Shown: positions 1-48,433 of the stretch, piece after piece | Numbering within the stretch: position 1 is the first letter of the stretch | How the letters are laid out: each line of letters opens with the position of its first letter | Source: a virus | Strand: one strand, 5' to 3' | Length of the DNA: 48,433 bases | IMG/VR virus record: IMGVR_UViG_3300025012_000137 | Coordinates: 1-48,433 of that record | The notes under the pieces: generated by a model | Database searches by the model: none | What the model saw: only the letters and a program-made list of their open reading frames with translations | Told to the model about the DNA's origin: nothing | Made by a program: the position numbers and the translations under genes

Positions 1-738
1 TGTACTTTGCTTTTGATGTTGTTACGGATGTGTATGTCATTGAAGAATTTCCACCATATGATGGCTGCCAATCCAATAATCTACTCTCATAAATCGGTCT
101 ATTGATAAGATTAGCAGCTGTAAAAGTTGGAACGCTCCAAGTATATCCAGCACCAGCGGAAAGAGTAGCGGCGAAACGTCCTATGTTGACAATCACATCG
201 TCAGCAGCTATAGCAGAACCATATTTGTAAAATAATTTTTCGGACGTATCTGATGCCATATTTACATCAGCTCCAACGTTTGCATAAGGGATTCTTGACC
301 AACCAATTGTAAACGTCGAGGATGCTGCTCTCCATCCCAAATAAACAAATAAATCTGTTTCTTTTGTGGCTAGTTCTGCACTTCCAAGATTTGCGTAGTT
401 TGTACCAGCATTTGCAGTTATTGCTAAAGCACTCGTAATCTCCCTAATTTCATCTCCTATTCTTTTCCTGATAGGATTAGCTGCTGTCGGGTCGCTTCCG
501 TCCAGATGTTTCAGAGCCACTGTCAGATTATTGGAAGTGACAGAGGGGACTATTTTGTAAGGAGTTTCGTTGGTAAGTTCCAAAGCGTCTTTTGCTGTGA
601 AAATAAGCGTCACATTCTTTGTTCCCGCAGAAAAATCAACCAAAGAACCTGCGTTGGAAGAAGCATAAACAGTCACTCTAGTTAAGGTGTCTGGAGTTCC
701 GTCAGTGAAAACACCCTCTCCCACTTCCCACTCGGATT
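1..738. repeat. Terminal homology, copy A of the contig-end duplication
   Basis: Bases 1-738 align to 47702-48433. The first 112 bases are identical, as are about the last 65. The centre (about 181-430) is divergent and the two copies differ in length by 6 bases (738 against 732), which keeps the reading frame. This pattern fits a circular genome assembled through a two-allele bubble better than a true exact terminal repeat. Confidence 0.85.
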
Positions 739-892
739 GGTCGGTGGTTTCAATGAGATATCTAACAGTTGCCCCACTTGTTACAGCGGAAACGAATGTG
801 CGAAAACCAGTCGGTGCAGTACCTGATAGGGAAACCGTGCCTGTTCCAGTGGTTGTTGTTTCTTCTTTTATTCTGTCTTTGCGTTCAAGCAT
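1..892 (-). CDS. Tail fibre / receptor-binding protein, allele A (3' part cut by window start)
   Basis: Reading from ATG at 892 the frame is open to base 1. The N-terminus (MLERKDRIKEE) is followed by a phage fibre domain containing YLIETTDQSEWEVGEG, TPDTLTRVTV and SNAGSLVDFSAGTK, a pattern I know from tail-fibre attachment domains (family knowledge). The rest is beta-rich and ends mid-gene at SKAKY. The missing C-terminus is present at 47430-47701: joining base 1 to 47701 keeps the frame and gives 388 codons including stop. Bases 181-430 differ strongly from the copy at 47430-48433, while both flanks are near identical. It follows the glycosyltransferase at 899-1873 in the late operon in reverse order. 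Role inferred: host recognition. Confidence 0.75.
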   Translation of the reverse strand, partial: MLERKDRIKEETTTTGTGTVSLSGTAPTGFRTFVSAVTSGATVRYLIETTDQSEWEVGEGVFTDGTPDTLTRVTVYASSNAGSLVDFSAGTKNVTLIFTAKDALELTNETPYKIVPSVTSNNLTVALKHLDGSDPTAANPIRKRIGDEIREITSALAITANAGTNYANLGSAELATKETDLFVYLGWRAASSTFTIGWSRIPYANVGADVNMASDTSEKLFYKYGSAIAADDVIVNIGRFAATLSAGAGYTWSVPTFTAANLINRPIYESRLLDWQPSYGGNSSMTYTSVTTSKAKY

Positions 893-898
893 ATTTTT

Positions 899-1873
899 TT
901 ATTTCCAAATTAATTTTTCTTGTTCCTTAAGTTGCGCCAAATCGCTTTCTGACCAGCCGAGAATCGGCCAAAATTTTTCTATCATCCACGACATTGGACG
1001 GATCTGCCCTTCGAATTTACTATTAAAGAAAAGTTCTTTAGCCATTCTCTTGGCATTTTGAACTTGTGTATTACTTTGAGGATATGGAAACCCGAAATCT
1101 TTTTGCGTCCGGAACATGTGAGAATACCAAGTATTTTTATTCACCACCAAGCGATCGCCAGTAAGCCAAGTCTTGCAGGCCACTTCAATTCCTTGTGATC
1201 CCCATGAACCGAATTCCTTGGCGCAAATGTTCAAAGCCCAATATCGTTCTCTTGTAAGCATGAAACATGCTCCGATCAAAGACATAATATCAACGACCTT
1301 CCCCTGGGCTTCTGGTCTTTTTTTGTATTCTGGCCAGTATTGGAAGTGCGGTTCACTGTCAAATCTCCAAAATTCAGTCCTGCGATTCAATCGTGGCTTC
1401 CAAACAAGTTTCTTTTTAAAATCAGTAGTATTATCGCAATCCTCGCATTTAAGCGGAACTGGTCCCATATAAGTCCTTTTTCCGCATTTCATGCATTTCC
1501 AGTCAAAAACGTGGAGATTGTACATAGCGGGAACCATAGTGACGTTGTCTCCGACCTCCTTGTAGGCATCCATCATCTTAACGTCGAACCCCTCATCAAA
1601 AGCTACATGAGCGTCGCATTTAAGGACGTATTTAGCTTTTGAAAGTCTTACCCCCTGATTAGTAGCTTCTCTTTGTCCATACGGTTCTGGGGTGTACAGT
1701 ATAGTGACATCTTCATGATCGATGAGAGCAGGCTTAGCCCAGAGACCATCTAAAACAACAATGACTTCGGTTGCGCCCCTTTTGTTTTTAAGGATGTCTT
1801 CAACGGTGTTTTTTAAAAATTCTTCATTGCGCGCCGGGATTATTACCGCGAGATCGTAAGATTTTTTGGACAT
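899..1873 (-). CDS. Family 2 glycosyltransferase
   Basis: 324 residues. The N-terminus LAVIIPARNEE is the GT-A/GT2 nucleotide-binding strand. VIVVLDG follows, then a DAHVAF segment in the position of the family's DxD/DxH metal site. A zinc-knuckle-like CMKCGKR...CEDC pair (about residues 130-148) is inserted, as in some GT2 enzymes. The C-terminal GSWGSQGIEVACKTW resembles the acceptor-side ED/GW region. It probably transfers a sugar from a nucleotide sugar to a virion or surface glycan; substrate unknown. It begins a cluster with a second GT2 (4552-5349), two related transferases and two methyltransferases, all on the minus strand. There is no Shine-Dalgarno site. Confidence 0.85.
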   Translation of the reverse strand: MSKKSYDLAVIIPARNEEFLKNTVEDILKNKRGATEVIVVLDGLWAKPALIDHEDVTILYTPEPYGQREATNQGVRLSKAKYVLKCDAHVAFDEGFDVKMMDAYKEVGDNVTMVPAMYNLHVFDWKCMKCGKRTYMGPVPLKCEDCDNTTDFKKKLVWKPRLNRRTEFWRFDSEPHFQYWPEYKKRPEAQGKVVDIMSLIGACFMLTRERYWALNICAKEFGSWGSQGIEVACKTWLTGDRLVVNKNTWYSHMFRTQKDFGFPYPQSNTQVQNAKRMAKELFFNSKFEGQIRPMSWMIEKFWPILGWSESDLAQLKEQEKLIWK

Positions 1874-1895
1874 ATTGTATTTTTCGTGCTATAAT
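1866..1895 (+). promoter_or_regulatory. Sigma-70-type promoter for the Tad2-like gene
   Basis: TTGGAC (1866-1871), an 18-bp spacer and TGC-TATAAT (-10 at 1890-1895) lie 27 bp before the ATG at 1922. The -35 overlaps the start of the oppositely oriented glycosyltransferase. It is a private promoter for a single plus-strand gene inside the minus-strand late block. Confidence 0.75.
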
Positions 1896-1921
1896 TAAAA
1901 AGTAATTATTTATATAAAATT

Positions 1922-2146
1922 ATGGCTCAATCACCACTCCCCCAGGAGGAAGAAAGAGAACTAATGGATTTTCCTGAAGCCATCAGGGAAGCGACTATCG
2001 GTAAAAAGATACGAAGAGAATTTTGGCCGGAAGGAGAATTTGGGTATTTCAGGGGCGACTTCCTGATGATCCACAAGGATTCAGAAGACTTTTTCTGGAG
2101 GGTGAGCATGGGCGACGCGGTGGAATCGGATTGGGTTTCTTTTTAA
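1922..2146 (+). CDS. DUF2829 / Tad2-like small protein (possible Thoeris anti-defence)
   Basis: 74 residues. The core DFPEAIREATIGKKIRREFWP followed by a C-terminal DAVESDWVSF matches the pattern of DUF2829: an N-terminal F-x-E-A-L helix, G-K-K-V-R-R-x-x-W, and an ending D-W-x-x. That family includes Tad2, which sequesters the cyclic ADP-ribose-type signal of Thoeris defence (established for characterised Tad2 proteins). The N-terminal 15 residues are extra, so translation might start at the internal Met in LMDFPEAI. It has its own promoter, lies alone on the plus strand between transferases, and its end overlaps the convergent methyltransferase stop. Most DUF2829 members are untested, so the anti-defence role is inference. 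Confidence 0.6.
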   Translation: MAQSPLPQEEERELMDFPEAIREATIGKKIRREFWPEGEFGYFRGDFLMIHKDSEDFFWRVSMGDAVESDWVSF

Positions 2147-2679
2147 ATCTTTCTGAATTTCGCATACATAAGCTTTTCTTTCGGATAAACGGTTACACAT
2201 CCTTCTAGGACGTAACCGTTTTTTTCTACAAATTTTACAAGTCCAGCAGGCGACCATTCTTGAATATGGTATTTATCAGTCAATGTTCCATCATCTTTTT
2301 TCGGAGGGGTATTTATATATAAAATAGGAGCCACACGCAACGCTTCGGCTAATGCTTTTTCTGGAAATTCAAAGTGCTCTAAAACGTCTATCATTGTAAC
2401 GGCTTCAAAACTATTGTCTTCGAAAGAAAGTTCGTAGGCATCGCCTTGGATAACATCGACTCCTTTTTCTTGAGCAAGTCTCACTCCTTCTTCTTCATAT
2501 TCGATACCTTTAGCTCCAAGAAGTTTAGTGATAAGCCCATCTCCAGCCCCGACATCAAGGACATTCTTTTCTTTCACCCAGTCCTTAACCCGATTGGCGT
2601 GAGTGTGATATTTATTGTTCACATCGGCATATTCCCTGTGGTGATATGCGCCCTTCTCCTTATACTTAGAAAATTCCAT
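2143..2679 (-). CDS. Class I SAM-dependent methyltransferase
   Basis: 178 residues. Motif I is VLDVGAGDG (about 40-48). A motif-II-like stretch is DVIQGDAYEL, then EAVTMIDVLEHF, the usual D-V-L-E-H of small-molecule/glycan methyltransferases. No DNA-target domain or DPPY/PC motif is present, so methylation of a sugar, lipid or small acceptor is more likely than DNA methylation. The start codon shares one base with the stop of the upstream gene (TAATG), so translation is probably coupled. It belongs to the glycan-modification cluster. Confidence 0.8.
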   Translation of the reverse strand: MEFSKYKEKGAYHHREYADVNNKYHTHANRVKDWVKEKNVLDVGAGDGLITKLLGAKGIEYEEEGVRLAQEKGVDVIQGDAYELSFEDNSFEAVTMIDVLEHFEFPEKALAEALRVAPILYINTPPKKDDGTLTDKYHIQEWSPAGLVKFVEKNGYVLEGCVTVYPKEKLMYAKFRKI

Positions 2680-3179
2680 TATTTTAGAAAGTTTAAATCT
2701 TTAGTGTTGCTGAATACGCTTGTCCAAGGCTTGCTTTCTTGCCAGATGTGCATATATTTGAAGAGTGGGAATGCTTTGTGAAGTTCGTATTTCTCCTCTT
2801 TCTCCGTGTCATGCATTATCAGGTAATCTGCATGATCTTTAAACTTGATTAAATCTATTACGCGCCTTTTGTCTGGATGATGATCTATGAAAATTACTCC
2901 CCATTTTTCCAGCGGAACAGAACCCCAATTGTCTTCTTCCACGAAACGAACTCTATGCAGATGACTCTGGAATCCCTTGCAAAGCCTGAAGTATTGCGGA
3001 TCACTTTCGTAAGTGACTAATTTTCTGCCTTGAATTTTACACATCCAGTGAAGGAGAGGGGTGCTAAATGGTCCTCCTCCTAGTTCAAGAACCGGACCTT
3101 CGCTTTTTTGGAGAACCTTGATGAGAGTTGTCATGTGGGTCGTCCAAAGTTTTACTGTGCTGACTTTTATGTTTATCAT
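2679..3179 (-). CDS. SAM-methyltransferase-like protein
   Basis: 166 residues from the ATG at 3179 (MINIKVSTVK). That start forms an ATGA overlap with the stop of the upstream gene, which is why I prefer it to an upstream in-frame start inside that gene. It has GPVLELGGGPFSTPLLH (motif I, ELGGG), then VTYESDPQYF (acidic residue of motif II) and VIFIDHHPD (motif III position). This is the pattern of class I methyltransferase-fold proteins associated with sugar biosynthesis. Substrate unknown. Confidence 0.65.
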   Translation of the reverse strand: MINIKVSTVKLWTTHMTTLIKVLQKSEGPVLELGGGPFSTPLLHWMCKIQGRKLVTYESDPQYFRLCKGFQSHLHRVRFVEEDNWGSVPLEKWGVIFIDHHPDKRRVIDLIKFKDHADYLIMHDTEKEEKYELHKAFPLFKYMHIWQESKPWTSVFSNTKDLNFLK

Positions 3180-3862
3180 TTGAAGTGTTTTAATATGTCC
3201 GATGGTGCTCCCCAGTTGGGAATCGAGTGTGCCCGAAGGGTCCCGTGTCTCTTCCAACGTCTTCTGGCCCTGTCATCTAAACCGAATTCGTGGTTGATAT
3301 TGATAATCGGATTATAAGTCGAGAAGTCTTCTGATTTTCTTTTGGTGAGTCCTAATTGTTTGTCGGATCTCCATCTCCCAGGCTCCCCTGTCGCTTCTGG
3401 TGGAGTTCCGTTGGGATATTTAGCGAACCTTTCTTCCAACGCGTCTATAAGGAGTTCCCGATTACAGATAAGTGTCCAATTGCCTCTACGATTTCTCCAT
3501 GAAAACATTGTTGGATCCCATCGAAATAAAGACCAATGACTTAAGTTGTAGTAAAAAACATCGTCTTTAGGGGGTTTGAAGTTGAAATGATCTGTACAAT
3601 AAAGAGAATCTGATTCAGCAACTGCTATATATTTGGTAGTTGCTATTTTTGCTGATCTTAACATTTGCCAGTAAACATTCGATGCACTAGGTGTTTCTGT
3701 TTGGATCAGGTTGATTCCTTTTCCCATGTCCGTAGGTATTCTAGATACAGTAATGAGTTCCGCATCTCCTATCGAATCTAAAAGAACTTTCTTGTGATAT
3801 TCTTCCCATTTAGGAGGGAGATTGTTTAAGGTGAGAAAAATGACGGTCGTGTCTTTATTCAT
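3176..3862 (-). CDS. Glycosyltransferase-like protein (paralogue 1)
   Basis: 228 residues. It starts DTTVIFLTLNNLPPKWEEYHK and has IAVAESDSLYC, where the acidic pair sits where GT-A enzymes bind metal. It shares order and spacing with the next gene: IxFLTxxxLPxKWxExH, L-I-T-V/L-S-R, P-S-x-S-N-x-x-W/YQMLR, T-K-Y-I/V-A-x-A-E, LEERFAKYP. The two genes are therefore a tandem duplication. Start and stop overlap both neighbours by a few bases. A sugar-transfer role is inferred from the fold pattern and neighbours only. Confidence 0.6.
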   Translation of the reverse strand: MNKDTTVIFLTLNNLPPKWEEYHKKVLLDSIGDAELITVSRIPTDMGKGINLIQTETPSASNVYWQMLRSAKIATTKYIAVAESDSLYCTDHFNFKPPKDDVFYYNLSHWSLFRWDPTMFSWRNRRGNWTLICNRELLIDALEERFAKYPNGTPPEATGEPGRWRSDKQLGLTKRKSEDFSTYNPIININHEFGLDDRARRRWKRHGTLRAHSIPNWGAPSDILKHFK

Positions 3863-4586
3863 TGAAATATTTCTGTAAATCTATTGACTTCCCCCATGGA
3901 GAAACCTTTAATGCTTGTATAACACCATGTTTCTTTTTATGTCTTCGTTCTACTGATTCTTTGCTTGCATCATGTACTGTAAAGAAGTCGTGGTCGGCTT
4001 GTATGACTGGTTCAATAGATTTCCACTCAACAACTTTTCTCAGAGTAACTCCCAATTGTTTCTCGTAACATCCCAATTCTCCACACATCCCCACCGGAAT
4101 ATCTTTCATGTCGTGTGGATATTTGGCGAAGCGTTCTTCGAGTGCCTCCAGTGCCAAGTTGGTTGGTGCAATTAAAGTTGCGTTTGTCTTGATGTAATTT
4201 TTAAGCGAGTAGATTGGACTCCAAGAATACCATGTCCAACGATGCTGATTATATGCGAATTCATCATCCTTCGGTCTAAATTCTGTAAAATGACTCTTCG
4301 GCATCAGACAATCATCTTCCGCGATAGCCACATACTTTGTCTTGACCATCCTGATTCCTCTAAGCATCTGATAAAAGATGTTTGACTTTGAAGGTGGTTG
4401 ATCCTGGATGAGATTTATGCCGGGAAGGGTGCTGGGCTCTCTCGACAGCGTGATTATCGGAGCATTTCCTACTGATTTTAGAAGTTGTTCTCGGTGGAAC
4501 TCCTTCCATTTCTCAGGGAGTCGGTCGTTGGTAAGGAAAATTATTGTGAGATCAGATTCCGAACCTTGGTCTAGTGACTTCTTCAT
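3855..4586 (-). CDS. Glycosyltransferase-like protein (paralogue 2)
   Basis: 243 residues. It is a paralogue of the gene at 3176-3862, with LTIIFLTNDRLPEKW, NIFYQMLRGIRMVKTKYVAIAEDDC and LEERFAKYP in the same order. The segment AIAEDDC is a cleaner acidic D-D motif than in paralogue 1 (AVAESDS), so this copy may be the catalytic one. It overlaps the GT2 gene upstream by 35 bp and the paralogue downstream by 8 bp. Acceptor unknown. Confidence 0.6.
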   Translation of the reverse strand: MKKSLDQGSESDLTIIFLTNDRLPEKWKEFHREQLLKSVGNAPIITLSREPSTLPGINLIQDQPPSKSNIFYQMLRGIRMVKTKYVAIAEDDCLMPKSHFTEFRPKDDEFAYNQHRWTWYSWSPIYSLKNYIKTNATLIAPTNLALEALEERFAKYPHDMKDIPVGMCGELGCYEKQLGVTLRKVVEWKSIEPVIQADHDFFTVHDASKESVERRHKKKHGVIQALKVSPWGKSIDLQKYFNE

Positions 4587-5349
4587 AATGTTGGGTCCAA
4601 ACTTTTAATGCATAATCGAATGATCTTTGGGAATCTTCACGATTTATATTATGGGTCCTGCTGAATGATCTGTGCTTATGGGCGTACCAAGTCTTTTTAT
4701 TGAGCATCAGTTTTCCGCCAGCTTGCCAAGTCTTAAAAACCATCTCGACTGAATCCTGATAAAGTGGACCATAGCCCTCGGTCTGGAGTTCTCCGATAAC
4801 TTTATCCCACCATGATTTATGCATGATCCACATCGATCCTTGCATGCCCATGGTTTCGCCGATTTCCACGTCTGCCATTTCTTTGTTTCTCGATCTCCAG
4901 GTAACTGCTGAGAATTTCTTTTTGGCTTCATCTTCGCAGATTATGAGTTTGGCGAAGTTCTTCGGCTCCTTGCTCATCACTTCCCATTCGACCGGGTCGA
5001 GTTCGTGCCGCGAAAGCGTCATGATCCAGTTTTCCTCGAAGGGTCCCTCGGTAACTATTCTATCCCAACCTTTTGCGACCATGCAGTGTTCATCGAAACG
5101 AGCGATGAACTTTCCCTGGGCGACGGCGACTCCGGCGTTGATGGCGTCTCTCATCCCGAGGTTGGTAGTGGAGTGGATAGTCTTAATTCTTTTATCGTTT
5201 CTAATTGGTGTTTCTGGCCAGTAGCTGTCCAAGACCACGATTATTTCCATTTGATCGACTGGAAGTTCCGAATTTTCCAAAAGTGAATCTATAGTCTTAT
5301 GGAGCAAGATATCACGATAGCTCGGTATAACGACGGATAGGAGTGCCAT
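4552..5349 (-). CDS. Family 2 glycosyltransferase
   Basis: 265 residues. LLSVVIPSYRD (2-12), MEIIVVLDSYW (about 33-43), then GKFIARFDEHCMVAKGWD (D-x-H/E acidic motif about 83-93), MQGSMWIM and a C-terminal YGPLYQDSVEMVFKTWQAGG, the usual GT2 acceptor-site region. The C-terminal segment W-Q-A-G-G-K-L-x-x-N-K-x-T-W-Y-x-H matches the one in the GT2 at 899-1873, so the two are related. It overlaps the adaptor-like gene upstream by 38 bp, so the transferases are transcribed with structural genes. Confidence 0.85.
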   Translation of the reverse strand: MALLSVVIPSYRDILLHKTIDSLLENSELPVDQMEIIVVLDSYWPETPIRNDKRIKTIHSTTNLGMRDAINAGVAVAQGKFIARFDEHCMVAKGWDRIVTEGPFEENWIMTLSRHELDPVEWEVMSKEPKNFAKLIICEDEAKKKFSAVTWRSRNKEMADVEIGETMGMQGSMWIMHKSWWDKVIGELQTEGYGPLYQDSVEMVFKTWQAGGKLMLNKKTWYAHKHRSFSRTHNINREDSQRSFDYALKVWTQHYEEVTRPRFGI

Positions 5350-6052
5350 TGAATTTTTCTCTTACTGGTTTAAACGTCATTACTACGGGCGTTCTGTCCT
5401 GATAGTATGAATAAAATTGCGATTCCAACTCTGATACTTTTCTATCAATTAAAGGATTGTGTTTCTCAGCGTAGATAAGGGTGTAATCCTGAGCGACTTT
5501 CAGCGGGATAAGATTGTGGAAGTTCGCTTCGAATGTTGGCTCGAGCACCTGGGCTGTGGCGTCTGTGATTGCAGTGACGAGGGTTTTTTGCCTGGCATTG
5601 ATCAGAAGTTTAATTCCATCTGTTACAGTGGTAGTAGTCAGCAGTGGTCTAACAAAATACGAATCCCTGAAAACGAAAACCTTAGGTGACGTCTGAGAAT
5701 AAGTTCCTTCGTCTTGGAACATTTCCTTGCCGACGTCGCTTTTGTTGATGATCTCAGCCGGCACGTGTCCGTCGCCATAATCGATGTAAACCTCATCAAG
5801 CGTAAACGCGTCTGATGGGAAGGGGTATTCGCCGTTGTAACCGAGATCCTGCTTAGTGAGTCCGGTGGTGTTTTCCAGATCGATGACCTTGAAGTCTCCG
5901 TCCGTGTTTAAATAGCCCTCGGCCTCGAGTTTCATCATCTGGATTTCTCCGTAGATACGGTTGATGTCCTCGTCTAAAGTGGCGTCTGGGTAGTTGTCTG
6001 AGTTAGACTTGGTATAACGCCTACTCTGACTTCGAAGTGTCGCTAGATTCAT
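5312..6052 (-). CDS. Head-tail adaptor-like virion protein
   Basis: 246 residues. It opens NLATLRSQSRRYTKSNSDNYPDATL and continues to a helical N-terminal region of the type seen in phage connector/adaptor proteins (LxxDINRIYxEI). The middle is beta-rich and carries EYPFPSDAFTLDEVYIDYGDG. The C-terminus is helical (NLIPLKVAQDYTLIYAEK). Such proteins bind the portal ring and start the tail. Position in the late operon supports this. I cannot separate an adaptor from a T7 gp11-like tail tube A protein. Confidence 0.55.
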   Translation of the reverse strand: MNLATLRSQSRRYTKSNSDNYPDATLDEDINRIYGEIQMMKLEAEGYLNTDGDFKVIDLENTTGLTKQDLGYNGEYPFPSDAFTLDEVYIDYGDGHVPAEIINKSDVGKEMFQDEGTYSQTSPKVFVFRDSYFVRPLLTTTTVTDGIKLLINARQKTLVTAITDATAQVLEPTFEANFHNLIPLKVAQDYTLIYAEKHNPLIDRKVSELESQFYSYYQDRTPVVMTFKPVREKFNGTPIRRYTELS

Positions 6053-6224
6053 CTTCTTGTTTATTAGTTTCCTTAATCATTTCTTCGATCTCCCTATAAG
6101 CTCCTTGGAGGCGCACCATTTCGGTGGCTATCTCGTTGAGCTGCTGCTGGGCTTCCTGTTGCTTTTGGGAGAGTTCTCCAGCGCGTTTTTCAAGTTCTTT
6201 CTTTTTGTTTTCTAAAATTTCCAT
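6021..6224 (-). CDS. Small coiled-coil protein
   Basis: 67 residues, almost wholly charged helix rich in K, E and Q (KKKELEKRAGELSQKQQEAQ), with heptad-like leucine, isoleucine and methionine positions and an acidic tail EDESSDTSKSE. It overlaps the adaptor start by 32 bp. It could be a structural spacer or chaperone in virion assembly; function not recognised. Confidence 0.6.
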   Translation of the reverse strand: MEILENKKKELEKRAGELSQKQQEAQQQLNEIATEMVRLQGAYREIEEMIKETNKQEDESSDTSKSE

Positions 6225-6225
6225 A

Positions 6226-6612
6226 TTAACATTCCTCGATTAACATTTTACATGTCGAAGTTCCGGATCCGCTTTCAACTACCTTTACTTGGATGTAGTC
6301 ATAAGCGAAGTGCTCGAGGTCAAGAGCTGTAAAGATTGTGTCATCTCCAGTTAGCTCGACAGTGATGTTCCTTTCGAGTGTCTGAGAATGGTTATTGACA
6401 TCGTTAGAAATCATATTCACATAAGGAATAAACTCTCCGCCAGTTGCATGACCGTCAATCGAGGCTTGGATGCTGAATACCGCACTTCCACTTACGTGGT
6501 CTTCCCTCTTAAAGGAGAAAGTTACTTTTTTTGCGTAACGGACGCTTATCGGTTCCGACACGTCTGTGGCTGTTGCCCCGTCTAAGGGAGTGATTTGTCT
6601 AATTTTCATCAT
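6226..6612 (-). CDS. Hypothetical beta-rich virion protein
   Basis: 128 residues, not recognised. Alternating hydrophobic/polar stretches (VTFSFKREDHVSGSAVFSIQAS, YDYIQVKVVESGSG) suggest a beta sandwich. It sits between capsid-region genes and the adaptor, one base away from the coiled-coil gene, so a head- or neck-associated structural role is likely. Two adjacent Met codons open the frame (MMKIRQ); either could start. Confidence 0.6.
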   Translation of the reverse strand: MMKIRQITPLDGATATDVSEPISVRYAKKVTFSFKREDHVSGSAVFSIQASIDGHATGGEFIPYVNMISNDVNNHSQTLERNITVELTGDDTIFTALDLEHFAYDYIQVKVVESGSGTSTCKMLIEEC

Positions 6613-6617
6613 ATTAT

Positions 6618-6842
6618 TTATTGTTTATTGGCTAATATTGCTTCGCGTTCTTCTAATGTTAGTTCGTGAGCGGTTTGGGGGTCGAATCCCTCCACGAGCG
6701 TCGGGCATTCCTTGAGGTGCTTGACTCCTTTGGAGACGCAGAATGGGCAGAAAATCAAGGCTTTTTTGTTCTGTTTTTCCCTCCATTTTCTGGCCTGTTC
6801 GACGGTCATGCTTTTGCCATCGATAAGAAAAAATTGTGGCAT
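6618..6842 (-). CDS. Small protein with C-x2-C...C zinc-binding-like site
   Basis: 74 residues. The segment IFCPFCVSKGVKHLKECP holds CxxC plus H and C ligand candidates. The C-terminal half is an acidic helix ending LTLEEREAILANKQ. Function is unknown. It is five bases from the next gene, in the late operon. Confidence 0.5.
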   Translation of the reverse strand: MPQFFLIDGKSMTVEQARKWREKQNKKALIFCPFCVSKGVKHLKECPTLVEGFDPQTAHELTLEEREAILANKQ

Positions 6843-6902
6843 GTTTGTAAGATTAAATATTTATTCCAGCCGATTTTTCGTCGACTGAGTAAGTATTCAA
6901 TT

Positions 6903-7391
6903 TTAAGAAGCTGAAGGTGAGCTTGACACCGAAGACGACGGAGAGGTGCTTGGAGAAGCTGAAACCGAGGTCGAAGGCGAACTAGATACTGAAGAACTAA
7001 CCGAAGTCGATGGACTAGCTGAGACAGACGTGCTAGGAGAAGTAGAAGGACTGCTCGAAACAGATGTCGAAGGACTTGCTGAAATCGAAGTACTAACAGA
7101 AGGAGATGTCGAAGGACTATCTGAAACTGAAGTGCTAGGACTTGTACTAGGCGAGCTAGAAATCGATGAGCTAGGACTGCTAGATACCGACGTTGAAGGC
7201 GATAAACTAGGAGAACTAGACACCGAAGGACTGGTACTTACCGAAGTACTTGGAGAAGTGGAAGGTGAGGTCGATTCGATTCTCGGACCTATCCAATAAC
7301 CATTCTCATCGATAACCTGTACGAGAACTCCGCTAGAATTCTTAACCCAAAATCCATTTCCAGTTGTGACCCATTCTTTACGACTGGCCAT
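6903..7391 (-). CDS. Ser/Pro/Thr-repeat (mucin-like) virion protein 1
   Basis: 162 residues. The N-terminus (about 1-40) carries TGNGFWVKNSSGVLVQVIDE and NGYWIGP. The remainder is a low-complexity run of SPSTSPSTSVSTSPS-type units. The neighbour at 7412-7642 has the same N-terminal unit and repeat, and the protein at 46705-47268 shares the repeat. A 38-base block (6976-7013) is identical to 46925-46962. This looks like a flexible, possibly O-glycosylated virion filament (inference). The open frame on the opposite strand is a by-product of the repeat. Confidence 0.7.
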   Translation of the reverse strand: MASRKEWVTTGNGFWVKNSSGVLVQVIDENGYWIGPRIESTSPSTSPSTSVSTSPSVSSSPSLSPSTSVSSSPSSSISSSPSTSPSTSVSDSPSTSPSVSTSISASPSTSVSSSPSTSPSTSVSASPSTSVSSSVSSSPSTSVSASPSTSPSSSVSSSPSAS

Positions 7392-7411
7392 AATGATAAA
7401 TTAATTAAGGA

Positions 7412-7642
7412 TTAAGATGCTGAAGGTGAAGAACTTACCGAGCTTGATACTGAAGTAGACGGAGAAGCGGATATTGATGTCGAAGGAGATGTCGAAGGAG
7501 AAGTGCTTACAGAAGTTGATGGAGACGAACTTGGAGAAGTGGAAGCGATTTCCGGTCCAACCCAATACCCATTTTCATCAATTACTTGTACTCTATTATT
7601 TCCTTGTGCATCTGCGATCCAGTAGCCATTACCTGTCGCCAC
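7412..7642 (-). CDS. Ser/Pro/Thr-repeat (mucin-like) virion protein 2
   Basis: 76 residues. The N-terminal unit TGNGYWIADAQGNNRVQVID, then ENGYWVGP, closely matches the gene at 6903-7391. A short SPSSSPSTSVSTSPS repeat tract follows. It is probably a shortened duplicate, because the repeat tract can expand and contract. It is the first gene after the capsid intergenic region. Confidence 0.65.
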   Translation of the reverse strand: MATGNGYWIADAQGNNRVQVIDENGYWVGPEIASTSPSSSPSTSVSTSPSTSPSTSISASPSTSVSSSVSSSPSAS

Positions 7643-7926
7643 TAATTCGAATTTATGTGCGATATGCGTAAAGGGAATTACACCCCATTCTCTGATTTGG
7701 TTTTAAGCATCTCAGTAGATTTTATGCTATTTAGACTGAGGAATTCCGCCTCAATGGTAGTGGTTTTTTAGAAACAAAAGACAGTATTTTCCATTATTAG
7801 TTATCTTAATGATGAAAGCATGGGCTGGGGAGGAGAGATAACCTCCTCCCGCACTTACGATAGCGAATACCCATTGACTTTAACTAAAAAGTTAAAGTAC
7901 GATTTATGGCTTAAACAAGCCTAAAA
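7643..7926 (-). terminator. Intergenic region after the major capsid gene with several hairpins
   Basis: 284 bp without a gene. Read downstream of the capsid stop on the minus strand it holds GGCTT-GTTT-AAGCC (7908-7921), a 9-bp stem ACTTTAACT/AGTTAAAGT (7877-7898), an 8-bp GC-rich stem GGGAGGAG/CTCCTCCC (7828-7850) and TGAGG/CCTCA near 7737-7753. None ends in a clean U tract, so attenuation, mRNA 3'-end protection or processing is as likely as termination. Such stems commonly set capsid mRNA dosage. Confidence 0.45.
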
Positions 7927-8853
7927 TCATGTAGTACCATTACTTCCGTAGAAAAATACTGGCAAGTTGTTGATACCAACCTTGAAGTAGAACGTAGAGT
8001 TGCTTCTTACAGCTTCGTTGTTTTGAACGATAGGGCTGTTAAGAGAAGGCATCTTGTGTATTCCAACATACAACGGGTTAGATTTCTGAGAAGCGAGGGC
8101 AAACCAGAAAGTATTGTTAGCCGAAGTGATGTAGGGAGTCTCGATAAGAGTGTATTCACCCTCATAAAGATTGATGTCGGAAATAGCCGTAGGCTTCATT
8201 CCGTACATTCCGAACAATTTCTTAGCTTCGCGAGCAGCAGCCGAACCTTTCTTAACGACGATGGTGTCGAAAGTTACAGGCATTGGGCGACCGTCAGCAT
8301 CCTGGAAAGCTCCGCCGTATTCTTCCAAATCTTCAATAGCTGACTGGCTCATAGCCTTAGTAGCACTGTTGCTGAAAGTCGTACCGGTAGAAGCGTAAAC
8401 ATGAGTTCCACAAAGAGCTATTCCGTCTGGAGCAAGGTAAGTTGCACCGGCGAAAGCGTCGTTGTAAAGACCGAAGATCGTTTCCAAGAAATAATTCTTG
8501 CCGTCAACCAAAATCTGGTCTCTCTGCTTAGCGATATATTTATCGATAAGCGTTGTGGAATCTTTAAAGCGTTCCATGTCTGTTTCAGTAACCTCGATCG
8601 CTCCACCGTAACGTTTTGGATAGAGAGTTATCTGATAGCCTTCTGCAAGGCTTCCTACTGGAGGGGTTTCTGTTTCGCTAAGTTCCTTAACGACAGAAAG
8701 ACCTTCCGTAGAGTTGAAGATTTCATTCCATTCAGTAGTTTCCTCGAATGTGAACAAACGAGCATCCTTGTACTGCATGATTGAAGCATCAGCGGCGTTG
8801 TCGAAAGATTCTTTGACGCCCTTCACTGCTGATATTACGTAATCACTTTGCAT
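7927..8853 (-). CDS. Major capsid protein (Mu gpT-like, HK97 fold)
   Basis: 308 residues. The pattern resembles Mu-like major head subunit proteins: VVKELSETETPPVGSLAEGY, an E-loop-like stretch and then YGGAIEVTETDMERFKDSTT; later LCGTHVYASTGTTFSNSAT and VKKGSAAAREAKKLFG; and a C-terminal beta-rich end. The decoration-like gene and acidic scaffold lie immediately upstream in transcription order, the usual head-gene order. There is no Shine-Dalgarno site before the ATG, only an AATTAAATTAAATTAAAC leader, notable for the most highly expressed virion gene. Confidence 0.85.
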   Translation of the reverse strand: MQSDYVISAVKGVKESFDNAADASIMQYKDARLFTFEETTEWNEIFNSTEGLSVVKELSETETPPVGSLAEGYQITLYPKRYGGAIEVTETDMERFKDSTTLIDKYIAKQRDQILVDGKNYFLETIFGLYNDAFAGATYLAPDGIALCGTHVYASTGTTFSNSATKAMSQSAIEDLEEYGGAFQDADGRPMPVTFDTIVVKKGSAAAREAKKLFGMYGMKPTAISDINLYEGEYTLIETPYITSANNTFWFALASQKSNPLYVGIHKMPSLNSPIVQNNEAVRSNSTFYFKVGINNLPVFFYGSNGTT

Positions 8854-8879
8854 GTGAGTTTAATTTAATTTAATTAGAG

Positions 8880-9296
8880 TTAGAACAGAGGAGCGTTAAT
8901 GCGGACCTCGATGTTTGCCTTAGAGTCGACAACACCAGCATCCTGAGAAATACCGATTTTGAACACGTCCGTAGAACTTGTGTCATTGTCGATAATAAGA
9001 TCAGTTGTTCCTTTAAGGTCGCAAAGCGTACCTCTTTGAGTTGCTGCGAAAACTGCATCAGCGTCTTTAAGACCAACCAATGTGAAATCGTTTCCGATTG
9101 TTACATCAACCTCAGTGTCTCCGTCGCCAGCGGCGTTCGGAGCATAAGCGATAGCCGTTGATCCAGCTACAGCTTTGATGATAAGACCAGAAGAAAGGGT
9201 GACGATGTCACCAGCTTCGATAACAGTAGCGGAAGCTTTTTTGCAACGCACTGTTCGAATGACTTCTCCGTCTTTTACTTTAAAATCTTTAGCCAT
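8880..9296 (-). CDS. Capsid decoration / stabilisation-like protein
   Basis: 138 residues, compact and beta-rich: VRCKKASATVIEAGDIVTLS, ...AIAYAPNAAGDGDTEVDV, ...VFKIGISQDAGVVDSKANIE. The G-D-x-V...L-x-x-G pattern and Ala/Gly-rich turns are typical of small capsid-associated (DUF2190-like) proteins that sit just before the capsid gene. The assignment rests on composition and position. Confidence 0.6.
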   Translation of the reverse strand: MAKDFKVKDGEVIRTVRCKKASATVIEAGDIVTLSSGLIIKAVAGSTAIAYAPNAAGDGDTEVDVTIGNDFTLVGLKDADAVFAATQRGTLCDLKGTTDLIIDNDTSSTDVFKIGISQDAGVVDSKANIEVRINAPLF

Positions 9297-9315
9297 TTTA
9301 GTTTGTTTAGATTAA

Positions 9316-9903
9316 TTATCTTTTCGAGATTATGCCTGGTGGCAAAGGATATTTATCCATGAATTTTTTGCTCATCTCATCCTTCTTTTTAACCTCTTCC
9401 TCACCGCCAGCACCCGATGGGACGCCAAGACGACTCTTAGCTTTTTCTTTTTCTGCCATGGAAGTTGCGATCCCCCTGAAATAACCCGTGTCGTCGTTCC
9501 AGATTTCGTCCAAAGTCTGACCTGTTTTTTCAGCGACTGCTTTCATTTTTTCCATGACATATTTTGACGTCGGTTCCTCTGCTCTCAGAAGCCTTTCATC
9601 CAAATTGGTCGGAAGTCCTTTCGGTTCTTCCTTAATGGGTGTTTGAGGTTTCTTTGGCGTAGGTATTTCTTTTTTCGCGAAGGCCACGTCAATGTCCTTG
9701 TCGCGTTTGGCTACATCGTCCCAAGACTTGTAGTTCTTCCCGACTCTTTTGTTGTATGCTGCCAACGCAGAATCAGTCAGCGATTCGTCCTCTTCTTCAT
9801 CGAAGTCGAGATCGAAATCTTCATCTTCTTCCTCTTCCTCGGCAAGTTTAGCGAGACGTAGTTTCTCTGCCTCTTCCTCAGGAGTTAAGGTTTCCTTTTC
9901 CAT
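9316..9903 (-). CDS. Acidic scaffold-like protein
   Basis: 195 residues. The N-terminal 45 residues are extremely acidic (EEEEEDEDFDLDFDEEEDES). Then comes AYNKRVGKNYKSWDDVAK, a charged helical middle and a basic C-terminus (VKKKDEMSKKFMDKYPLPPG). Acid N-terminus, helical body and basic C-terminal end, placed between portal and capsid, fit an assembly scaffold that would leave the head. No protease gene was recognised. Confidence 0.6.
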   Translation of the reverse strand: MEKETLTPEEEAEKLRLAKLAEEEEEDEDFDLDFDEEEDESLTDSALAAYNKRVGKNYKSWDDVAKRDKDIDVAFAKKEIPTPKKPQTPIKEEPKGLPTNLDERLLRAEEPTSKYVMEKMKAVAEKTGQTLDEIWNDDTGYFRGIATSMAEKEKAKSRLGVPSGAGGEEEVKKKDEMSKKFMDKYPLPPGIISKR

Positions 9904-9920
9904 TTATTTATTTTTATAAA

Positions 9921-10202
9921 TTAACTTAATATGTCTTTTATCGCTTGGATGCGGAGCTTGGTCTGAAAGTCTATCTTGGCCTGTTCGCCGATTTCCTCAT
10001 TGGTCATTGGGATTCCTTCTGCGTAGCGCGAGGCCATGACTTCGGACAAGTGGCTGATTTCCATTTCCCTGTCGATAATCTTGTGCACCCACGTATAGAA
10101 ATCGCTAGCCTTCCAAGCCTCTAAATAGAGCTTCAGTTGCCTTTCTGTCTCGGACTCCGACAGCGGTTCTTTTATATTTTTTTCCTCTTTGACTATTTCC
10201 AT
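9921..10202 (-). CDS. Hypothetical helical protein next to portal
   Basis: 93 residues, predominantly helical and charged (SESETERQLKLYLEAWKASD; ...EMEISHLSEVMASRYAEGIP). Its start shares a base with the portal stop (10202), so it is translated with the portal. It may be a small head-assembly factor; not recognised. Confidence 0.55.
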   Translation of the reverse strand: MEIVKEEKNIKEPLSESETERQLKLYLEAWKASDFYTWVHKIIDREMEISHLSEVMASRYAEGIPMTNEEIGEQAKIDFQTKLRIQAIKDILS

Positions 10203-12238
10203 TAACGTAGGCTCATCATATTATTTTCTCCGAACTGTTTAGCGGGGGCCTGGGGCATTGGGGGGATGGCAGAATTGGCTGCTCCGGTTTCCATCATCAT
10301 CTGCTGCTGGGCGGCGAGCTGTTCCGCCTGGATCTGCTCTGGAGTTTTCCTGAGACTAATCGGGTTGATTCCCATCATCTCGAATTTCTTTTCAATAAGC
10401 TTGGTAGGATCTAGCCCGATGTTTGGGGTGTTAATCACTGAATCTATAGCAGACTGGATATTATTCATCATCACCTGCTTGTCGAAAGATTCATTTGTGA
10501 TAACAAATTGAGCATAAAACAGGAAGTCGTCTACTAATGCATCAAATTGAGCCATTCTTTCTCCTCCTTGTTTTCCGCGGACAGTTCTGACCGCTTCTTT
10601 GATCTGATTATATTGTTCGGGCGCAAGCTCTGATCCTTCTGGGATTATTTGTCCTTCGGCCACGGCCTGGGGAATTGCGACATTAATAAGGTTCTCAATG
10701 AAACTTTCCTCCATTTGCTGAAGCTCGTCAGGATTTCCGATGAGTTTAACCCAGTCCTCTTCCTTGAGCTCATTGATAATTGAGCGAAGCTTGAATTTGG
10801 TGAAAAGTCTTTCCAAGAAAAGTGCTTGCTGTTCGTTGACGACATCGAAGGCGGTCTTGTTGGACTGCTGGTTGATGACCCCGACGGTGGCCGGCATTGA
10901 GCTCGGGAGTTTTTCTCCGGTAGCGAAGTCTGAGACTCCGGCTTTCCTTCTGGCAATGTCGAACCATTTTTCTGCTGATTGGATGAAGTCGGCGGTAAGC
11001 GTTCCGAGGTTTAGGCGATCAAGACTTTCTCCTGCCTTAATGGATATCATCGTACCGGTCTGAAGTTTCGAAATTACATCGGCCTCTATGGAACGTCCGG
11101 ATCCTTTTTGGTTGATTGCAAAAGGGGCTTTTTTGTGAACAATTACACCTTTGTGCACCAATTGATCATATCGTCTCTTCTCGTTAAGCGTCTCCACAAA
11201 GGCTGTCGTTTCCGGTCGGAGCAGTTCGTACATACCCATTCCGCGGGCGCGACCAGGGACTTCGATGAGAGATTGCGTTTCGTATGGAAAAACCGGTTCT
11301 TTGGTGTCACCTTTCTTTAAATATCCAGCTTCTATAAGAGCGTTCAGCCTTTTCTTGCTAGTGACAGGAACTTCGTCCGGGGCTGCGAAGGCTTCGAGCT
11401 CTACGTATGGTTCCCAATTGAAAGGGCTATCTGATTGGTATTCTTCGTAAATATTGCAATCAAGGAATTTGATGCAACCTTTGGTTTCACGAGCTTCACC
11501 ATCTTTTTCAAATTTGTCAAGAGTATGCCATTCATAAACAATGAAGGTTTTTTTCTGGAGAGAGTCCATGATAAGCTTGAGCCTCTCGATCTCATCCCAT
11601 TGGTCTTTCCAGGCCTCCTTGTTTTCCAGCATGTCCTGCCAGGTGAGCAACGTCCTTTCGGCCAGGCCGGATTTCTGCAAATCCTTGATGTGCTCTGGAC
11701 GGATAATATGCAATTGCTGGACGATGTAAGACTCATTATTGACTTCCTTGACCGTGATCTCACCCATATCGATGAGTTCCTTCCTAAAGTCGTTGAGCTT
11801 GCTGCCGTAAAAGGTTGTCTTGAGGTAATTAGCGACGGCGCCTTTAAGGAGCGGTGTCCATTCCTGGGCGTTCAGGTTGTCCGTCTTGATCTGGATATCC
11901 TTGGTATCGATATCAGTATGCTTATAGATCGCATCAGCGATAATATAAGGGAGCGAAAAAAAGAGTTTCTCTTCTCCGTCAGCGTAAAAGGGGACAGGGA
12001 AAGTGAAATTCCTTTCCAAGGAAGACTGAATGAGGACGTCCCGCATTGAATACGATACTCCAGGTGAGATGGTGACTATTCCGTTTCCATAGGTATCGAC
12101 AAATTGGAGGAATCTTATCGCCCGATCATTCATCCCATATTCTTTTTTAAGGTCCAATCTCGGGTCTGCTTCCTGTTTTTTGGAAGATGTTTCCCTGGAG
12201 TTGGTGTATGGCCCGAGTTCGTTTAGGTTTTCTTGCAT
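10202..12238 (-). CDS. Portal protein
   Basis: 678 residues, a size normal for portals of podoviruses and relatives. Supporting signs are location between large terminase and scaffold/capsid, a long mixed alpha/beta body, clip/stem-like EKRRYDQLVHKGVIVHKKAP, a helical crown region (AIPQAVAEGQIIPEGSELAP) and a Gln/Pro/Met-rich C-terminus (AEQLAAQQQMMMETGAANSA). It forms the DNA-entry ring at one capsid vertex. No diagnostic motif exists for portals, so this is context plus size. Confidence 0.75.
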   Translation of the reverse strand: MQENLNELGPYTNSRETSSKKQEADPRLDLKKEYGMNDRAIRFLQFVDTYGNGIVTISPGVSYSMRDVLIQSSLERNFTFPVPFYADGEEKLFFSLPYIIADAIYKHTDIDTKDIQIKTDNLNAQEWTPLLKGAVANYLKTTFYGSKLNDFRKELIDMGEITVKEVNNESYIVQQLHIIRPEHIKDLQKSGLAERTLLTWQDMLENKEAWKDQWDEIERLKLIMDSLQKKTFIVYEWHTLDKFEKDGEARETKGCIKFLDCNIYEEYQSDSPFNWEPYVELEAFAAPDEVPVTSKKRLNALIEAGYLKKGDTKEPVFPYETQSLIEVPGRARGMGMYELLRPETTAFVETLNEKRRYDQLVHKGVIVHKKAPFAINQKGSGRSIEADVISKLQTGTMISIKAGESLDRLNLGTLTADFIQSAEKWFDIARRKAGVSDFATGEKLPSSMPATVGVINQQSNKTAFDVVNEQQALFLERLFTKFKLRSIINELKEEDWVKLIGNPDELQQMEESFIENLINVAIPQAVAEGQIIPEGSELAPEQYNQIKEAVRTVRGKQGGERMAQFDALVDDFLFYAQFVITNESFDKQVMMNNIQSAIDSVINTPNIGLDPTKLIEKKFEMMGINPISLRKTPEQIQAEQLAAQQQMMMETGAANSAIPPMPQAPAKQFGENNMMSLR

Positions 12239-12244
12239 AGTTTT

Positions 12245-13771
12245 TTATAAAGAGTGACATTCCATCTCATCTGACTGGGTGGCGAAGGCCCTCATCTGCC
12301 AGGCGATAGCCAGCGCCATTACGCGATCCCAGTGCTTGGACTGTTCAGAATTGAATTTGGCCCGGCTGATATCTTCCTTGTCGTAAGTTCTAAGTTCCTC
12401 GTAAAGAGCGTCGGATGATATTTCAACAAGCCCTTGGTTCATCGCTTCGGAAAGTTCGTACATCATTTTGGGCTTGGAAGACATCGAGGTGTACCAACCA
12501 AGTTTTTCAGTTACCGTATCGTCTATTTTGGATTGAACGACCTCGGTATAGATGTTTCCATAGATCCCCTTAAGAGTGGCCAGCGTAGTGTGACCATGAT
12601 TGTTCCTCTCTACCGCGATGACGCAGTTGCCGTATTCTCTACCGACCTTGGCGATCTCATAAGAAAGCAGGTCCGGAGGGGTAGTTTTGGAACAAAATTC
12701 CGCCACGACCCTAGTTCTTAGTCCGCTGACGTTAAGGATGATAGCCGTAGAGCTGTCTTGCCCCACTCCTTCGGCGACGTCGACCCCCATGACGTAGAAC
12801 TGATCTTCGATGTATGGTTCGTAGTAGACCCATTCTCCGTAGACTGTTCCGTGTCTTAATGTGTTTTTAAGTTCTTCTAAGCGTTCTTGATTAAAAAGTT
12901 TGTGACCCGATCCGACGAAAGCTTCTTCCGGGGTGGTAGGGAATTCCTGATGGAGCTTGTTCCAGCTCTTCTCAGCAGCCAGCCATTTAAGGTAGTAATA
13001 TGTGATTTCCTGATCAGTAAGCTTGTGTTTTTCCTGGTATTCCCTAAAAATCTCCCCGCTGTCCATGTTTTCGATGAGAATCGGGGTGGTAATCTTACTT
13101 AGTTCGTGCTCGTCCCAAGTCCAGTTATAAAAATGGGCCTTGAACTCAGTCCTCTCAGGTTTCCTTTTCCGGTTAAAAGCGTCCCAAAACATGTCGTAGA
13201 AAAGTCCGTCAGATCCTTCGGCGGTGGATTCGATATCAATTCTCCCGGAAAAAGGCACGGCCGGGATGGTTCCGGTGATGATCTCGGTAGCCCGTTGGGG
13301 GTACTTCCTAACCAACTTGGCGAATTCAGTGATATGTACCCGATTAGGGGTTCCGCCGCGACCAGAATTAGCAGTAGCGATCGAAGAGTAAGATTTATCC
13401 CCGAAATCGAACATAAGTTCGTTCGCTCGCTGGGTGTCTACCTGCCAGAATTTTTTTAATTCCTCCGGTAAGTTTTCCCAAGCGAAGTAGATCTTGTCCT
13501 TGAAAGTCTTGATTGCCTCCTTTTGCTCGTAGTTGATAATCAGAGCGGTGAAGTTCTTGTTGAACAGCGCATCATCCAAAGCGTCTACAGCTTCATCCGT
13601 TGTGAACCCCAATTGACGGCTCTTTAAGATTATATTTCTGTTATGCCGGTTCTTCTCGAAATGAGCCTGAGCCTTGTTCTTTTTGAAAGTTACTTTGTTC
13701 CCATCCTTGTCGGTGATCTTGTATAGGTGGGACATTCTCCACGTCTTTGATAGCAGTCGTTTGTCTAGCAT
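12245..13771 (-). CDS. terL: Terminase large subunit
   Basis: 508 residues. An ATPase domain opens with IILKSRQLGFTT, the deviant Walker A of terminases (adenine motif and Walker A), followed by ANSGRGGTPNRVHITEFAKL (Walker B with catalytic E). The nuclease domain has VMGVDVAEGVGQDSSTAIIL (first metal-binding D), VIAVERNNHG (E) and HWDRVMALAIAW (final D). It translocates DNA through the portal and cuts concatemers. The small subunit is 78 bp upstream and the portal 6 bp downstream. Confidence 0.9.
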   Translation of the reverse strand: MLDKRLLSKTWRMSHLYKITDKDGNKVTFKKNKAQAHFEKNRHNRNIILKSRQLGFTTDEAVDALDDALFNKNFTALIINYEQKEAIKTFKDKIYFAWENLPEELKKFWQVDTQRANELMFDFGDKSYSSIATANSGRGGTPNRVHITEFAKLVRKYPQRATEIITGTIPAVPFSGRIDIESTAEGSDGLFYDMFWDAFNRKRKPERTEFKAHFYNWTWDEHELSKITTPILIENMDSGEIFREYQEKHKLTDQEITYYYLKWLAAEKSWNKLHQEFPTTPEEAFVGSGHKLFNQERLEELKNTLRHGTVYGEWVYYEPYIEDQFYVMGVDVAEGVGQDSSTAIILNVSGLRTRVVAEFCSKTTPPDLLSYEIAKVGREYGNCVIAVERNNHGHTTLATLKGIYGNIYTEVVQSKIDDTVTEKLGWYTSMSSKPKMMYELSEAMNQGLVEISSDALYEELRTYDKEDISRAKFNSEQSKHWDRVMALAIAWQMRAFATQSDEMECHSL

Positions 13772-13849
13772 AATTTTGAGCCTCTGCCCTGAATTGAACA
13801 GGGAATCGCTTTTTACAAGAAAGCAGTTATTACCGTTTAACTAAAGAGG

Positions 13850-14287
13850 CTAGTCTATTCTGTAAATATCATCCGGTCCTTTAACAGCTTTTTTAGGTTC
13901 CTCCAGTGAATCAAGTAGCGCTGCCATAGTGATCGGCTTGTCATCAGCTCCTCCGTCAAGTCCCATGTTTTGTCGGGCCTTCCCGAAGACCTGATCGGCT
14001 AGCCACATGGCCATCCGTTTATCCATCTTGGACCATTTCTTGATCCTCTCTACTAACATCCGTGTGTCCTTCTCACTCATGTATTCCCGGACTTTCTTTT
14101 TAAGATTGGCTTGCTGGGATTGGGTAGATCCTTTTTTCCTGCCTGCTCCAGTCCTGGATCCGCCGCGCTTCTCGTCCGGGTTTTTAGAGAGGATATCCTT
14201 CACTTCCTTATCAAGAATGTCTTCCACTTCGGCGTCGAGAATGTCTTCTTCCATTTTCTCTTGTTCTTCGTGTGTTATTTCTTCCAT
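13850..14287 (-). CDS. Terminase small subunit-like protein
   Basis: 145 residues. The N-terminus is very acidic with repeated D-I-L-x-x-E-V units. Then RGGSRTGAGRKKGSTQS, a basic DNA-contact stretch common in phage small terminases, and a helical C-terminal part (MLVERIKKWSKMDKRMAMWL). Immediate placement before terL supports DNA-recognition in packaging. The stop codon is TAG. Confidence 0.6.
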   Translation of the reverse strand: MEEITHEEQEKMEEDILDAEVEDILDKEVKDILSKNPDEKRGGSRTGAGRKKGSTQSQQANLKKKVREYMSEKDTRMLVERIKKWSKMDKRMAMWLADQVFGKARQNMGLDGGADDKPITMAALLDSLEEPKKAVKGPDDIYRID

Positions 14288-14400
14288 TTTTTTTTGCGTT
14301 CTAAGCGTTTGTATTTCTGGGGAGCTACCTAACCCTCACTTTTCATTTTAAATCTCTCCTAGCTCAATTTTGGGTGGTTTTTTGTCGGTGCATTCACGAC

Positions 14401-14610
14401 TTATTTTTTGGTCGCCTCATTCAATTGTTGCAAAATACTCATTTTGTCTCCGAGAGAGTAATCCGAGCGGTCCACACACTTATTAAAGTTGGCAGAAATG
14501 GCTCTTGGGGTGTAGTCCCGGTTCACAACAGCCTTGTAAAAACATAAATAGGTAGAAAACAGGGGATTTTCAGACTTGATTTTTTTGAAACGTTCGATAA
14601 TTGAGTCCAT
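14401..14610 (-). CDS. Hypothetical small protein, first gene of the minus-strand block
   Basis: 69 residues: DSIIERFKKIKSENPLFSTY, ...YTPRAISANFNKCVDRSDYS. Not recognised; helical and slightly basic. It precedes the terminase genes and faces the control region, so it may be the first late transcript product. Its ATG has an AT-rich leader and no Shine-Dalgarno site. Confidence 0.5.
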   Translation of the reverse strand: MDSIIERFKKIKSENPLFSTYLCFYKAVVNRDYTPRAISANFNKCVDRSDYSLGDKMSILQQLNEATKK

Positions 14611-15517
14611 TTGAATAATTTTTTCTAAAAAATTTTAAGACTTTTGTAAATAAGGGCTTATATAAAGCAAATCTTGGGGAAAGTGGAAAATTTTGGGAAA
14701 AAAATTAGGAAAAATTTTGTGTGGGCGTCGATAATTTTCTTGAGACCAAGGGTCAACAATATTTCAATCGACCCCTCCCCATCCCCCTCTTGACATTATG
14801 TCTATTTTATGGTATTCCCGAACGTCGCACAATATGCATTTTGCGACCCTATGCGCTGTTTTGGCTAATATAAAGCATTTACTCATCAAGCCCCTTGACA
14901 ACACATCATATTATGCCACAAAACGACGTATCAAATTGAGTTGTAAGGTGCTTATACTTCAAAAGTGGTGTACTGATACCACAACATAACCTTAATCTCT
15001 GGCGGAAAACTGGAAGTTTCGCCGATTTTGTCGAGCGTTCATCGTCCATCCACCCAGGATTTCCCTTCTGCCCTCTCTCCTTGTGTTTTGTGCCCCTTAC
15101 TCCTCCTCAATCCTTCCTTGTCCTGTTTCTTGTCTTATCTTATTTCCTATCCTTGCCTTATCTTAGTCTTTCTTTGGTGTTCCTTACTGTTTTTCTTGTT
15201 TTCGCTCCTTCTTATATGATGTTTTTGTTTTGTTTTGTTCAGGGCGGGCAAAGCGTGAGTTATTCGGGGCGGAAAGTCCTAAACTATGCCACGATTTTGA
15301 TTTTTGTCAAAGGGTGAAATCTTTATAATCATTCCTAACCTTTTTGGCTATGACGTATCTATTTTTTAAAATCTTTATATCTATATATATCTTGTTTAGG
15401 TATTTTGGCGGTTCAATGGTCATGTTCTTAGTGTGTAGTATCGTTACAGGTGAAAAACGATTAAATAGACGGTATATGTATCTTTTAAGGGGTGTGGATA
15501 ACTTTTTCATTTTGCTA
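14611..15517. other. Gene-poor control region between late (-) and early (+) blocks
   Basis: About 900 bp without a convincing gene. It contains a weak plus-strand promoter candidate (TTGACA at 14790-14795, 17 bp, TATTCC), an interrupted palindrome GTGGT...ACCAC near 14966-14984 that could be an operator, a strongly pyrimidine-biased tract (15045-15225), and a DnaA-box match TGTGGATAA (15493-15501). Strand direction changes here, as expected for a regulatory or replication centre. Confidence 0.5.
15045..15225. other. Polypyrimidine tract (plus strand)
   Basis: For about 180 bases the plus strand is nearly all C and T with few purines (for example CCCTCTCTCCTTGTG, CCTCCTCAATCCTTCCTTG). Frames across it give only low-complexity peptides. 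The minus strand is correspondingly purine-rich with many GGA/AGG words. It could act as an untranslated leader, a triplex-forming or unwinding element, or a packaging mark; none can be shown here. Confidence 0.6.
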
Positions 15518-15546
15518 TTGACAAAGTTTTTTATAGGGTGTATAAT
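15518..15546 (+). promoter_or_regulatory. Consensus sigma-70 promoter for the first early genes
   Basis: Exact TTGACA (15518-15523), 17-bp spacer, exact TATAAT (15541-15546). The start ATG of the first small gene is 27 bp downstream. A DnaA-box match lies 17 bp upstream. It is probably the first early promoter read by host RNA polymerase. Confidence 0.85.
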
Positions 15547-15572
15547 GTAAATGTAATCAATTAAAAACGAAT

Positions 15573-15695
15573 ATGAAATATAAAAATATTGTTATTGTAG
15601 TATTGTTGTGGGTGGTTCTATACGCCGTAAGTAATATATATGATAATTGGTACTGTGAGACTAACGGGGCGGATTATTATCACGTGTGCGAATAA
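15573..15695 (+). CDS. Small membrane-anchored or secreted peptide
   Basis: 40 residues: MKYKNIVIVVLLWVVLYAVS then a short polar tail with two Cys (NWYCETNG...HVCE). A positively charged start and one hydrophobic helix (6-19) indicate an inner-membrane single-pass or signal-anchored peptide. It is the first gene after the consensus promoter. It may act early on the envelope, for example superinfection exclusion; this is inference. Confidence 0.6.
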   Translation: MKYKNIVIVVLLWVVLYAVSNIYDNWYCETNGADYYHVCE

Positions 15696-15722
15696 TTGAT
15701 AAAACTAGAAAGGAGGTGTATT

Positions 15723-15839
15723 ATGAGTAAAGAGCAAATGGGGGCGTATTTGGAAGGTTTACAAATATTTTGTGAATTTTTCCAAATTCGAACAGTGAGC
15801 GAGTTTTTAACATTAACCAAAACAAAATGCGAAAAGTAA
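15723..15839 (+). CDS. Small hypothetical protein with strong Shine-Dalgarno
   Basis: 38 residues (MSKEQMGAYLEGLQIFCEFF...). It is preceded by AAGGAGGTGTATTATG, one of the few perfect Shine-Dalgarno sites in the genome. Amphipathic helix, no known domain. It overlaps the next gene by 13 bp. Confidence 0.55.
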   Translation: MSKEQMGAYLEGLQIFCEFFQIRTVSEFLTLTKTKCEK

Positions 15840-15952
15840 AAAAGAAACGGCCGAGGATTAAAAAATGTAAACAATCCAAAACTAAATCTTATCAAATCCC
15901 TAACACATTGCACGATATTATGCGGGTGTGTGTATCGGGGGATATAAACTAA
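15827..15952 (+). CDS. Small very basic protein
   Basis: 41 residues beginning MRKVKKKRPRIKKCKQSKTK, so the N-terminal half is Lys/Arg-rich and could bind nucleic acid. It overlaps the gene before by 13 bp and shares the last base of its TAA with the next ATG (TAATG), so the four early genes look translationally coupled. Confidence 0.5.
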   Translation: MRKVKKKRPRIKKCKQSKTKSYQIPNTLHDIMRVCVSGDIN

Positions 15953-16386
15953 TGAAAGAATTTAAAACGTGGGCAGATTTTGCGGATAATTATGATTTGG
16001 TGCTTTTCAATCAAGCCCCTAATCTGGTACACAAAGATAATACATCATATTTTGAAGGCGTTATAAATGAATGGCTGGAGGCACACGATTGCGAATACAA
16101 CAACGCAAGGGCGGAAATTGAAGACCTGGAAGGAAGCGAGGAAAAAGCGGATATTGAAAGACGGGCGGAACTTATCAACGAATATGGAGAAAATCCAGAA
16201 TGCCAATGTGAACCTTACCAATGGTATGCGATAGGCGTTGGAGAGCTTGACGCGGAATATCTGAACCGTGATTATGGGCTTGATATATTTTACAGTGAAA
16301 TTTTAGGAATCTACATCTTGCCCGTGTATCATTTCGGCACCGCCTGGGATTATGTAAGTCTAACCAAAAAGGAATCCAAAAAATAG
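15952..16386 (+). CDS. Hypothetical acidic early protein (YQWY family pattern)
   Basis: 144 residues from ATG at 15952, chosen because it overlaps the previous stop (TAATG); an upstream GTG would lie inside that gene. The acidic central helix (ARAEIEDLEGSEEKADIERR) is followed by EPYQWYAIGVGELDAEYLN and LGIYILPVYHFGTAWDYV. A similar C-terminal pattern occurs in many phage and plasmid proteins of unknown function. The negative charge could suit DNA mimicry, but no ArdA motif was recognised. Confidence 0.65.
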   Translation: MKEFKTWADFADNYDLVLFNQAPNLVHKDNTSYFEGVINEWLEAHDCEYNNARAEIEDLEGSEEKADIERRAELINEYGENPECQCEPYQWYAIGVGELDAEYLNRDYGLDIFYSEILGIYILPVYHFGTAWDYVSLTKKESKK

Positions 16387-16465
16387 CGTTTCGCTTGCTT
16401 GCCTCAATCAATGGGGCAAGTTATGCGGGATATTATAAAAGCCCGTCCCTGTACATTGAAAATTT

Positions 16466-16792
16466 ATGAAAATGGATTTTTTGAAACTCGGGGCAACTGG
16501 CGAGGTTATTATCACTAATTATTTAACTTTCGGCGGAAATTGCCATAAAACGAGCGAGCAAAAACACAATATCCAAATTTTGCAAGTTAGAAGCAAGGAT
16601 CTCATAGTACAACGTGAGGGAATAGAATCCCCGATGTACTGTCAACTTCCTAAAAACTCAAAAGATGGGAGCGAAACATATTGGTTAACCGACGATGGGA
16701 ATGGTTTTGTGAGGCATTATAAATCAAATTTCACCGACAAAAGGGGACTTGTCGAAAATGTAACACAAACACATTATCAATTTAACGCTTAA
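16466..16792 (+). CDS. Hypothetical early protein
   Basis: 108 residues: FLKLGATGEVIITNYLTFGG...YWLTDDGNGFVRHYKSNF. Beta-rich and not recognised. Two possible starts (MKMDF) are two codons apart. It follows the YQWY protein by 79 bp in the same early unit. Confidence 0.55.
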   Translation: MKMDFLKLGATGEVIITNYLTFGGNCHKTSEQKHNIQILQVRSKDLIVQREGIESPMYCQLPKNSKDGSETYWLTDDGNGFVRHYKSNFTDKRGLVENVTQTHYQFNA

Positions 16793-16796
16793 CCAT

Positions 16797-17135
16797 ATGA
16801 AACTATACGCAACAACAACGTCCGAAAGGGCGAGCAAGGGGCAAGGGGGTAACAAGTCGCTTGATATTCTTATCAAGGCGCAAGAACTGGAAGGAATCCC
16901 AACCCGGCAAAACCTTTTCCGCATAAATATGGAAGTAGCAAACGGAAAACTAACGGCTACATTATGGGACTACTCCGAAGGCGACGAGATTCTACTATAT
17001 CCCCGGCACGTGTCCACACCACCAAAAGGCAAAGAGCAAAAAGGCGAATGCAAAAATAAAGATACCAACGGCAATGCTTGCTATGACTGCGAAAGCGGAA
17101 ACGGCATAACTTGCGGGTATACTGAAAACTGCTAA
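16797..17135 (+). CDS. Hypothetical early protein with Cys-rich tail
   Basis: 112 residues. The N-terminal part (MKLYATTTSERASKGQGGNK; ...FRINMEVANGKLTATLWDYS) looks like a small beta domain. The tail GECKNKDTNGNACYDC...GITCGYTENC holds five Cys, suggesting metal binding or disulfides. It is the last gene before a terminator. Confidence 0.6.
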   Translation: MKLYATTTSERASKGQGGNKSLDILIKAQELEGIPTRQNLFRINMEVANGKLTATLWDYSEGDEILLYPRHVSTPPKGKEQKGECKNKDTNGNACYDCESGNGITCGYTENC

Positions 17136-17152
17136 AAGCCAAAAAGCAAAAA

Positions 17153-17208
17153 GCCGACAAAGTAACAAACGCGAACAGGGCGCGGAGGTTACGGAGTCGG
17201 TTTTTTTG
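17153..17208 (+). terminator. Rho-independent terminator of early operon 1
   Basis: A nested stem: CCGAC (17154-17158) with GTCGG, GTAAC with GTTAC, and CGCG with CGCG around a short loop, followed by TTTTTTT (17201-17207). It sits 18 bp after the stop at 17135. Confidence 0.8.
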
Positions 17209-17343
17209 TATTCTAAAATTATACAATAAAAACCTACTTTGTCAATACCACAGAAAGCATGAGAGCGCAAATTTAATTTTTCAATGATCAAATCGATCTT
17301 CCGTTATAATGTAAGACCGCTTTTAATTTTTAAAAGTACAAAT

Positions 17344-17700
17344 ATGCCACTAGGATATAAAAAATTTCCAAAACCTATGCAAGATGGGAGAAGAAAACTT
17401 GATCCGACACTTCATCCGGAGATCATCCGAAAATACAAGACGGGCTTATACTCTTGGAACTCTCTAGGTAAAGAATACGGGGTGAGCAAGCGGTTAATCG
17501 GTCTGATCGTCAACCCAGCTGCTAAAAAGCGCGAACAACAAAGGAATAAGGAGCGGTGGCACGACTACTATATCCATTATGGGAAAGAGGCGCACCGGAT
17601 AGCGATGAAAAAGATGCGGGACAAGAAAAGGACTCTAGGCCTGGTTTATAATAGGCAACATCCTGAGCGTCCTGTCAAGAGCAGAGAACAGAGCGACTAA
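17344..17700 (+). CDS. Basic HTH-containing DNA-binding-like protein
   Basis: 118 residues from ATG at 17344, preferred because a TATAAT (17305-17310) lies 34 bp before it. A helix-turn-helix pattern is seen at HPEIIRKYKTGLYSWNSLGK followed by EYGVSKRLIGLIV (A/S-x-x-x-G-V-S...). The rest is strongly basic (KKREQQRNKERW; KKMRDKKRTLG). It is probably a DNA-binding regulator or recombination accessory. A strong terminator overlaps its stop codon, so it is a single-gene unit. Confidence 0.55.
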   Translation: MPLGYKKFPKPMQDGRRKLDPTLHPEIIRKYKTGLYSWNSLGKEYGVSKRLIGLIVNPAAKKREQQRNKERWHDYYIHYGKEAHRIAMKKMRDKKRTLGLVYNRQHPERPVKSREQSD

Positions 17701-17720
17701 AATCGTTCTGTTTTTTATTT
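17689..17720 (+). terminator. Rho-independent terminator overlapping a stop codon
   Basis: Stem CAGAGCGA (17689-17696) with TCGTTCTG (17703-17710), loop CTAAAA, then TTTTTTATTT. The stop TAA of the preceding gene lies in the loop. The next promoter's -35 begins in the U tract. Confidence 0.85.
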
Positions 17721-17747
17721 GACAATCGGATGAAAATTTGCTATAAT
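17719..17747 (+). promoter_or_regulatory. Consensus promoter with conserved start region
   Basis: Exact TTGACA (17719-17724), 17 bp, TGC-TATAAT (17742-17747). Bases 17739-17761 are identical to 19678-19700, so both the extended -10 and the first transcribed bases (GGAATTACGATAGG) are conserved between two promoters. Confidence 0.85.
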
Positions 17748-17761
17748 GGAATTACGATAGG
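17739..17761 (+). repeat. 23-base promoter/leader repeat, copy 1
   Basis: Identical to 19678-19700. It covers the extended -10 and the likely +1 region. Identity beyond the -10 suggests binding of a phage regulator or a conserved mRNA 5' end. Confidence 0.8.
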
Positions 17762-18010
17762 CTTATATATAACTTTGGCCTTTAATCGTAAATATCACCG
17801 AAAAGGTTCGAATTGATAGTGATATAAGGAAGTTTCAACTCATTATCGCGCTTCTGAGAAGCCAAACGGTTAATTTGTTGAGATCGTCCTTGTGTCAGGA
17901 ACCTCTTCTAATACGGCAAGAAAACCCATTAAGATGGGATAAAGCCATGTTTTGTTACGTTTGAGTTGTAGAAGATACAATCAAAATGGTTACCGTTGCT
18001 TTAATTTGTT
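17754..18010 (+). ncRNA. Structured leader or noncoding RNA A
   Basis: About 430 bases separate the consensus promoter at 17719 from the next start codon and hold no reading frame. Stems seen: ATATCAC/GTGATAT (17792-17825), GCTTC-TGA-GAAGC (17850-17862) enclosed by TCAAC/GTTGA (17835-17881), and TTGTA-GAAGA-TACAA near 17965-17985. The compact stems suggest a stable RNA or a regulatory 5' leader. No known family recognised. Confidence 0.5.
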
Positions 18011-18041
18011 CTTATAATAACATAAAAATATAGCTTTTGTC

Positions 18042-18087
18042 AAGAAAGTTATCCACAGAACGTGCGTAAACTGTGGATAACTTTCTT
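18042..18087. other. DnaA-box palindrome, candidate replication origin
   Basis: A perfect 17-bp inverted repeat, AAGAAAGTTATCCACAG (18042-18058) and its complement (18071-18087), with a 12-base spacer. Each arm contains TTATCCACA, an exact DnaA box, facing opposite ways (18049-18057 and 18072-18080). A/T-rich DNA lies on the upstream side (AATAACATAAAAATATAG). A third box is at 15493-15501. It could also fold as an RNA hairpin, but no U tract follows. Confidence 0.6.
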
Positions 18088-18180
18088 AAATTTGTCATTT
18101 ATTGGCTTATTTAAGGTGTAAAAAAAGTTGTAAACACTTTTTTGTTTTTATTCTTGACAAGATTCGAAAAATAGTTTATT

Positions 18181-18522
18181 ATGAATACATCGTCAAAACT
18201 TACCCTAGAACAAAAACTATTAATTCCTCAATTAAGAGCGCAGGGACTGTCTTTCAGAAGGATAGGCAAAATATTTAAACTCACAGGCTCTGGAGTTTTA
18301 AGAATCGTGGAAAAATACAATGCTTCACTTACAAAACGCAAAATAACAGCGGCTGAAGCCAAAATAATGTATAGAGACGACTACACTTGTCAAATCTGTC
18401 TCCATCCAGGTCTCAACGTAAGTAAGATTGGATCTACTAGGGAAAATAAAGCGCCTCGATGCTTGTGCGATAGGTGTCTTAAAAATGTGGAGTTATTAGT
18501 TAAGATGGGTTATTTAAAGTAG
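18181..18522 (+). CDS. HTH regulator with C-terminal Cys4 zinc-finger / HNH-like region
   Basis: 113 residues. The N-terminal homeodomain-like HTH reads LIPQLRAQGLSFRRIGKIFK then GSGVLRIVEKY (about 13-45), resembling transposase/resolvase-type HTH. The C-terminus DYTCQICLHPG...RCLCDRC has two CxxC pairs as in HNH zinc cores, but the catalytic H-H is not visible. It is probably a DNA-binding regulator. A second promoter-like TTGACA/TATTAT (18154-18182) overlaps its start codon. Confidence 0.6.
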   Translation: MNTSSKLTLEQKLLIPQLRAQGLSFRRIGKIFKLTGSGVLRIVEKYNASLTKRKITAAEAKIMYRDDYTCQICLHPGLNVSKIGSTRENKAPRCLCDRCLKNVELLVKMGYLK

Positions 18523-18548
18523 TGTATAAACTGTTGAAAACACATTTC

Positions 18549-18577
18549 GCGACAAAATCCATTTTTTATGCTATAAT
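18549..18577 (+). promoter_or_regulatory. Promoter, TTTCGCGACA type
   Basis: GCGACA (18549-18554) in the word ATTTCGCGACAA, 17 bp, ATGC-TATAAT (18572-18577). The same -35 word and spacing occur at 23776-23804, so this is a second promoter class with a shared non-consensus -35. Confidence 0.7.
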
Positions 18578-18614
18578 TTAGCCATTGCTTTTTTAAACCT
18601 ATAAGGAAACAAAA

Positions 18615-18686
18615 ATGCAAAAAATCTGCCCAAAATGTTTCGTAATAAGCGAAGAATACAAGGATCGTAAAGAATTCATTGTATGA
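18615..18686 (+). CDS. 23-residue peptide with CxxC
   Basis: MQKICPKCFVISEEYKDRKE then FIV and TGA. Its stop overlaps the next ATG (ATGA), so it may be a leader peptide or an early product coupled to the following frame. ICPKC suggests metal binding. It is too short to be sure. Confidence 0.4.
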   Translation: MQKICPKCFVISEEYKDRKEFIV

Positions 18687-18892
18687 CATGGTCAAACGGA
18701 AAACATGCTTTTTACGGCAAAAGAAATGATCGCGCCAGACGAAGCCGATCCAAAATCATCAAGGGAATTAAAAACATCGCCCGGATTGAGGATTTCAAGA
18801 AAATAGAAGCGGAGTTGAGGAGTGGTACCTCACAAGTCTCAAACTCGTATACGCAGGTTCGAATCCTGCCTCCGCGACTGAAAACAATCTAA
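18683..18892 (+). CDS. Small basic protein whose end reads through a tRNA-like element
   Basis: 69 residues. The first 45 are basic (KHAFYGKRNDRARRSRSKII). The last 25 (SYTQVRILPPRL) are the typical accidental translation of a tRNA T-arm and acceptor. The frame may be real up to the tRNA-like element or may be chance. It is coupled to the preceding peptide by ATGA. Confidence 0.35.
   Translation: MTWSNGKHAFYGKRNDRARRSRSKIIKGIKNIARIEDFKKIEAELRSGTSQVSNSYTQVRILPPRLKTI
18809..18876 (+). tRNA. tRNA-like element, isotype unclear
   Basis: Acceptor GCGGAG (18809-18814) pairs with CTCCGC (18870-18875). A D-arm GAGG-AGTGGTA-CCTC and an intact T-arm GCAGG-TTCGAAT-CCTGC (18853-18869) are clear. The anticodon arm is poor: the best fold, ACAAG/CTCGT, has one mismatch, a TCTCAAA loop with C instead of U33 and no clear position 26, so no anticodon is safe. 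The encoded 3' end is GACTG, not CCA. It is either a degenerate tRNA, a tRNA mimic or the remnant of an attachment site. Confidence 0.5.
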
Positions 18893-18919
18893 AAAACGCG
18901 CCCAATTTTGGTTATATTT

Positions 18920-19170
18920 AGGGATGTATCTTTATTTCTCTTAATTTGACCACAAGAAGGATGACTTAATGGTGTCTAACCTTGCAGTGGGGTTTCCGGG
19001 CAAGACAATCTGTTCATTGTTCATTGTTAATTTAATATAGGATCTTTCCCTTGCTTAAGATGCAAGGATGGAAGCAACCAGCTTAACCCTAATTGGATAA
19101 TGTTAAATACACTTGCCCGAAACCAGACGTAAGACCATATTTGGTGACCTATGGCCGGGAAAGAAACAAA
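18920..19170 (+). ncRNA. Structured noncoding RNA B, possible pseudoknot
   Basis: About 295 bases without a gene follow the tRNA-like element. A 13-bp stem pairs GGTTTCCGGGCAAG (18991-19004, one bulged C) with CTTGCCCGAAACC (19112-19124). Inside it, CCTTGC-TTAAGAT-GCAAGG (19049-19067) is a hairpin. CTTTCCC (19044-19050) can also pair with GGGAAAG (19157-19163), crossing the long stem, which would make a pseudoknot. A further stem is CCATA/TATGG (19134-19154). No known family recognised. The next start codon is at 19188. Confidence 0.55.
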
Positions 19171-19187
19171 TGGCTTAAATAAAACAA

Positions 19188-19628
19188 ATGAAACAAAAAA
19201 AAAGAGCTTTTAAAAAAAGTATTAAAATAAGAGAAAGCAAGTTCGAAAAAATTAAGGAATTATCAGAAAAGATGTCTTATTCTTATGCAGGAACACTGGA
19301 CTTAATAATAAATAATTATTTAAATATACAAAAAAAAATGTACCCTTGTAAAAAATGCCTAGAGAACACTTGGGACATAAGGCCACATCATGAAACTAAA
19401 GATGGCATAAAATATAAATGGATTGAGGCGGTTTGCAACATCTGCGGCAGTACGGTCGAATTCGGATTTAAGGAAAAGAAAATAGTTGAAAACGAGAATG
19501 ACCCCTGCCGTCACTGCGGTACCCCCGTCATATTGAAAATAGTTAAAAATCCCAAGAGCTACAGCCACTATTTGTTTTGCCCCAACTGCAAAGAGAGGTA
19601 TATGTCTGAAAAATATAAAATAAAATAG
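19188..19628 (+). CDS. RHH-like N-terminus plus two zinc ribbons; regulator-like
   Basis: 146 residues. The basic N-terminus and KSIKIRESKFEKIKELSEKM...TLDLIINNYL look like a ribbon-helix-helix DNA-binding unit (about 10-45). Two zinc ribbons follow: YPCKKC...VCNIC and DPCRHC...FCPNC. It probably binds nucleic acid as a regulator of early genes. It directly follows structured RNA B with no Shine-Dalgarno site, so the RNA may form its leader. Confidence 0.6.
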   Translation: MKQKKRAFKKSIKIRESKFEKIKELSEKMSYSYAGTLDLIINNYLNIQKKMYPCKKCLENTWDIRPHHETKDGIKYKWIEAVCNICGSTVEFGFKEKKIVENENDPCRHCGTPVILKIVKNPKSYSHYLFCPNCKERYMSEKYKIK

Positions 19629-19657
19629 CATATCCCAAGGAAAAGGTCAAATTATTT

Positions 19658-19686
19658 TTGACTTTATCCATTTTTTATGCTATAAT
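19658..19686 (+). promoter_or_regulatory. Promoter with conserved start region (second copy)
   Basis: TTGACT (19658-19663), 17 bp, TGC-TATAAT (19681-19686). It drives the repeat-protein genes from 19733. The spacer word CCATTTTTTATGC is shared with the promoter at 18549-18577. Confidence 0.85.
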
Positions 19687-19700
19687 GGAATTACGATAGG
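19678..19700 (+). repeat. 23-base promoter/leader repeat, copy 2
   Basis: Identical to 17739-17761; see that entry. Confidence 0.8.
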
Positions 19701-19732
19701 AAATTACTAAATAATCAACCATTAATAAATAT

Positions 19733-20437
19733 ATGAAAAAAACACGCTGGAAATTTCTCTACTTGAAGGATGGTAAAATTAAGTCCGCACATGGTGAATG
19801 CGAATGGAAAATAGGAGAAAGAAAAAAAGAGGACAAGGTGGATTTATGTGATTCAGGCTTTCATTGTTCCAAGAAGATATACGAAGCTTTTTCTTATATA
19901 CAGGGCGAGATTTTGGCTAAGGTTGAGGTCGGTGGTAAGTGCGAGATAGGAGATGACAAAGAGTGTTATACGGAGATGACAATTATTGAGACTTACAAGT
20001 GGACAAAAAAGGATAGCGTAGCGTTGTCGATTTATGCCGCAGAATTAGTGCTGGATAATTACGAAAAACAATATCCAGGAGACCCAAGGCCGAGAGAAGC
20101 AATTGAAGCGGCAAAAAAAGTATTAGAAAACGACACGGAAGCAAATAGGTCCGCCGCCTGGTCCGCCGCCAGGTCCGCCTGGTCCGCCGCCAGGTCCGCC
20201 GAGTCCGCCTGGTCCGCCGCCTGGTCCGCCGCCAGGTCCGCCTGGTCCGCCGCCTGGTCCGCCGCCTGGTCCGCCGAGTCCGCCAGGTCCGCCGCCTGTT
20301 CCGCCGAGTCCGCCAGGTCCGCCGCCTGTTCCGCCGAGTCCGCCAGGTCCGCCGCCTGTTCCGCCGAGTCCGCCGTTATCAAAAAAATAGATAAGTGGAT
20401 GAATAATAGAATTAAAGAGCTTGAAACATATGAATAA
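19733..20437 (+). CDS. Protein with globular N-terminus and Ser-Ala-x repeat domain
   Basis: 234 residues. Residues 1-110 form a compact domain (WKFLYLKDGKIKSAHGECEW; DLCDSGFHCSKKIYEAFSYI) of a kind common in phage proteins of unknown function, with a G-x-x-W and G-F-H-C/A-S core. Residues about 138-215 are tandem S-A-W, S-A-A-R and S-A-E units. The last 20 are a charged helix. The repeat should form an alanine-rich helix or rod. Function unknown. It is the first gene after a strong promoter. Confidence 0.7.
   Translation: MKKTRWKFLYLKDGKIKSAHGECEWKIGERKKEDKVDLCDSGFHCSKKIYEAFSYIQGEILAKVEVGGKCEIGDDKECYTEMTIIETYKWTKKDSVALSIYAAELVLDNYEKQYPGDPRPREAIEAAKKVLENDTEANRSAAWSAARSAWSAARSAESAWSAAWSAARSAWSAAWSAAWSAESARSAACSAESARSAACSAESARSAACSAESAVIKKIDKWMNNRIKELETYE
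20144..20376 (+). repeat. GTCCGCC-based tandem DNA repeat inside a gene
   Basis: Repeated words of the type GGTCCGCCGCC and GAGTCCGCC run for about 230 bases; the last part is three near-perfect 33-base copies. It is GC-rich against an A/T-rich background. The antisense frames give Gly/Pro and Asp/Ala repeats that are not genes. The reading frame is maintained in units of three, so the number of units can change without breaking the gene. Confidence 0.85.
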
Positions 20438-20603
20438 TTTTAAAGTAGAACAATTTGAAACACTGGAGGAAGTAAGAGAACATATCCAAGAATGCGAGGG
20501 AAGGCACAAACAGCAAGTAGCGTATTCGACTTTCCACGATGGGCTGACTCAAATATGCTTTGGATGTAAAAAAATAAGAACCACCCTAAATAATAACGCT
20601 TAA
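20430..20603 (+). CDS. Small protein with CxxC, coupled to the repeat protein
   Basis: 57 residues from ATG at 20430, which lies inside the last codons of the preceding gene. A longer TTG start is less likely. FETLEEVREHIQECEGRHKQ is an amphipathic helix; ICFGCKKIRTT is a metal-binding-like end. Function not recognised. Confidence 0.5.
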   Translation: MNNFKVEQFETLEEVREHIQECEGRHKQQVAYSTFHDGLTQICFGCKKIRTTLNNNA

Positions 20604-20620
20604 TAAATAAAACTAATAAT

Positions 20621-21187
20621 ATGGACAACAAAAGCAACAGCGGATACCGCAACAGCGGAGACTACAACAGCGGAGACTACAACAGCGGATACCGCAACAG
20701 CGGATACCGCAACAGCGGATACTACAACAGCGGAGACTACAACAGCGGATACTACAACAGCGGAGACTACAACAGCGGAATTTTCAACACAAACGAGCCT
20801 AAAATGAGAGCTTTCGGGAAAGAAGCCGAAATGACTTTTTCAGAATGGAGACATAGCGATGATTATATCATCTTCGATATTCCTCTCAACACCTATGTTT
20901 TTTATTCAGATATGACAGACGAAGAAAAAAAGGAGCACGATTACGCTAAAACCACAGGAGGTTATCTAAAAACCTTAGAATATAAAGAAGCCTGGGCTAA
21001 GTGGTGGGAAGAAAACAAGTCTGAGGAGATGAAGAAGAAAATAAAGAAACTTCCAAACTTCGACAAAAATATATTTGAGGAAATCACAGGCATTAAAATC
21101 GACGCCCAAGAAAAGGTTGAAATCTCGATGGACGAAATAGCAGAGAAATTCGGAGTTGATGTCAAGAGCTTGAAGATTAAGAAATAA
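20621..21187 (+). CDS. Pentapeptide-type (NSGxY) repeat protein with globular C-terminus
   Basis: 188 residues. Residues 6-53 are about ten copies of a five-residue unit N-S-G-Y/D-Y/R (GYRNS GDYNS), which could form a short right-handed beta solenoid like pentapeptide repeats. The C-terminal domain begins MRAFGKEAEMTFSEWRHSDDY and is helical and charged. Pentapeptide proteins can mimic DNA, but ten units is short for that. It has the leader AATAATATG with no Shine-Dalgarno site. Confidence 0.65.
   Translation: MDNKSNSGYRNSGDYNSGDYNSGYRNSGYRNSGYYNSGDYNSGYYNSGDYNSGIFNTNEPKMRAFGKEAEMTFSEWRHSDDYIIFDIPLNTYVFYSDMTDEEKKEHDYAKTTGGYLKTLEYKEAWAKWWEENKSEEMKKKIKKLPNFDKNIFEEITGIKIDAQEKVEISMDEIAEKFGVDVKSLKIKK
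20633..20780 (+). repeat. 15-base tandem repeat coding NSGxY
   Basis: About ten copies of AACAGCGGANACTAC-like units in one frame. Units differ only at the variable third and fourth residues, which suggests recent expansion. Confidence 0.8.
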
Positions 21188-21199
21188 CACTTAATAAAT

Positions 21200-21433
21200 A
21201 TGGAAACAATTACAATAAACACTAAAGATGGAAGAAAGCAATTGAAAGAATTACAAGAAACCATTAAAGTCATAAACAAAGGGTTAAGAGATTTTTTTAA
21301 TTTTCCGTATATTAAAGACAAAGAGCAACGCCTGTATTCTCTCAAGTTGGTTTTAGGCGATATACAAGTTGGAGAACCATTAGAAATAAATATTGTTGGT
21401 AAGACTGAACAGATTATAAAAACTAGACCCTAA
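21200..21433 (+). CDS. Hypothetical small protein
   Basis: 77 residues: ETITINTKDGRKQLKELQET...FFNFPYIKDKEQRLYSLKLV. Helical and lysine-rich, not recognised. It begins after CACTTAATAAATATG, the same leader as the next small gene, so leader and start seem duplicated. Confidence 0.5.
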   Translation: METITINTKDGRKQLKELQETIKVINKGLRDFFNFPYIKDKEQRLYSLKLVLGDIQVGEPLEINIVGKTEQIIKTRP

Positions 21434-21452
21434 ATAATAACACTTAATAAAT

Positions 21453-21527
21453 ATGGACAGAGTAATATTATATGTAGCTACGGTGTCATTTTTATGGGGT
21501 ATTATGGCTGGCGCATTTTTAAGGTAA
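21453..21527 (+). CDS. 24-residue membrane peptide
   Basis: MDRVILYVATVSFLWGIMAG then AFLR and TAA. One hydrophobic helix fills the peptide. It has the same CACTTAATAAATATG leader as the gene before. A coding-like frame shifted by +1 continues directly after its AGG-TAA end (see next entry). Confidence 0.5.
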   Translation: MDRVILYVATVSFLWGIMAGAFLR

Positions 21528-21720
21528 TTTTCTCACCGGGCGTGATACACGATTAAAACGTATCCTTTCCGTCGATGACGCCTTCTCCTTACTCTGGGAA
21601 ATAAATCAGCATTGTCGCAACAAGATAAAGCACGCGGAAATATCCGAGAAAGAAGCTGACGTTTATCAGGAAATCAGGGATATGATATGGGAGGATAACT
21701 TGCTTAATCTTTATAATTAA
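21526..21720 (+). pseudogene. Start-less coding-like frame; broken gene or +1 frameshift extension
   Basis: From 21526 the frame is open to TAA at 21720 but has no ATG, GTG or TTG until very near its end. It encodes a protein-like sequence: RDTRLKRILSVDDAFSLLWE, INQHCRNKIKHAEISEKEAD and VYQEIRDMIWEDNLLNLYN. It is in the +1 frame relative to the membrane peptide ending AGG-TAA, so skipping one base at that stop would join them. Alternatives are a truncated remnant or an assembly indel. Confidence 0.45.
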
Positions 21721-21721
21721 T

Positions 21722-22141
21722 ATGCCGAAGAGCTTAATGCTGAAAGGACTTCCCGGTTCTGGAAAAACAACCCACGCCAAAGAACTGGTCAAACAGGGAT
21801 TCAAAAGAATAAATAACGATGATCTTCGGGATATGATAGATGGAGGGAAATTTTCCCACAAAAATGAACTTATCATATCTGAAATCAGGGAGGCGATGGT
21901 CGGGATTTTCATGGAGCACGGTTGTGACATAGTGGTGGACAATTGCAACTTCAATCCGATTCATAAAATTGATATGTGCCTGCAGGCGGAGCTTCACAAC
22001 GACACAAACAAAACAAAATATGAAGTCGAAGAAAAATTAATAGACATTCCATTGGAAGAATGTATACGAAGGGACTCGCTTAGGGATCGCAAGGTTGGAG
22101 AAAAAGTAATAAAAGACATGTATGAAAGATATTTAAAATAA
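21722..22141 (+). CDS. Polynucleotide 5'-kinase (P-loop)
   Basis: 139 residues. Walker A GLPGSGKTT (9-17), then RINNDDLRDMI, then VVDNCNFNPIH, then RRDSLRDRKVGEKVIKDMYE. This order matches the kinase domain of T4 Pnkp and its relatives: R-V-N-x-D-D-L-R, D-x-x-N-x-N-P-x-x, R-R-D...V-G-x-x-V-I-x-x-M. It phosphorylates 5'-OH ends of RNA or DNA. No phosphatase domain is attached; that activity may come from the adjacent fusion protein 7 bp downstream. Together they form an RNA-repair unit (inference). Confidence 0.85.
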   Translation: MPKSLMLKGLPGSGKTTHAKELVKQGFKRINNDDLRDMIDGGKFSHKNELIISEIREAMVGIFMEHGCDIVVDNCNFNPIHKIDMCLQAELHNDTNKTKYEVEEKLIDIPLEECIRRDSLRDRKVGEKVIKDMYERYLK

Positions 22142-22148
22142 AAATCGT

Positions 22149-23531
22149 ATGCCACAAGTGTTTTTGGTTTCTGATACGCACTTCAATCATTCTCGTATCA
22201 GGGAATACGAAAAGGCTCCGGAAAACAGGGACGAAATGATCATGCGGAATTGGCAGCAAGTCGTGAAACCCAAGGATCTGGTAATCCATTTGGGAGACGT
22301 CATTTTTGGAGGGTCCAAGAGATTAGCAGAAGTCGTGTCACAACTCCCGGGAAGAAAAATTCTAGTGCTCGGAAATCACGACAATAAATCTCCTCAGTGG
22401 TACATGGACCATGGATTCGACTTCGCCTGCTACGAATTTAAGTGGAAGGAATTCGTTTTTACCCACAAACCCAAGCAGAACATAGGAGACAAAATAAACA
22501 TTCATGGGCATTTCCACGAGACTCTCTCCCATCATAGCGATGAATATCCATGGTATAGCGAAAATCACAAGCTCGTTTCCCTTAAAGAAAATAATTATTA
22601 TCCAATAAATTTAAATGAAATGAAAACCGAAGACAAAGTGCAGTCTGGGTTCAAAGTATACCCCAAGATCCACAGGCTAGGCAAAGAAGAAACAGAGGGT
22701 ATATTGGACGGAGTTTGCTACATTCAAGAAAAGATAGATGGGGCAAACACTTCAATTTGGATCGAGGATGGCGAGATAAAATGCGCCAGCCGAAACCAAC
22801 CAATAACCTCCGGGTTCAATGGGTTCATCGATTATGTCAAATCACACGAAGGCATAATTAAATTTCTTACTAAGCGTCCAGAACATAGGCTATATGGAGA
22901 ATGGCTTGTGCGCCACAGTATTTCCTACAACGAAACAGCTTACAAAAAGTTCTATCTGTTTGACGTCATGGTCGGGGATGAATTTCAGTCGATAGATAAG
23001 GTGTATGAAATAGCTGAAAAATATGGGATCGAAACACCTAAACTTTTCTCAGTCATTAAAAACCCCACGGTTGATGATATCCGGCCCTTTGTCGGCCAGA
23101 GTGTGCTAGGAGAATCTGGTGAAGGTATAGTGATAAAGAATTTCTCCTTCCTAAATAATTTTGCAAGGCGTGAATACGCCAAATGGGTGACCGAAAAATT
23201 TAAGGAGGATAACGCGATAATTTTCGGAGGCAACAATAAGCATTCTGATACGTACTGGGAAATGTGGATTACTAATACATATTGCACCCTAGAAAGAGTG
23301 CAGAAGATAATGCACAAAATAGAACCTACTTTGGACGAAAAATTAGACATGAAGCATATCCCTCGCATAACTAGCACCGTTTATCACGACATTTTGACCG
23401 AGGAGATATGGAGCATAGCTAAAAAAGTCAAGGAGATCAAATTCGAATCACTCAAGAGATGCATAATGAAAAAAACCAAACAGATTTATGTGGATCTACT
23501 AACTAATAATTTAAGCGTTGCAGACCTATGA
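22149..23531 (+). CDS. Metallophosphoesterase - Rnl2-type RNA ligase fusion
   Basis: 460 residues. Residues 1-150 are a calcineurin-like phosphoesterase with DTH (9-11), GD (49-50), GNHD (75-78), H106 and GHFH (120-123). Residues about 165-460 are a nucleotidyltransferase ligase with motif I EKIDGAN (adenylated Lys195), CASRN, LYGEW (248-252), FYLFDV, EGIVIK (325-330) and motif V YAKWV (343-347). The order kinase gene, phosphoesterase, ligase repeats that of bacterial Pnkp in split form. The likely role is healing and sealing cut tRNA or other RNA. The phosphoesterase subfamily looks like phage YfcE-type, so its end-healing role is inference. Ends overlap DUF3310. Confidence 0.85.
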   Translation: MPQVFLVSDTHFNHSRIREYEKAPENRDEMIMRNWQQVVKPKDLVIHLGDVIFGGSKRLAEVVSQLPGRKILVLGNHDNKSPQWYMDHGFDFACYEFKWKEFVFTHKPKQNIGDKINIHGHFHETLSHHSDEYPWYSENHKLVSLKENNYYPINLNEMKTEDKVQSGFKVYPKIHRLGKEETEGILDGVCYIQEKIDGANTSIWIEDGEIKCASRNQPITSGFNGFIDYVKSHEGIIKFLTKRPEHRLYGEWLVRHSISYNETAYKKFYLFDVMVGDEFQSIDKVYEIAEKYGIETPKLFSVIKNPTVDDIRPFVGQSVLGESGEGIVIKNFSFLNNFARREYAKWVTEKFKEDNAIIFGGNNKHSDTYWEMWITNTYCTLERVQKIMHKIEPTLDEKLDMKHIPRITSTVYHDILTEEIWSIAKKVKEIKFESLKRCIMKKTKQIYVDLLTNNLSVADL

Positions 23532-23770
23532 AATCACTGAAGGAACAAGTAGGCGGGGATCATTACAAGGACATGAAAATACAAGTGGTGGAATACTGCC
23601 ATCACAACCAGATTCCCTTTATGGAAGGTGCCGTCATAAAATACGTCTCCCGCTGGAGAAACAAGGGCGGAATAGCCGACCTCGAGAAAGCCAAGCATTT
23701 CATTGAAATGATCATAGAAATGGAAGAAGAAAAGGCGGCAGAAAAGGAAAAAGAAGAAATGCCGTTCTAA
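23528..23770 (+). CDS. DUF3310 protein
   Basis: 80 residues. GGDHYKDMKIQVVEYCHHNQ, then GAVIKYVSRWRNKGGIADLEK is the typical DUF3310 core (GGxHY..., IKYxxRxxxKGGxxDLxKA). The family is widespread in phages and of unknown biochemical role. The start overlaps the ligase stop by 4 bases (ATGA). The C-terminal tail is a charged E/K helix. Confidence 0.8.
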   Translation: MKSLKEQVGGDHYKDMKIQVVEYCHHNQIPFMEGAVIKYVSRWRNKGGIADLEKAKHFIEMIIEMEEEKAAEKEKEEMPF

Positions 23771-23775
23771 ATTTC

Positions 23776-23804
23776 GCGACAAGTTCTTCGAAGTGTGCTA
23801 TAAT
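23776..23804 (+). promoter_or_regulatory. Promoter, TTTCGCGACA type (second copy)
   Basis: GCGACA (23776-23781), 17 bp, TGTGC-TATAAT (23799-23804), 51 bp before the ATG at 23855. It shares the word ATTTCGCGACAA with 18544-18555. Confidence 0.7.
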
Positions 23805-23854
23805 AGATACAGAAGGTAAGTATATCATTAACATACTAAAAATAAAAAGTCAAT

Positions 23855-24148
23855 ATGTCAAGAACAGCCTGCGGTCCGAAAGGGCAAGATGGGAACCGCG
23901 CCGTAGTGGGATGCCAGTGCACCAGGGACTGCCCTCACTACCAAGCCTGCCTGGATGAAATCGGGGTCCTTCCGCCGGAACATGAATTCAAGGAGGCCGA
24001 CGCCACGATAGGCGATATGCTGAGGGGCAAATTCCACACCAATTACGAAGGAAAATATAAGGCCTGGAGAATGATAAGAATTAAGAACATTGAAAATGAG
24101 ATACGAGATACGAGAGTCAAACGGGCTCGTGCAGGTCACGTACGTTGA
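23855..24148 (+). CDS. Cys-rich hypothetical protein
   Basis: 97 residues. The N-terminal half has CGPKGQDGNRAVVGCQCTRD then CPHYQAC, five Cys and a His that could hold a zinc. The C-terminal half is basic. First gene of a middle operon. Its end overlaps the nuclease gene by 53 bp. Confidence 0.55.
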   Translation: MSRTACGPKGQDGNRAVVGCQCTRDCPHYQACLDEIGVLPPEHEFKEADATIGDMLRGKFHTNYEGKYKAWRMIRIKNIENEIRDTRVKRARAGHVR

Positions 24149-24842
24149 GGAGCGATGGTATCATAAAAAAGATAGTGATATCTTCGCACCCTCGATAACC
24201 TATGTGGTCCATTACTACCCCAGAGGAGCCGGGTTCGACAAATGGCTTGCTGATAAGGGGATGGATGAAGCAGAGGCGATCAAAAAAGCAGCCGGGGATA
24301 AAGGTTCCAGAATCCACGCCGCCATAGAAGATCTCTTGTCGGGGAAAGAGATAACCTTCGACAAGAAATACTTCAGTAAGGAAGATGGAACCGAAAAGGA
24401 CTTAAGCGTCGAGGAATGGGAAGCGCTGCTCTCTTTCTCCGCCTGGCATGCCAAATACAAACCCAAGGTACTCAGGGTCGAGGAAACTGTTTTCCAGGAT
24501 CCTACCGAAGACTTCAAGAGCGGGTTTGCTGGTACGGTGGATCTGGTATGCGAAATAGAAGGAGAACTGTACATAATAGACTTCAAAACTTCCAAAGACA
24601 TTTACCCATCCCATAGGTTGCAAGTTTCAGCCTACAAACACATTATCCAAAAAGCATACCCCGAAAGAAAGATAAACCTCGCTATTCTTCAAGTTGGCTA
24701 TCCGAGAAACAAGAATAGATACAAGTTCACTGAGATAGATGACGAATTCGAGACTTTCAAGGCCGTCTACAAGATATGGGAATGCGAAGTGAAATACAAA
24801 AAGCCCTTGCAAAAAGACCTTCCTATTAAAATAAAACTATAA
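24096..24842 (+). CDS. PD-(D/E)XK nuclease (RecB/Cas4-like)
   Basis: 248 residues from ATG at 24096 (MRYEIRESNG). Motifs: GSRIHAAIEDLL (helix with H and E), GFAGTVDLV (catalytic D), LYIIDFKTS (D-x-K) and HRLQVSAYKH (Q motif). The order is typical of the RecB-like exonuclease core. It probably provides 5'- or 3'-exonuclease activity for recombination-dependent replication. No helicase domain is fused. The OB-like protein and NinG nearby support a recombination module. Confidence 0.8.
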   Translation: MRYEIRESNGLVQVTYVEERWYHKKDSDIFAPSITYVVHYYPRGAGFDKWLADKGMDEAEAIKKAAGDKGSRIHAAIEDLLSGKEITFDKKYFSKEDGTEKDLSVEEWEALLSFSAWHAKYKPKVLRVEETVFQDPTEDFKSGFAGTVDLVCEIEGELYIIDFKTSKDIYPSHRLQVSAYKHIIQKAYPERKINLAILQVGYPRNKNRYKFTEIDDEFETFKAVYKIWECEVKYKKPLQKDLPIKIKL

Positions 24843-24845
24843 ACC

Positions 24846-25163
24846 ATGAAAATACCGACAAAACTAATCATTGGAAACCACACGTATGGGGTCGCCAGGA
24901 GCAGGCCAAGAGACGCCGACAAGGGCAATGGGAATTGGGGCTTGTGCGATCACAGTAACCAAATGATCTATGTTGATTGCCTTCTCCCGCCCACCCTGAT
25001 GGAAGAAGTATTTATGCACGAACTCCTCCACGCCTGCATGCATGAAGCGAAACTAAATTATGACCTGGACGAAGAAACAAAGAAAGTGGACGAGGAAGAT
25101 GTGGTGAACAGATTAACCCCAGTGCTTCTCAAAACGCTAAAAATTAATAAAATAATAAATTAA
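24846..25163 (+). CDS. HExxH metallopeptidase-like protein
   Basis: 105 residues. EEVFMHELLHACMHE contains HExxH (zinc ligands H, H) with a further H downstream; the preceding GLCDHSNQMIYVD matches the strand found before the motif in SprT/IrrE-type domains. Target unknown; possibilities are processing of a host or phage protein. It starts 3 bp after the nuclease stop. Confidence 0.65.
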   Translation: MKIPTKLIIGNHTYGVARSRPRDADKGNGNWGLCDHSNQMIYVDCLLPPTLMEEVFMHELLHACMHEAKLNYDLDEETKKVDEEDVVNRLTPVLLKTLKINKIIN

Positions 25164-25164
25164 A

Positions 25165-25632
25165 ATGGAAGATACACTACAAGCGGCAATCGCCATCCAG
25201 ATGATTGAGTCAAGCTTCATTCCATCTGGAGCGCAGGTGTTTAAACTGAAGACAGACAAAGGGACTTTTTCTTTCTTCTCGAAAAAGAGAGACGGGAGCG
25301 ACACGAAAGCCTACGAGCAGTTCCAGAAATTCGGGTTCAAAATGGGGGATATCGTGGAAGTCGCGTATAAGACCTCCCAAAGCGGAATGAACCAGCACAC
25401 CGGGAAGCCATACGTGAATAACCAGATAATCTTCTTTAAGACTCAGGATGAACACACCCCAGCCACGCCGAAGATTCCAGCGATCCAAATAGAAGCTGAT
25501 CAAGAAGCCCCTTCAAAGAGCGACGACGAAACATTCCTAAAAATCCAATCCCTCTCTCAGAGGCTGGATAGAGTAGAACAGGAATTAGGAATAAAATCGG
25601 ACGAGATTAAATTAGAAAACGTACCTTGGTGA
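25165..25632 (+). CDS. Possible single-stranded DNA-binding (OB-like) protein
   Basis: 155 residues. The beta-rich core KLKTDKGTFSFFSKKRDGSD...GFKMGDIVEVAYKTSQSG...NNQIIFFKT looks like an OB barrel. An acidic linker and a short helix end in EIKLENVPW, an acidic/hydrophobic tail reminiscent of the SSB tip. Placement between nuclease and recombination genes supports DNA binding. No decisive motif. Confidence 0.45.
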   Translation: MEDTLQAAIAIQMIESSFIPSGAQVFKLKTDKGTFSFFSKKRDGSDTKAYEQFQKFGFKMGDIVEVAYKTSQSGMNQHTGKPYVNNQIIFFKTQDEHTPATPKIPAIQIEADQEAPSKSDDETFLKIQSLSQRLDRVEQELGIKSDEIKLENVPW

Positions 25633-26045
25633 AGAAATACATCGTAAAAATAGAGATCGAAGTCGAGGGGACGGCGCTAGAAGCCAAGCAGACTATAGAA
25701 AGCACAGTGAAACTGATGGGAGGAAAAGTGCTGAAGGCAGAGAAAAAACAGGACATCAGAACCGACAACCAGCATCGCGCCCTCCATAAATATTTCGAAA
25801 TCCTAGAGGAAGAAGCCAAGGAACTCGGAGCTACGATGGCCATGCTGGTCAAAAATTCCCACGAAATACCAATCACCAGAATTCTCCTTAAGGAACTGTT
25901 CAAAATGATCGCCTGGGCGATGTTTAAAAAAGACAGCACGACCAAGCTTACTAAGGAGGAATTCTCTAGCGTAAAAGAAGTTTTTGAAAGAACAATCGCG
26001 GAAAGGGCAGGATTGATATCTCCTTTCCCGTCGATAGATAATTAA
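25629..26045 (+). CDS. Hypothetical phage recombination-region protein
   Basis: 138 residues from GTG at 25629, overlapping the previous stop (GTGA). KYIVKIEIEVEGTALEAKQT is a beta-alpha start; DNQHRALHKYFEILEEEAKE...STTKLTKEEFSSV...GLISPFPSID recalls a common phage family with an ending F-P-S. Its function is not established, and it sits where NinB-like proteins often do. Confidence 0.55.
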   Translation: MKKYIVKIEIEVEGTALEAKQTIESTVKLMGGKVLKAEKKQDIRTDNQHRALHKYFEILEEEAKELGATMAMLVKNSHEIPITRILLKELFKMIAWAMFKKDSTTKLTKEEFSSVKEVFERTIAERAGLISPFPSIDN

Positions 26046-26060
26046 TTAAATTTTATAAAA

Positions 26061-26474
26061 ATGACAAACAACCAAGCAAAAACACTCTGGGAAAGCCTAT
26101 GGGAATGCAGCGACGTGAAAGGAGTTAAATTCGCTTACGCGGTCCTTAAAAACAGAGAGAAACTCACATCTTACCTGACAGAGGTATCCGAAAATCCCAT
26201 CGTGGTCGCCTATGAAAAGAAAAGAATCGAGCTTGCCGAGAAGCTGGCCAAGAAAGACGAGGAAGGAAAGGCCGTTATTATCCAGGGAAGGTACCAGTTC
26301 GAGGACCAGAAAGTGTACGAAGAAGCCGTAAAAGAAATGCCGGAGCGTAAGGAGTATGAAGAGTTCATGGAAAGCGAAGCAGAGGTGGAACTTCACATGA
26401 TCAAGCAAGAAGACGTGTCCCCTGAAATTACAGCCAACCAGCTTAGCGGGATAGAAGCATTAATTGAAAAATAA
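26061..26474 (+). CDS. DUF1617-like protein
   Basis: 137 residues. VKFAYAVLKNREKLTSYLTE, then ...VAYEKKRIELAEKLAKKDEE, ...AEVELHMIKQEDV is the order seen in DUF1617 (helical, ending V-E-L-H-K-I). Function unknown; frequent in phage middle regions. Acidic helical make-up. Confidence 0.65.
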   Translation: MTNNQAKTLWESLWECSDVKGVKFAYAVLKNREKLTSYLTEVSENPIVVAYEKKRIELAEKLAKKDEEGKAVIIQGRYQFEDQKVYEEAVKEMPERKEYEEFMESEAEVELHMIKQEDVSPEITANQLSGIEALIEK

Positions 26475-26669
26475 ATGAGAAAACCAGAACATATCATTGA
26501 CATAATATTCCGCCTAAAGAAACTGTGGATGGAGAACAATGATCTCAGAATCTCACAACTCGTAGGCAATCTTCACGAGGATATCTATTTTATTGAAGAT
26601 GATGTGTTCATAGAAAAATTGGAAGCGTTTTATAATGGCGAAAACAAAAAAACAAAAATTAAAAGATGA
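26475..26669 (+). CDS. Small phage protein (RxPxxI...L-W pattern)
   Basis: 64 residues: RKPEHIIDIIFRLKKLWMEN, DLRISQLVGNL, DIYFIEDDVFIEKLEAFYNG. The pattern recalls small proteins found across phages and bacteria with P-x-R-I...W...P-D-x-R-L-x-Q-L-I...D-x-F-x-x-E-D. Function unknown. It starts directly after the previous stop and overlaps NinG by 35 bp. Confidence 0.6.
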   Translation: MRKPEHIIDIIFRLKKLWMENNDLRISQLVGNLHEDIYFIEDDVFIEKLEAFYNGENKKTKIKR

Positions 26670-27033
26670 GGCTGATAAACAATTTAGTCTCTATATACGA
26701 CTCAAAAACGCTGACTGGAGAGGGTATTGTACGTGTTACACGTGTGGGAAGGTATCTCTCTATAATGAAGGGATGCAATGCGGCCACTTTATAAGCCGCT
26801 CCAGCAGCACATTGAGATTCGACGAAAACAACGTCAGAGTCCAATGCGTGGGTTGCAATATTTTTAAGAGCGGAAACTACATTGAATACACGCTGAGGAT
26901 GATTAAGGAAAAAGGCAAGAAATTTGTAGAAAAATTGAAAGAGCGGGGCAGGGGAACACACCAATTCACCGAAAAAGAACTACAGGAAATAGTCGACAAG
27001 TACAAACAAAAAATTAAAGATATAGAAAAATGA
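26635..27033 (+). CDS. ninG: NinG/Rap-like recombination endonuclease
   Basis: 132 residues. CTCYTCGKVSLYNEGMQCGH then FISRSSSTLRFDENNVRVQC and VGCNIFKSGNYIEY match lambda NinG: C-x-x-C, M-Q-x-G-H-F, L-R-F-D-x-x-N-V, Q-C-x-x-C-N, S-G-N. In lambda this protein (Rap) cuts recombination intermediates. Zinc ligands are the two Cys pairs. The downstream gene starts 4 bases before its end. Confidence 0.85.
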   Translation: MAKTKKQKLKDEADKQFSLYIRLKNADWRGYCTCYTCGKVSLYNEGMQCGHFISRSSSTLRFDENNVRVQCVGCNIFKSGNYIEYTLRMIKEKGKKFVEKLKERGRGTHQFTEKELQEIVDKYKQKIKDIEK

Positions 27034-27176
27034 AAACCAATCTGAAATGCACCTGCGGAGAATTCCTTGTAGTCGAAAAGGAAAAACTCGAAGGGGTGGT
27101 GGATGGGAAAAAGAGAACGAAAACGGTAACCCGCCTAATATGCCCTCGTTGTAAAAAAGTTTATGGAGAAAAATAA
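27030..27176 (+). CDS. Small zinc-ribbon protein
   Basis: 48 residues. KCTCGEF...LICPRCKKVYG gives two CxC/CxxC knuckles separated by a basic beta hairpin. ATGA overlap with NinG and overlap with the next gene show coupling. It may be a nucleic-acid-binding accessory. Confidence 0.6.
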   Translation: MKTNLKCTCGEFLVVEKEKLEGVVDGKKRTKTVTRLICPRCKKVYGEK

Positions 27177-27333
27177 AGGTAAATACGAAATACAATACGC
27201 TACTCTCTGCCCAGGTTGCGATCGGGAAGTGCTATTAAAAGATTTAAGAAAAGATCCTGATTGGAATACGGTCTGTTGCATCTATTGCGAGGATGATTAC
27301 GACAGATCTGTCCAGGAGGCATTAGAACAATGA
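27163..27333 (+). CDS. Small Cys-rich protein
   Basis: 56 residues: YATLCPGCDREVLLKDLRKD, NTVCCIYCEDDYD. Two CxxC pairs indicate a zinc ribbon. It overlaps both neighbours (14 bp and 4 bp). Function unknown. Confidence 0.55.
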   Translation: MEKNKGKYEIQYATLCPGCDREVLLKDLRKDPDWNTVCCIYCEDDYDRSVQEALEQ

Positions 27334-27563
27334 AAAAGCCAACAAAAAAACTGACACTGAAGGACTTCCCTATAGTTTACAGATGGGATGATGAATGTGG
27401 CGATACCAGATCGGGGATAAGATGGGAGGATTGCGAGAATATCATGGGAAAAGCTATGTACAAGAAATTCTGCAAATATATGTTCGGTAGTGCTTTTGGG
27501 CAAGACGGAGTGTATCCCTGGGACGTGAACGATTTTTTAAACGGAAGACCAAACTTAGATTAA
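27330..27563 (+). CDS. Hypothetical protein
   Basis: 77 residues: LKDFPIVYRWDDECGDTRSG, RWEDCENIMGKAMYKKFCKY, GVYPWDVNDFLNGRP. Mixed alpha/beta, unrecognised. ATGA-coupled to the Cys-rich gene before it, and followed by the exonuclease. Confidence 0.5.
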   Translation: MKKPTKKLTLKDFPIVYRWDDECGDTRSGIRWEDCENIMGKAMYKKFCKYMFGSAFGQDGVYPWDVNDFLNGRPNLD

Positions 27564-27574
27564 TAACATAAAAA

Positions 27575-28321
27575 ATGAATCCTAAAATTTTACTTTATGA
27601 CATAGAAACGGCTCCTACGTTGGGATATGTCTGGCAGCTATGGGAAGCTAATGTTTTAAGAGTCGTGCAACAATGGCATATGTTATGTTTTTCCTACAAA
27701 TGGCTTGGGGAGAAAAAAACACGAGTCATTTCACTTCCACAGTTCTCCAGCTATAAAAAGAATCCGACAGATGATAGATATTTAGTCGAGGCGCTACATG
27801 GGTTGTTTGAACAAGCTGATGTCATCGTGGCACATAATGGAGATAATTTCGACATTAAGAAATCCAACGCTAAATTCATTGAGCACGGCTTTGCTCCGCC
27901 TGAACCATATAAAACTGTTGATACACTCAAGGTAGCAAGAAAATATTTTAAATTCGATTCAAATAAACTAGATTCCTTGGGGGCGTATCTTGGGGTGGGA
28001 AGGAAAATTAAAACTGGCGGGTTCGATCTGTGGGATAAATGTATGGCTGGAGATGAAAAAGCCTGGAGGCGGATGGAGCGCTACAACAAACAGGATGTGG
28101 ATTTGCTGGAAAAAGTTTATTTGAAACTCCGACCATTCATTCAAAATCACCCGAATCATAACGTCTACAAGGAAACCAGCGGTTGCCCCAATTGCGGAAG
28201 TTCCAAAATCCAAAAAAGAGGGTTTGCGTATACTAGAACAAACAAATACCAAAGGTGGCAGTGCCTCGATTGCTTTTCTTGGCACCAGTCCGGCTTAAAA
28301 ATTAATAGTATGATAAGATGA
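27575..28321 (+). CDS. DnaQ-like 3'-5' exonuclease with C-terminal zinc ribbon
   Basis: 248 residues. Exo motifs: LLYDIETAP (D, E), VIVAHNGDNFDIK (D) and YNKQDVDLLEKVY (Y-x-x-x-D), typical of the RNase H-like YprB/DnaQ group. Residues about 203-240 form a zinc ribbon, SGCPNCGSSKIQKRG...QRWQCLDC, of the kind seen in transposases. The gene could proofread, trim or degrade nucleic acid; the ribbon may direct it to DNA. No polymerase lies nearby. Confidence 0.8.
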   Translation: MNPKILLYDIETAPTLGYVWQLWEANVLRVVQQWHMLCFSYKWLGEKKTRVISLPQFSSYKKNPTDDRYLVEALHGLFEQADVIVAHNGDNFDIKKSNAKFIEHGFAPPEPYKTVDTLKVARKYFKFDSNKLDSLGAYLGVGRKIKTGGFDLWDKCMAGDEKAWRRMERYNKQDVDLLEKVYLKLRPFIQNHPNHNVYKETSGCPNCGSSKIQKRGFAYTRTNKYQRWQCLDCFSWHQSGLKINSMIR

Positions 28322-28410
28322 TTTGGAAAATAAGATTGCTATCCGCCGTAATAACAGCTTCAATATTAATAACGTTAATTTATCTAGTAGTGGCACTAGG
28401 ATTGGAATGA
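28318..28410 (+). CDS. 30-residue membrane peptide
   Basis: MIWKIRLLSAVITASILITL then IYLVVALGLE. One transmembrane helix with a positively charged start. ATGA overlaps with both the exonuclease and, nearly, the amidase gene. Adjacent to the endolysin, so a small holin, pinholin or lysis regulator is possible. Confidence 0.55.
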   Translation: MIWKIRLLSAVITASILITLIYLVVALGLE

Positions 28411-28411
28411 T

Positions 28412-29308
28412 ATGAAAATACTTGGAAAAAAATTGAGCCTTAAAGAATTTGAGAAGTATGTTGAGGAGAAGAATTTTGGAAGTCTTCCCCCGACATTCAT
28501 TGTTTTACATCATACATACAATCCGACAGAAGATGATGGAGACGGCATTCCAGAGAAGGGAGAGTGGAATGTGCAAGATCCGATGAAAACACTTAATGGG
28601 ATAAAGAATTATTATGAGGGAAAGGGATGGAGTGCTGGTCCGCACATTTTTATCTATGACGAGGAGGTGTTCCTGTTCACGGATATGTACGATGTCGGAA
28701 TCCATGCAGGCGCAGGAAACGGATCGCTCAAAACTGGTTATTCGATTGGTATTGAGGTCGTTGGAAATTACGATATCCAGGAATGGGACAAGGCTACGAA
28801 AAAAGGCGTTGTCGGTGTCCTGAAACCATTAATGGAAAAGTTAAAAATAAAGGAGTCCGATATCAAGTTCCACAGAGACTATTCCTCAAAATCGTGCCCC
28901 GGAAAAATGATAACGAAGGAATGGGTCATTAAACTACTAAACGAAGAACCTATGAATAAGAACCAAAAGAAGCTAAATTCTTATGTAGAAGATCTCATCG
29001 GCGAAGATTTAGGAGAAAAAATCAACGACAAGGAGCTGAAATCCGCCAAAAAGAAACTAGGGAAAATCAAGACCGCCCTGAAGACCATTGACGACATCGC
29101 GAAAACCAGTGAGACGACCATGATAGAGAATGTCCAGCTCAAGGAAAAGGTGAAAAACCAAACGGACCAGATAAACTTTTTGAGCACGAAGATGTCGAGC
29201 AAGGACAAGGAACTCGCTGATCAAAAGGCTCTGGCCGCCAAGAGCTTGGAGGCTGTTTCTATTGTCAGGCTTTTTCAGGAAGCGTTCAAGAAGCTCCTTA
29301 ATTTTTAA
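28412..29308 (+). CDS. N-acetylmuramoyl-L-alanine amidase (endolysin)
   Basis: 298 residues. Amidase_2 domain: FIVLHHTYNP (zinc His), HIFIYDEE, GIHAGAGNG, YSIGIEVVGNY and FHRDYSSKSCPGK (second His, catalytic/third ligand Cys). It cleaves the stem peptide from glycan. Residues about 180-298 are a lysine-rich, largely coiled-coil region (DKELKSAKKKLGKIKTALKT) in place of a known wall-binding domain. No signal peptide is visible, so it should need a holin to reach the wall. Confidence 0.85.
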   Translation: MKILGKKLSLKEFEKYVEEKNFGSLPPTFIVLHHTYNPTEDDGDGIPEKGEWNVQDPMKTLNGIKNYYEGKGWSAGPHIFIYDEEVFLFTDMYDVGIHAGAGNGSLKTGYSIGIEVVGNYDIQEWDKATKKGVVGVLKPLMEKLKIKESDIKFHRDYSSKSCPGKMITKEWVIKLLNEEPMNKNQKKLNSYVEDLIGEDLGEKINDKELKSAKKKLGKIKTALKTIDDIAKTSETTMIENVQLKEKVKNQTDQINFLSTKMSSKDKELADQKALAAKSLEAVSIVRLFQEAFKKLLNF

Positions 29309-29318
29309 CTAAAACCAT

Positions 29319-29828
29319 ATTCGTACCATCACAGGGGTTATAATAGCAGGGTTAATATTCACCCCGCTTATAGTTTACGCATTGACAAAAAATAGCAAAC
29401 GTGTTATAGTTATAGATAATCCAGAGTTTACAGTTCATACTGAACTAGGAACTAATACAACACAAAAAACCAAATTTGTCAAGAAAGAAGGAACTATACC
29501 GAACAGGTTGAATAATCCATTGAGTATAACTTGCGGTGCCTCACAAAAAGAATTGGTGGAACAGGAATTAGCACGTTTTTTGCCCGTAGAGGATGGCAGA
29601 TGCTTCATGTGGTACCTGGACACCAAAACAGGATTTGAGGCCGCTAAAAAGTTGCTTTTGGGTCCGAATTATGCACTCCACAGCGTTGAAAAAGCGATGC
29701 GTAAGTGGAGCGGTAGCGGCTACGGTAATGAATTCGGAATCAGGGACGTCCAGATAAAGGATTTGACAGAAGAAGAGATCGATGACTTAATAAATAAGAT
29801 GGCCAAACGGGAGGGTTACAAACTATGA
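29319..29828 (+). CDS. Secreted protein, possible second wall-lysis enzyme; apparent ATT start
   Basis: A stop (29310-29312) is followed by ATT at 29319 and a signal-like segment RTITGVIIAGLIFTPLIVYA, then LTKNSKRVIVIDNPEF. The first ATG/GTG/TTG-type codon is TTG at 29382, which would discard the whole hydrophobic segment. Full length from ATT is 169 residues. IPNRLNNPLSI, CFMWYLDTKTGFEAAKKLLL and VEKAMRKWSGSGYG recall the N-N-P-G...F...G-x-x-A...L...W pattern of phage muramidase-like structural proteins; that link is weak. A promoter-like TTGACA-17-TATAGT (29382-29410) lies within it. Confidence 0.55.
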   Translation: MRTITGVIIAGLIFTPLIVYALTKNSKRVIVIDNPEFTVHTELGTNTTQKTKFVKKEGTIPNRLNNPLSITCGASQKELVEQELARFLPVEDGRCFMWYLDTKTGFEAAKKLLLGPNYALHSVEKAMRKWSGSGYGNEFGIRDVQIKDLTEEEIDDLINKMAKREGYKL

Positions 29829-30139
29829 ATTATCTGTTAATATATTGGTGGATAGCAGTTTCTATGGATTGGAGCTCGACGATCGAGGCTCACTACTACG
29901 GGGCAGAAGAAAACCCCCTGATGAGAGATATTTGGAAAACTCATGGAGACATTGGGTTCACAATAACATCCTTATTATTTGGGTTCCTGTTGCACATAGT
30001 AATAGTGATAGGATTTAAATACGGGTATAAATGGTCGGTTATATCCTCAGCATTGGTTATGATAACGTTTAAAATTTTAATCGCATTAACTAACCTAGCA
30101 GTGATACCTTATTGGGTCACTGGATGGTTTCAATTCTAA
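29825..30139 (+). CDS. Multi-pass membrane protein
   Basis: 104 residues with about three hydrophobic helices: residues 1-14, TITSLLFGFLLHIVIVIGF and VISSALVMITFKILIALTNL. Four-base ATGA overlap with the secreted protein upstream, and next to the LemA-like gene. Its position after the endolysin allows a holin role, but an envelope protein is equally possible. Confidence 0.55.
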   Translation: MNYLLIYWWIAVSMDWSSTIEAHYYGAEENPLMRDIWKTHGDIGFTITSLLFGFLLHIVIVIGFKYGYKWSVISSALVMITFKILIALTNLAVIPYWVTGWFQF

Positions 30140-30591
30140 TGAAATATGTTTTATTGACGATTCTTGGGGTCGGAGGCTTGATGGCGGTATCTTTTGGAAT
30201 CAAGGTATTGTTTTTCCCGGTGAATACTGCCAACAAGTTGATCGAAACGGCCTACGATGCCCAAGATAAAGTGCTGAACGCCGACAACGCCATTTACAAC
30301 TACGAATGGTTCAAGCAGCAGAAAGAAGACATTGACGCCATGGGGAATAAGTATGAAAACGCAAGTCAGACGTTGGTTGATTTTATGGATGTAGCGGGGG
30401 AAAGATCGATATGGACATTCGAGGATAAGACGGAATATAGCCGATTGAATGCTGTAAAGCTCGGGATTAAAAACCAATTGGAGCAAGCTATCGCAGATTA
30501 TAACGCCAGATCTAAGATGGCAACAAGGAATATCTTTGCCGATGGAGTTTTACCAAGTTACATAGACGCATTAACATTTATCAAAAAATAA
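30139..30591 (+). CDS. Membrane-anchored helical protein
   Basis: 150 residues from ATG at 30139 (TAATG overlap with the previous stop); an upstream TTG is less likely. One N-terminal transmembrane segment (KYVLLTILGVGGLMAVSFGI), then a long helical outer part, NKLIETAYDAQDKVLNADNA and IYNYEWFKQQKEDIDAMGN. The layout resembles small LemA-like or spanin-like proteins. It may bridge inner membrane and wall in lysis; inference only. Confidence 0.6.
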   Translation: MKYVLLTILGVGGLMAVSFGIKVLFFPVNTANKLIETAYDAQDKVLNADNAIYNYEWFKQQKEDIDAMGNKYENASQTLVDFMDVAGERSIWTFEDKTEYSRLNAVKLGIKNQLEQAIADYNARSKMATRNIFADGVLPSYIDALTFIKK

Positions 30592-30592
30592 T

Positions 30593-31138
30593 ATGAAAAA
30601 ACTATTACTAACACTTGTTCTTTTGGGGTCAATTGTGGGAGCGACAGCCCACGCTGGATGGTTTACTAGCGACACTCCTAAGAAATCTACCGTTGAACAA
30701 GAGAAGGATAAAACAGAACAAAATCAGCAAAAACTTCTTAAAAATCAGCCCCCCATCTCCCTGGAATGGTCTCTCGAAAGAGACAATATAAACAGGAGAA
30801 CTCAACTCTGGAACGATACAAACAAGGTTAGCTATATTTATCTCGTTAGCTATGGCAAAGTGATGGCCTTTTATACCATTAAGGGAAAAGTATCTTCTGT
30901 AAATAGCCAGATTACAAATCCGGAGCAGATAGTAAAAGATCCTTATACTCACTACGAAACCCGCGGTGGGCAAGTAGTCCCAAGTCCTGCCGAAGATGGA
31001 AGTTATGGGTCTAACGGGGATGCGGTGTTTTTCTTTACAACTGAAGGCGCTTATGTTGAATGGGCAGGATCGTATATGTTGGCAGACCAGCCGCTTAAAC
31101 TTACGACTCAGCCTGAACTTGTCAGAGAAATAAAGTAA
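30593..31138 (+). CDS. Secreted protein with cleavable signal peptide
   Basis: 181 residues. The signal peptide is MKKLLLTLVLLGSIVGATAHA with an AxA cleavage site, then GWF. The mature part has ISLEWSLERDNINRRTQLWN and KVSYIYLVSYGKVMAFYTIK, a family seen in many phages without known function. It is placed after lysis-type genes, with one base between it and the previous stop. It may protect the infected cell or act in the envelope; not established. Confidence 0.65.
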   Translation: MKKLLLTLVLLGSIVGATAHAGWFTSDTPKKSTVEQEKDKTEQNQQKLLKNQPPISLEWSLERDNINRRTQLWNDTNKVSYIYLVSYGKVMAFYTIKGKVSSVNSQITNPEQIVKDPYTHYETRGGQVVPSPAEDGSYGSNGDAVFFFTTEGAYVEWAGSYMLADQPLKLTTQPELVREIK

Positions 31139-31139
31139 C

Positions 31140-31268
31140 ATGAAAGTATCAAATTGTTGCGGGGCACCCCTGCTGGACGAATTTGAAATTTGTTCTGATT
31201 GCAAAGAGCCTTGCGCGGCGGAAGAAGACGAAGACTGGTGGGGCGGAACCCCTCCTGATCGTATATAA
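31140..31268 (+). CDS. Small zinc-ribbon protein
   Basis: 42 residues: MKVSNCCGAPLLDEFEICSD then CKEPC and an acidic Trp-rich end. The N-C-C-G-A...C-x-x-C pattern is a common small phage zinc ribbon. It is the last gene of the plus block, immediately followed by a terminator. Confidence 0.6.
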   Translation: MKVSNCCGAPLLDEFEICSDCKEPCAAEEDEDWWGGTPPDRI

Positions 31269-31302
31269 AAGAAAGACACCCGTTAAAAGGTGTCTTTCTT
31301 TT
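31269..31302. terminator. Bidirectional terminator between the plus and minus blocks
   Basis: Stem AAGAAAGACACC (31269-31280) and GGTGTCTTTCTT, loop CGTTAAAA, with T-rich ends on both strands. It closes the plus operon and also the minus-strand unit coming from 31436, whose stop is inside it. Confidence 0.85.
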
Positions 31303-31436
31303 TACATCGCGTTGTATTGTCTCGTTTCGATCTTTATGTTTCCCGCTACCGCTACTCCACCCCATAAGAGGCCGAGAAGCAAGATAAAGGGAATCAACAG
31401 CCATAACAGATGCTTAAACCATTGGTATTTACTAAT
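31302..31436 (-). CDS. 44-residue membrane peptide with apparent ATT start
   Basis: After a stop in the same frame the sequence reads ATT then SKYQWFKHLLWLLIPFILLL, GLLWGGVAVAGNIKIETRQY, NAM and TAA. The N-terminal SKYQW and basic residues before the helix look like a normal start with ATT in place of ATG. A TTG 13 codons later would give a 31-residue version. It lies 10 bp after the holin-like gene. Confidence 0.5.
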   Translation of the reverse strand: MSKYQWFKHLLWLLIPFILLLGLLWGGVAVAGNIKIETRQYNAM

Positions 31437-31446
31437 ACTAGATTAG

Positions 31447-31626
31447 TTAATTTTTAGGTTGCGCCACGTGTCTTCCATAAGCGGCCAGGATAAGGCCACC
31501 TAATTCCAGCGCGGTATTAAGGATGATTGCCAGATCTTCGGAAGCTATGTATTTTCCAGCTCCCAGAGCCCCGGCGAGGGCTACAATGAGACCGATATAG
31601 GTCTTGTAGCCATTGAGTTTTTCCAT
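31447..31626 (-). CDS. Holin-like membrane protein
   Basis: 59 residues from ATG at 31626 (MEKLNGYKTYIGLIVALAGA...). One or two hydrophobic helices (YIGLIVALAGALGAG and IILNTALELGGLILAAYG) and a basic C-terminus match phage holins with K-L-N-G-Y-K-T-Y. A longer in-frame start at 31677 is possible. It is on the strand opposite the endolysin, so lysis would need both blocks expressed. Confidence 0.6.
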   Translation of the reverse strand: MEKLNGYKTYIGLIVALAGALGAGKYIASEDLAIILNTALELGGLILAAYGRHVAQPKN

Positions 31627-31734
31627 AGTGAAATATTTTAAAAGGTTATGTGTAGTATTATTACTTCGTGGTACCAAACGAATAGGCCGTTTCGGGCGGC
31701 CGAACTAACAATTACCTCTTTCCATATATGCCTA

Positions 31735-31905
31735 TTGACAATGAATACGGATAGTGTAATATATATCGTAAATAGATCCGAAGAATTGGGAGACCTTCTG
31801 ACGACTATTTAATATAGAGTGCTGGGTGGGGAATACCTTCCTCGCACTCTCAAACAATGAATCCAACGGCTGTCCTATCTTTTCAGCGGTTGGATTTTTG
31901 TTTTT
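31735..31905 (+). ncRNA. Short noncoding RNA D with promoter and terminator
   Basis: Promoter TTGACA (31735-31740) with TAATAT after 16 bp. Then three hairpins: AAATAG/CTATTT (31770-31810) enclosing GAAG/CTTC, GAGTGC/GCACTC (31817-31849), and a terminator stem ATCCAACGGCTG/CAGCGGTTGGAT (31861-31895, one mismatch) followed by TTTTTGTTTTT. Only a 23-codon frame exists. Promoter, folded body and terminator together suggest an sRNA of about 135 bases. Confidence 0.55.
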
Positions 31906-31971
31906 GGTCGGGGATTTTTTTATAGTTGAGTTCCCCGAAACTCAGTTAGCCTTCCTTTATGGGAAAGCCCT

Positions 31972-32109
31972 TTAACAATTTTCGCAAACAACTTCCCGAA
32001 CCTCGACATGCTGTGCGTTGACAGCATATTCGAGTTCGACGTTTTTGATCCATTTATCATGCTTTCTGAACCGTTTGCATTTTGGACATTGGATTACGAA
32101 GGTTTTCAT
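31972..32109 (-). CDS. Small CxxC protein with strong Shine-Dalgarno
   Basis: 45 residues from ATG at 32109 (MKTFVIQCPKCKRFRKHDKW...VVCENC), preceded by AGGAGAAGAAA. Two CxxC pairs form a zinc-ribbon-like pattern. ATGA overlap with the gene upstream. Confidence 0.55.
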   Translation of the reverse strand: MKTFVIQCPKCKRFRKHDKWIKNVELEYAVNAQHVEVREVVCENC

Positions 32110-32294
32110 TTTCTTCTCCTTTCGCATTCTTCGAATAGTCTCGGGATGCCGAGGTTTTCGGGATATCCGATGACCTCCTTTCCGCAGCTGCATTTGAAAT
32201 CCGCCAGGACTGTCATGAATCTTTCTCCGTGTTCGTTTTCATACACTCCTTCATAGATTCTGACGGAGTGGAAGCGGTGGAGTAGGTTGTCCAT
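32106..32294 (-). CDS. Small protein with strong Shine-Dalgarno
   Basis: 62 residues from ATG at 32294 (MDNLLHRFHSVRIYEGVYEN...), preceded by AGGAGGAAACA. Contains FKCSCGKEVIGYPENLG, a partial metal-binding motif. A longer frame exists but its extra part lies inside the previous gene. Confidence 0.5.
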   Translation of the reverse strand: MDNLLHRFHSVRIYEGVYENEHGERFMTVLADFKCSCGKEVIGYPENLGIPRLFEECERRRK

Positions 32295-32416
32295 TGTTTC
32301 CTCCTGAAAGATGCGCAAAAAGGGATAGCTAGAACTGTTGGTTTTTCGTAAATACCAGTGCAGACTATGTGCATACTTCCTGGGTAAAGTTCGCATTCAG
32401 GACAAAGGCTAGGCAT
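32213..32416 (-). CDS. Small Cys-rich protein overlapping the next gene
   Basis: 67 residues from ATG at 32416 (MPSLCPECELYPGSMHIVCT...), preceded by GGATAGGAGGTGGCA. CPEC near the start suggests zinc binding. The second half overlaps the following gene by 82 bp in another frame, so its end is doubtful. Confidence 0.35.
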   Translation of the reverse strand: MPSLCPECELYPGSMHIVCTGIYEKPTVLAIPFCASFRRKQWTTYSTASTPSESMKECMKTNTEKDS

Positions 32417-32648
32417 TGCCACCTCCTATCCCGAATTTGATAAGGATGTCTTCATAAAACTCTACTGGCATTTCTTCAAAAGGAATACTTTTCTCTACTT
32501 CGTCGTGGCAAGTTCTGCAAATGAGAACCTTAGGGCTTCCTTTGAAGTGCCTTTTGGGTAAAATGTGGTGCTCGGTTAACGCACCGGGCTTTTCGCAGCA
32601 TGGGCACGTTCCTTGTTTCCAGGGCTTTGACCCTTGCATATTCGACAT
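32409..32648 (-). CDS. HNH endonuclease
   Basis: 79 residues from ATG at 32648, preceded by GGAGGAGAAGAT. CPCCEKPGALTEHHILPKRH then FKGSPKVLICRTCHDEVEK: two Cys pairs holding zinc, H-H at the catalytic beta hairpin and H in the helix (C-H-D-E-V), the HNH layout. It is a small free-standing nuclease, either a packaging-type cutter or a mobile gene. It is far from the terminase genes. Confidence 0.75.
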   Translation of the reverse strand: MSNMQGSKPWKQGTCPCCEKPGALTEHHILPKRHFKGSPKVLICRTCHDEVEKSIPFEEMPVEFYEDILIKFGIGGGNA

Positions 32649-32782
32649 ATCTTCTCCTCCATGCAGATGCCCTGTTCGGGGCATACTGAGCAAGCTTCTG
32701 AATCGAAGCGACAAGCTCCCCATGCGCACAAGCTCATTTTCTGAATGCAACGGATGCACTCGATTTGGATTATAATTCGCAT
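32576..32782 (-). CDS. Small Cys-rich protein
   Basis: 68 residues from ATG at 32782 (MRIIIQIECIRCIQKMSLCA...), preceded by GAGGTGGTT. About nine Cys in CxxC-like pairs (ECIRC, CSVC, CRIC). The end overlaps the HNH gene by 73 bp in another frame. Confidence 0.45.
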   Translation of the reverse strand: MRIIIQIECIRCIQKMSLCAWGACRFDSEACSVCPEQGICMEEKICRICKGQSPGNKERAHAAKSPVR

Positions 32783-32874
32783 AACCACCTCGCAAGGTAA
32801 GCAGAAAGGATTATGCCTCCGAAAAGAGCCGTGAGAACTACTAAGCTAATGAGAAAGACCAGTATTTTTTTCAT
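32770..32874 (-). CDS. 34-residue membrane peptide with strong Shine-Dalgarno
   Basis: MKKILVFLISLVVLTALFGG then IILSAYLARWLCEL, preceded by GGGAGGTCAAT. One transmembrane helix after a dilysine start. First gene of the minus-strand accessory patch, 13 bp overlapped with the next. Confidence 0.6.
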   Translation of the reverse strand: MKKILVFLISLVVLTALFGGIILSAYLARWLCEL

Positions 32875-33000
32875 ATTGACCTCCCGTAAGAAAATCTATT
32901 AGTTAAGCTATCTTTTGCTTTTAACCGATAGTATTATCTTACTATTATTTTAAAGAACTGTTAAAATATCTTGACGGAAATAAATATCTATGTAATGGTG

Positions 33001-33128
33001 TAATATACTTCAAAGGCTAAAGAGATTTAGGCGTGAATCCCTCTAACCTTGAAGTCCAGCGTAAAACGTAACCTATACTGTGTTTGTCGAAACGAGGAGA
33101 CTCTTTGGCAAAACGGAAGGGCTGGGTA
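33001..33128 (+). ncRNA. Possible structured RNA C
   Basis: A 363-bp gap between minus genes. ACTTCAA-AGG pairs with CC-TTGAAGT (33007-33055), enclosing AGAGATT/AATC-CTCT. CCAGC (33055-33059) pairs with GCTGG (33121-33125). A TAATAT (33001-33006) could be a -10 but no good -35 is seen, so transcription is uncertain. No reading frame. Confidence 0.4.
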
Positions 33129-33158
33129 ATAAAAAAAGAGACCTAAAAAAGGCTTCTT
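33129..33158 (-). terminator. Terminator of the late minus-strand operon
   Basis: On the minus strand AAGAAGCCT (33158-33150), a T-rich loop and AGGTCTCTT (33144-33136) form a stem with one mismatch, followed by TTTTTATTAC. It is 80 bp beyond the stop of the last late gene (33238). Confidence 0.6.
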
Positions 33159-33237
33159 AAGTGGAAACGGATAAATTGTTTATTTGTTTTTTCAGCATAC
33201 AAAAAGAGTAGCATACTATACCATAAAAAGCAAATTA

Positions 33238-33558
33238 TCAACCCTTTTTTACGTCCCTAACGAAATTGTAAATCATATAAGCGGCTGAAATTACGGCCAC
33301 CAACACCCCGAACACCCAGGCGAGGGTTTTTTTAATGACGTTTCCTGCCACCAATAATTCGTAAATTTCATCCACTTTCACCTTGGTCCCTTTGTCTTTT
33401 ATATCGTCTGGATTGCCGAACATCGCCAGGGTAAGCCTATTGATACTTTCCCCTTGGGACATCAAATTTTTTCCTTGTTGGACGTTTAAGCGCCTGATTT
33501 CCTCGTGTTGGGCAAAATCATTGTCCTGATGTATTTCAATTAAGGTTTTCTCTTTCAT
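33238..33558 (-). CDS. C-terminal single-pass membrane protein
   Basis: 106 residues. The soluble part has RRLNVQQGKNLMSQGESINR and VDEIYELLVAGN; a transmembrane helix follows (TLAWVFGVLVAVISAAYMIY) with a charged end. Proteins of this make-up, at the end of late operons, are often holin or lysis accessories. Last gene of the late block. Confidence 0.55.
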   Translation of the reverse strand: MKEKTLIEIHQDNDFAQHEEIRRLNVQQGKNLMSQGESINRLTLAMFGNPDDIKDKGTKVKVDEIYELLVAGNVIKKTLAWVFGVLVAVISAAYMIYNFVRDVKKG

Positions 33559-33571
33559 TTTTCTATAATTA

Positions 33572-33838
33572 TTAAATTATTTTTAATGTTCCTGCATCGT
33601 TCCAAATATCCCCAGTAACTAGTCCAGCCGAAGATGTCGGGAGGGTTGTAATATTTAAATGTCCATTAGTATCTGCCGTTATTACCCTGAAAAATACTCC
33701 CCCACTGGCGATATAAAGCTGTTTAGTGTCCGAAGTCATAACCATTTCTCCATCCAAAGGATAATTCGTAGCCACACCTAAATTAGCACTGGCAATAGTT
33801 CCGACTTTCAAGATGAATGGTTTTTTATTTAGATTCAT
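33572..33838 (-). CDS. Small tail/fibre-associated protein
   Basis: 88 residues, beta-rich: VGTIASANLGVATNYPLDGE, QLYIASGGVFFRVITADTN. The G-E-x-x-x...D-T-K-Q-L-Y-I-x-x-x-G pattern is frequent in fibre proteins. The segment L-L/Y-I-x-x-G recurs in the protein at 34866-35444 (LLIGNG), which supports a shared virion origin. Confidence 0.5.
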   Translation of the reverse strand: MNLNKKPFILKVGTIASANLGVATNYPLDGEMVMTSDTKQLYIASGGVFFRVITADTNGHLNITTLPTSSAGLVTGDIWNDAGTLKII

Positions 33839-33992
33839 TTTTTTTCTTCTTTAATTTCATTACACCAATACTTTTATGGTCTAATCCCTTTTTTATGTTA
33901 TTGGTTTCAAAATTATCATCAACAGAAATAACTTCTCCAGCTTCACGCCAGTGTCCGTCAATAAGTTGTGAGTTTTTTAATACTATAATCAT
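33825..33992 (-). CDS. Small hypothetical virion-region protein
   Basis: 55 residues from ATG at 33992, ATGA-coupled to the spike gene. IIVLKNSQLIDGHWREAGEV, ISVDDNF is a small beta fold (L-x-D/N-x-x-x-x-G-x-x-x-x-A-G-E-V-x-x-V-D-D) seen in small phage head or tail proteins. Lysine-rich tail. Confidence 0.5.
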   Translation of the reverse strand: MIIVLKNSQLIDGHWREAGEVISVDDNFETNNIKKGLDHKSIGVMKLKKKKNESK

Positions 33993-34861
33993 ACGAGTAC
34001 ACCAGCCCCGATGCATGGACTAGTTGGTCTAAGATTAAAATTACTATTTGGTGCGTCCACAAATAATGGGTCAGTGGTTATGTTGCCTGTGCCAGTTGGT
34101 ATTGTAGTCCAGCCAGTGAAGGTGCAGTTATTCGAAAAAGTTACTGAGTCGCCCGACCCGATAGCCAAAGGTGTACCTGTGTTCAAAAAAATGTTGTTTT
34201 TGAAAATTGCAATTCCAGGGGCTGGCAAATAGAAAATTGGAGGTCGAACACCTGTTGTTTTTGGATAAAAAACGCAGTTTATAACAGTTAAAGTCAAATA
34301 AGTCATGCCCCCATGATAATGAATGAATAGTGGGTCGGCAGAAGAAGCTGGAAAAAAATATCCTTTAAAAATACAACCAATAAAAGTAATTGTCATAGTT
34401 CCAGCTCCTGCAACGTGATATGCTGGAGAACAAAAACTTCCGCGACCCAAACCCGCATTATCACCGCCCAAGCTTTGATTAGAAAAAATACAGCGAGTAA
34501 ATGTTATGTTTTTTGTGTCATTTACATACATAAAATTTGTAAGTGTGCTTTGTGCAATTCCACCATTAAAACAAATTCCATCCACAAACGAAGCAGTGTC
34601 AACAACAATCGCCCCAATATTTGCATTATAAACATTTGACCCAAAATCAATCGTGACTTGTCCAACTGTTTCAGCATTAACAATTCTGTTTCCGATGTTT
34701 GTGCCCATTGGGAAATGGGTCACAGAATATGTTCCGTTTTTAAAGGTTATGGTGTCTCCTGCACTTGTCATGGCGATACATTTAGCGTACGTCAAATATG
34801 GAGAAGCATATGTTCCGTTTCCTGTGGTGTCGTTGCCAGTTGGTGATAAATATTTTTGCAT
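33989..34861 (-). CDS. Right-handed beta-helix tail spike
   Basis: 290 residues. YLSPTGNDTTGNGTYASPYL then TYAKCIAMTSAGDTITFKNG is the N-terminal cap of DUF1565/pectate-lyase-type beta helices (G-N-D-x-x-G-x-G-x-x-x-x-P...G-D-T-I...G-T-Y). Turns rich in N and G follow (ITFTRCIFSNQ; NCVFYPK; NNIFLNTG), ending TDPLFVDAPNSNFNLRPTSP. Such spikes bind or cut surface glycan; catalytic residues were not identified. Confidence 0.75.
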   Translation of the reverse strand: MQKYLSPTGNDTTGNGTYASPYLTYAKCIAMTSAGDTITFKNGTYSVTHFPMGTNIGNRIVNAETVGQVTIDFGSNVYNANIGAIVVDTASFVDGICFNGGIAQSTLTNFMYVNDTKNITFTRCIFSNQSLGGDNAGLGRGSFCSPAYHVAGAGTMTITFIGCIFKGYFFPASSADPLFIHYHGGMTYLTLTVINCVFYPKTTGVRPPIFYLPAPGIAIFKNNIFLNTGTPLAIGSGDSVTFSNNCTFTGWTTIPTGTGNITTDPLFVDAPNSNFNLRPTSPCIGAGVLV

Positions 34862-34865
34862 AATG

Positions 34866-35444
34866 TTAAAAATTTCTTCCTTGAATTATTAAAGGATAAG
34901 GGAATGCCCCCATATCTGCTGAATATTGTTGAATAAATGGCAAACCATTCAAAGCAAGTTCAACAGAATCCCCACTGTTCACTTCATACCACCAAGCAAA
35001 GCCAATTGGATTATGTTCAAAGGCGTAAGCTTCACTAGCACTTTCTCGAAGTCTGAAATTCATCACAATGTCGTTCCAAACCGAGTTCAAATAAACTTGA
35101 AATTTTCCGTTTACTGTTCTGACTGACCCTTCCGTGCTATTTGCATTTCCTAAGATGGAGGTGTTGTAAAGAATCTTGTCTGTAATATCAACATCGGTAT
35201 ATCCGTCAAGTGATGAATCTTGGTTTTTTCCAATATCAGGGGTGCTTGTGCGAGTCTTTAAAACCGAGGAAGCTTCTTTCCAGACAGTTCCGTTGCCGAT
35301 AAGGAGTCTTGAAATATCAGTGGCAAAAGCCATCTTCCCAGCGGTTGGGGTGGAAGCAAGAATATTGGCGTGTGTGTCAACCATACCCAAAAACAATGCG
35401 TCATCTATTCCTTCATCCTTATGAAATTTGTTGTACTTAAACAT
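34866..35444 (-). CDS. Tail-fibre-like structural protein
   Basis: 192 residues. KMAFATDISRLLIGNGTVWK is a fibre repeat start; then DGYTDVDITDKILYNTSILG and a C-terminal beta domain (GNFxLRESAS, VELALNGLPFIQQYSADMGA). It overlaps the large fibre gene by 8 bp. A distal fibre or spike adaptor is the best guess. Confidence 0.55.
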   Translation of the reverse strand: MFKYNKFHKDEGIDDALFLGMVDTHANILASTPTAGKMAFATDISRLLIGNGTVWKEASSVLKTRTSTPDIGKNQDSSLDGYTDVDITDKILYNTSILGNANSTEGSVRTVNGKFQVYLNSVWNDIVMNFRLRESASEAYAFEHNPIGFAWWYEVNSGDSVELALNGLPFIQQYSADMGAFPYPLIIQGRNF

Positions 35445-37725
35445 ACGAAAGTGCTGTTAAATTAGTTGCAACTTGATTAAAAGCTCCTCCTCCAGCCCAA
35501 GTTATCACGGTATCATTTCCTGAAACTAAAATCTTTTTAGCCTGCCAGACTGCCGAAGATTGAGCGGAACCTATTGGAGCAATAGCGATATAGGTGATGT
35601 TTGTGTCTGGCGAAGTTATCTTCTTGGCGAAAACACCTGCTACTGCCTGCAAGGTTTCTTCAGTTGCTAGCCCTGCTCCTGCGTCTTGTTCTTCTATAGA
35701 TACTTTAAGATTTCCACCTGTTGTCCTGTTAATGTTTCCATAAGTTCCCGATGGATTTTTGGCAACTAATATGGCTCTAACTTTAGAAGCTAATGTGTCA
35801 TCTGTTATTGTTTCAGATATATTTTCAAGACTGGATGTAGACCCTGCCGCCCAACAACCGGTCTTTATTATCAAATCAGTTGCATCTGAACTGGTCTTTG
35901 AAACATCAACTGTCATTGGCAAGTTAGGTGTGGTCAAACTGGCAGTTGATGAGGTGTTCGGGTATCTTATTTTGTGAAACGTTACCCAGTTGGAATCGGG
36001 AGATAACACATCAAAGAATATCGGTCCAGCTCCAAGCCATGCAAACCTTACACGGTATATGTTCATTTTTGTCTTATCCAGTGCAATAGGGGAGCCATCA
36101 CTGGTGAATTTAGAACTTGCGCTTCCGTCTAACAAGTCTTCATTAAAACTAGCTTGAGCAATTGTTGCGTCACTTGTATTATTTCTGTGAGTTATTCCAA
36201 AACTTGTTCCCTCATATCCAACAAAAAATCCGTTAGCAGAGTCATATAATCCAATCCTTTGGTAAGAACCCGCATTAGTCGGGTTGGTGAAGGCGGCTGT
36301 GAACATCGAATATACTTCAAACCCTAAGTATCTTGTTGACTGTGTTGTAACTCCTTTTGAGAATGATGTTGTCCCTGTGCCTGTGGCAAATAAGGCAAGT
36401 CCTAAAGAAGAAGTAGCTGTTCCTGTGTCATTTGTAGTAACTGTTAATAAGTTTTGTGGGGTATCTTCGAAAAAGTTAATTTTGACCTGATTGTCTCTAT
36501 TGGTTGTTACTATATTTTCAAAGATATCTCTCTCAACTATTGAGGTTTTAATGCTGTTTTCCCTATTAGTTTCAACATTATAATAACTCCCGTTTGCTCC
36601 TTTACCAGTAAGCAAAGCTCTTGTTGATTGAACCATGTGATTGTCTTGGATATCACCATCTATTCTTTCAAGTTTATTCCCGATTGGCATTCCATGGTGC
36701 ATTACTTGTATTCTCAAATATGATTGCTCAGTAGAGCCGTTGGTAAGTTTAAGCCTGAAATATAGACCATTGTGAGGACTTACAATTTGTTCTGGCTTCC
36801 CTCCTTCTATCGTGTGTGTTTCGATATTGTCCCAGTTGGTATTATCTTGAGAATATTGAATTTCAAGCCCATTAATAGCGCTGTCGACATCAGTTATAAC
36901 GGAAATATGCGTTGCTTGATATGCTGCTATAATTTCACCAGTACCAGTAAATACTCCGTCTATTCCTAACGGGGTAGTGGTTGAATTATTCGTGCTTGTC
37001 AGATGTCTACCTTGAACGACTAGATTTCCCTGAATAGCAGTAATAATATCATCCTGCTTTCCCTCAGTGGCCGGGTTGATAATATCCCCATCAGCCTTCC
37101 TTAAATGATGATCGGTAGGGTAATAGGTCCCGAATCCCTTGCCAATCTTTTTAAGCTGCTCATCGGAAAGAGAAACCTTAACCCGATCGTCTTCAATCGG
37201 AATATAGATATTCTTGGAAAATATCTCGGCAAGAAGAATCTCGACGTTATTGAGATCGATAACCGGCTTGGACTGCTCAATAAGGTCGCACATCTCCGAC
37301 ATGATCGGGGTGTAATCTATCTGTTCCTGGGTAAGTTTTGAGATCAGTTTCTCAAAAGACTTGACAAGTTCCTTGTTTTCTATCTTAATATCAACCTTAG
37401 GGGCTTTTTGGTCTACGGTGACCTTGGTTTCTATCTTGGAAAGTTCTTCTTTGAAGACGGTAGCAAGTTCTGTAAGGTTTGATACCATCATTTCTTTCGG
37501 CATCTCATGCCCTGCCATCATATCCATGAATTCCTGGATCTTCTCGGTTATCGGATCATAGATTTCCTCAGGATCAAGAACCTCCTGTTTCTTGGAATGG
37601 ATGGCATCGACGATAGGATCCGAAATGTCCTTGGCGTTGAGAACTTTGGCGTTGAAGAATCCGGTCCGAAACTGGTTGAAAAGGAACTGCTTGAGGTTCT
37701 TTAATTGTTGTGAGAGTTGTTCCAT
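35437..37725 (-). CDS. Large tail/fibre structural protein
   Basis: 762 residues. The N-terminal 200 are helical and acidic (MEQLSQQLKNLKQFLFNQFR; KAPKVDIKIENKELVKSFEK), a trimer-type stalk. Then a beta domain with GTYYPTDHHLRKADGDIINP and ATEGKQDDIITAIQG, GRHLTSTNNSTTTPLG. The middle and C-terminus hold repeated sandwich domains (TVTTNDTGTATSSLGLALFA). The T-E-x-K-Q-D-x-I linker is common in phage baseplate and fibre proteins. A virion host-contact role is inferred. Confidence 0.65.
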   Translation of the reverse strand: MEQLSQQLKNLKQFLFNQFRTGFFNAKVLNAKDISDPIVDAIHSKKQEVLDPEEIYDPITEKIQEFMDMMAGHEMPKEMMVSNLTELATVFKEELSKIETKVTVDQKAPKVDIKIENKELVKSFEKLISKLTQEQIDYTPIMSEMCDLIEQSKPVIDLNNVEILLAEIFSKNIYIPIEDDRVKVSLSDEQLKKIGKGFGTYYPTDHHLRKADGDIINPATEGKQDDIITAIQGNLVVQGRHLTSTNNSTTTPLGIDGVFTGTGEIIAAYQATHISVITDVDSAINGLEIQYSQDNTNWDNIETHTIEGGKPEQIVSPHNGLYFRLKLTNGSTEQSYLRIQVMHHGMPIGNKLERIDGDIQDNHMVQSTRALLTGKGANGSYYNVETNRENSIKTSIVERDIFENIVTTNRDNQVKINFFEDTPQNLLTVTTNDTGTATSSLGLALFATGTGTTSFSKGVTTQSTRYLGFEVYSMFTAAFTNPTNAGSYQRIGLYDSANGFFVGYEGTSFGITHRNNTSDATIAQASFNEDLLDGSASSKFTSDGSPIALDKTKMNIYRVRFAWLGAGPIFFDVLSPDSNWVTFHKIRYPNTSSTASLTTPNLPMTVDVSKTSSDATDLIIKTGCWAAGSTSSLENISETITDDTLASKVRAILVAKNPSGTYGNINRTTGGNLKVSIEEQDAGAGLATEETLQAVAGVFAKKITSPDTNITYIAIAPIGSAQSSAVWQAKKILVSGNDTVITWAGGGAFNQVATNLTALSYV

Positions 37726-40700
37726 TTATTTAAGTAATAATCTTAATTGTTTTTCAACATCTTCAGTGATAATCCCAGCTTTCTTGAGTTTGCCGTAAGT
37801 CTTTTTCCAATCCTTGTCTTTCTTGAAATATTTAGCCAAGGCTTTCGCCCTTTCGCCATCTGCGACACCCATAGAAGCGAAGCCCTGCTCTTTTTCGGTG
37901 ATGCCCATTTTTTCCCACTTGATCTGTTTGACAACTCGCGAATATTTGGCTGGATTTTCTTTTTTCAGTTTTGCCAAGTCTTGTTTTTGCTTCGTGGTTA
38001 GCTGTCCTCCCTTGATGTTGGCAGCAATTGCGAAACTCGTGGAAGCTTTCGCATTAGCCTTTTCAATCGTTTCTTTCCCACGCCCGACACGGTTATAAAG
38101 TTCGGTTCCTACGATGGGGATATCCCTAAGTGAATAAAGACCCTTGCCATCGCCAGCGGATAAAACATCACGTGAAATATCATCCAACCATCTTGATGGT
38201 GGAAGCGCCTTATTCAAGATAGTCCTACCTAAGCCATCTCGCTGGATATTGGCAGCATCGTAAGTAGACAAAAGCATGATCTGCAGCATATTGTTTACAA
38301 TGTTGTCTGAAAATTTCGTGTCTTTTCCGTTGTACCAATCTCTTATCTGTGCTCCGGTAGCACCAGAAACGGTGAGAATCGCAGTGAGTTTGATGAAGTT
38401 TTTAGCGGATTTGCGCGGGCTTTCTTTCCATTTTTTAACCACATCATTTCTGTAAATATCCAAAATCTTAATTCCATAAGATTTCATGGAGTAGAAAATG
38501 CGAGCATTTGGATTCTTGGCATAAGCCTCTGGCATTTCCTCCATAACCCTCGGTGAAACATCAAGTATTTTATTGAAGACATACAGACGCGTATCGTCAG
38601 TAACTTTCTTGGCTTTAATGTCGTCCATAAACTTAGCTATGCGTCCAGCGTCTCCGCGAAAAACGATATCGGCGTATTTTTCCATTTCCTTAAATGCCTT
38701 TCCCTTGCCCTTCCTTGCTAAGCGCGTAGCTTCCCTGAAGGCATTGCCCATAAAAGCCTCCGAGTTCAGCCTGTCAAGACGATCAAATCCAATTGCCTTG
38801 AGGGAATTTTTTATAATAGTACTGTCTGCAAACTCGTGTGCGATGTCTGTGAAAAGTTCGTCACGCTTAATAGGCTTCTTTCTGAACAAGGAAGCTATGG
38901 CCCTGCCTAGCCCGTGCTTGTACCAGTTGACTCCGATATCAGCGATCTGAAATAATGTCGATGATATGGATGACAGGAGCGTGAGCGTGGCTGATTTTCT
39001 CACTTTATTCAGTGCCCAATTCTCTTGACCCTGGGGAGCCAAGATTGCACCCAGCGATTCTTTGAGCCGGTACATGTCATTCGGGGATATGTCCATTTTC
39101 TCGATCAACGAACCGAGGGTCTCTTGTTCGGCGTTATCGAGCCCGAACAATTTCTTGAGAGTTATTTTTTCGTTCATCTTGGAAACATACATAACCAACG
39201 CATCTTCCGGCGTGTGGTAAAATTTCATGAACTCAACCGGAAGCTCCTTGGATTGTCTGGCTCGCTGCACGTTGCCGACGTTTATCTTGCCTTGACCATA
39301 ACCCCTAAGAGCCTTGGTAAGGATGTCTGATTTTTCTTCTGCGGTAAGTTCGGATACCAATTTGGACTTATTCCTAGCAGCTCCAGATAAAAGTTTATCA
39401 AGGAATGTCCTGTCTTCTTTACCAAATTTCTTATTGTATGCAGCAAACAATCCGTCATAATCCTTGACGATACGGGGGAAGTAGTTTTGAAGTTTCCCGA
39501 CTTTCAAGCCGACAGCGTTGGCTCTTTCTTGAATGTCATCAAGTATGCCGACAATTTTCTCGAATCCTTTTTCGAATTTGTATTTTTTGGCAATCTCTCT
39601 GGCGCTATCGAAATCCTGACTATAGAGGGCATGCGCCATATCTTCATAAGCAGCTTTACCTCCAAACCATTTCTTCTTCATCTTGCTTATCCCCTTTTGG
39701 AAATCCTGCATCTGATCGGCAGCCCTTTTGCTTAAAACGTTAATATCCTTTCTTCTCTCCCTTATAGCAGACTTAAGATAGGCTCCACCGTATTTTTCGA
39801 TATTAGAAGATATGATCCCGAGACCGCTTTCAATACCTTCCCCAACTTTCTGCAAGGTGGTTTTTCCTTTCGAAGAGCCCACCCCACTTTCTTTGGACAC
39901 CTTTTTCCAATCGACACCTTCAATCTCGCGTTTTTTGGGCGTGGTATCCATAACTTCTTTGATGATTTCCTTGTAGCGTTCCAGTTTCTTTTTGGAAGCC
40001 GTCTTCATCATCGAGTCAGAAGTGATGCCGAGTTCCTTGCGAACCTGCATTTTGATCTTTCCGATAAGTCCTTTTTCCCTGGCAACTTTCCTAAGGGGAA
40101 TAACTTCGCGGAGAACTTCGCGTCTGGCGGTTTCGCGCTTGACTTTAGTTCGTGCGATATCAACATCGTCAAGAACTTTCTTGAGTTGCTTCTTGGTTTT
40201 GAGTTCGGAGAATTTGACCCTGGAAAGAAGTTTCTGTCTTGTTCTAACGGGGAGATCTTCGGCGTATCTGCGGACAGCCTTCCTAAGCTGGGAGGTGGAT
40301 TTGATGCCCTCAGCTTTTCCTATCTTGGAATATATCTGGGCGGTTCTCATCTTTTCCCTAAGAAGTTTTTCTTCGGTTGTTTCGTAAACAGTCTGTTTTA
40401 TTTGGCCAGTCTTTTCCCGGACAACCTTCTTTGTTTGTGATACTCGGAGTTTCCCTTTCGCCTGTTTGGCCTCTTTCAGCGCTTGTTGCCTTGGTATTTC
40501 TGTAACAATATTCTTAACTTTATTAAAAAGCTCATCGACAGTTGCGCCTGTCTTTTTAATTTCTTCCATCGGGCCAGCGACACCCTCTACTGTTTTTATT
40601 TTCTGTATTTTAGCAACAAGCTCATCTTTGGTTTTGCTTTCTTTTATTAGCTTACCGACAGACTTCAAGTTTTCTGGAAGTTTGGCAATAGCCTCATCAG

Positions 40701-41481
40701 CCTTCTTCTCGGCGTTCTTTTTGAAAGCACCGATAAAATCATCGGAGATTTTTTTAAGCGCCAATTTTTCCGTCTCTTGATCTACGGTTGTTTTATAGAT
40801 ATGATCAATAGACTGAGCTAATTTGGATCTCAACTGCTTATCTATGGCTTGACCTACCTTCTTTTCTATATTTGAAATTTCTTGACCACTCTTAACTATG
40901 CGATAAACAGCTTGCTCATCGGTTACGTTTACTAAGCGCTTGGAAAGCTTCTCAGCTATCTCATCGGAAACCTTAAATTTCTTAAGCGCACCCAAGATTT
41001 CTTCGGCCACATTGCTCTTCGCTATGGTAGTGGCCATCTTTTTTGCTGGACCACTGATCTTGGTAGCCAAGCCAGCCCCCATGAAGTTCATGCCATAGTT
41101 GAACATAATGTCCTGTTTTTTCTCGCGGTACTTCTGTCCCTCTGGGGTGTTGGAAAAAGCCTCCTGCTGTTTTCGTAGTTCAGCGGATCTTGAATTTAAA
41201 TTTTGCTCGGAAATCCTCCCTTGTTTCCATTGGGCTATCAAGTCATTAGCCTGCTGCATAAAGGGGGTTTCATATTTATCCCTCAGTGCCCGGTACTCCT
41301 CGTCTTCGCCACTCAGAAAATCAGCTGCTTTTTGCTGGAAGCTTTTGACTTGGCTGACACCCCTGCTTAATTTATCTTGAACTCCAAGACGGATGTCTCT
41401 AGTCTCTTCCCTGGTAGGAATTTTTTCTACAATGTTCCTAGTGGTTTCCTTTATTTTATTGAAGAAATCTCTCAGCGCCAT
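37726..41481 (-). CDS. Very large internal virion / DNA-ejection-type protein
   Basis: 1251 residues, the longest gene. Almost wholly helical and basic: LRDFFNKIKETTRNIVEKIP, the lysine-rich middle (QTKKVVREKTGQIKQTVYET), GVGSSKGKTTLQKVGEGIES, then a C-terminal domain with FYSMKSYGIKILDIYRNDVV and a hydrophobic segment (FIKLTAILTVSGATGA). Size, basic charge and position next to another helical protein resemble ejected core proteins of podoviruses. No lysozyme motif was recognised. No tape-measure repeats. Confidence 0.55.
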   Translation of the reverse strand: MALRDFFNKIKETTRNIVEKIPTREETRDIRLGVQDKLSRGVSQVKSFQQKAADFLSGEDEEYRALRDKYETPFMQQANDLIAQWKQGRISEQNLNSRSAELRKQQEAFSNTPEGQKYREKKQDIMFNYGMNFMGAGLATKISGPAKKMATTIAKSNVAEEILGALKKFKVSDEIAEKLSKRLVNVTDEQAVYRIVKSGQEISNIEKKVGQAIDKQLRSKLAQSIDHIYKTTVDQETEKLALKKISDDFIGAFKKNAEKKADEAIAKLPENLKSVGKLIKESKTKDELVAKIQKIKTVEGVAGPMEEIKKTGATVDELFNKVKNIVTEIPRQQALKEAKQAKGKLRVSQTKKVVREKTGQIKQTVYETTEEKLLREKMRTAQIYSKIGKAEGIKSTSQLRKAVRRYAEDLPVRTRQKLLSRVKFSELKTKKQLKKVLDDVDIARTKVKRETARREVLREVIPLRKVAREKGLIGKIKMQVRKELGITSDSMMKTASKKKLERYKEIIKEVMDTTPKKREIEGVDWKKVSKESGVGSSKGKTTLQKVGEGIESGLGIISSNIEKYGGAYLKSAIRERRKDINVLSKRAADQMQDFQKGISKMKKKWFGGKAAYEDMAHALYSQDFDSAREIAKKYKFEKGFEKIVGILDDIQERANAVGLKVGKLQNYFPRIVKDYDGLFAAYNKKFGKEDRTFLDKLLSGAARNKSKLVSELTAEEKSDILTKALRGYGQGKINVGNVQRARQSKELPVEFMKFYHTPEDALVMYVSKMNEKITLKKLFGLDNAEQETLGSLIEKMDISPNDMYRLKESLGAILAPQGQENWALNKVRKSATLTLLSSISSTLFQIADIGVNWYKHGLGRAIASLFRKKPIKRDELFTDIAHEFADSTIIKNSLKAIGFDRLDRLNSEAFMGNAFREATRLARKGKGKAFKEMEKYADIVFRGDAGRIAKFMDDIKAKKVTDDTRLYVFNKILDVSPRVMEEMPEAYAKNPNARIFYSMKSYGIKILDIYRNDVVKKWKESPRKSAKNFIKLTAILTVSGATGAQIRDWYNGKDTKFSDNIVNNMLQIMLLSTYDAANIQRDGLGRTILNKALPPSRWLDDISRDVLSAGDGKGLYSLRDIPIVGTELYNRVGRGKETIEKANAKASTSFAIAANIKGGQLTTKQKQDLAKLKKENPAKYSRVVKQIKWEKMGITEKEQGFASMGVADGERAKALAKYFKKDKDWKKTYGKLKKAGIITEDVEKQLRLLLK

Positions 41482-41492
41482 GTTTGTTTATT

Positions 41493-42497
41493 TTAGAAAT
41501 TGAACCATGTTGATGGGTTGGTGACATTGAATTGATCCCACCAGCCATTGCCTTGCGCTTCCTCTTCCTGTTTAGGAAAGAATGAAGAAGTGTCTATCGG
41601 TTTCCCAGTTCTTTTATTAAGAAGAATTGTATTAAGGGGATTGTTGGGATCGGTTATTTCAATTGTTGCTCCGATAACGTCCTTTTCATTTTCGCTTCCC
41701 CTGTTAGTAATCGTGCTTCTAGTGTTCTCGATGTCCATCCTCAACGCTTCGAGTTTAAGTTCGGATTCTTGCTTAGCCATATCCAACGACTCTTTGCTTG
41801 CTTTACGTAGTCTCTTTTCCAAATCCTTAGTAGATCCCTTGGTTTTAAGACCCAGGGCAAGTGCCTGTTTTTTGAGCGCATCCTTATAAGCTTCCTTCTT
41901 CTGCTTCCCGGCATACTTGTCAATTTTCTTGATAGCATCATCGAAAGAATCCGTAAGCTTGATTCCGGCTCCGGAGTATTGGGTTTGAAGAGCCCTTTTG
42001 TCTTTGATCTCGGACTCCCTTATTCCGAACTGCGTGTCAGCTTCGCCTTTCTTCGCCTGGTAAGTCTGGAGGGCGAGCTGGGCTGCGTCGTTGAGGGCGT
42101 TTATCTCGTTGGAAGATACTTCCCTTTCCTGGGCTTGTTGACCGGTGATTTTGGAAAGCGAAACAGGTCGATTTGACAACTGTTGCAATCTAGTGTTTAA
42201 TCCTTGCGTGGCTGCTTGGGAAGCGGCGAGGGCTTGTTGGTAAGCTGTCTGGGCCTGGTTGACTCCGGTAGTATCGTAGATACCTGCTCGGATACCCAAA
42301 AGATCGTCCGGTCTTGGAGATGGTGAAGTGATGGTCTGCTGGATGTTTTGTCCGCTAAGAACGTCATTGACGTTGATGCCAAGGTTATTAAGGACCGCCC
42401 TGGCGTCGGAAGCGCTCATGCCGGCGGTCAAGGTCCCAGTAGCCGGTTGGGCTACCACCGGATAGGGAGTATTAGAGATTGGAGGTGTTTCTGCCAT
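41493..42497 (-). CDS. Helical virion protein next to the large internal protein
   Basis: 334 residues. The N-terminus is Pro/Thr-rich (TPPISNTPYPVVAQPATGTL), then SASDARAVLNNLGINVNDVL and a long Gln/Ala-rich coiled coil (AQTAYQQALAASQAATQGLN). The C-terminus has NGWWDQFNVTNPSTWFNF. Probably a second ejection or internal-core component made with the 1251-residue protein (11 bp apart). Confidence 0.55.
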   Translation of the reverse strand: MAETPPISNTPYPVVAQPATGTLTAGMSASDARAVLNNLGINVNDVLSGQNIQQTITSPSPRPDDLLGIRAGIYDTTGVNQAQTAYQQALAASQAATQGLNTRLQQLSNRPVSLSKITGQQAQEREVSSNEINALNDAAQLALQTYQAKKGEADTQFGIRESEIKDKRALQTQYSGAGIKLTDSFDDAIKKIDKYAGKQKKEAYKDALKKQALALGLKTKGSTKDLEKRLRKASKESLDMAKQESELKLEALRMDIENTRSTITNRGSENEKDVIGATIEITDPNNPLNTILLNKRTGKPIDTSSFFPKQEEEAQGNGWWDQFNVTNPSTWFNF

Positions 42498-42501
42498 AGT
42501 G

Positions 42502-42530
42502 TTGACAAGTTAAATTTTGTATGCTATACT
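42502..42530 (+). promoter_or_regulatory. Consensus promoter of the plus-strand cassette in the late block
   Basis: Exact TTGACA (42502-42507), 17 bp, TGC-TATACT (42525-42530), 26 bp before the ATG at 42557. It lies between divergent genes. Confidence 0.85.
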
Positions 42531-42556
42531 TAAGTTAGTGATTATTAAACTTATTT

Positions 42557-42712
42557 ATGAAAAATTTCTTAATTGCGGTTGTATTAGGAATGGTCTTTTA
42601 TCCCATGCTTTGGCTTGGAGGCTACACTCTTTGCTCTCTATTGGCACCGGCCTATTCCGACACCGTTCTTTTCGATGTTCTTTCGAGATTATTTTTTTAT
42701 CCGTTAAATTAA
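42557..42712 (+). CDS. 51-residue membrane protein
   Basis: MKNFLIAVVLGMVFYPMLWL then GGYTLCSLLAPAYSDTVLFD and VLSRLFFYPLN. One or two hydrophobic helices. Driven by its own promoter against the late operon, so it is a moron-like gene, perhaps for superinfection exclusion or envelope change. Confidence 0.6.
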   Translation: MKNFLIAVVLGMVFYPMLWLGGYTLCSLLAPAYSDTVLFDVLSRLFFYPLN

Positions 42713-42716
42713 AACT

Positions 42717-43274
42717 ATGAATCTAAAAAATCTAAGCACTAGGGTTAAAACTGTCGCCGTTTCTGGAATGATTCTTTTGGGCGTTCTTCTTTCACCTTTC
42801 GTTGGAAAGGGAGTTGAAAATACCACCAAAGCTCTTTTTCCCGGACTTTCCGCTGAGGAACAAATCGTGACAGTAGCGGATGTAGTAGATTCTAACAAAG
42901 TAGAATCAGAGGCGAAGGTTGCAGAGCTTCAATCTATTATTGACGCACAACAAGTGAAACTTGCGGAGCAACAGAAATTGATTGATGAGCAGAAGTCGGT
43001 GTCTCAGGTGGTTCAAGCTAAGATAAATAACGAATCGGAATGCAGAAAACTTTATTCGGAAAATTCTTATTGCAGTAGTGACAATTATTTCGGTAAAAAA
43101 TCAGCTTTTGATAACTATATTGATAAAATGGAGGAAAACTTTAAATATGTTATCGAGAGATGTAAGGAATCCGGAAAATCTAAAGAAAAATGTGAATCCT
43201 CGAATAAATTGGATTACGACTCCTTGAATGCTAAATTTGAAAAGTGCCAGGGAATAATCGCAAAATGCGGTTAA
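42717..43274 (+). CDS. Secreted or membrane-anchored coiled-coil protein
   Basis: 185 residues. Basic start and hydrophobic helix (about 13-30: VAVSGMILLGVLLSPFVGKG), a coiled coil (KVAELQSIIDAQQVKLAEQQ) and a C-terminal part with six Cys (ECRKLY, SYCSSDNYF, ERCKESGKSKEKCES). It follows the membrane peptide by 4 bp in the same cassette. Outside-the-membrane location fits disulfides. Function unknown. Confidence 0.6.
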   Translation: MNLKNLSTRVKTVAVSGMILLGVLLSPFVGKGVENTTKALFPGLSAEEQIVTVADVVDSNKVESEAKVAELQSIIDAQQVKLAEQQKLIDEQKSVSQVVQAKINNESECRKLYSENSYCSSDNYFGKKSAFDNYIDKMEENFKYVIERCKESGKSKEKCESSNKLDYDSLNAKFEKCQGIIAKCG

Positions 43275-44852
43275 TTACTTTATAAATTTTTTCCTCACCT
43301 TTTTTTTGTACATAATCTTTCCTTTCATATCTTTGCTGCAATTATTTTTTATATGCTTGTCATATAAATTCAAATCTTCTATTCCGTATAATTCTGGGTG
43401 CAAGTATCCGGGCAACTCTTTTTCTACCTCAACTATTATCGGATGTGCTTCAGCATAAACGTCTTTCCTGACTCCCATTACTGTCCAACTGAATTCACAA
43501 TCCTCATCAGACGTAACTTCAAATTTGTTTTCTTTAATCTCTTTATTTATTGTTAATCTTGCAAAACTTTTTATTGCAGTAAGCTGATATTCTATATCTT
43601 TATTTAATGCCTCGAAATAATCAGGGAGTTTAATGATGCATTTACCGCCGATAGTTTTTGCCCTACCTTTATATATATTCAACATATCAGGGCTTTCCAC
43701 GAATGAATGGTATAAATAATGCGTCTCTGGTTTCAAGGGATGATCTATTTTAAACGATCCACTGTTTTTAGAAAGTGTCCCATTGATATCTAAATCTCCA
43801 CTTGATATATAGACATTTTTTGATGAGTCTATGAGCATGGCAGACCCACCGTCTTCCACAAAATAGAGATTATTCCCTCCCCCATCATCATTGAATTCCA
43901 TCCATATTTCGTTATCTGCTTTTATTTGCAGATGGCCCGAGGTTGAACTTTGCAAAAATGCTTTAGTGCCCCCTCCATATCGAAATCTAATCACTCCGTC
44001 ATTTTCTACCCAAACATCAACACCTGCTCCGCCATTCGCTTTTAAGGTTCTTCCTGCGATTGTTCCAGCATTAATATTATCTGCATTTATATTGGAAACG
44101 GTTACAACTGAAGCATTTAGTGTTCCTGTTACAATGTTTGAGGCGGTCAAAAGTCCTGCCACTATTTTTCCGGCAGAAATTATATCAGTAGCTATTTGGC
44201 TGGCAGTAATAGTATTTGCCGCAATTTCATTGGCAGTAATAGTATTTGCGGCGATATTATCTGCCGTGATCAAAACTCCCACTCCCTTCCCACCAAACGC
44301 CTGAAAAGTGGCATCCTTGCCAGTTTCGTTCTTGGCTACTGCCAGCAGAATCTTGTTCGCCCCTATGGAAGTTCCAGAAGTGGTTGTGGTTTGAAGAACT
44401 GTTAGGGACGTTCCTTTGTCGAAATAAATATAGGTGATTGCGGTTATGTTACCGGTATCCCCTGAATCGATTGAAAATGTCGTTCCGTCTGCGAGAGTTA
44501 TTGTTCCAGCTGTCCAAGAAACCGTATCGGCGTCCAAAGCTGAAAAAGTGCCTGAAAAAGACCAGCCTTGGATGTTGATCAGGTTCGAAGCGGCGGCGAC
44601 CCCGAGCCCGCTCGTGTCGACTATGACGTTGCCGTTAGAATCTTTAAATTTGAAGGTGCCGTCAACCTTGATCCAGGCCGGGGCGTTGTCAAACTGTGTG
44701 TGTCCCCAACGGGAGCCTTCTTTGTCGGTAAAAAATATAGAAGAACCCGAGCCAACTTTCAGTTCGCGAAGGTTTTGGAGTTCCTGCTTTCCTCGGTTAT
44801 AAAGCTCACTTGGATCCGGCAGAGGTTGTTGAGTGATGTTTAATTCTGACAT
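43275..44852 (-). CDS. Tail fibre with TITA-type repeats and terminal trimer domain
   Basis: 525 residues. N-terminal virion-binding part (NITQQPLPDPSELYNRGKQE), GHTQFDNAPAWIKVDGTFKF, then heptad-like ITADNIAANTITANEIAANT runs typical of fibre shafts, then HLQIKADNEIWMEFNDDGGG, and a C-terminal domain SGSFKIDHPLKPETHYLYHS with VESPDMLNIYKG, common at the end of phage fibres. Stop codons of this gene and the plus-strand cassette abut. Confidence 0.8.
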   Translation of the reverse strand: MSELNITQQPLPDPSELYNRGKQELQNLRELKVGSGSSIFFTDKEGSRWGHTQFDNAPAWIKVDGTFKFKDSNGNVIVDTSGLGVAAASNLINIQGWSFSGTFSALDADTVSWTAGTITLADGTTFSIDSGDTGNITAITYIYFDKGTSLTVLQTTTTSGTSIGANKILLAVAKNETGKDATFQAFGGKGVGVLITADNIAANTITANEIAANTITASQIATDIISAGKIVAGLLTASNIVTGTLNASVVTVSNINADNINAGTIAGRTLKANGGAGVDVWVENDGVIRFRYGGGTKAFLQSSTSGHLQIKADNEIWMEFNDDGGGNNLYFVEDGGSAMLIDSSKNVYISSGDLDINGTLSKNSGSFKIDHPLKPETHYLYHSFVESPDMLNIYKGRAKTIGGKCIIKLPDYFEALNKDIEYQLTAIKSFARLTINKEIKENKFEVTSDEDCEFSWTVMGVRKDVYAEAHPIIVEVEKELPGYLHPELYGIEDLNLYDKHIKNNCSKDMKGKIMYKKKVRKKFIK

Positions 44853-44854
44853 AT

Positions 44855-46135
44855 TTATTCAATAGAGATGTAATCGATCACAGGACTTTCGGTTCCTGAT
44901 GGAGTAATTGTGATCAGTGCTTGAGCACCGCTTTTGATAATCATATCGTCCACGGTCTGCACACAGCGTTGGTCATCTGAATCATCAATAACCGTATGGC
45001 TCGTCCAATTACTTTCAGAATCCAAACGTGTATAAATTCCGATGGAAGCTCCGTTCAGATCATCGTAAAAAACTTTTATTTTATTTGCCTTTTTAAAGCG
45101 TGGGGTTATCACGCGGGCATTGGCGAAGTAATTCGCGTCTATTTCGTCAACTCCGAATGTTCCCGAAAGTTCCCAACTCACCAGAAGCTGCGATCCATTG
45201 GCCACGATAGAATGTATTGTCGCATCCGATCCGGCAGAACAGGTGTATTCACCTACAAGGGCAAATGGAAGATTTCTGTTTCTTCGGTGCAAACTGTAAA
45301 TCCTGCCGCCGTTGGCGATAAGAGGCTTGCCTTGGAAATTTGTGGTAAGTTGATGTCCCGTGGTAGCGGCCGCGTTTCTGATGTTTGAGAAAAGCTCAAG
45401 TTGGTTGCCGTTGTAAAGGTAGATATCCCCACTAAGACAAACTACATGGATATAATTATCAGAATCCAAGAAGGCATAAGCCCCTTTTTGCTTGATAGTA
45501 TCTTTAACCGAGTAGCTGTCCCCAAAAGTGTTCCAGCGGGTGATATTGCTGTCGTTGATATATGACCCCGGGTTGGAGAGCGTAAGGAGATCATCACCCA
45601 AATTGGTAAGTGCTCCTATGCTGTCTTCTATTTGCAAGTCCAATACCGAAGCTGAAAATACCCCGGCGTCATCGACAGAAGCGACATTATACTGGTTTCC
45701 GATGTAAAGGATGAGATCGAACTGAAAGAGTGGATGTGGATATCCGGCTGTCAATGTCTGCCAACTATCAGTCCAGGTGGCACTCAAATCAAATCTTCCC
45801 AGTTTTGAATCCGAAGTATAGTAAAGATAATTCCTGTAATAAGCACAACCTTTGTGGGCTCCATTGGCGTTGGTGTTCACCAGCGTATATGTCCCATCAG
45901 AGATAGCTCTTTTCCAAACTTTACCGTCTGTTTTGGAGAAGAAATAAGTGTCTCCGTTTGGCACGACAGCCGAGAAGCAGCCGGCTGTGATGGTTGACCC
46001 GGATTTTTTAGTAAGAGTCCTTTGACACATCAAAGAACCAATTTCTTCGTGAACTGAACAGTTCTGCAAATCGTCAAAAGAGTTAGATACTTTTTTAGAA
46101 ATTCCTATACCGTTATACCATTTTCCAAATTCCAT
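44855..46135 (-). CDS. Beta-propeller-like tail protein
   Basis: 426 residues. Repeats of beta blades with aromatic turns: GDTYFFSKTDGKVWKRAISD, CAYYRNYLYYTSDSKLGRFD, FDLILYIGNQYNVASVDDAG, GDIYLYNGNQLELFSNIRNA, RIYSLHRRNRNLPFALVGEY. The repeat length near 45-55 residues suggests a propeller. Probably a tail hub or fibre-holder; ends 3 bases before the fibre start. Confidence 0.6.
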   Translation of the reverse strand: MEFGKWYNGIGISKKVSNSFDDLQNCSVHEEIGSLMCQRTLTKKSGSTITAGCFSAVVPNGDTYFFSKTDGKVWKRAISDGTYTLVNTNANGAHKGCAYYRNYLYYTSDSKLGRFDLSATWTDSWQTLTAGYPHPLFQFDLILYIGNQYNVASVDDAGVFSASVLDLQIEDSIGALTNLGDDLLTLSNPGSYINDSNITRWNTFGDSYSVKDTIKQKGAYAFLDSDNYIHVVCLSGDIYLYNGNQLELFSNIRNAAATTGHQLTTNFQGKPLIANGGRIYSLHRRNRNLPFALVGEYTCSAGSDATIHSIVANGSQLLVSWELSGTFGVDEIDANYFANARVITPRFKKANKIKVFYDDLNGASIGIYTRLDSESNWTSHTVIDDSDDQRCVQTVDDMIIKSGAQALITITPSGTESPVIDYISIE

Positions 46136-46141
46136 GTTTTT

Positions 46142-46627
46142 TTAATTAATTCTTGCAAATTCTCCGTGCAATTCTAATGCTTTTTTTGCGTAAGCTGCAC
46201 CAGCTTCTTCTGGAGTTTTAAACCCACCAAGATAAATTCTTTTTCCATTGTGAGTTATTCTGGCTGTCCAATTTTTGTAAATATTACCACTTGGAAGATG
46301 CTCTACATGTAGCGTAACCCCCTTATAACCAGATGTTGAATTTACTTGTATCTTTCTATTTTTAGAATTTTCGGCGTGGGAACAAATTCTTAAGTTATCT
46401 CTTCTATTGTCCAGCTTGTTTCCATTCTTGTGATCAATTTCTAATTTGTCATTTTGTTTCCCCATAATTGCTTGATGCATTCTCATGGTTATTTTCTTTC
46501 CGTCCTGTGCAACATTTCTTGCTGCATATCCCTTAACAGAACAATACCATTTATATTGCGAAAGATATTTGTAATCTTCATCATCTACTAATGCTTCAAA
46601 TCCTCTAGTTAATTTAATTATTTTCAT
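46142..46627 (-). CDS. HNH homing endonuclease with AP2 DNA-binding domain
   Basis: 161 residues. [20 protein letters not shown] then [38 protein letters not shown] is the HNH motif (H...D-H-x-N-x-x-x-N). The C-terminal AP2-type half is [30 protein letters not shown] and [20 protein letters not shown]. Free-standing homing nuclease inserted between tail genes. Strong Shine-Dalgarno AGGAGGTAAAACAAAATG, unlike its neighbours. Confidence 0.9.
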
Positions 46628-46704
46628 TTTGTTTTACCTCCTATCCCTTGCCCAACCTCGCGAGTAAAGGCAGGGAACAGGAGGCGCGAGATTAATTGTT
46701 TATC

Positions 46705-47268
46705 TTAGATTGGTCGTTTAATATCTCTATAAAGAGGTTGGTTAGGTTTTTGGATTGATCCGTAATTTGGTTGGGATGGCTTGCCTATCCCACCATAGTT
46801 GGGTTGGTTAGGTTTTTGGATGCTTCTATAATGAAAGGCCACCGTCGGGGAAGGAGAAGCTGAGATAGAGCTGGAAGCCGAGGAGCTGATTGAGGAAGAG
46901 GGTGAAGTGGACGGGCTGGAGCTGGGCGAACTAGATACTGAAGAACTAACCGAAGTCGATGGGGAGGTGCTGGGGCTTGCTGATATTGATGAAGACGGGC
47001 TGGTTGAAATACTGGACGACGGAGATACCGAGGGAGACGATGATATGGAACTCGACAAGGAAGAAGACGGCGAAGTGCTTGGGGAAGCAGAGGGGCTGGA
47101 GCTAGGGCTGGAACTTATCGAGGATGACGGACTGCTGGAAATTGAAGAACTTAAAGAACTACTGGGTGATGAGGATATTGAAAATGATGGCGACGATGAA
47201 GGGCTCGTAATAAGAGGTTGTCCGCTATCCGCATACCCGGTTGTGCCATAAGCATTATTTCCATACAT
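46705..47268 (-). CDS. Ser/Pro/Thr-repeat (mucin-like) virion protein 3
   Basis: 187 residues. N-terminus MYGNNAYGTTGYADSGQPLI, then about 110 residues of SPSSSISSSPSSSLSSS-like repeats, then SIQKPNQPNYGGIGKPSQPN-type K-P-x-Q-P-x-Y-x-x-I repeats. Bases 46925-46962 are identical to 6976-7013. The tail repeats look like a binding or anchoring segment. The opposite-strand frame is a by-product. Confidence 0.65.
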   Translation of the reverse strand: MYGNNAYGTTGYADSGQPLITSPSSSPSFSISSSPSSSLSSSISSSPSSSISSSPSSSPSASPSTSPSSSLSSSISSSPSVSPSSSISTSPSSSISASPSTSPSTSVSSSVSSSPSSSPSTSPSSSISSSASSSISASPSPTVAFHYRSIQKPNQPNYGGIGKPSQPNYGSIQKPNQPLYRDIKRPI

Positions 47269-47298
47269 AAATATTTTGAACCTATATTAGTCTTCGTA

Positions 47299-47388
47299 TT
47301 ACGATTTCAACATTAAAGTAGCGATTACATGAAATATCCCTTTCCCACTATCCCCATATGCAGTTGTTCCGTATGAGTTTCCGTACAT
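47299..47388 (-). CDS. 29-residue relative of the repeat protein N-terminus
   Basis: MYGNSYGTTAYGDSGKGIFH then VIATLMLKS. The first 15 residues copy the start of the gene at 46705-47268 (MYGNNAYGTTGYADSG). It is probably a small paralogue or a duplicated start whose repeat part was lost. Confidence 0.45.
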   Translation of the reverse strand: MYGNSYGTTAYGDSGKGIFHVIATLMLKS

Positions 47389-47429
47389 AGTCTATTTGTT
47401 TAATTATTTCTTTGTGGTTAGGTGTGTAT

Positions 47430-48433
47430 TTAGATATAAAACCTGTGGTCACATACTATTCTAGTGTCAGATGCCAGAGTAAAATTACCGCCTGTGTATA
47501 AAAGGCAAGTTATTTTTGCTGCTGTGATTACTTGTATTAATGAGACCTGCCAATCAGAAAGACCTGTTCTATAAAAATTACCCGATGTATAAACATTTGC
47601 AGCAGGCGTAAATGGAGTTGTCGCATATATAAAATTAGATGCTGTTCCTCCAGTTATGCCAGATGAAAATATTCCAAAATAAACATCGTTTCTATCTATT
47701 CTGTACTTTGCTTTTGATGTTGTTACGGATGTGTATGTCATTGAAGAATTTCCACCATATGATGGCTGCCAATCCAATAATCTACTCTCATAAATCGGTC
47801 TATTGATAAGATTAACCGCCGTGAAAGTCGGAACGCTCCAAGTATATCCAGCCCCAGCAGAAAGAGTAGCGGCGAAACGTCCGATAACCTCGACTATATC
47901 TGTATTAGCGGGAACATTGTCCCATTTTCTTCCTTTTTCATCTGTGCTACTTGCAGCCAAATCGCCAGCAACATTGGCTGCGGGATAACGTGAAACACCA
48001 ATCCTGACTGCCGAATCAAGTGTTTCCCAAGAAAGATAGGTAAAATAATCGATTTCTTTAGTGGCTAACTCCGAAGAACCAGCGTTACACCAGTTCGTTC
48101 CAGCTGTTAATTCGGCCGAAAGAGCCGAGGTAATTTCCCTTATCTCATCCCCTATTCTTTTCCTGATAGGATTTCCTGCCGAAGGGTCGCTTCCGTCCAG
48201 ATGTTTGATAGCTACTGTTAGATTGTTGGAGGTGACGGAGGGAACTATTTTGTAAGGAGTTTCGTTGGTAAGTTCCAGAGCGTCATTCGCCGTAAAAACC
48301 AAAGCTACATTCTTTGTTCCCGCAGAAAAATCAACCAAAGAACCTGCGTTGGAAGAAGCATAAACAGTCACTCTAGTTAAGGTGTCTGGAGTTCCGTCAG
48401 TGAAAACACCCTCTCCCACTTCCCACTCGGATT
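47430..48433 (-). CDS. Tail fibre / receptor-binding protein, allele B (5' part cut by window end)
   Basis: The frame is open to the last base (reading SEWEVGEGVFTDG at the edge), so an apparent GTG start at 48419 is not real. The missing first part is at 739-892; joining 48433 to 739 keeps the frame and gives 386 codons including stop. Compared with allele A the central part reads VRIGVSRYPAANVAGDLAAS instead of FTIGWSRIPYANVGADVNMA, while both flanks match. The C-terminal end (NDVYFGIFSSGITGGTAS...RIVCDHRFYI) is shared by both alleles in the closed genome. Confidence 0.75.
   Translation of the reverse strand, partial: SEWEVGEGVFTDGTPDTLTRVTVYASSNAGSLVDFSAGTKNVALVFTANDALELTNETPYKIVPSVTSNNLTVAIKHLDGSDPSAGNPIRKRIGDEIREITSALSAELTAGTNWCNAGSSELATKEIDYFTYLSWETLDSAVRIGVSRYPAANVAGDLAASSTDEKGRKWDNVPANTDIVEVIGRFAATLSAGAGYTWSVPTFTAVNLINRPIYESRLLDWQPSYGGNSSMTYTSVTTSKAKYRIDRNDVYFGIFSSGITGGTASNFIYATTPFTPAANVYTSGNFYRTGLSDWQVSLIQVITAAKITCLLYTGGNFTLASDTRIVCDHRFYI
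47702..48433. repeat. Terminal homology, copy B of the contig-end duplication
   Basis: Aligns to 1-738; see copy A. It defines a genome unit of 47701 bp with allele A or 47695 bp with allele B. Confidence 0.85.

What the first reader, a model, noticed from the sequence alone, without database searches (positions are those of the whole stretch)
1..738. Contig ends carry two alleles of one tail-fibre segment: circular genome with a variable receptor-binding tip
Bases 1-738 and 47702-48433 share exact flanks (112 bases at one side, about 65 at the other) but differ in the centre with a 6-base length difference. Closing the contig through either copy restores a full-length in-frame gene (388 or 386 codons). 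A simple terminal repeat would be exact, so this looks like a population with at least two fibre alleles, with change confined to roughly residues 155-240.
Basis: partly seen in the sequence, partly recalled or inferred. Interest (0 to 1): 0.72.

Follow-up and report, generated by a model that had tools for sequence, protein, structure and literature searches.

The report
Two alleles of a phage fibre
An uncultivated phage genome was assembled as a line whose two ends hold two versions of one tail-fibre gene; the part that differs is a shared domain just below the receptor-binding head, which matters because related phages keep breaking and recombining in this same gene.

Summary
Closing the contig through either gives an open frame of 388 or 386 codons. 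Gene order in relatives makes the two contig ends neighbours. In two relatives, G015 and G060, the circular record is cut inside the same gene, and an independent contig crosses the cut with one copy. Best reading: a circular map with at least two alleles. The 127-base overlap equals the k-mer repeat of other records. The 'variable receptor-binding tip' is not supported as stated: the difference lies in a neck domain shared by 71 viral records; the head after it is present once, and allele A's head is unseen beyond about 22 residues. Synonymous change is zero in the flanks and 0.26-0.76 inside, and the cores are as unlike as those of unrelated viruses: recombination of a diverged segment, not point mutation or a retroelement. 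In relatives the head is swapped. No reads were available.

The parts
1..738 (-). copy A of the fibre-gene segment (runs off the contig start towards the C-terminus)
47702..48433 (-). copy B of the fibre-gene segment (runs off the contig end towards the N-terminus)
1..113 (-). exact flank X, copy A (113 bases; = 47702-47814)
612..738 (-). exact flank Y, copy A (127 bases; = 48307-48433)
114..611 (-). diverged centre, copy A (498 bases, residues 94-260)
47815..48306 (-). diverged centre, copy B (492 bases)
68..556 (-). neck domain, allele A (163 aa); conserved in 71 viral records and one bacterial genome
47769..48251 (-). neck domain, allele B (161 aa)
47433..47768 (-). C-terminal head (112 aa), present once; model matches solved phage receptor-binding heads and viral fibre knobs
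739..892 (-). N-terminal start of the fibre gene, present once; with flank Y it forms the anchor module found in L004 and L008-L016
899..1873 (-). gene upstream of the fibre, glycosyltransferase family 2 (PF00535)
46705..47268 (-). gene downstream of the fibre, starts MYGNNAYG, Ser/Pro-rich; L004 has an MYGTRKYG gene at the same place
44855..46135 (-). next gene downstream; homologue follows the fibre in L004 (7888-9168, 33% identity)
5312..6052 (-). gene of the other contig end; homologue lies just upstream of the fibre in L008
24090..24842 (+). PD-(D/E)XK exonuclease (PF12705, phrog_298), possible recombination function
26635..27033 (+). NinG family protein (PF05766)

Best explanation
The window is an almost complete phage genome with a circular map of about 47.7 kb. 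The assembler cut it inside the tail-fibre gene because the population carries at least two alleles there. It entered the genome through allele A, went round, and came back through allele B to the point where both share 127 bases. The gene encodes an N-terminal anchor, a conserved neck domain and a C-terminal receptor-binding head. The alleles differ in the neck domain because homologous recombination between co-occurring phages replaced a diverged segment of about 0.5 kb between conserved flanks. Shown: the two versions, their sharp borders, gene order across the closure, and the same behaviour in relatives. Inferred: coexistence in one population, the recombination event, and that the gene is an adhesin whose variation is under selection.
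For: Two versions with exact flanks, both closures in frame. Gene order: in L004 the fibre gene is followed by an MYG gene and the homologue of 44855-46135; in L008 a homologue of 5312-6052 precedes it; in the window these lie at opposite ends. The exact overlap of 127 equals the exact terminal repeat of G002, G024, G068 and G076, and k-mer-sized terminal repeats are a known mark of circular templates (PMC8116208, passages). G015 (42 kb) has an inexact 218-column terminal repeat (97%) inside its fibre head, and contig L039 runs straight across the cut with one copy; G060 (123-base repeat at its fibre start) is bridged by L086. One copy of the domain in 71 of 72 records. Synonymous difference 0 in the flanks, 0.26-0.76 inside; in the core A and B share 47% against 55% and 53% for the best full-length unrelated virus. 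Three other pairs show near-100% identity that drops abruptly in this gene: L062/L078, L069/L094, L076/L080. 7 of 71 contigs end within 100 bases downstream of the domain, 0.5 expected.
Against: No reads: depth and linkage of the two versions are unknown. The shared flank on the start side is 113, less than 127, so copy A is not joined to the head by a full k-mer; A could carry another head beyond base 1. One relative, G064, truly has two domain copies in tandem, so duplication occurs in this group. The joined gene was made only in a script.
Confidence: 0.8

Rival explanations
1. The genome carries two tandem, partly converted fibre genes; the contig broke because the assembler collapsed their shared flanks.
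For: G064 has two domain copies about 1.26 kb apart on one strand. The contig alone cannot exclude this.
Against: 71 of 72 records have one copy. Zero synonymous change in 113 and 127 bases of flank would need very recent duplication or conversion; the matching stretch in G064 is only 91% identical. G015 and G060 show the same cut with one copy in the bridging contig.
Confidence: 0.08
2. Allele A belongs to a second, related phage strain with a different head, and the assembler joined its 738-base branch to this genome; the closure 47701|1 is then artificial.
For: Shared start flank is below 127. In relatives the head after the domain is usually different (384 of 388 pairs), and contigs tend to stop just there.
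Against: The first 22 residues of the head and all 113 bases are identical between A and B. L076/L080 shows a replaced patch with an identical head.
Confidence: 0.1
3. A programmed diversifier (diversity-generating retroelement or invertible segment) makes the variants.
For: Variation confined to one adhesin-like gene.
Against: No reverse transcriptase at E<=1 in the window; changes of every kind with indels, not adenine only; copies lie in the same orientation and no inverted 25-mer exists.
Confidence: 0.02

Closest known systems
Recombinational exchange of receptor-binding domains in tail fibres and tailspikes (T-even distal fibre locus; E. coli O-antigen tailspikes, PMC10408124)
   Same: Conserved sequence around a swapped segment of a modular adhesin gene; heads differ between otherwise similar phages.
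   Different: In the window the exchanged piece is the conserved neck domain, with the head seen once. The domain has no Pfam or PHROG family above weak single hits. The T-even case is known to me from the reference list of PMC10408124 and from recall only.
Metaviromic / viral genomic islands that fragment short-read assemblies (PMC6487183, passages read)
   Same: Population variation in host-recognition or tail genes breaks assemblies.
   Different: Those are gene-scale islands of up to about 5 kb found by read recruitment; here it is about 0.5 kb inside one gene, inferred from contig ends.
k-mer-sized direct terminal repeats of circular contigs (CheckV, PMC8116208, passages read)
   Same: Overlap of exactly 127 bases at one side.
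   Different: The repeat is interrupted by a diverged centre, so a test for exact end repeats does not see it; the record is classed as linear.

Membership tests
Circular genome cut by a k-mer assembler | exact terminal overlap of k-mer length | tested here: inconclusive
   exact 127 at one side, as in 4 of 50 relative contigs; only 113 at the other, with a diverged centre
Circular genome cut by a k-mer assembler | genes at opposite contig ends are neighbours in relatives | tested here: met
   L004 and L008
Recombinational exchange of adhesin modules | sharp borders between identical and diverged sequence | tested here: met
   also L062/L078, L069/L094, L076/L080
Recombinational exchange of adhesin modules | exchange of the receptor-binding domain itself | tested here: inconclusive
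   in the window the head is present once and A's is unseen; in relatives the head is swapped in 384 of 388 pairs
Recombinational exchange of adhesin modules | change of host specificity | not testable with these tools
   no isolate
Diversity-generating retroelement | reverse transcriptase gene | tested here: not met
   PF00078 no match at E<=1
Diversity-generating retroelement | adenine-specific substitutions against a template repeat | tested here: not met
   all kinds of change plus 34 gap columns in the alignment; no further copy in the window
Invertible tail-fibre segment | inverted copies | tested here: not met
   copies in direct orientation; no inverted 25-mer
Phage receptor-binding head (beta-sandwich knob) | fold of the C-terminal domain | tested here: inconclusive
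   AlphaFold2 model pLDDT 90; VIA-align Z 10.0 (2.8 A, 114 residues) to 6f7d, 8.6 (3.0 A, 109) to 6r5w, 5.6 (3.1 A, 93) to 1zru; no Foldseek PDB match at E<=0.001
Metaviromic island | under-recruitment of reads | not testable with these tools
   no reads

The most novel reading that the evidence does not exclude
An undescribed neck domain acts as a common exchange platform: in a group of phages of Patescibacteria it is the conserved joint between interchangeable anchors and interchangeable receptor heads, and population-level recombination in it is frequent enough that short-read assemblies break there. The window would show one exchange caught with both alleles present.
Probability: 0.4. Interest if true: 0.62.

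Novelty: new member of a known kind. Interest (0 to 1): 0.42.

Why it matters
It shows that exact-repeat tests can miss circular phage genomes when the cut falls in a variable adhesin gene, and that inexact ends can mark the gene under recombination. It also points to a domain found in 71 uncultivated viral records but in none of 50,697 GenBank phage records by tblastn with allele B, and ties some of its carriers to Patescibacteria, bacteria whose phage receptors are, to my knowledge, largely unknown.

Tried and rejected
Exact searches of viral contigs with two flank patterns found no other copy; the collection may hide near-identical records. The tail protein 44855-46135 found no relative. 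No phage record matched the gene or the domain. Terminase relatives G008-G011 hold no fibre match. A first structure model from 6 sequences was poor (pLDDT 58.6) and gave no fold. The good model has no Foldseek PDB match at E<=0.001; three viral predicted proteins match at that level, all uncharacterised. The neck domain itself had hardly any structural match (one weak row over residues 1-153, 8kec, Z 5.0); it was not modelled and searched alone. No profile match to solved sequences. A search of 379 genomes of the Moraniibacteriota genome's phylum gave that genome and one weak match, so the domain is rare in bacterial genomes.

Rejected: retroelement and inversion. Rejected: contig ends as physical genome ends; near-identical relatives continue past the ends (L062 past L078, L094 past L069, L039 past G015).

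Limits of counts: 71 viral records were used, one match each (second copy in G064 and the bacterial genome dropped), 68 of 72 loci (L096, L099, L101 with in-frame TGA and L104, identical to L043, dropped), and the pairs are not independent and include some heads cut by contig ends, 50 of 71 records (all 48 of at least 15 kb and two shorter), with low-complexity matches in G004, G025 and G050 not counted as terminal repeats.

Full report
Observation. The window is an IMG/VR record of 48,433 bases classed as linear. Its first 738 and last 732 bases align end to end: 113 identical bases at one side, 127 at the other, and a diverged centre. Both ways of closing the contig give an uninterrupted gene on the minus strand, of 388 or 386 codons with the stop. 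There is no third copy.

Are the ends neighbours? The anchor part of the gene matches L004, L008 and others. In L004 the gene is followed at once by a gene beginning MYGTRKYG and then by the homologue of window 44855-46135 (33% identity over 436 aligned positions). In L008 a homologue of window 5312-6052 lies upstream. In the window these neighbours stand at opposite ends, so gene order supports closure. The window has glycosyltransferase- and methyltransferase-like genes between 5312-6052 and the fibre gene.

Why the contig looks like this. Of 50 relative contigs whose ends were compared, ten have terminal repeats: 127 exact bases in G002, G024, G068 and G076; 123 in G060 and G048; 49 in G064; 47 in G012; and inexact ones in G015 (218 columns, 97%) and G072 (325, 96%). 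CheckV's authors describe terminal repeats of k-mer length as the mark left by circular templates, which they say appear to be broken at random places (PMC8116208, passages). The window's 127-base overlap fits k = 127; which assembler was used is not known to me. Three of those ten records are cut inside the fibre gene (G015, G060, G064), where about 0.3 would be expected if a gene of about 1.2 kb in about 40 kb were hit at random (my estimate). For G015 and G060 an independent contig crosses the cut with one gene copy: L039 matches the end of G015 at 1930-4425 and its start at 4211-6710, both above 99.7%; L086 does the same for G060 at 91-95%. G064 is the exception: it has two domain copies in tandem.

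What differs. The gene has three modules: an anchor, a neck domain of about 160 residues (KIVPSV...RLLDW), and a C-terminal head of 112 residues. A search with the neck finds 71 viral records and one bacterial genome. An AlphaFold2 model of neck plus head (273 residues, 57 sequences) has mean pLDDT 90. Its residues 154-273 align with the C-terminal part of the Dettilon tailspike (6f7d, Z 10.0), the receptor-binding protein of Listeria phage PSA (6r5w, Z 8.6), the lactococcal p2 receptor-binding protein (1zru, Z 5.6) and reovirus and adenovirus attachment heads. The tool warns that Z of 7-8 is a usual best score without a true match, and Foldseek gave no PDB match at E<=0.001, so this is a lead. 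The difference between A and B lies in the neck and the last part of the anchor, not in the head. The head is held once; of A's head only the first 22 or so residues are seen, and they are identical.

How the alleles arose. Synonymous difference is zero across both flanks and 0.26-0.76 between residues about 94 and 260; non-synonymous difference peaks at 0.60 at residues 218-232. In the core, A and B share 47% of residues, while the best full-length unrelated virus shares 55% with A (L061) and 53% with B (L104/L043); a truncated one, L100, reaches 56% and 61%. Such borders call for recombination: either a diverged piece came in, or the flanks were made uniform. Three other pairs of viruses show the same: L062/L078 (identical up to the neck, then 54-91% in 100-base windows), L069/L094 (identical, then 70-90%, head unalignable) and L076/L080 (a patch at 84-96% with an identical head after it). 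Other close pairs show no such patch, for example L053/L054 and L094/L095. The window encodes a PD-(D/E)XK exonuclease and a NinG family protein; a role in this exchange is a guess.

The wider pattern. Among 388 pairs with a neck 70-98% identical and all three parts present, the head is at least 20 points less alike than the neck in 384 (median 25% against 74%), and the 100 residues before the neck have a median of 27%. Contigs end just after the neck far more often than expected: 7 of 71 within 100 bases downstream (0.5 expected, no simulation of 20,000 reached it), 1 of 71 upstream; for contigs of at least 15 kb, 3 of 48 (0.17 expected, P 0.0007). As a control, none of 20 contigs with the neighbouring gene L068:1942-2985 ends within 200 bases of that gene. 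So the neck-head border is where assemblies break, which fits head variation in populations; it is indirect evidence.

Hosts. The one bacterial hit is a Candidatus Moraniibacteriota genome. There SecA, SecD, ComEC-like and IscS/NifS-like genes lie at 1-48 kb, a tyrosine recombinase follows, then the phage genes: an integrated prophage, identical over 8,268 bases to record L006/L043. Three viral records have TGA inside the domain, several of them at columns where the others have glycine, as expected for code 25, reported for Gracilibacteria and Absconditabacteria prophages (PMC10746230, passages; that TGA reads glycine in code 25 is recalled). So the carriers whose host can be guessed point to Patescibacteria; the host of the window is not known. 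The window uses the standard code: TGA ends 11 of 53 listed genes.

Literature. Searches were made; I read passages of PMC6487183, PMC12911398, PMC10746230, PMC8116208 and PMC10408124. Exchange of adhesin modules at conserved motifs (PMC10408124) and assembly breaks at variable viral islands (PMC6487183) are in print. I found no description of this neck domain in those search listings, nor a family in Pfam or PHROGs: among 57 members, one Pfam family and two PHROGs were each matched by one member, at E 0.0008 or weaker.

Verdict. It belongs to a known kind of variation.

Noticed in passing
L104-L108 (Candidatus Moraniibacteriota contig, fibre domain at 55343-55825): Integrated prophage with tyrosine recombinase next to SecA/SecD/IscS-like host genes, carrying the same neck domain.
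   Followed up: partly
L096, L099, L101: In-frame TGA codons in the domain, several at glycine columns: phages that probably read TGA as glycine.
   Followed up: partly
G064 (L089), 3-464 and 1723-2217: Two tandem copies of the neck domain in one record, the first at the contig start.
   Followed up: partly
G072 (L221/L222): Inexact terminal repeat (325 bases, 96%) far from its fibre gene: perhaps another variable locus at a circular cut.
   Followed up: no
window 18808-18878: tRNA-like gene with anticodon TCA (called tRNA-SeC by ARAGORN) although genes here end in TGA too; a tRNA-Thr lies at 13778-13850.
   Followed up: no
window 3176-4586: Two adjacent similar genes (228 and 243 aa) among glycosyltransferase- and methyltransferase-like genes between the head-side genes and the fibre gene.
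   Followed up: no
window 20621-21187 and 20148-20330: Pentapeptide-repeat protein and neighbouring short repeats.
   Followed up: no
window 46705-47268 and 6976: Ser/Pro-rich repeat protein (SPSSS) after the fibre; a 25-mer of it recurs at 6976.
   Followed up: no

Follow-up and report, generated by a model that had tools for sequence, protein, structure and literature searches.

A kinase and a metallophosphoesterase-ligase fusion in a virus record: a probable phage cassette for RNA end-healing and sealing

Results and Discussion

The 48,433-base virus record analysed here (the window, i.e., the whole stretch of DNA) carries on its plus strand a kinase gene followed by one gene for a metallophosphoesterase (MPE) joined to a ligase. 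The three enzymes are all detected by profile search far above chance. We interpret this pair of genes, with a probability of about two in three, as a phage RNA end-healing and sealing cassette in which an MPE has replaced the HAD phosphatase before being fused to the ligase. The starting ends would be those of broken RNA, i.e., a 5'-OH and a 2',3'-cyclic phosphate or 3'-phosphate. The stand-alone T4-type kinase would phosphorylate the 5' end, the MPE domain would clear the 3' end to OH (a predicted activity) and the fused Rnl2-like domain would seal the healed ends. In nearly all close relatives the kinase carries a fused HAD 3'-phosphatase; the MPE would replace it and, since the MPE is joined to the ligase, 3' healing and sealing would be combined in one chain. 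The substrate is probably cut tRNA, and a role against a host RNA-cutting defence is plausible.

Organization and setting of the cassette

The kinase gene (21722-22141, +) encodes 139 aa, contains a kinase domain only and has its own stop. It is separated by 7 nt (22142-22148) from the MPE-ligase ORF (22149-23531, +; 460 aa), which has no internal stop. The first-pass annotation had described a kinase gene followed after 7 nt by one MPE-ligase protein; its coordinates are exact and the frame is open throughout. The neighbours of the cassette identified by profile searches are recombination genes, i.e., a RecB-like nuclease and NinG. RlaP was not found in the window, and no Hen1 was found among the proteins scanned (small ORFs were scanned in part only).

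Two repeat proteins are encoded upstream of the cassette: one with WSAA-type repeats after a DUF7666 part (19733-20437, +), the other with pentapeptide-like repeats of the NSGYR/NSGDY type (20621-21187, +). At 18808-18878 (+), Rfam matches a tRNA gene (42 bits) whose anticodon, UCA, reads opal. Recoding of TGA in the whole phage was ruled out, 12 of the 50 listed genes ending in TGA. Among 14 window genes, most start sites are preceded by an AT-rich leader, e.g., TTAATAAATATG, and a clear Shine-Dalgarno motif is absent. AT-rich leaders of this kind, without Shine-Dalgarno motif, are seen in Bacteroidota.

Kinase

The first protein (21722-22141, +) is a P-loop 5'-polynucleotide kinase of the T4-Pnkp type, with Walker A at residues 9-17 (21746-21772). 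It matches the polynucleotide kinase family phrog_505 (E 2.5e-25) and Pfam AAA_33 (E 1.3e-11). Its residues K15, T16, D33, R36 and R121 align with K15, S16, D35, R38 and R126 of T4 Pnkp, which we take to be residues with catalytic roles. The kinase half of a T4-type Pnkp is thus present with its catalytic residues, and the C-terminal HAD phosphatase is missing: the alignment stops exactly where the HAD phosphatase starts in the relatives.

Metallophosphoesterase domain

Residues 1 to about 157-158 of the fusion (22149-22619, +) form a calcineurin-like MPE domain. The metal-binding set is complete (DTH 9-11, GD 49-50, GNHD 75-78, H106 and GHFH 120-123) and its columns are invariant in 17 relatives. 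Residues 1-160 match the phosphoesterase family phrog_547 (E 1.4e-35) and PF12850 (E 4.2e-8); the model match and the complete metal motifs place the domain among the phage calcineurin-like phosphoesterases of phrog_547. Its AlphaFold2 model is confident (pLDDT 90.8). The best fold match, and nearest solved structure, is Aquifex aq_1665 (1xm7, E 5.6e-11), followed by the MPE of a P. putida nuclease. A «YfcE type», as proposed earlier for this domain, holds loosely only, since the TIGR00040 score is 24.8 bits for a cut-off of 56.25. No activity of this MPE subfamily is known to us. It must be specified that the MPE and ligase models are models of single domains and not of the whole chain: the two domains were folded apart because the joint alignment of the fusion, the ligases and the MPEs misaligned the MPE rows.

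Ligase domain

Residues from about 165 to 460 (22641-23531, +) form an Rnl2-like, ATP-dependent RNA ligase with a helical C-terminal domain. Its motifs are motif I (K195-IDG), SRN 214-216, GEW 250-252, YLFD 269-272, motif IV (EGIVIK 325-330) and, for motif V, the first lysine (K345). At the position of the second motif-V lysine in T4 Rnl2, the window ligase has V347. This column is Val in 21 of 21 aligned rows; the substitution thus characterises the clade rather than reflecting the decay of a single gene. Residues 168-451 match the RNA ligase family phrog_548 (E 1.5e-39) and PF09414 (E 6.7e-24). The AlphaFold2 model is confident (pLDDT 88.8), with a helical C-terminal part. The best PDB fold is full-length T4 Rnl2 (E 8.9e-14), RNA ligases being ahead of DNA ligases, and HHalign against T4 Rnl2 gives an E of 1.1e-10. 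A BFVD fold search with the ligase domain returned mostly ordinary RNA ligases in its top rows. The Rnl2-like character proposed in the first-pass annotation is therefore upheld by profile, fold, nucleotidyltransferase motifs and helical C-terminal domain. The NCBIfam equivalog TIGR02307 scores 18.8 bits for a cut-off of 197; the window ligase is thus related to this equivalog without being a member of it.

In another locus (L009, 5005-6669), an RNA ligase is interrupted directly behind its GEWL motif by an intein-like insert (CLSGDTVI...VHNC) that includes an HNH-like segment.

Probable exchange of HAD for MPE in the ligase clade

Phylogenetic analysis of 99 ligases groups those of the window (G000), L047 (record G001) and L010 (record G002) in one clade with a support of 95/85. 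The kinases of these three records all end where the HAD phosphatase should begin, while the surrounding ligase relatives come with a kinase-HAD protein. Among the 31 whole records searched, a strong MPE score was obtained in these three only, and HAD was found neither in the window nor in G002 by whole-record search. In G002, the MPE shares 61% identity with the window MPE, and its gene and the 3' end of that of the kinase overlap; the ligase is a separate gene, upstream of both. The case of G001 is different. Its MPE belongs to another subclade than the window MPE, and a stand-alone HAD phosphatase (G001:C1:62193-62594) is encoded in this phage whose kinase lacks HAD, i.e., a T4-type Pnkp come apart into two genes. 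Two records thus show a clean replacement of HAD, and a single one shows the fusion. The three records have few other genes in common, so the cassette occurs in otherwise divergent phages.

In two related loci (L070 and L072, records G025 and G027), several TGA codons lie in frame within kinase and HAD and are read through, which suggests that these are TGA-recoded phages.

Recurrence of kinase-only genes with MPE

Kinase-only genes with an MPE are also found beyond the window clade, in other phage lineages. L270 (G051) has ligase, kinase and MPE in tandem; the kinase is of the kinase-only form, no HAD was found in the record and the ligase, which carries a PHA02142 OB-fold domain, is of another type than that of the window. 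In G032 a ligase is followed by an MPE, the kinase-only gene is distant and no HAD was found. G049, a fragment of 23.5 kb, combines a kinase-only gene with an MPE and has no matching ligase.

An MPE is present in 6 of the 8 kinase-only records and in 3 of the 30 kinase-HAD records (Fisher p 7e-4, or 0.006 when the window clade is taken as one); the count was made by hand, with a weak MPE match in G023 counted as absent and the class of G052 uncertain, and these p-values are guides only since the records are related, many are fragments and they depend on the G023 and G052 calls. The kinase-only records without MPE are G048 (a short fragment) and G050, and three kinase-HAD records have both MPE and HAD. 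A strict rule, i.e., MPE if and only if HAD is absent, is ruled out by these exceptions in both directions.

It must be noticed that another end-healing combination is found in L138 (2510-5477), where a kinase-HD protein, an RlaP-like protein and an MPE are encoded in one cluster.

Junction of the fusion

The junction covers residues 158-166 (22620-22646, +). Translation of a stand-alone ligase of ~303 aa could begin here, at an in-frame ATG (22620). Out-of-frame stops are present at the natural end of the MPE (TGA at 22616, TAA at 22606 and 22612). Owing to these stops and to the in-frame ATG, a one-base indel would be enough to give back two genes: the fused state and two ordinary overlapping genes differ by a single small indel, whether real or erroneous. 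In-frame homology reaches within ~10 residues of the junction on both sides, that on the MPE side including the L010 MPE.

A second fused MPE-ligase was not found among the matches listed in the IMG/VR fusion, MPE, ligase and kinase scans, a search for the junction pattern gave no second record with an MPE-ligase junction, and no place in the phages collection covers 80% of the MPE-ligase query. A match of SPbetaL1 over residues 1-323 was considered as a second fusion and rejected: it consists of an MPE gene and then a gene without ligase match. Among the papers listed by literature searches, none was recognised as describing an MPE-RNA ligase fusion, a mention in Burroughs and Aravind 2016 being possible.

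Alternative explanations

The fusion may be an artefact of assembly or sequencing, the real phage having separate, overlapping MPE and ligase genes. The form is known from one record and one assembly and is the sole fused MPE-ligase among the ~400 loci listed; the junction has no second record, and the out-of-frame stops and in-frame ATG mean that a single-base error suffices. Against this, the frame is open and homologous up to ~10 residues from the junction on either side, and we consider an artefact improbable. Moreover, the three-enzyme cassette and the loss of HAD do not depend on the fusion. A second alternative concerns the function: the MPE would be PdeM/Mre11-like, acting on DNA as a nuclease or phosphatase, and the fusion would serve DNA break processing and nick sealing in phage recombination. 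The P. putida nuclease MPE as second-best structure and a PdeM model match of 38.7 bits point in that direction, as do the RecB-like exonuclease and NinG adjoining the cassette and the replication clusters in which MPE relatives occur. However, the PdeM cut-off (150 bits) is far above this score, the ligase fold is nearest to T4 Rnl2 and other RNA ligases with DNA ligases behind, the partner kinase is of the T4 end-healing type, and RlaP, an RNA-repair nucleotidyltransferase, accompanies several related cassettes. A DNA role thus appears rather unlikely, and RNA repair is the best reading because the kinase and the ligase are of the T4 healing and sealing types and RlaP is found near related cassettes. 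Most members of the window MPE clade are nevertheless in records without matching kinase or ligase, and in two annotated phage records (Troll and a Zobellviridae phage) MPE relatives lie among replication genes; the role assigned to the MPE is therefore drawn from its company and from the fusion.

As to descent, separate profile matches establish that kinase, phosphoesterase and ligase are all present in the order of bacterial Pnkp, as noted in the first-pass annotation. This identical order of activities is what favours a split descendant of bacterial Pnkp (kinase-MPE-ligase), an origin that the other data largely refute and that we regard as hardly credible: (i) the bacterial Pnkp model TIGR04075 has no match at E 0.1 with either window protein, and the Pnkp-type ligase domain PF16542 is not among the ligase matches, PF09414 being found instead; (ii) T4 Pnk is the best PDB match of the kinase profile (89 bits, vs. 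51 bits for the C. thermocellum Pnkp kinase); (iii) the ligase clade is one of stand-alone phage ligases, most of the nearest having a full kinase-HAD Pnkp gene downstream, and the HAD parts of the relatives match PDB Pnkp1 and T4 Pnkp; (iv) the order differs in L010, where the ligase is upstream. The first-pass annotation had envisaged both a bacterial Pnkp split in two and an assembly independent of it; the T4-type kinase, the unmatched TIGR04075 and the sister cassettes made of ligase and kinase-HAD speak against the former and for the latter. The best reading of these sequences is that the cassette would derive from a T4-like two-protein system, which would have lost its HAD phosphatase and acquired an MPE.

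A broader proposition, which we advance tentatively, is a phage-specific form of RNA repair in which an MPE repeatedly replaced HAD and in which a new MPE-Rnl2 enzyme, uniting 3' healing with sealing, converges on the Pnkp order from different parts.

Comparison with known systems

These results suggest that phage RNA-repair systems can exchange their phosphatase as a module. HAD, stand-alone MPE and fused MPE each occur in related cassettes, which constitute a natural experiment: different 3' ends for MPE and HAD are now testable, and might fit the differing RNA-cutting defences of the hosts. The MPE-ligase fusion could also serve as a single-chain reagent for RNA healing and joining.

The window has in common with T4 (Pnkp with Rnl1 and Rnl2) a T4-type kinase and an Rnl2-like ligase. 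The cassette of MW202692 is close, its ligase being 53% identical to that of the window, with RlaP before and kinase-HAD after. Unlike both, the window has no HAD phosphatase and has a calcineurin-like MPE fused to the ligase instead. According to the accessible part of Iyer et al. 2021 (PMC7824862), kinase-HAD is the usual phage form, and calcineurin-like domains appear to supply the phosphatase in a few jumbo phages. This calcineurin-like stand-in for HAD is shared with the window, but an MPE-ligase fusion is not found in that part of the text. L270 resembles the window in its kinase-only gene, MPE, ligase and absence of HAD; however, it is unfused and has another ligase type.

Among bacterial systems, Pnkp (C. 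thermocellum type, TIGR04075, with Hen1 as partner) has the same order of kinase, metallophosphoesterase and ligase, whereas the window has two chains, the kinase being a separate gene, and other kinase and ligase families. The Pnkp1-Rnl-Hen1 system has, as the window, a T4-type kinase and a separate Rnl, but Pnkp1 keeps the HAD that the window lacks. The phosphatases of Pnkp and Pnkp1 belong to two different superfamilies (PMC4411300, accessible part), and the same portion of that source describes no MPE-Rnl fusion for Pnkp1-Rnl-Hen1. Each enzyme of the window is thus of a known kind, and the joined MPE-ligase form is found in one record only.
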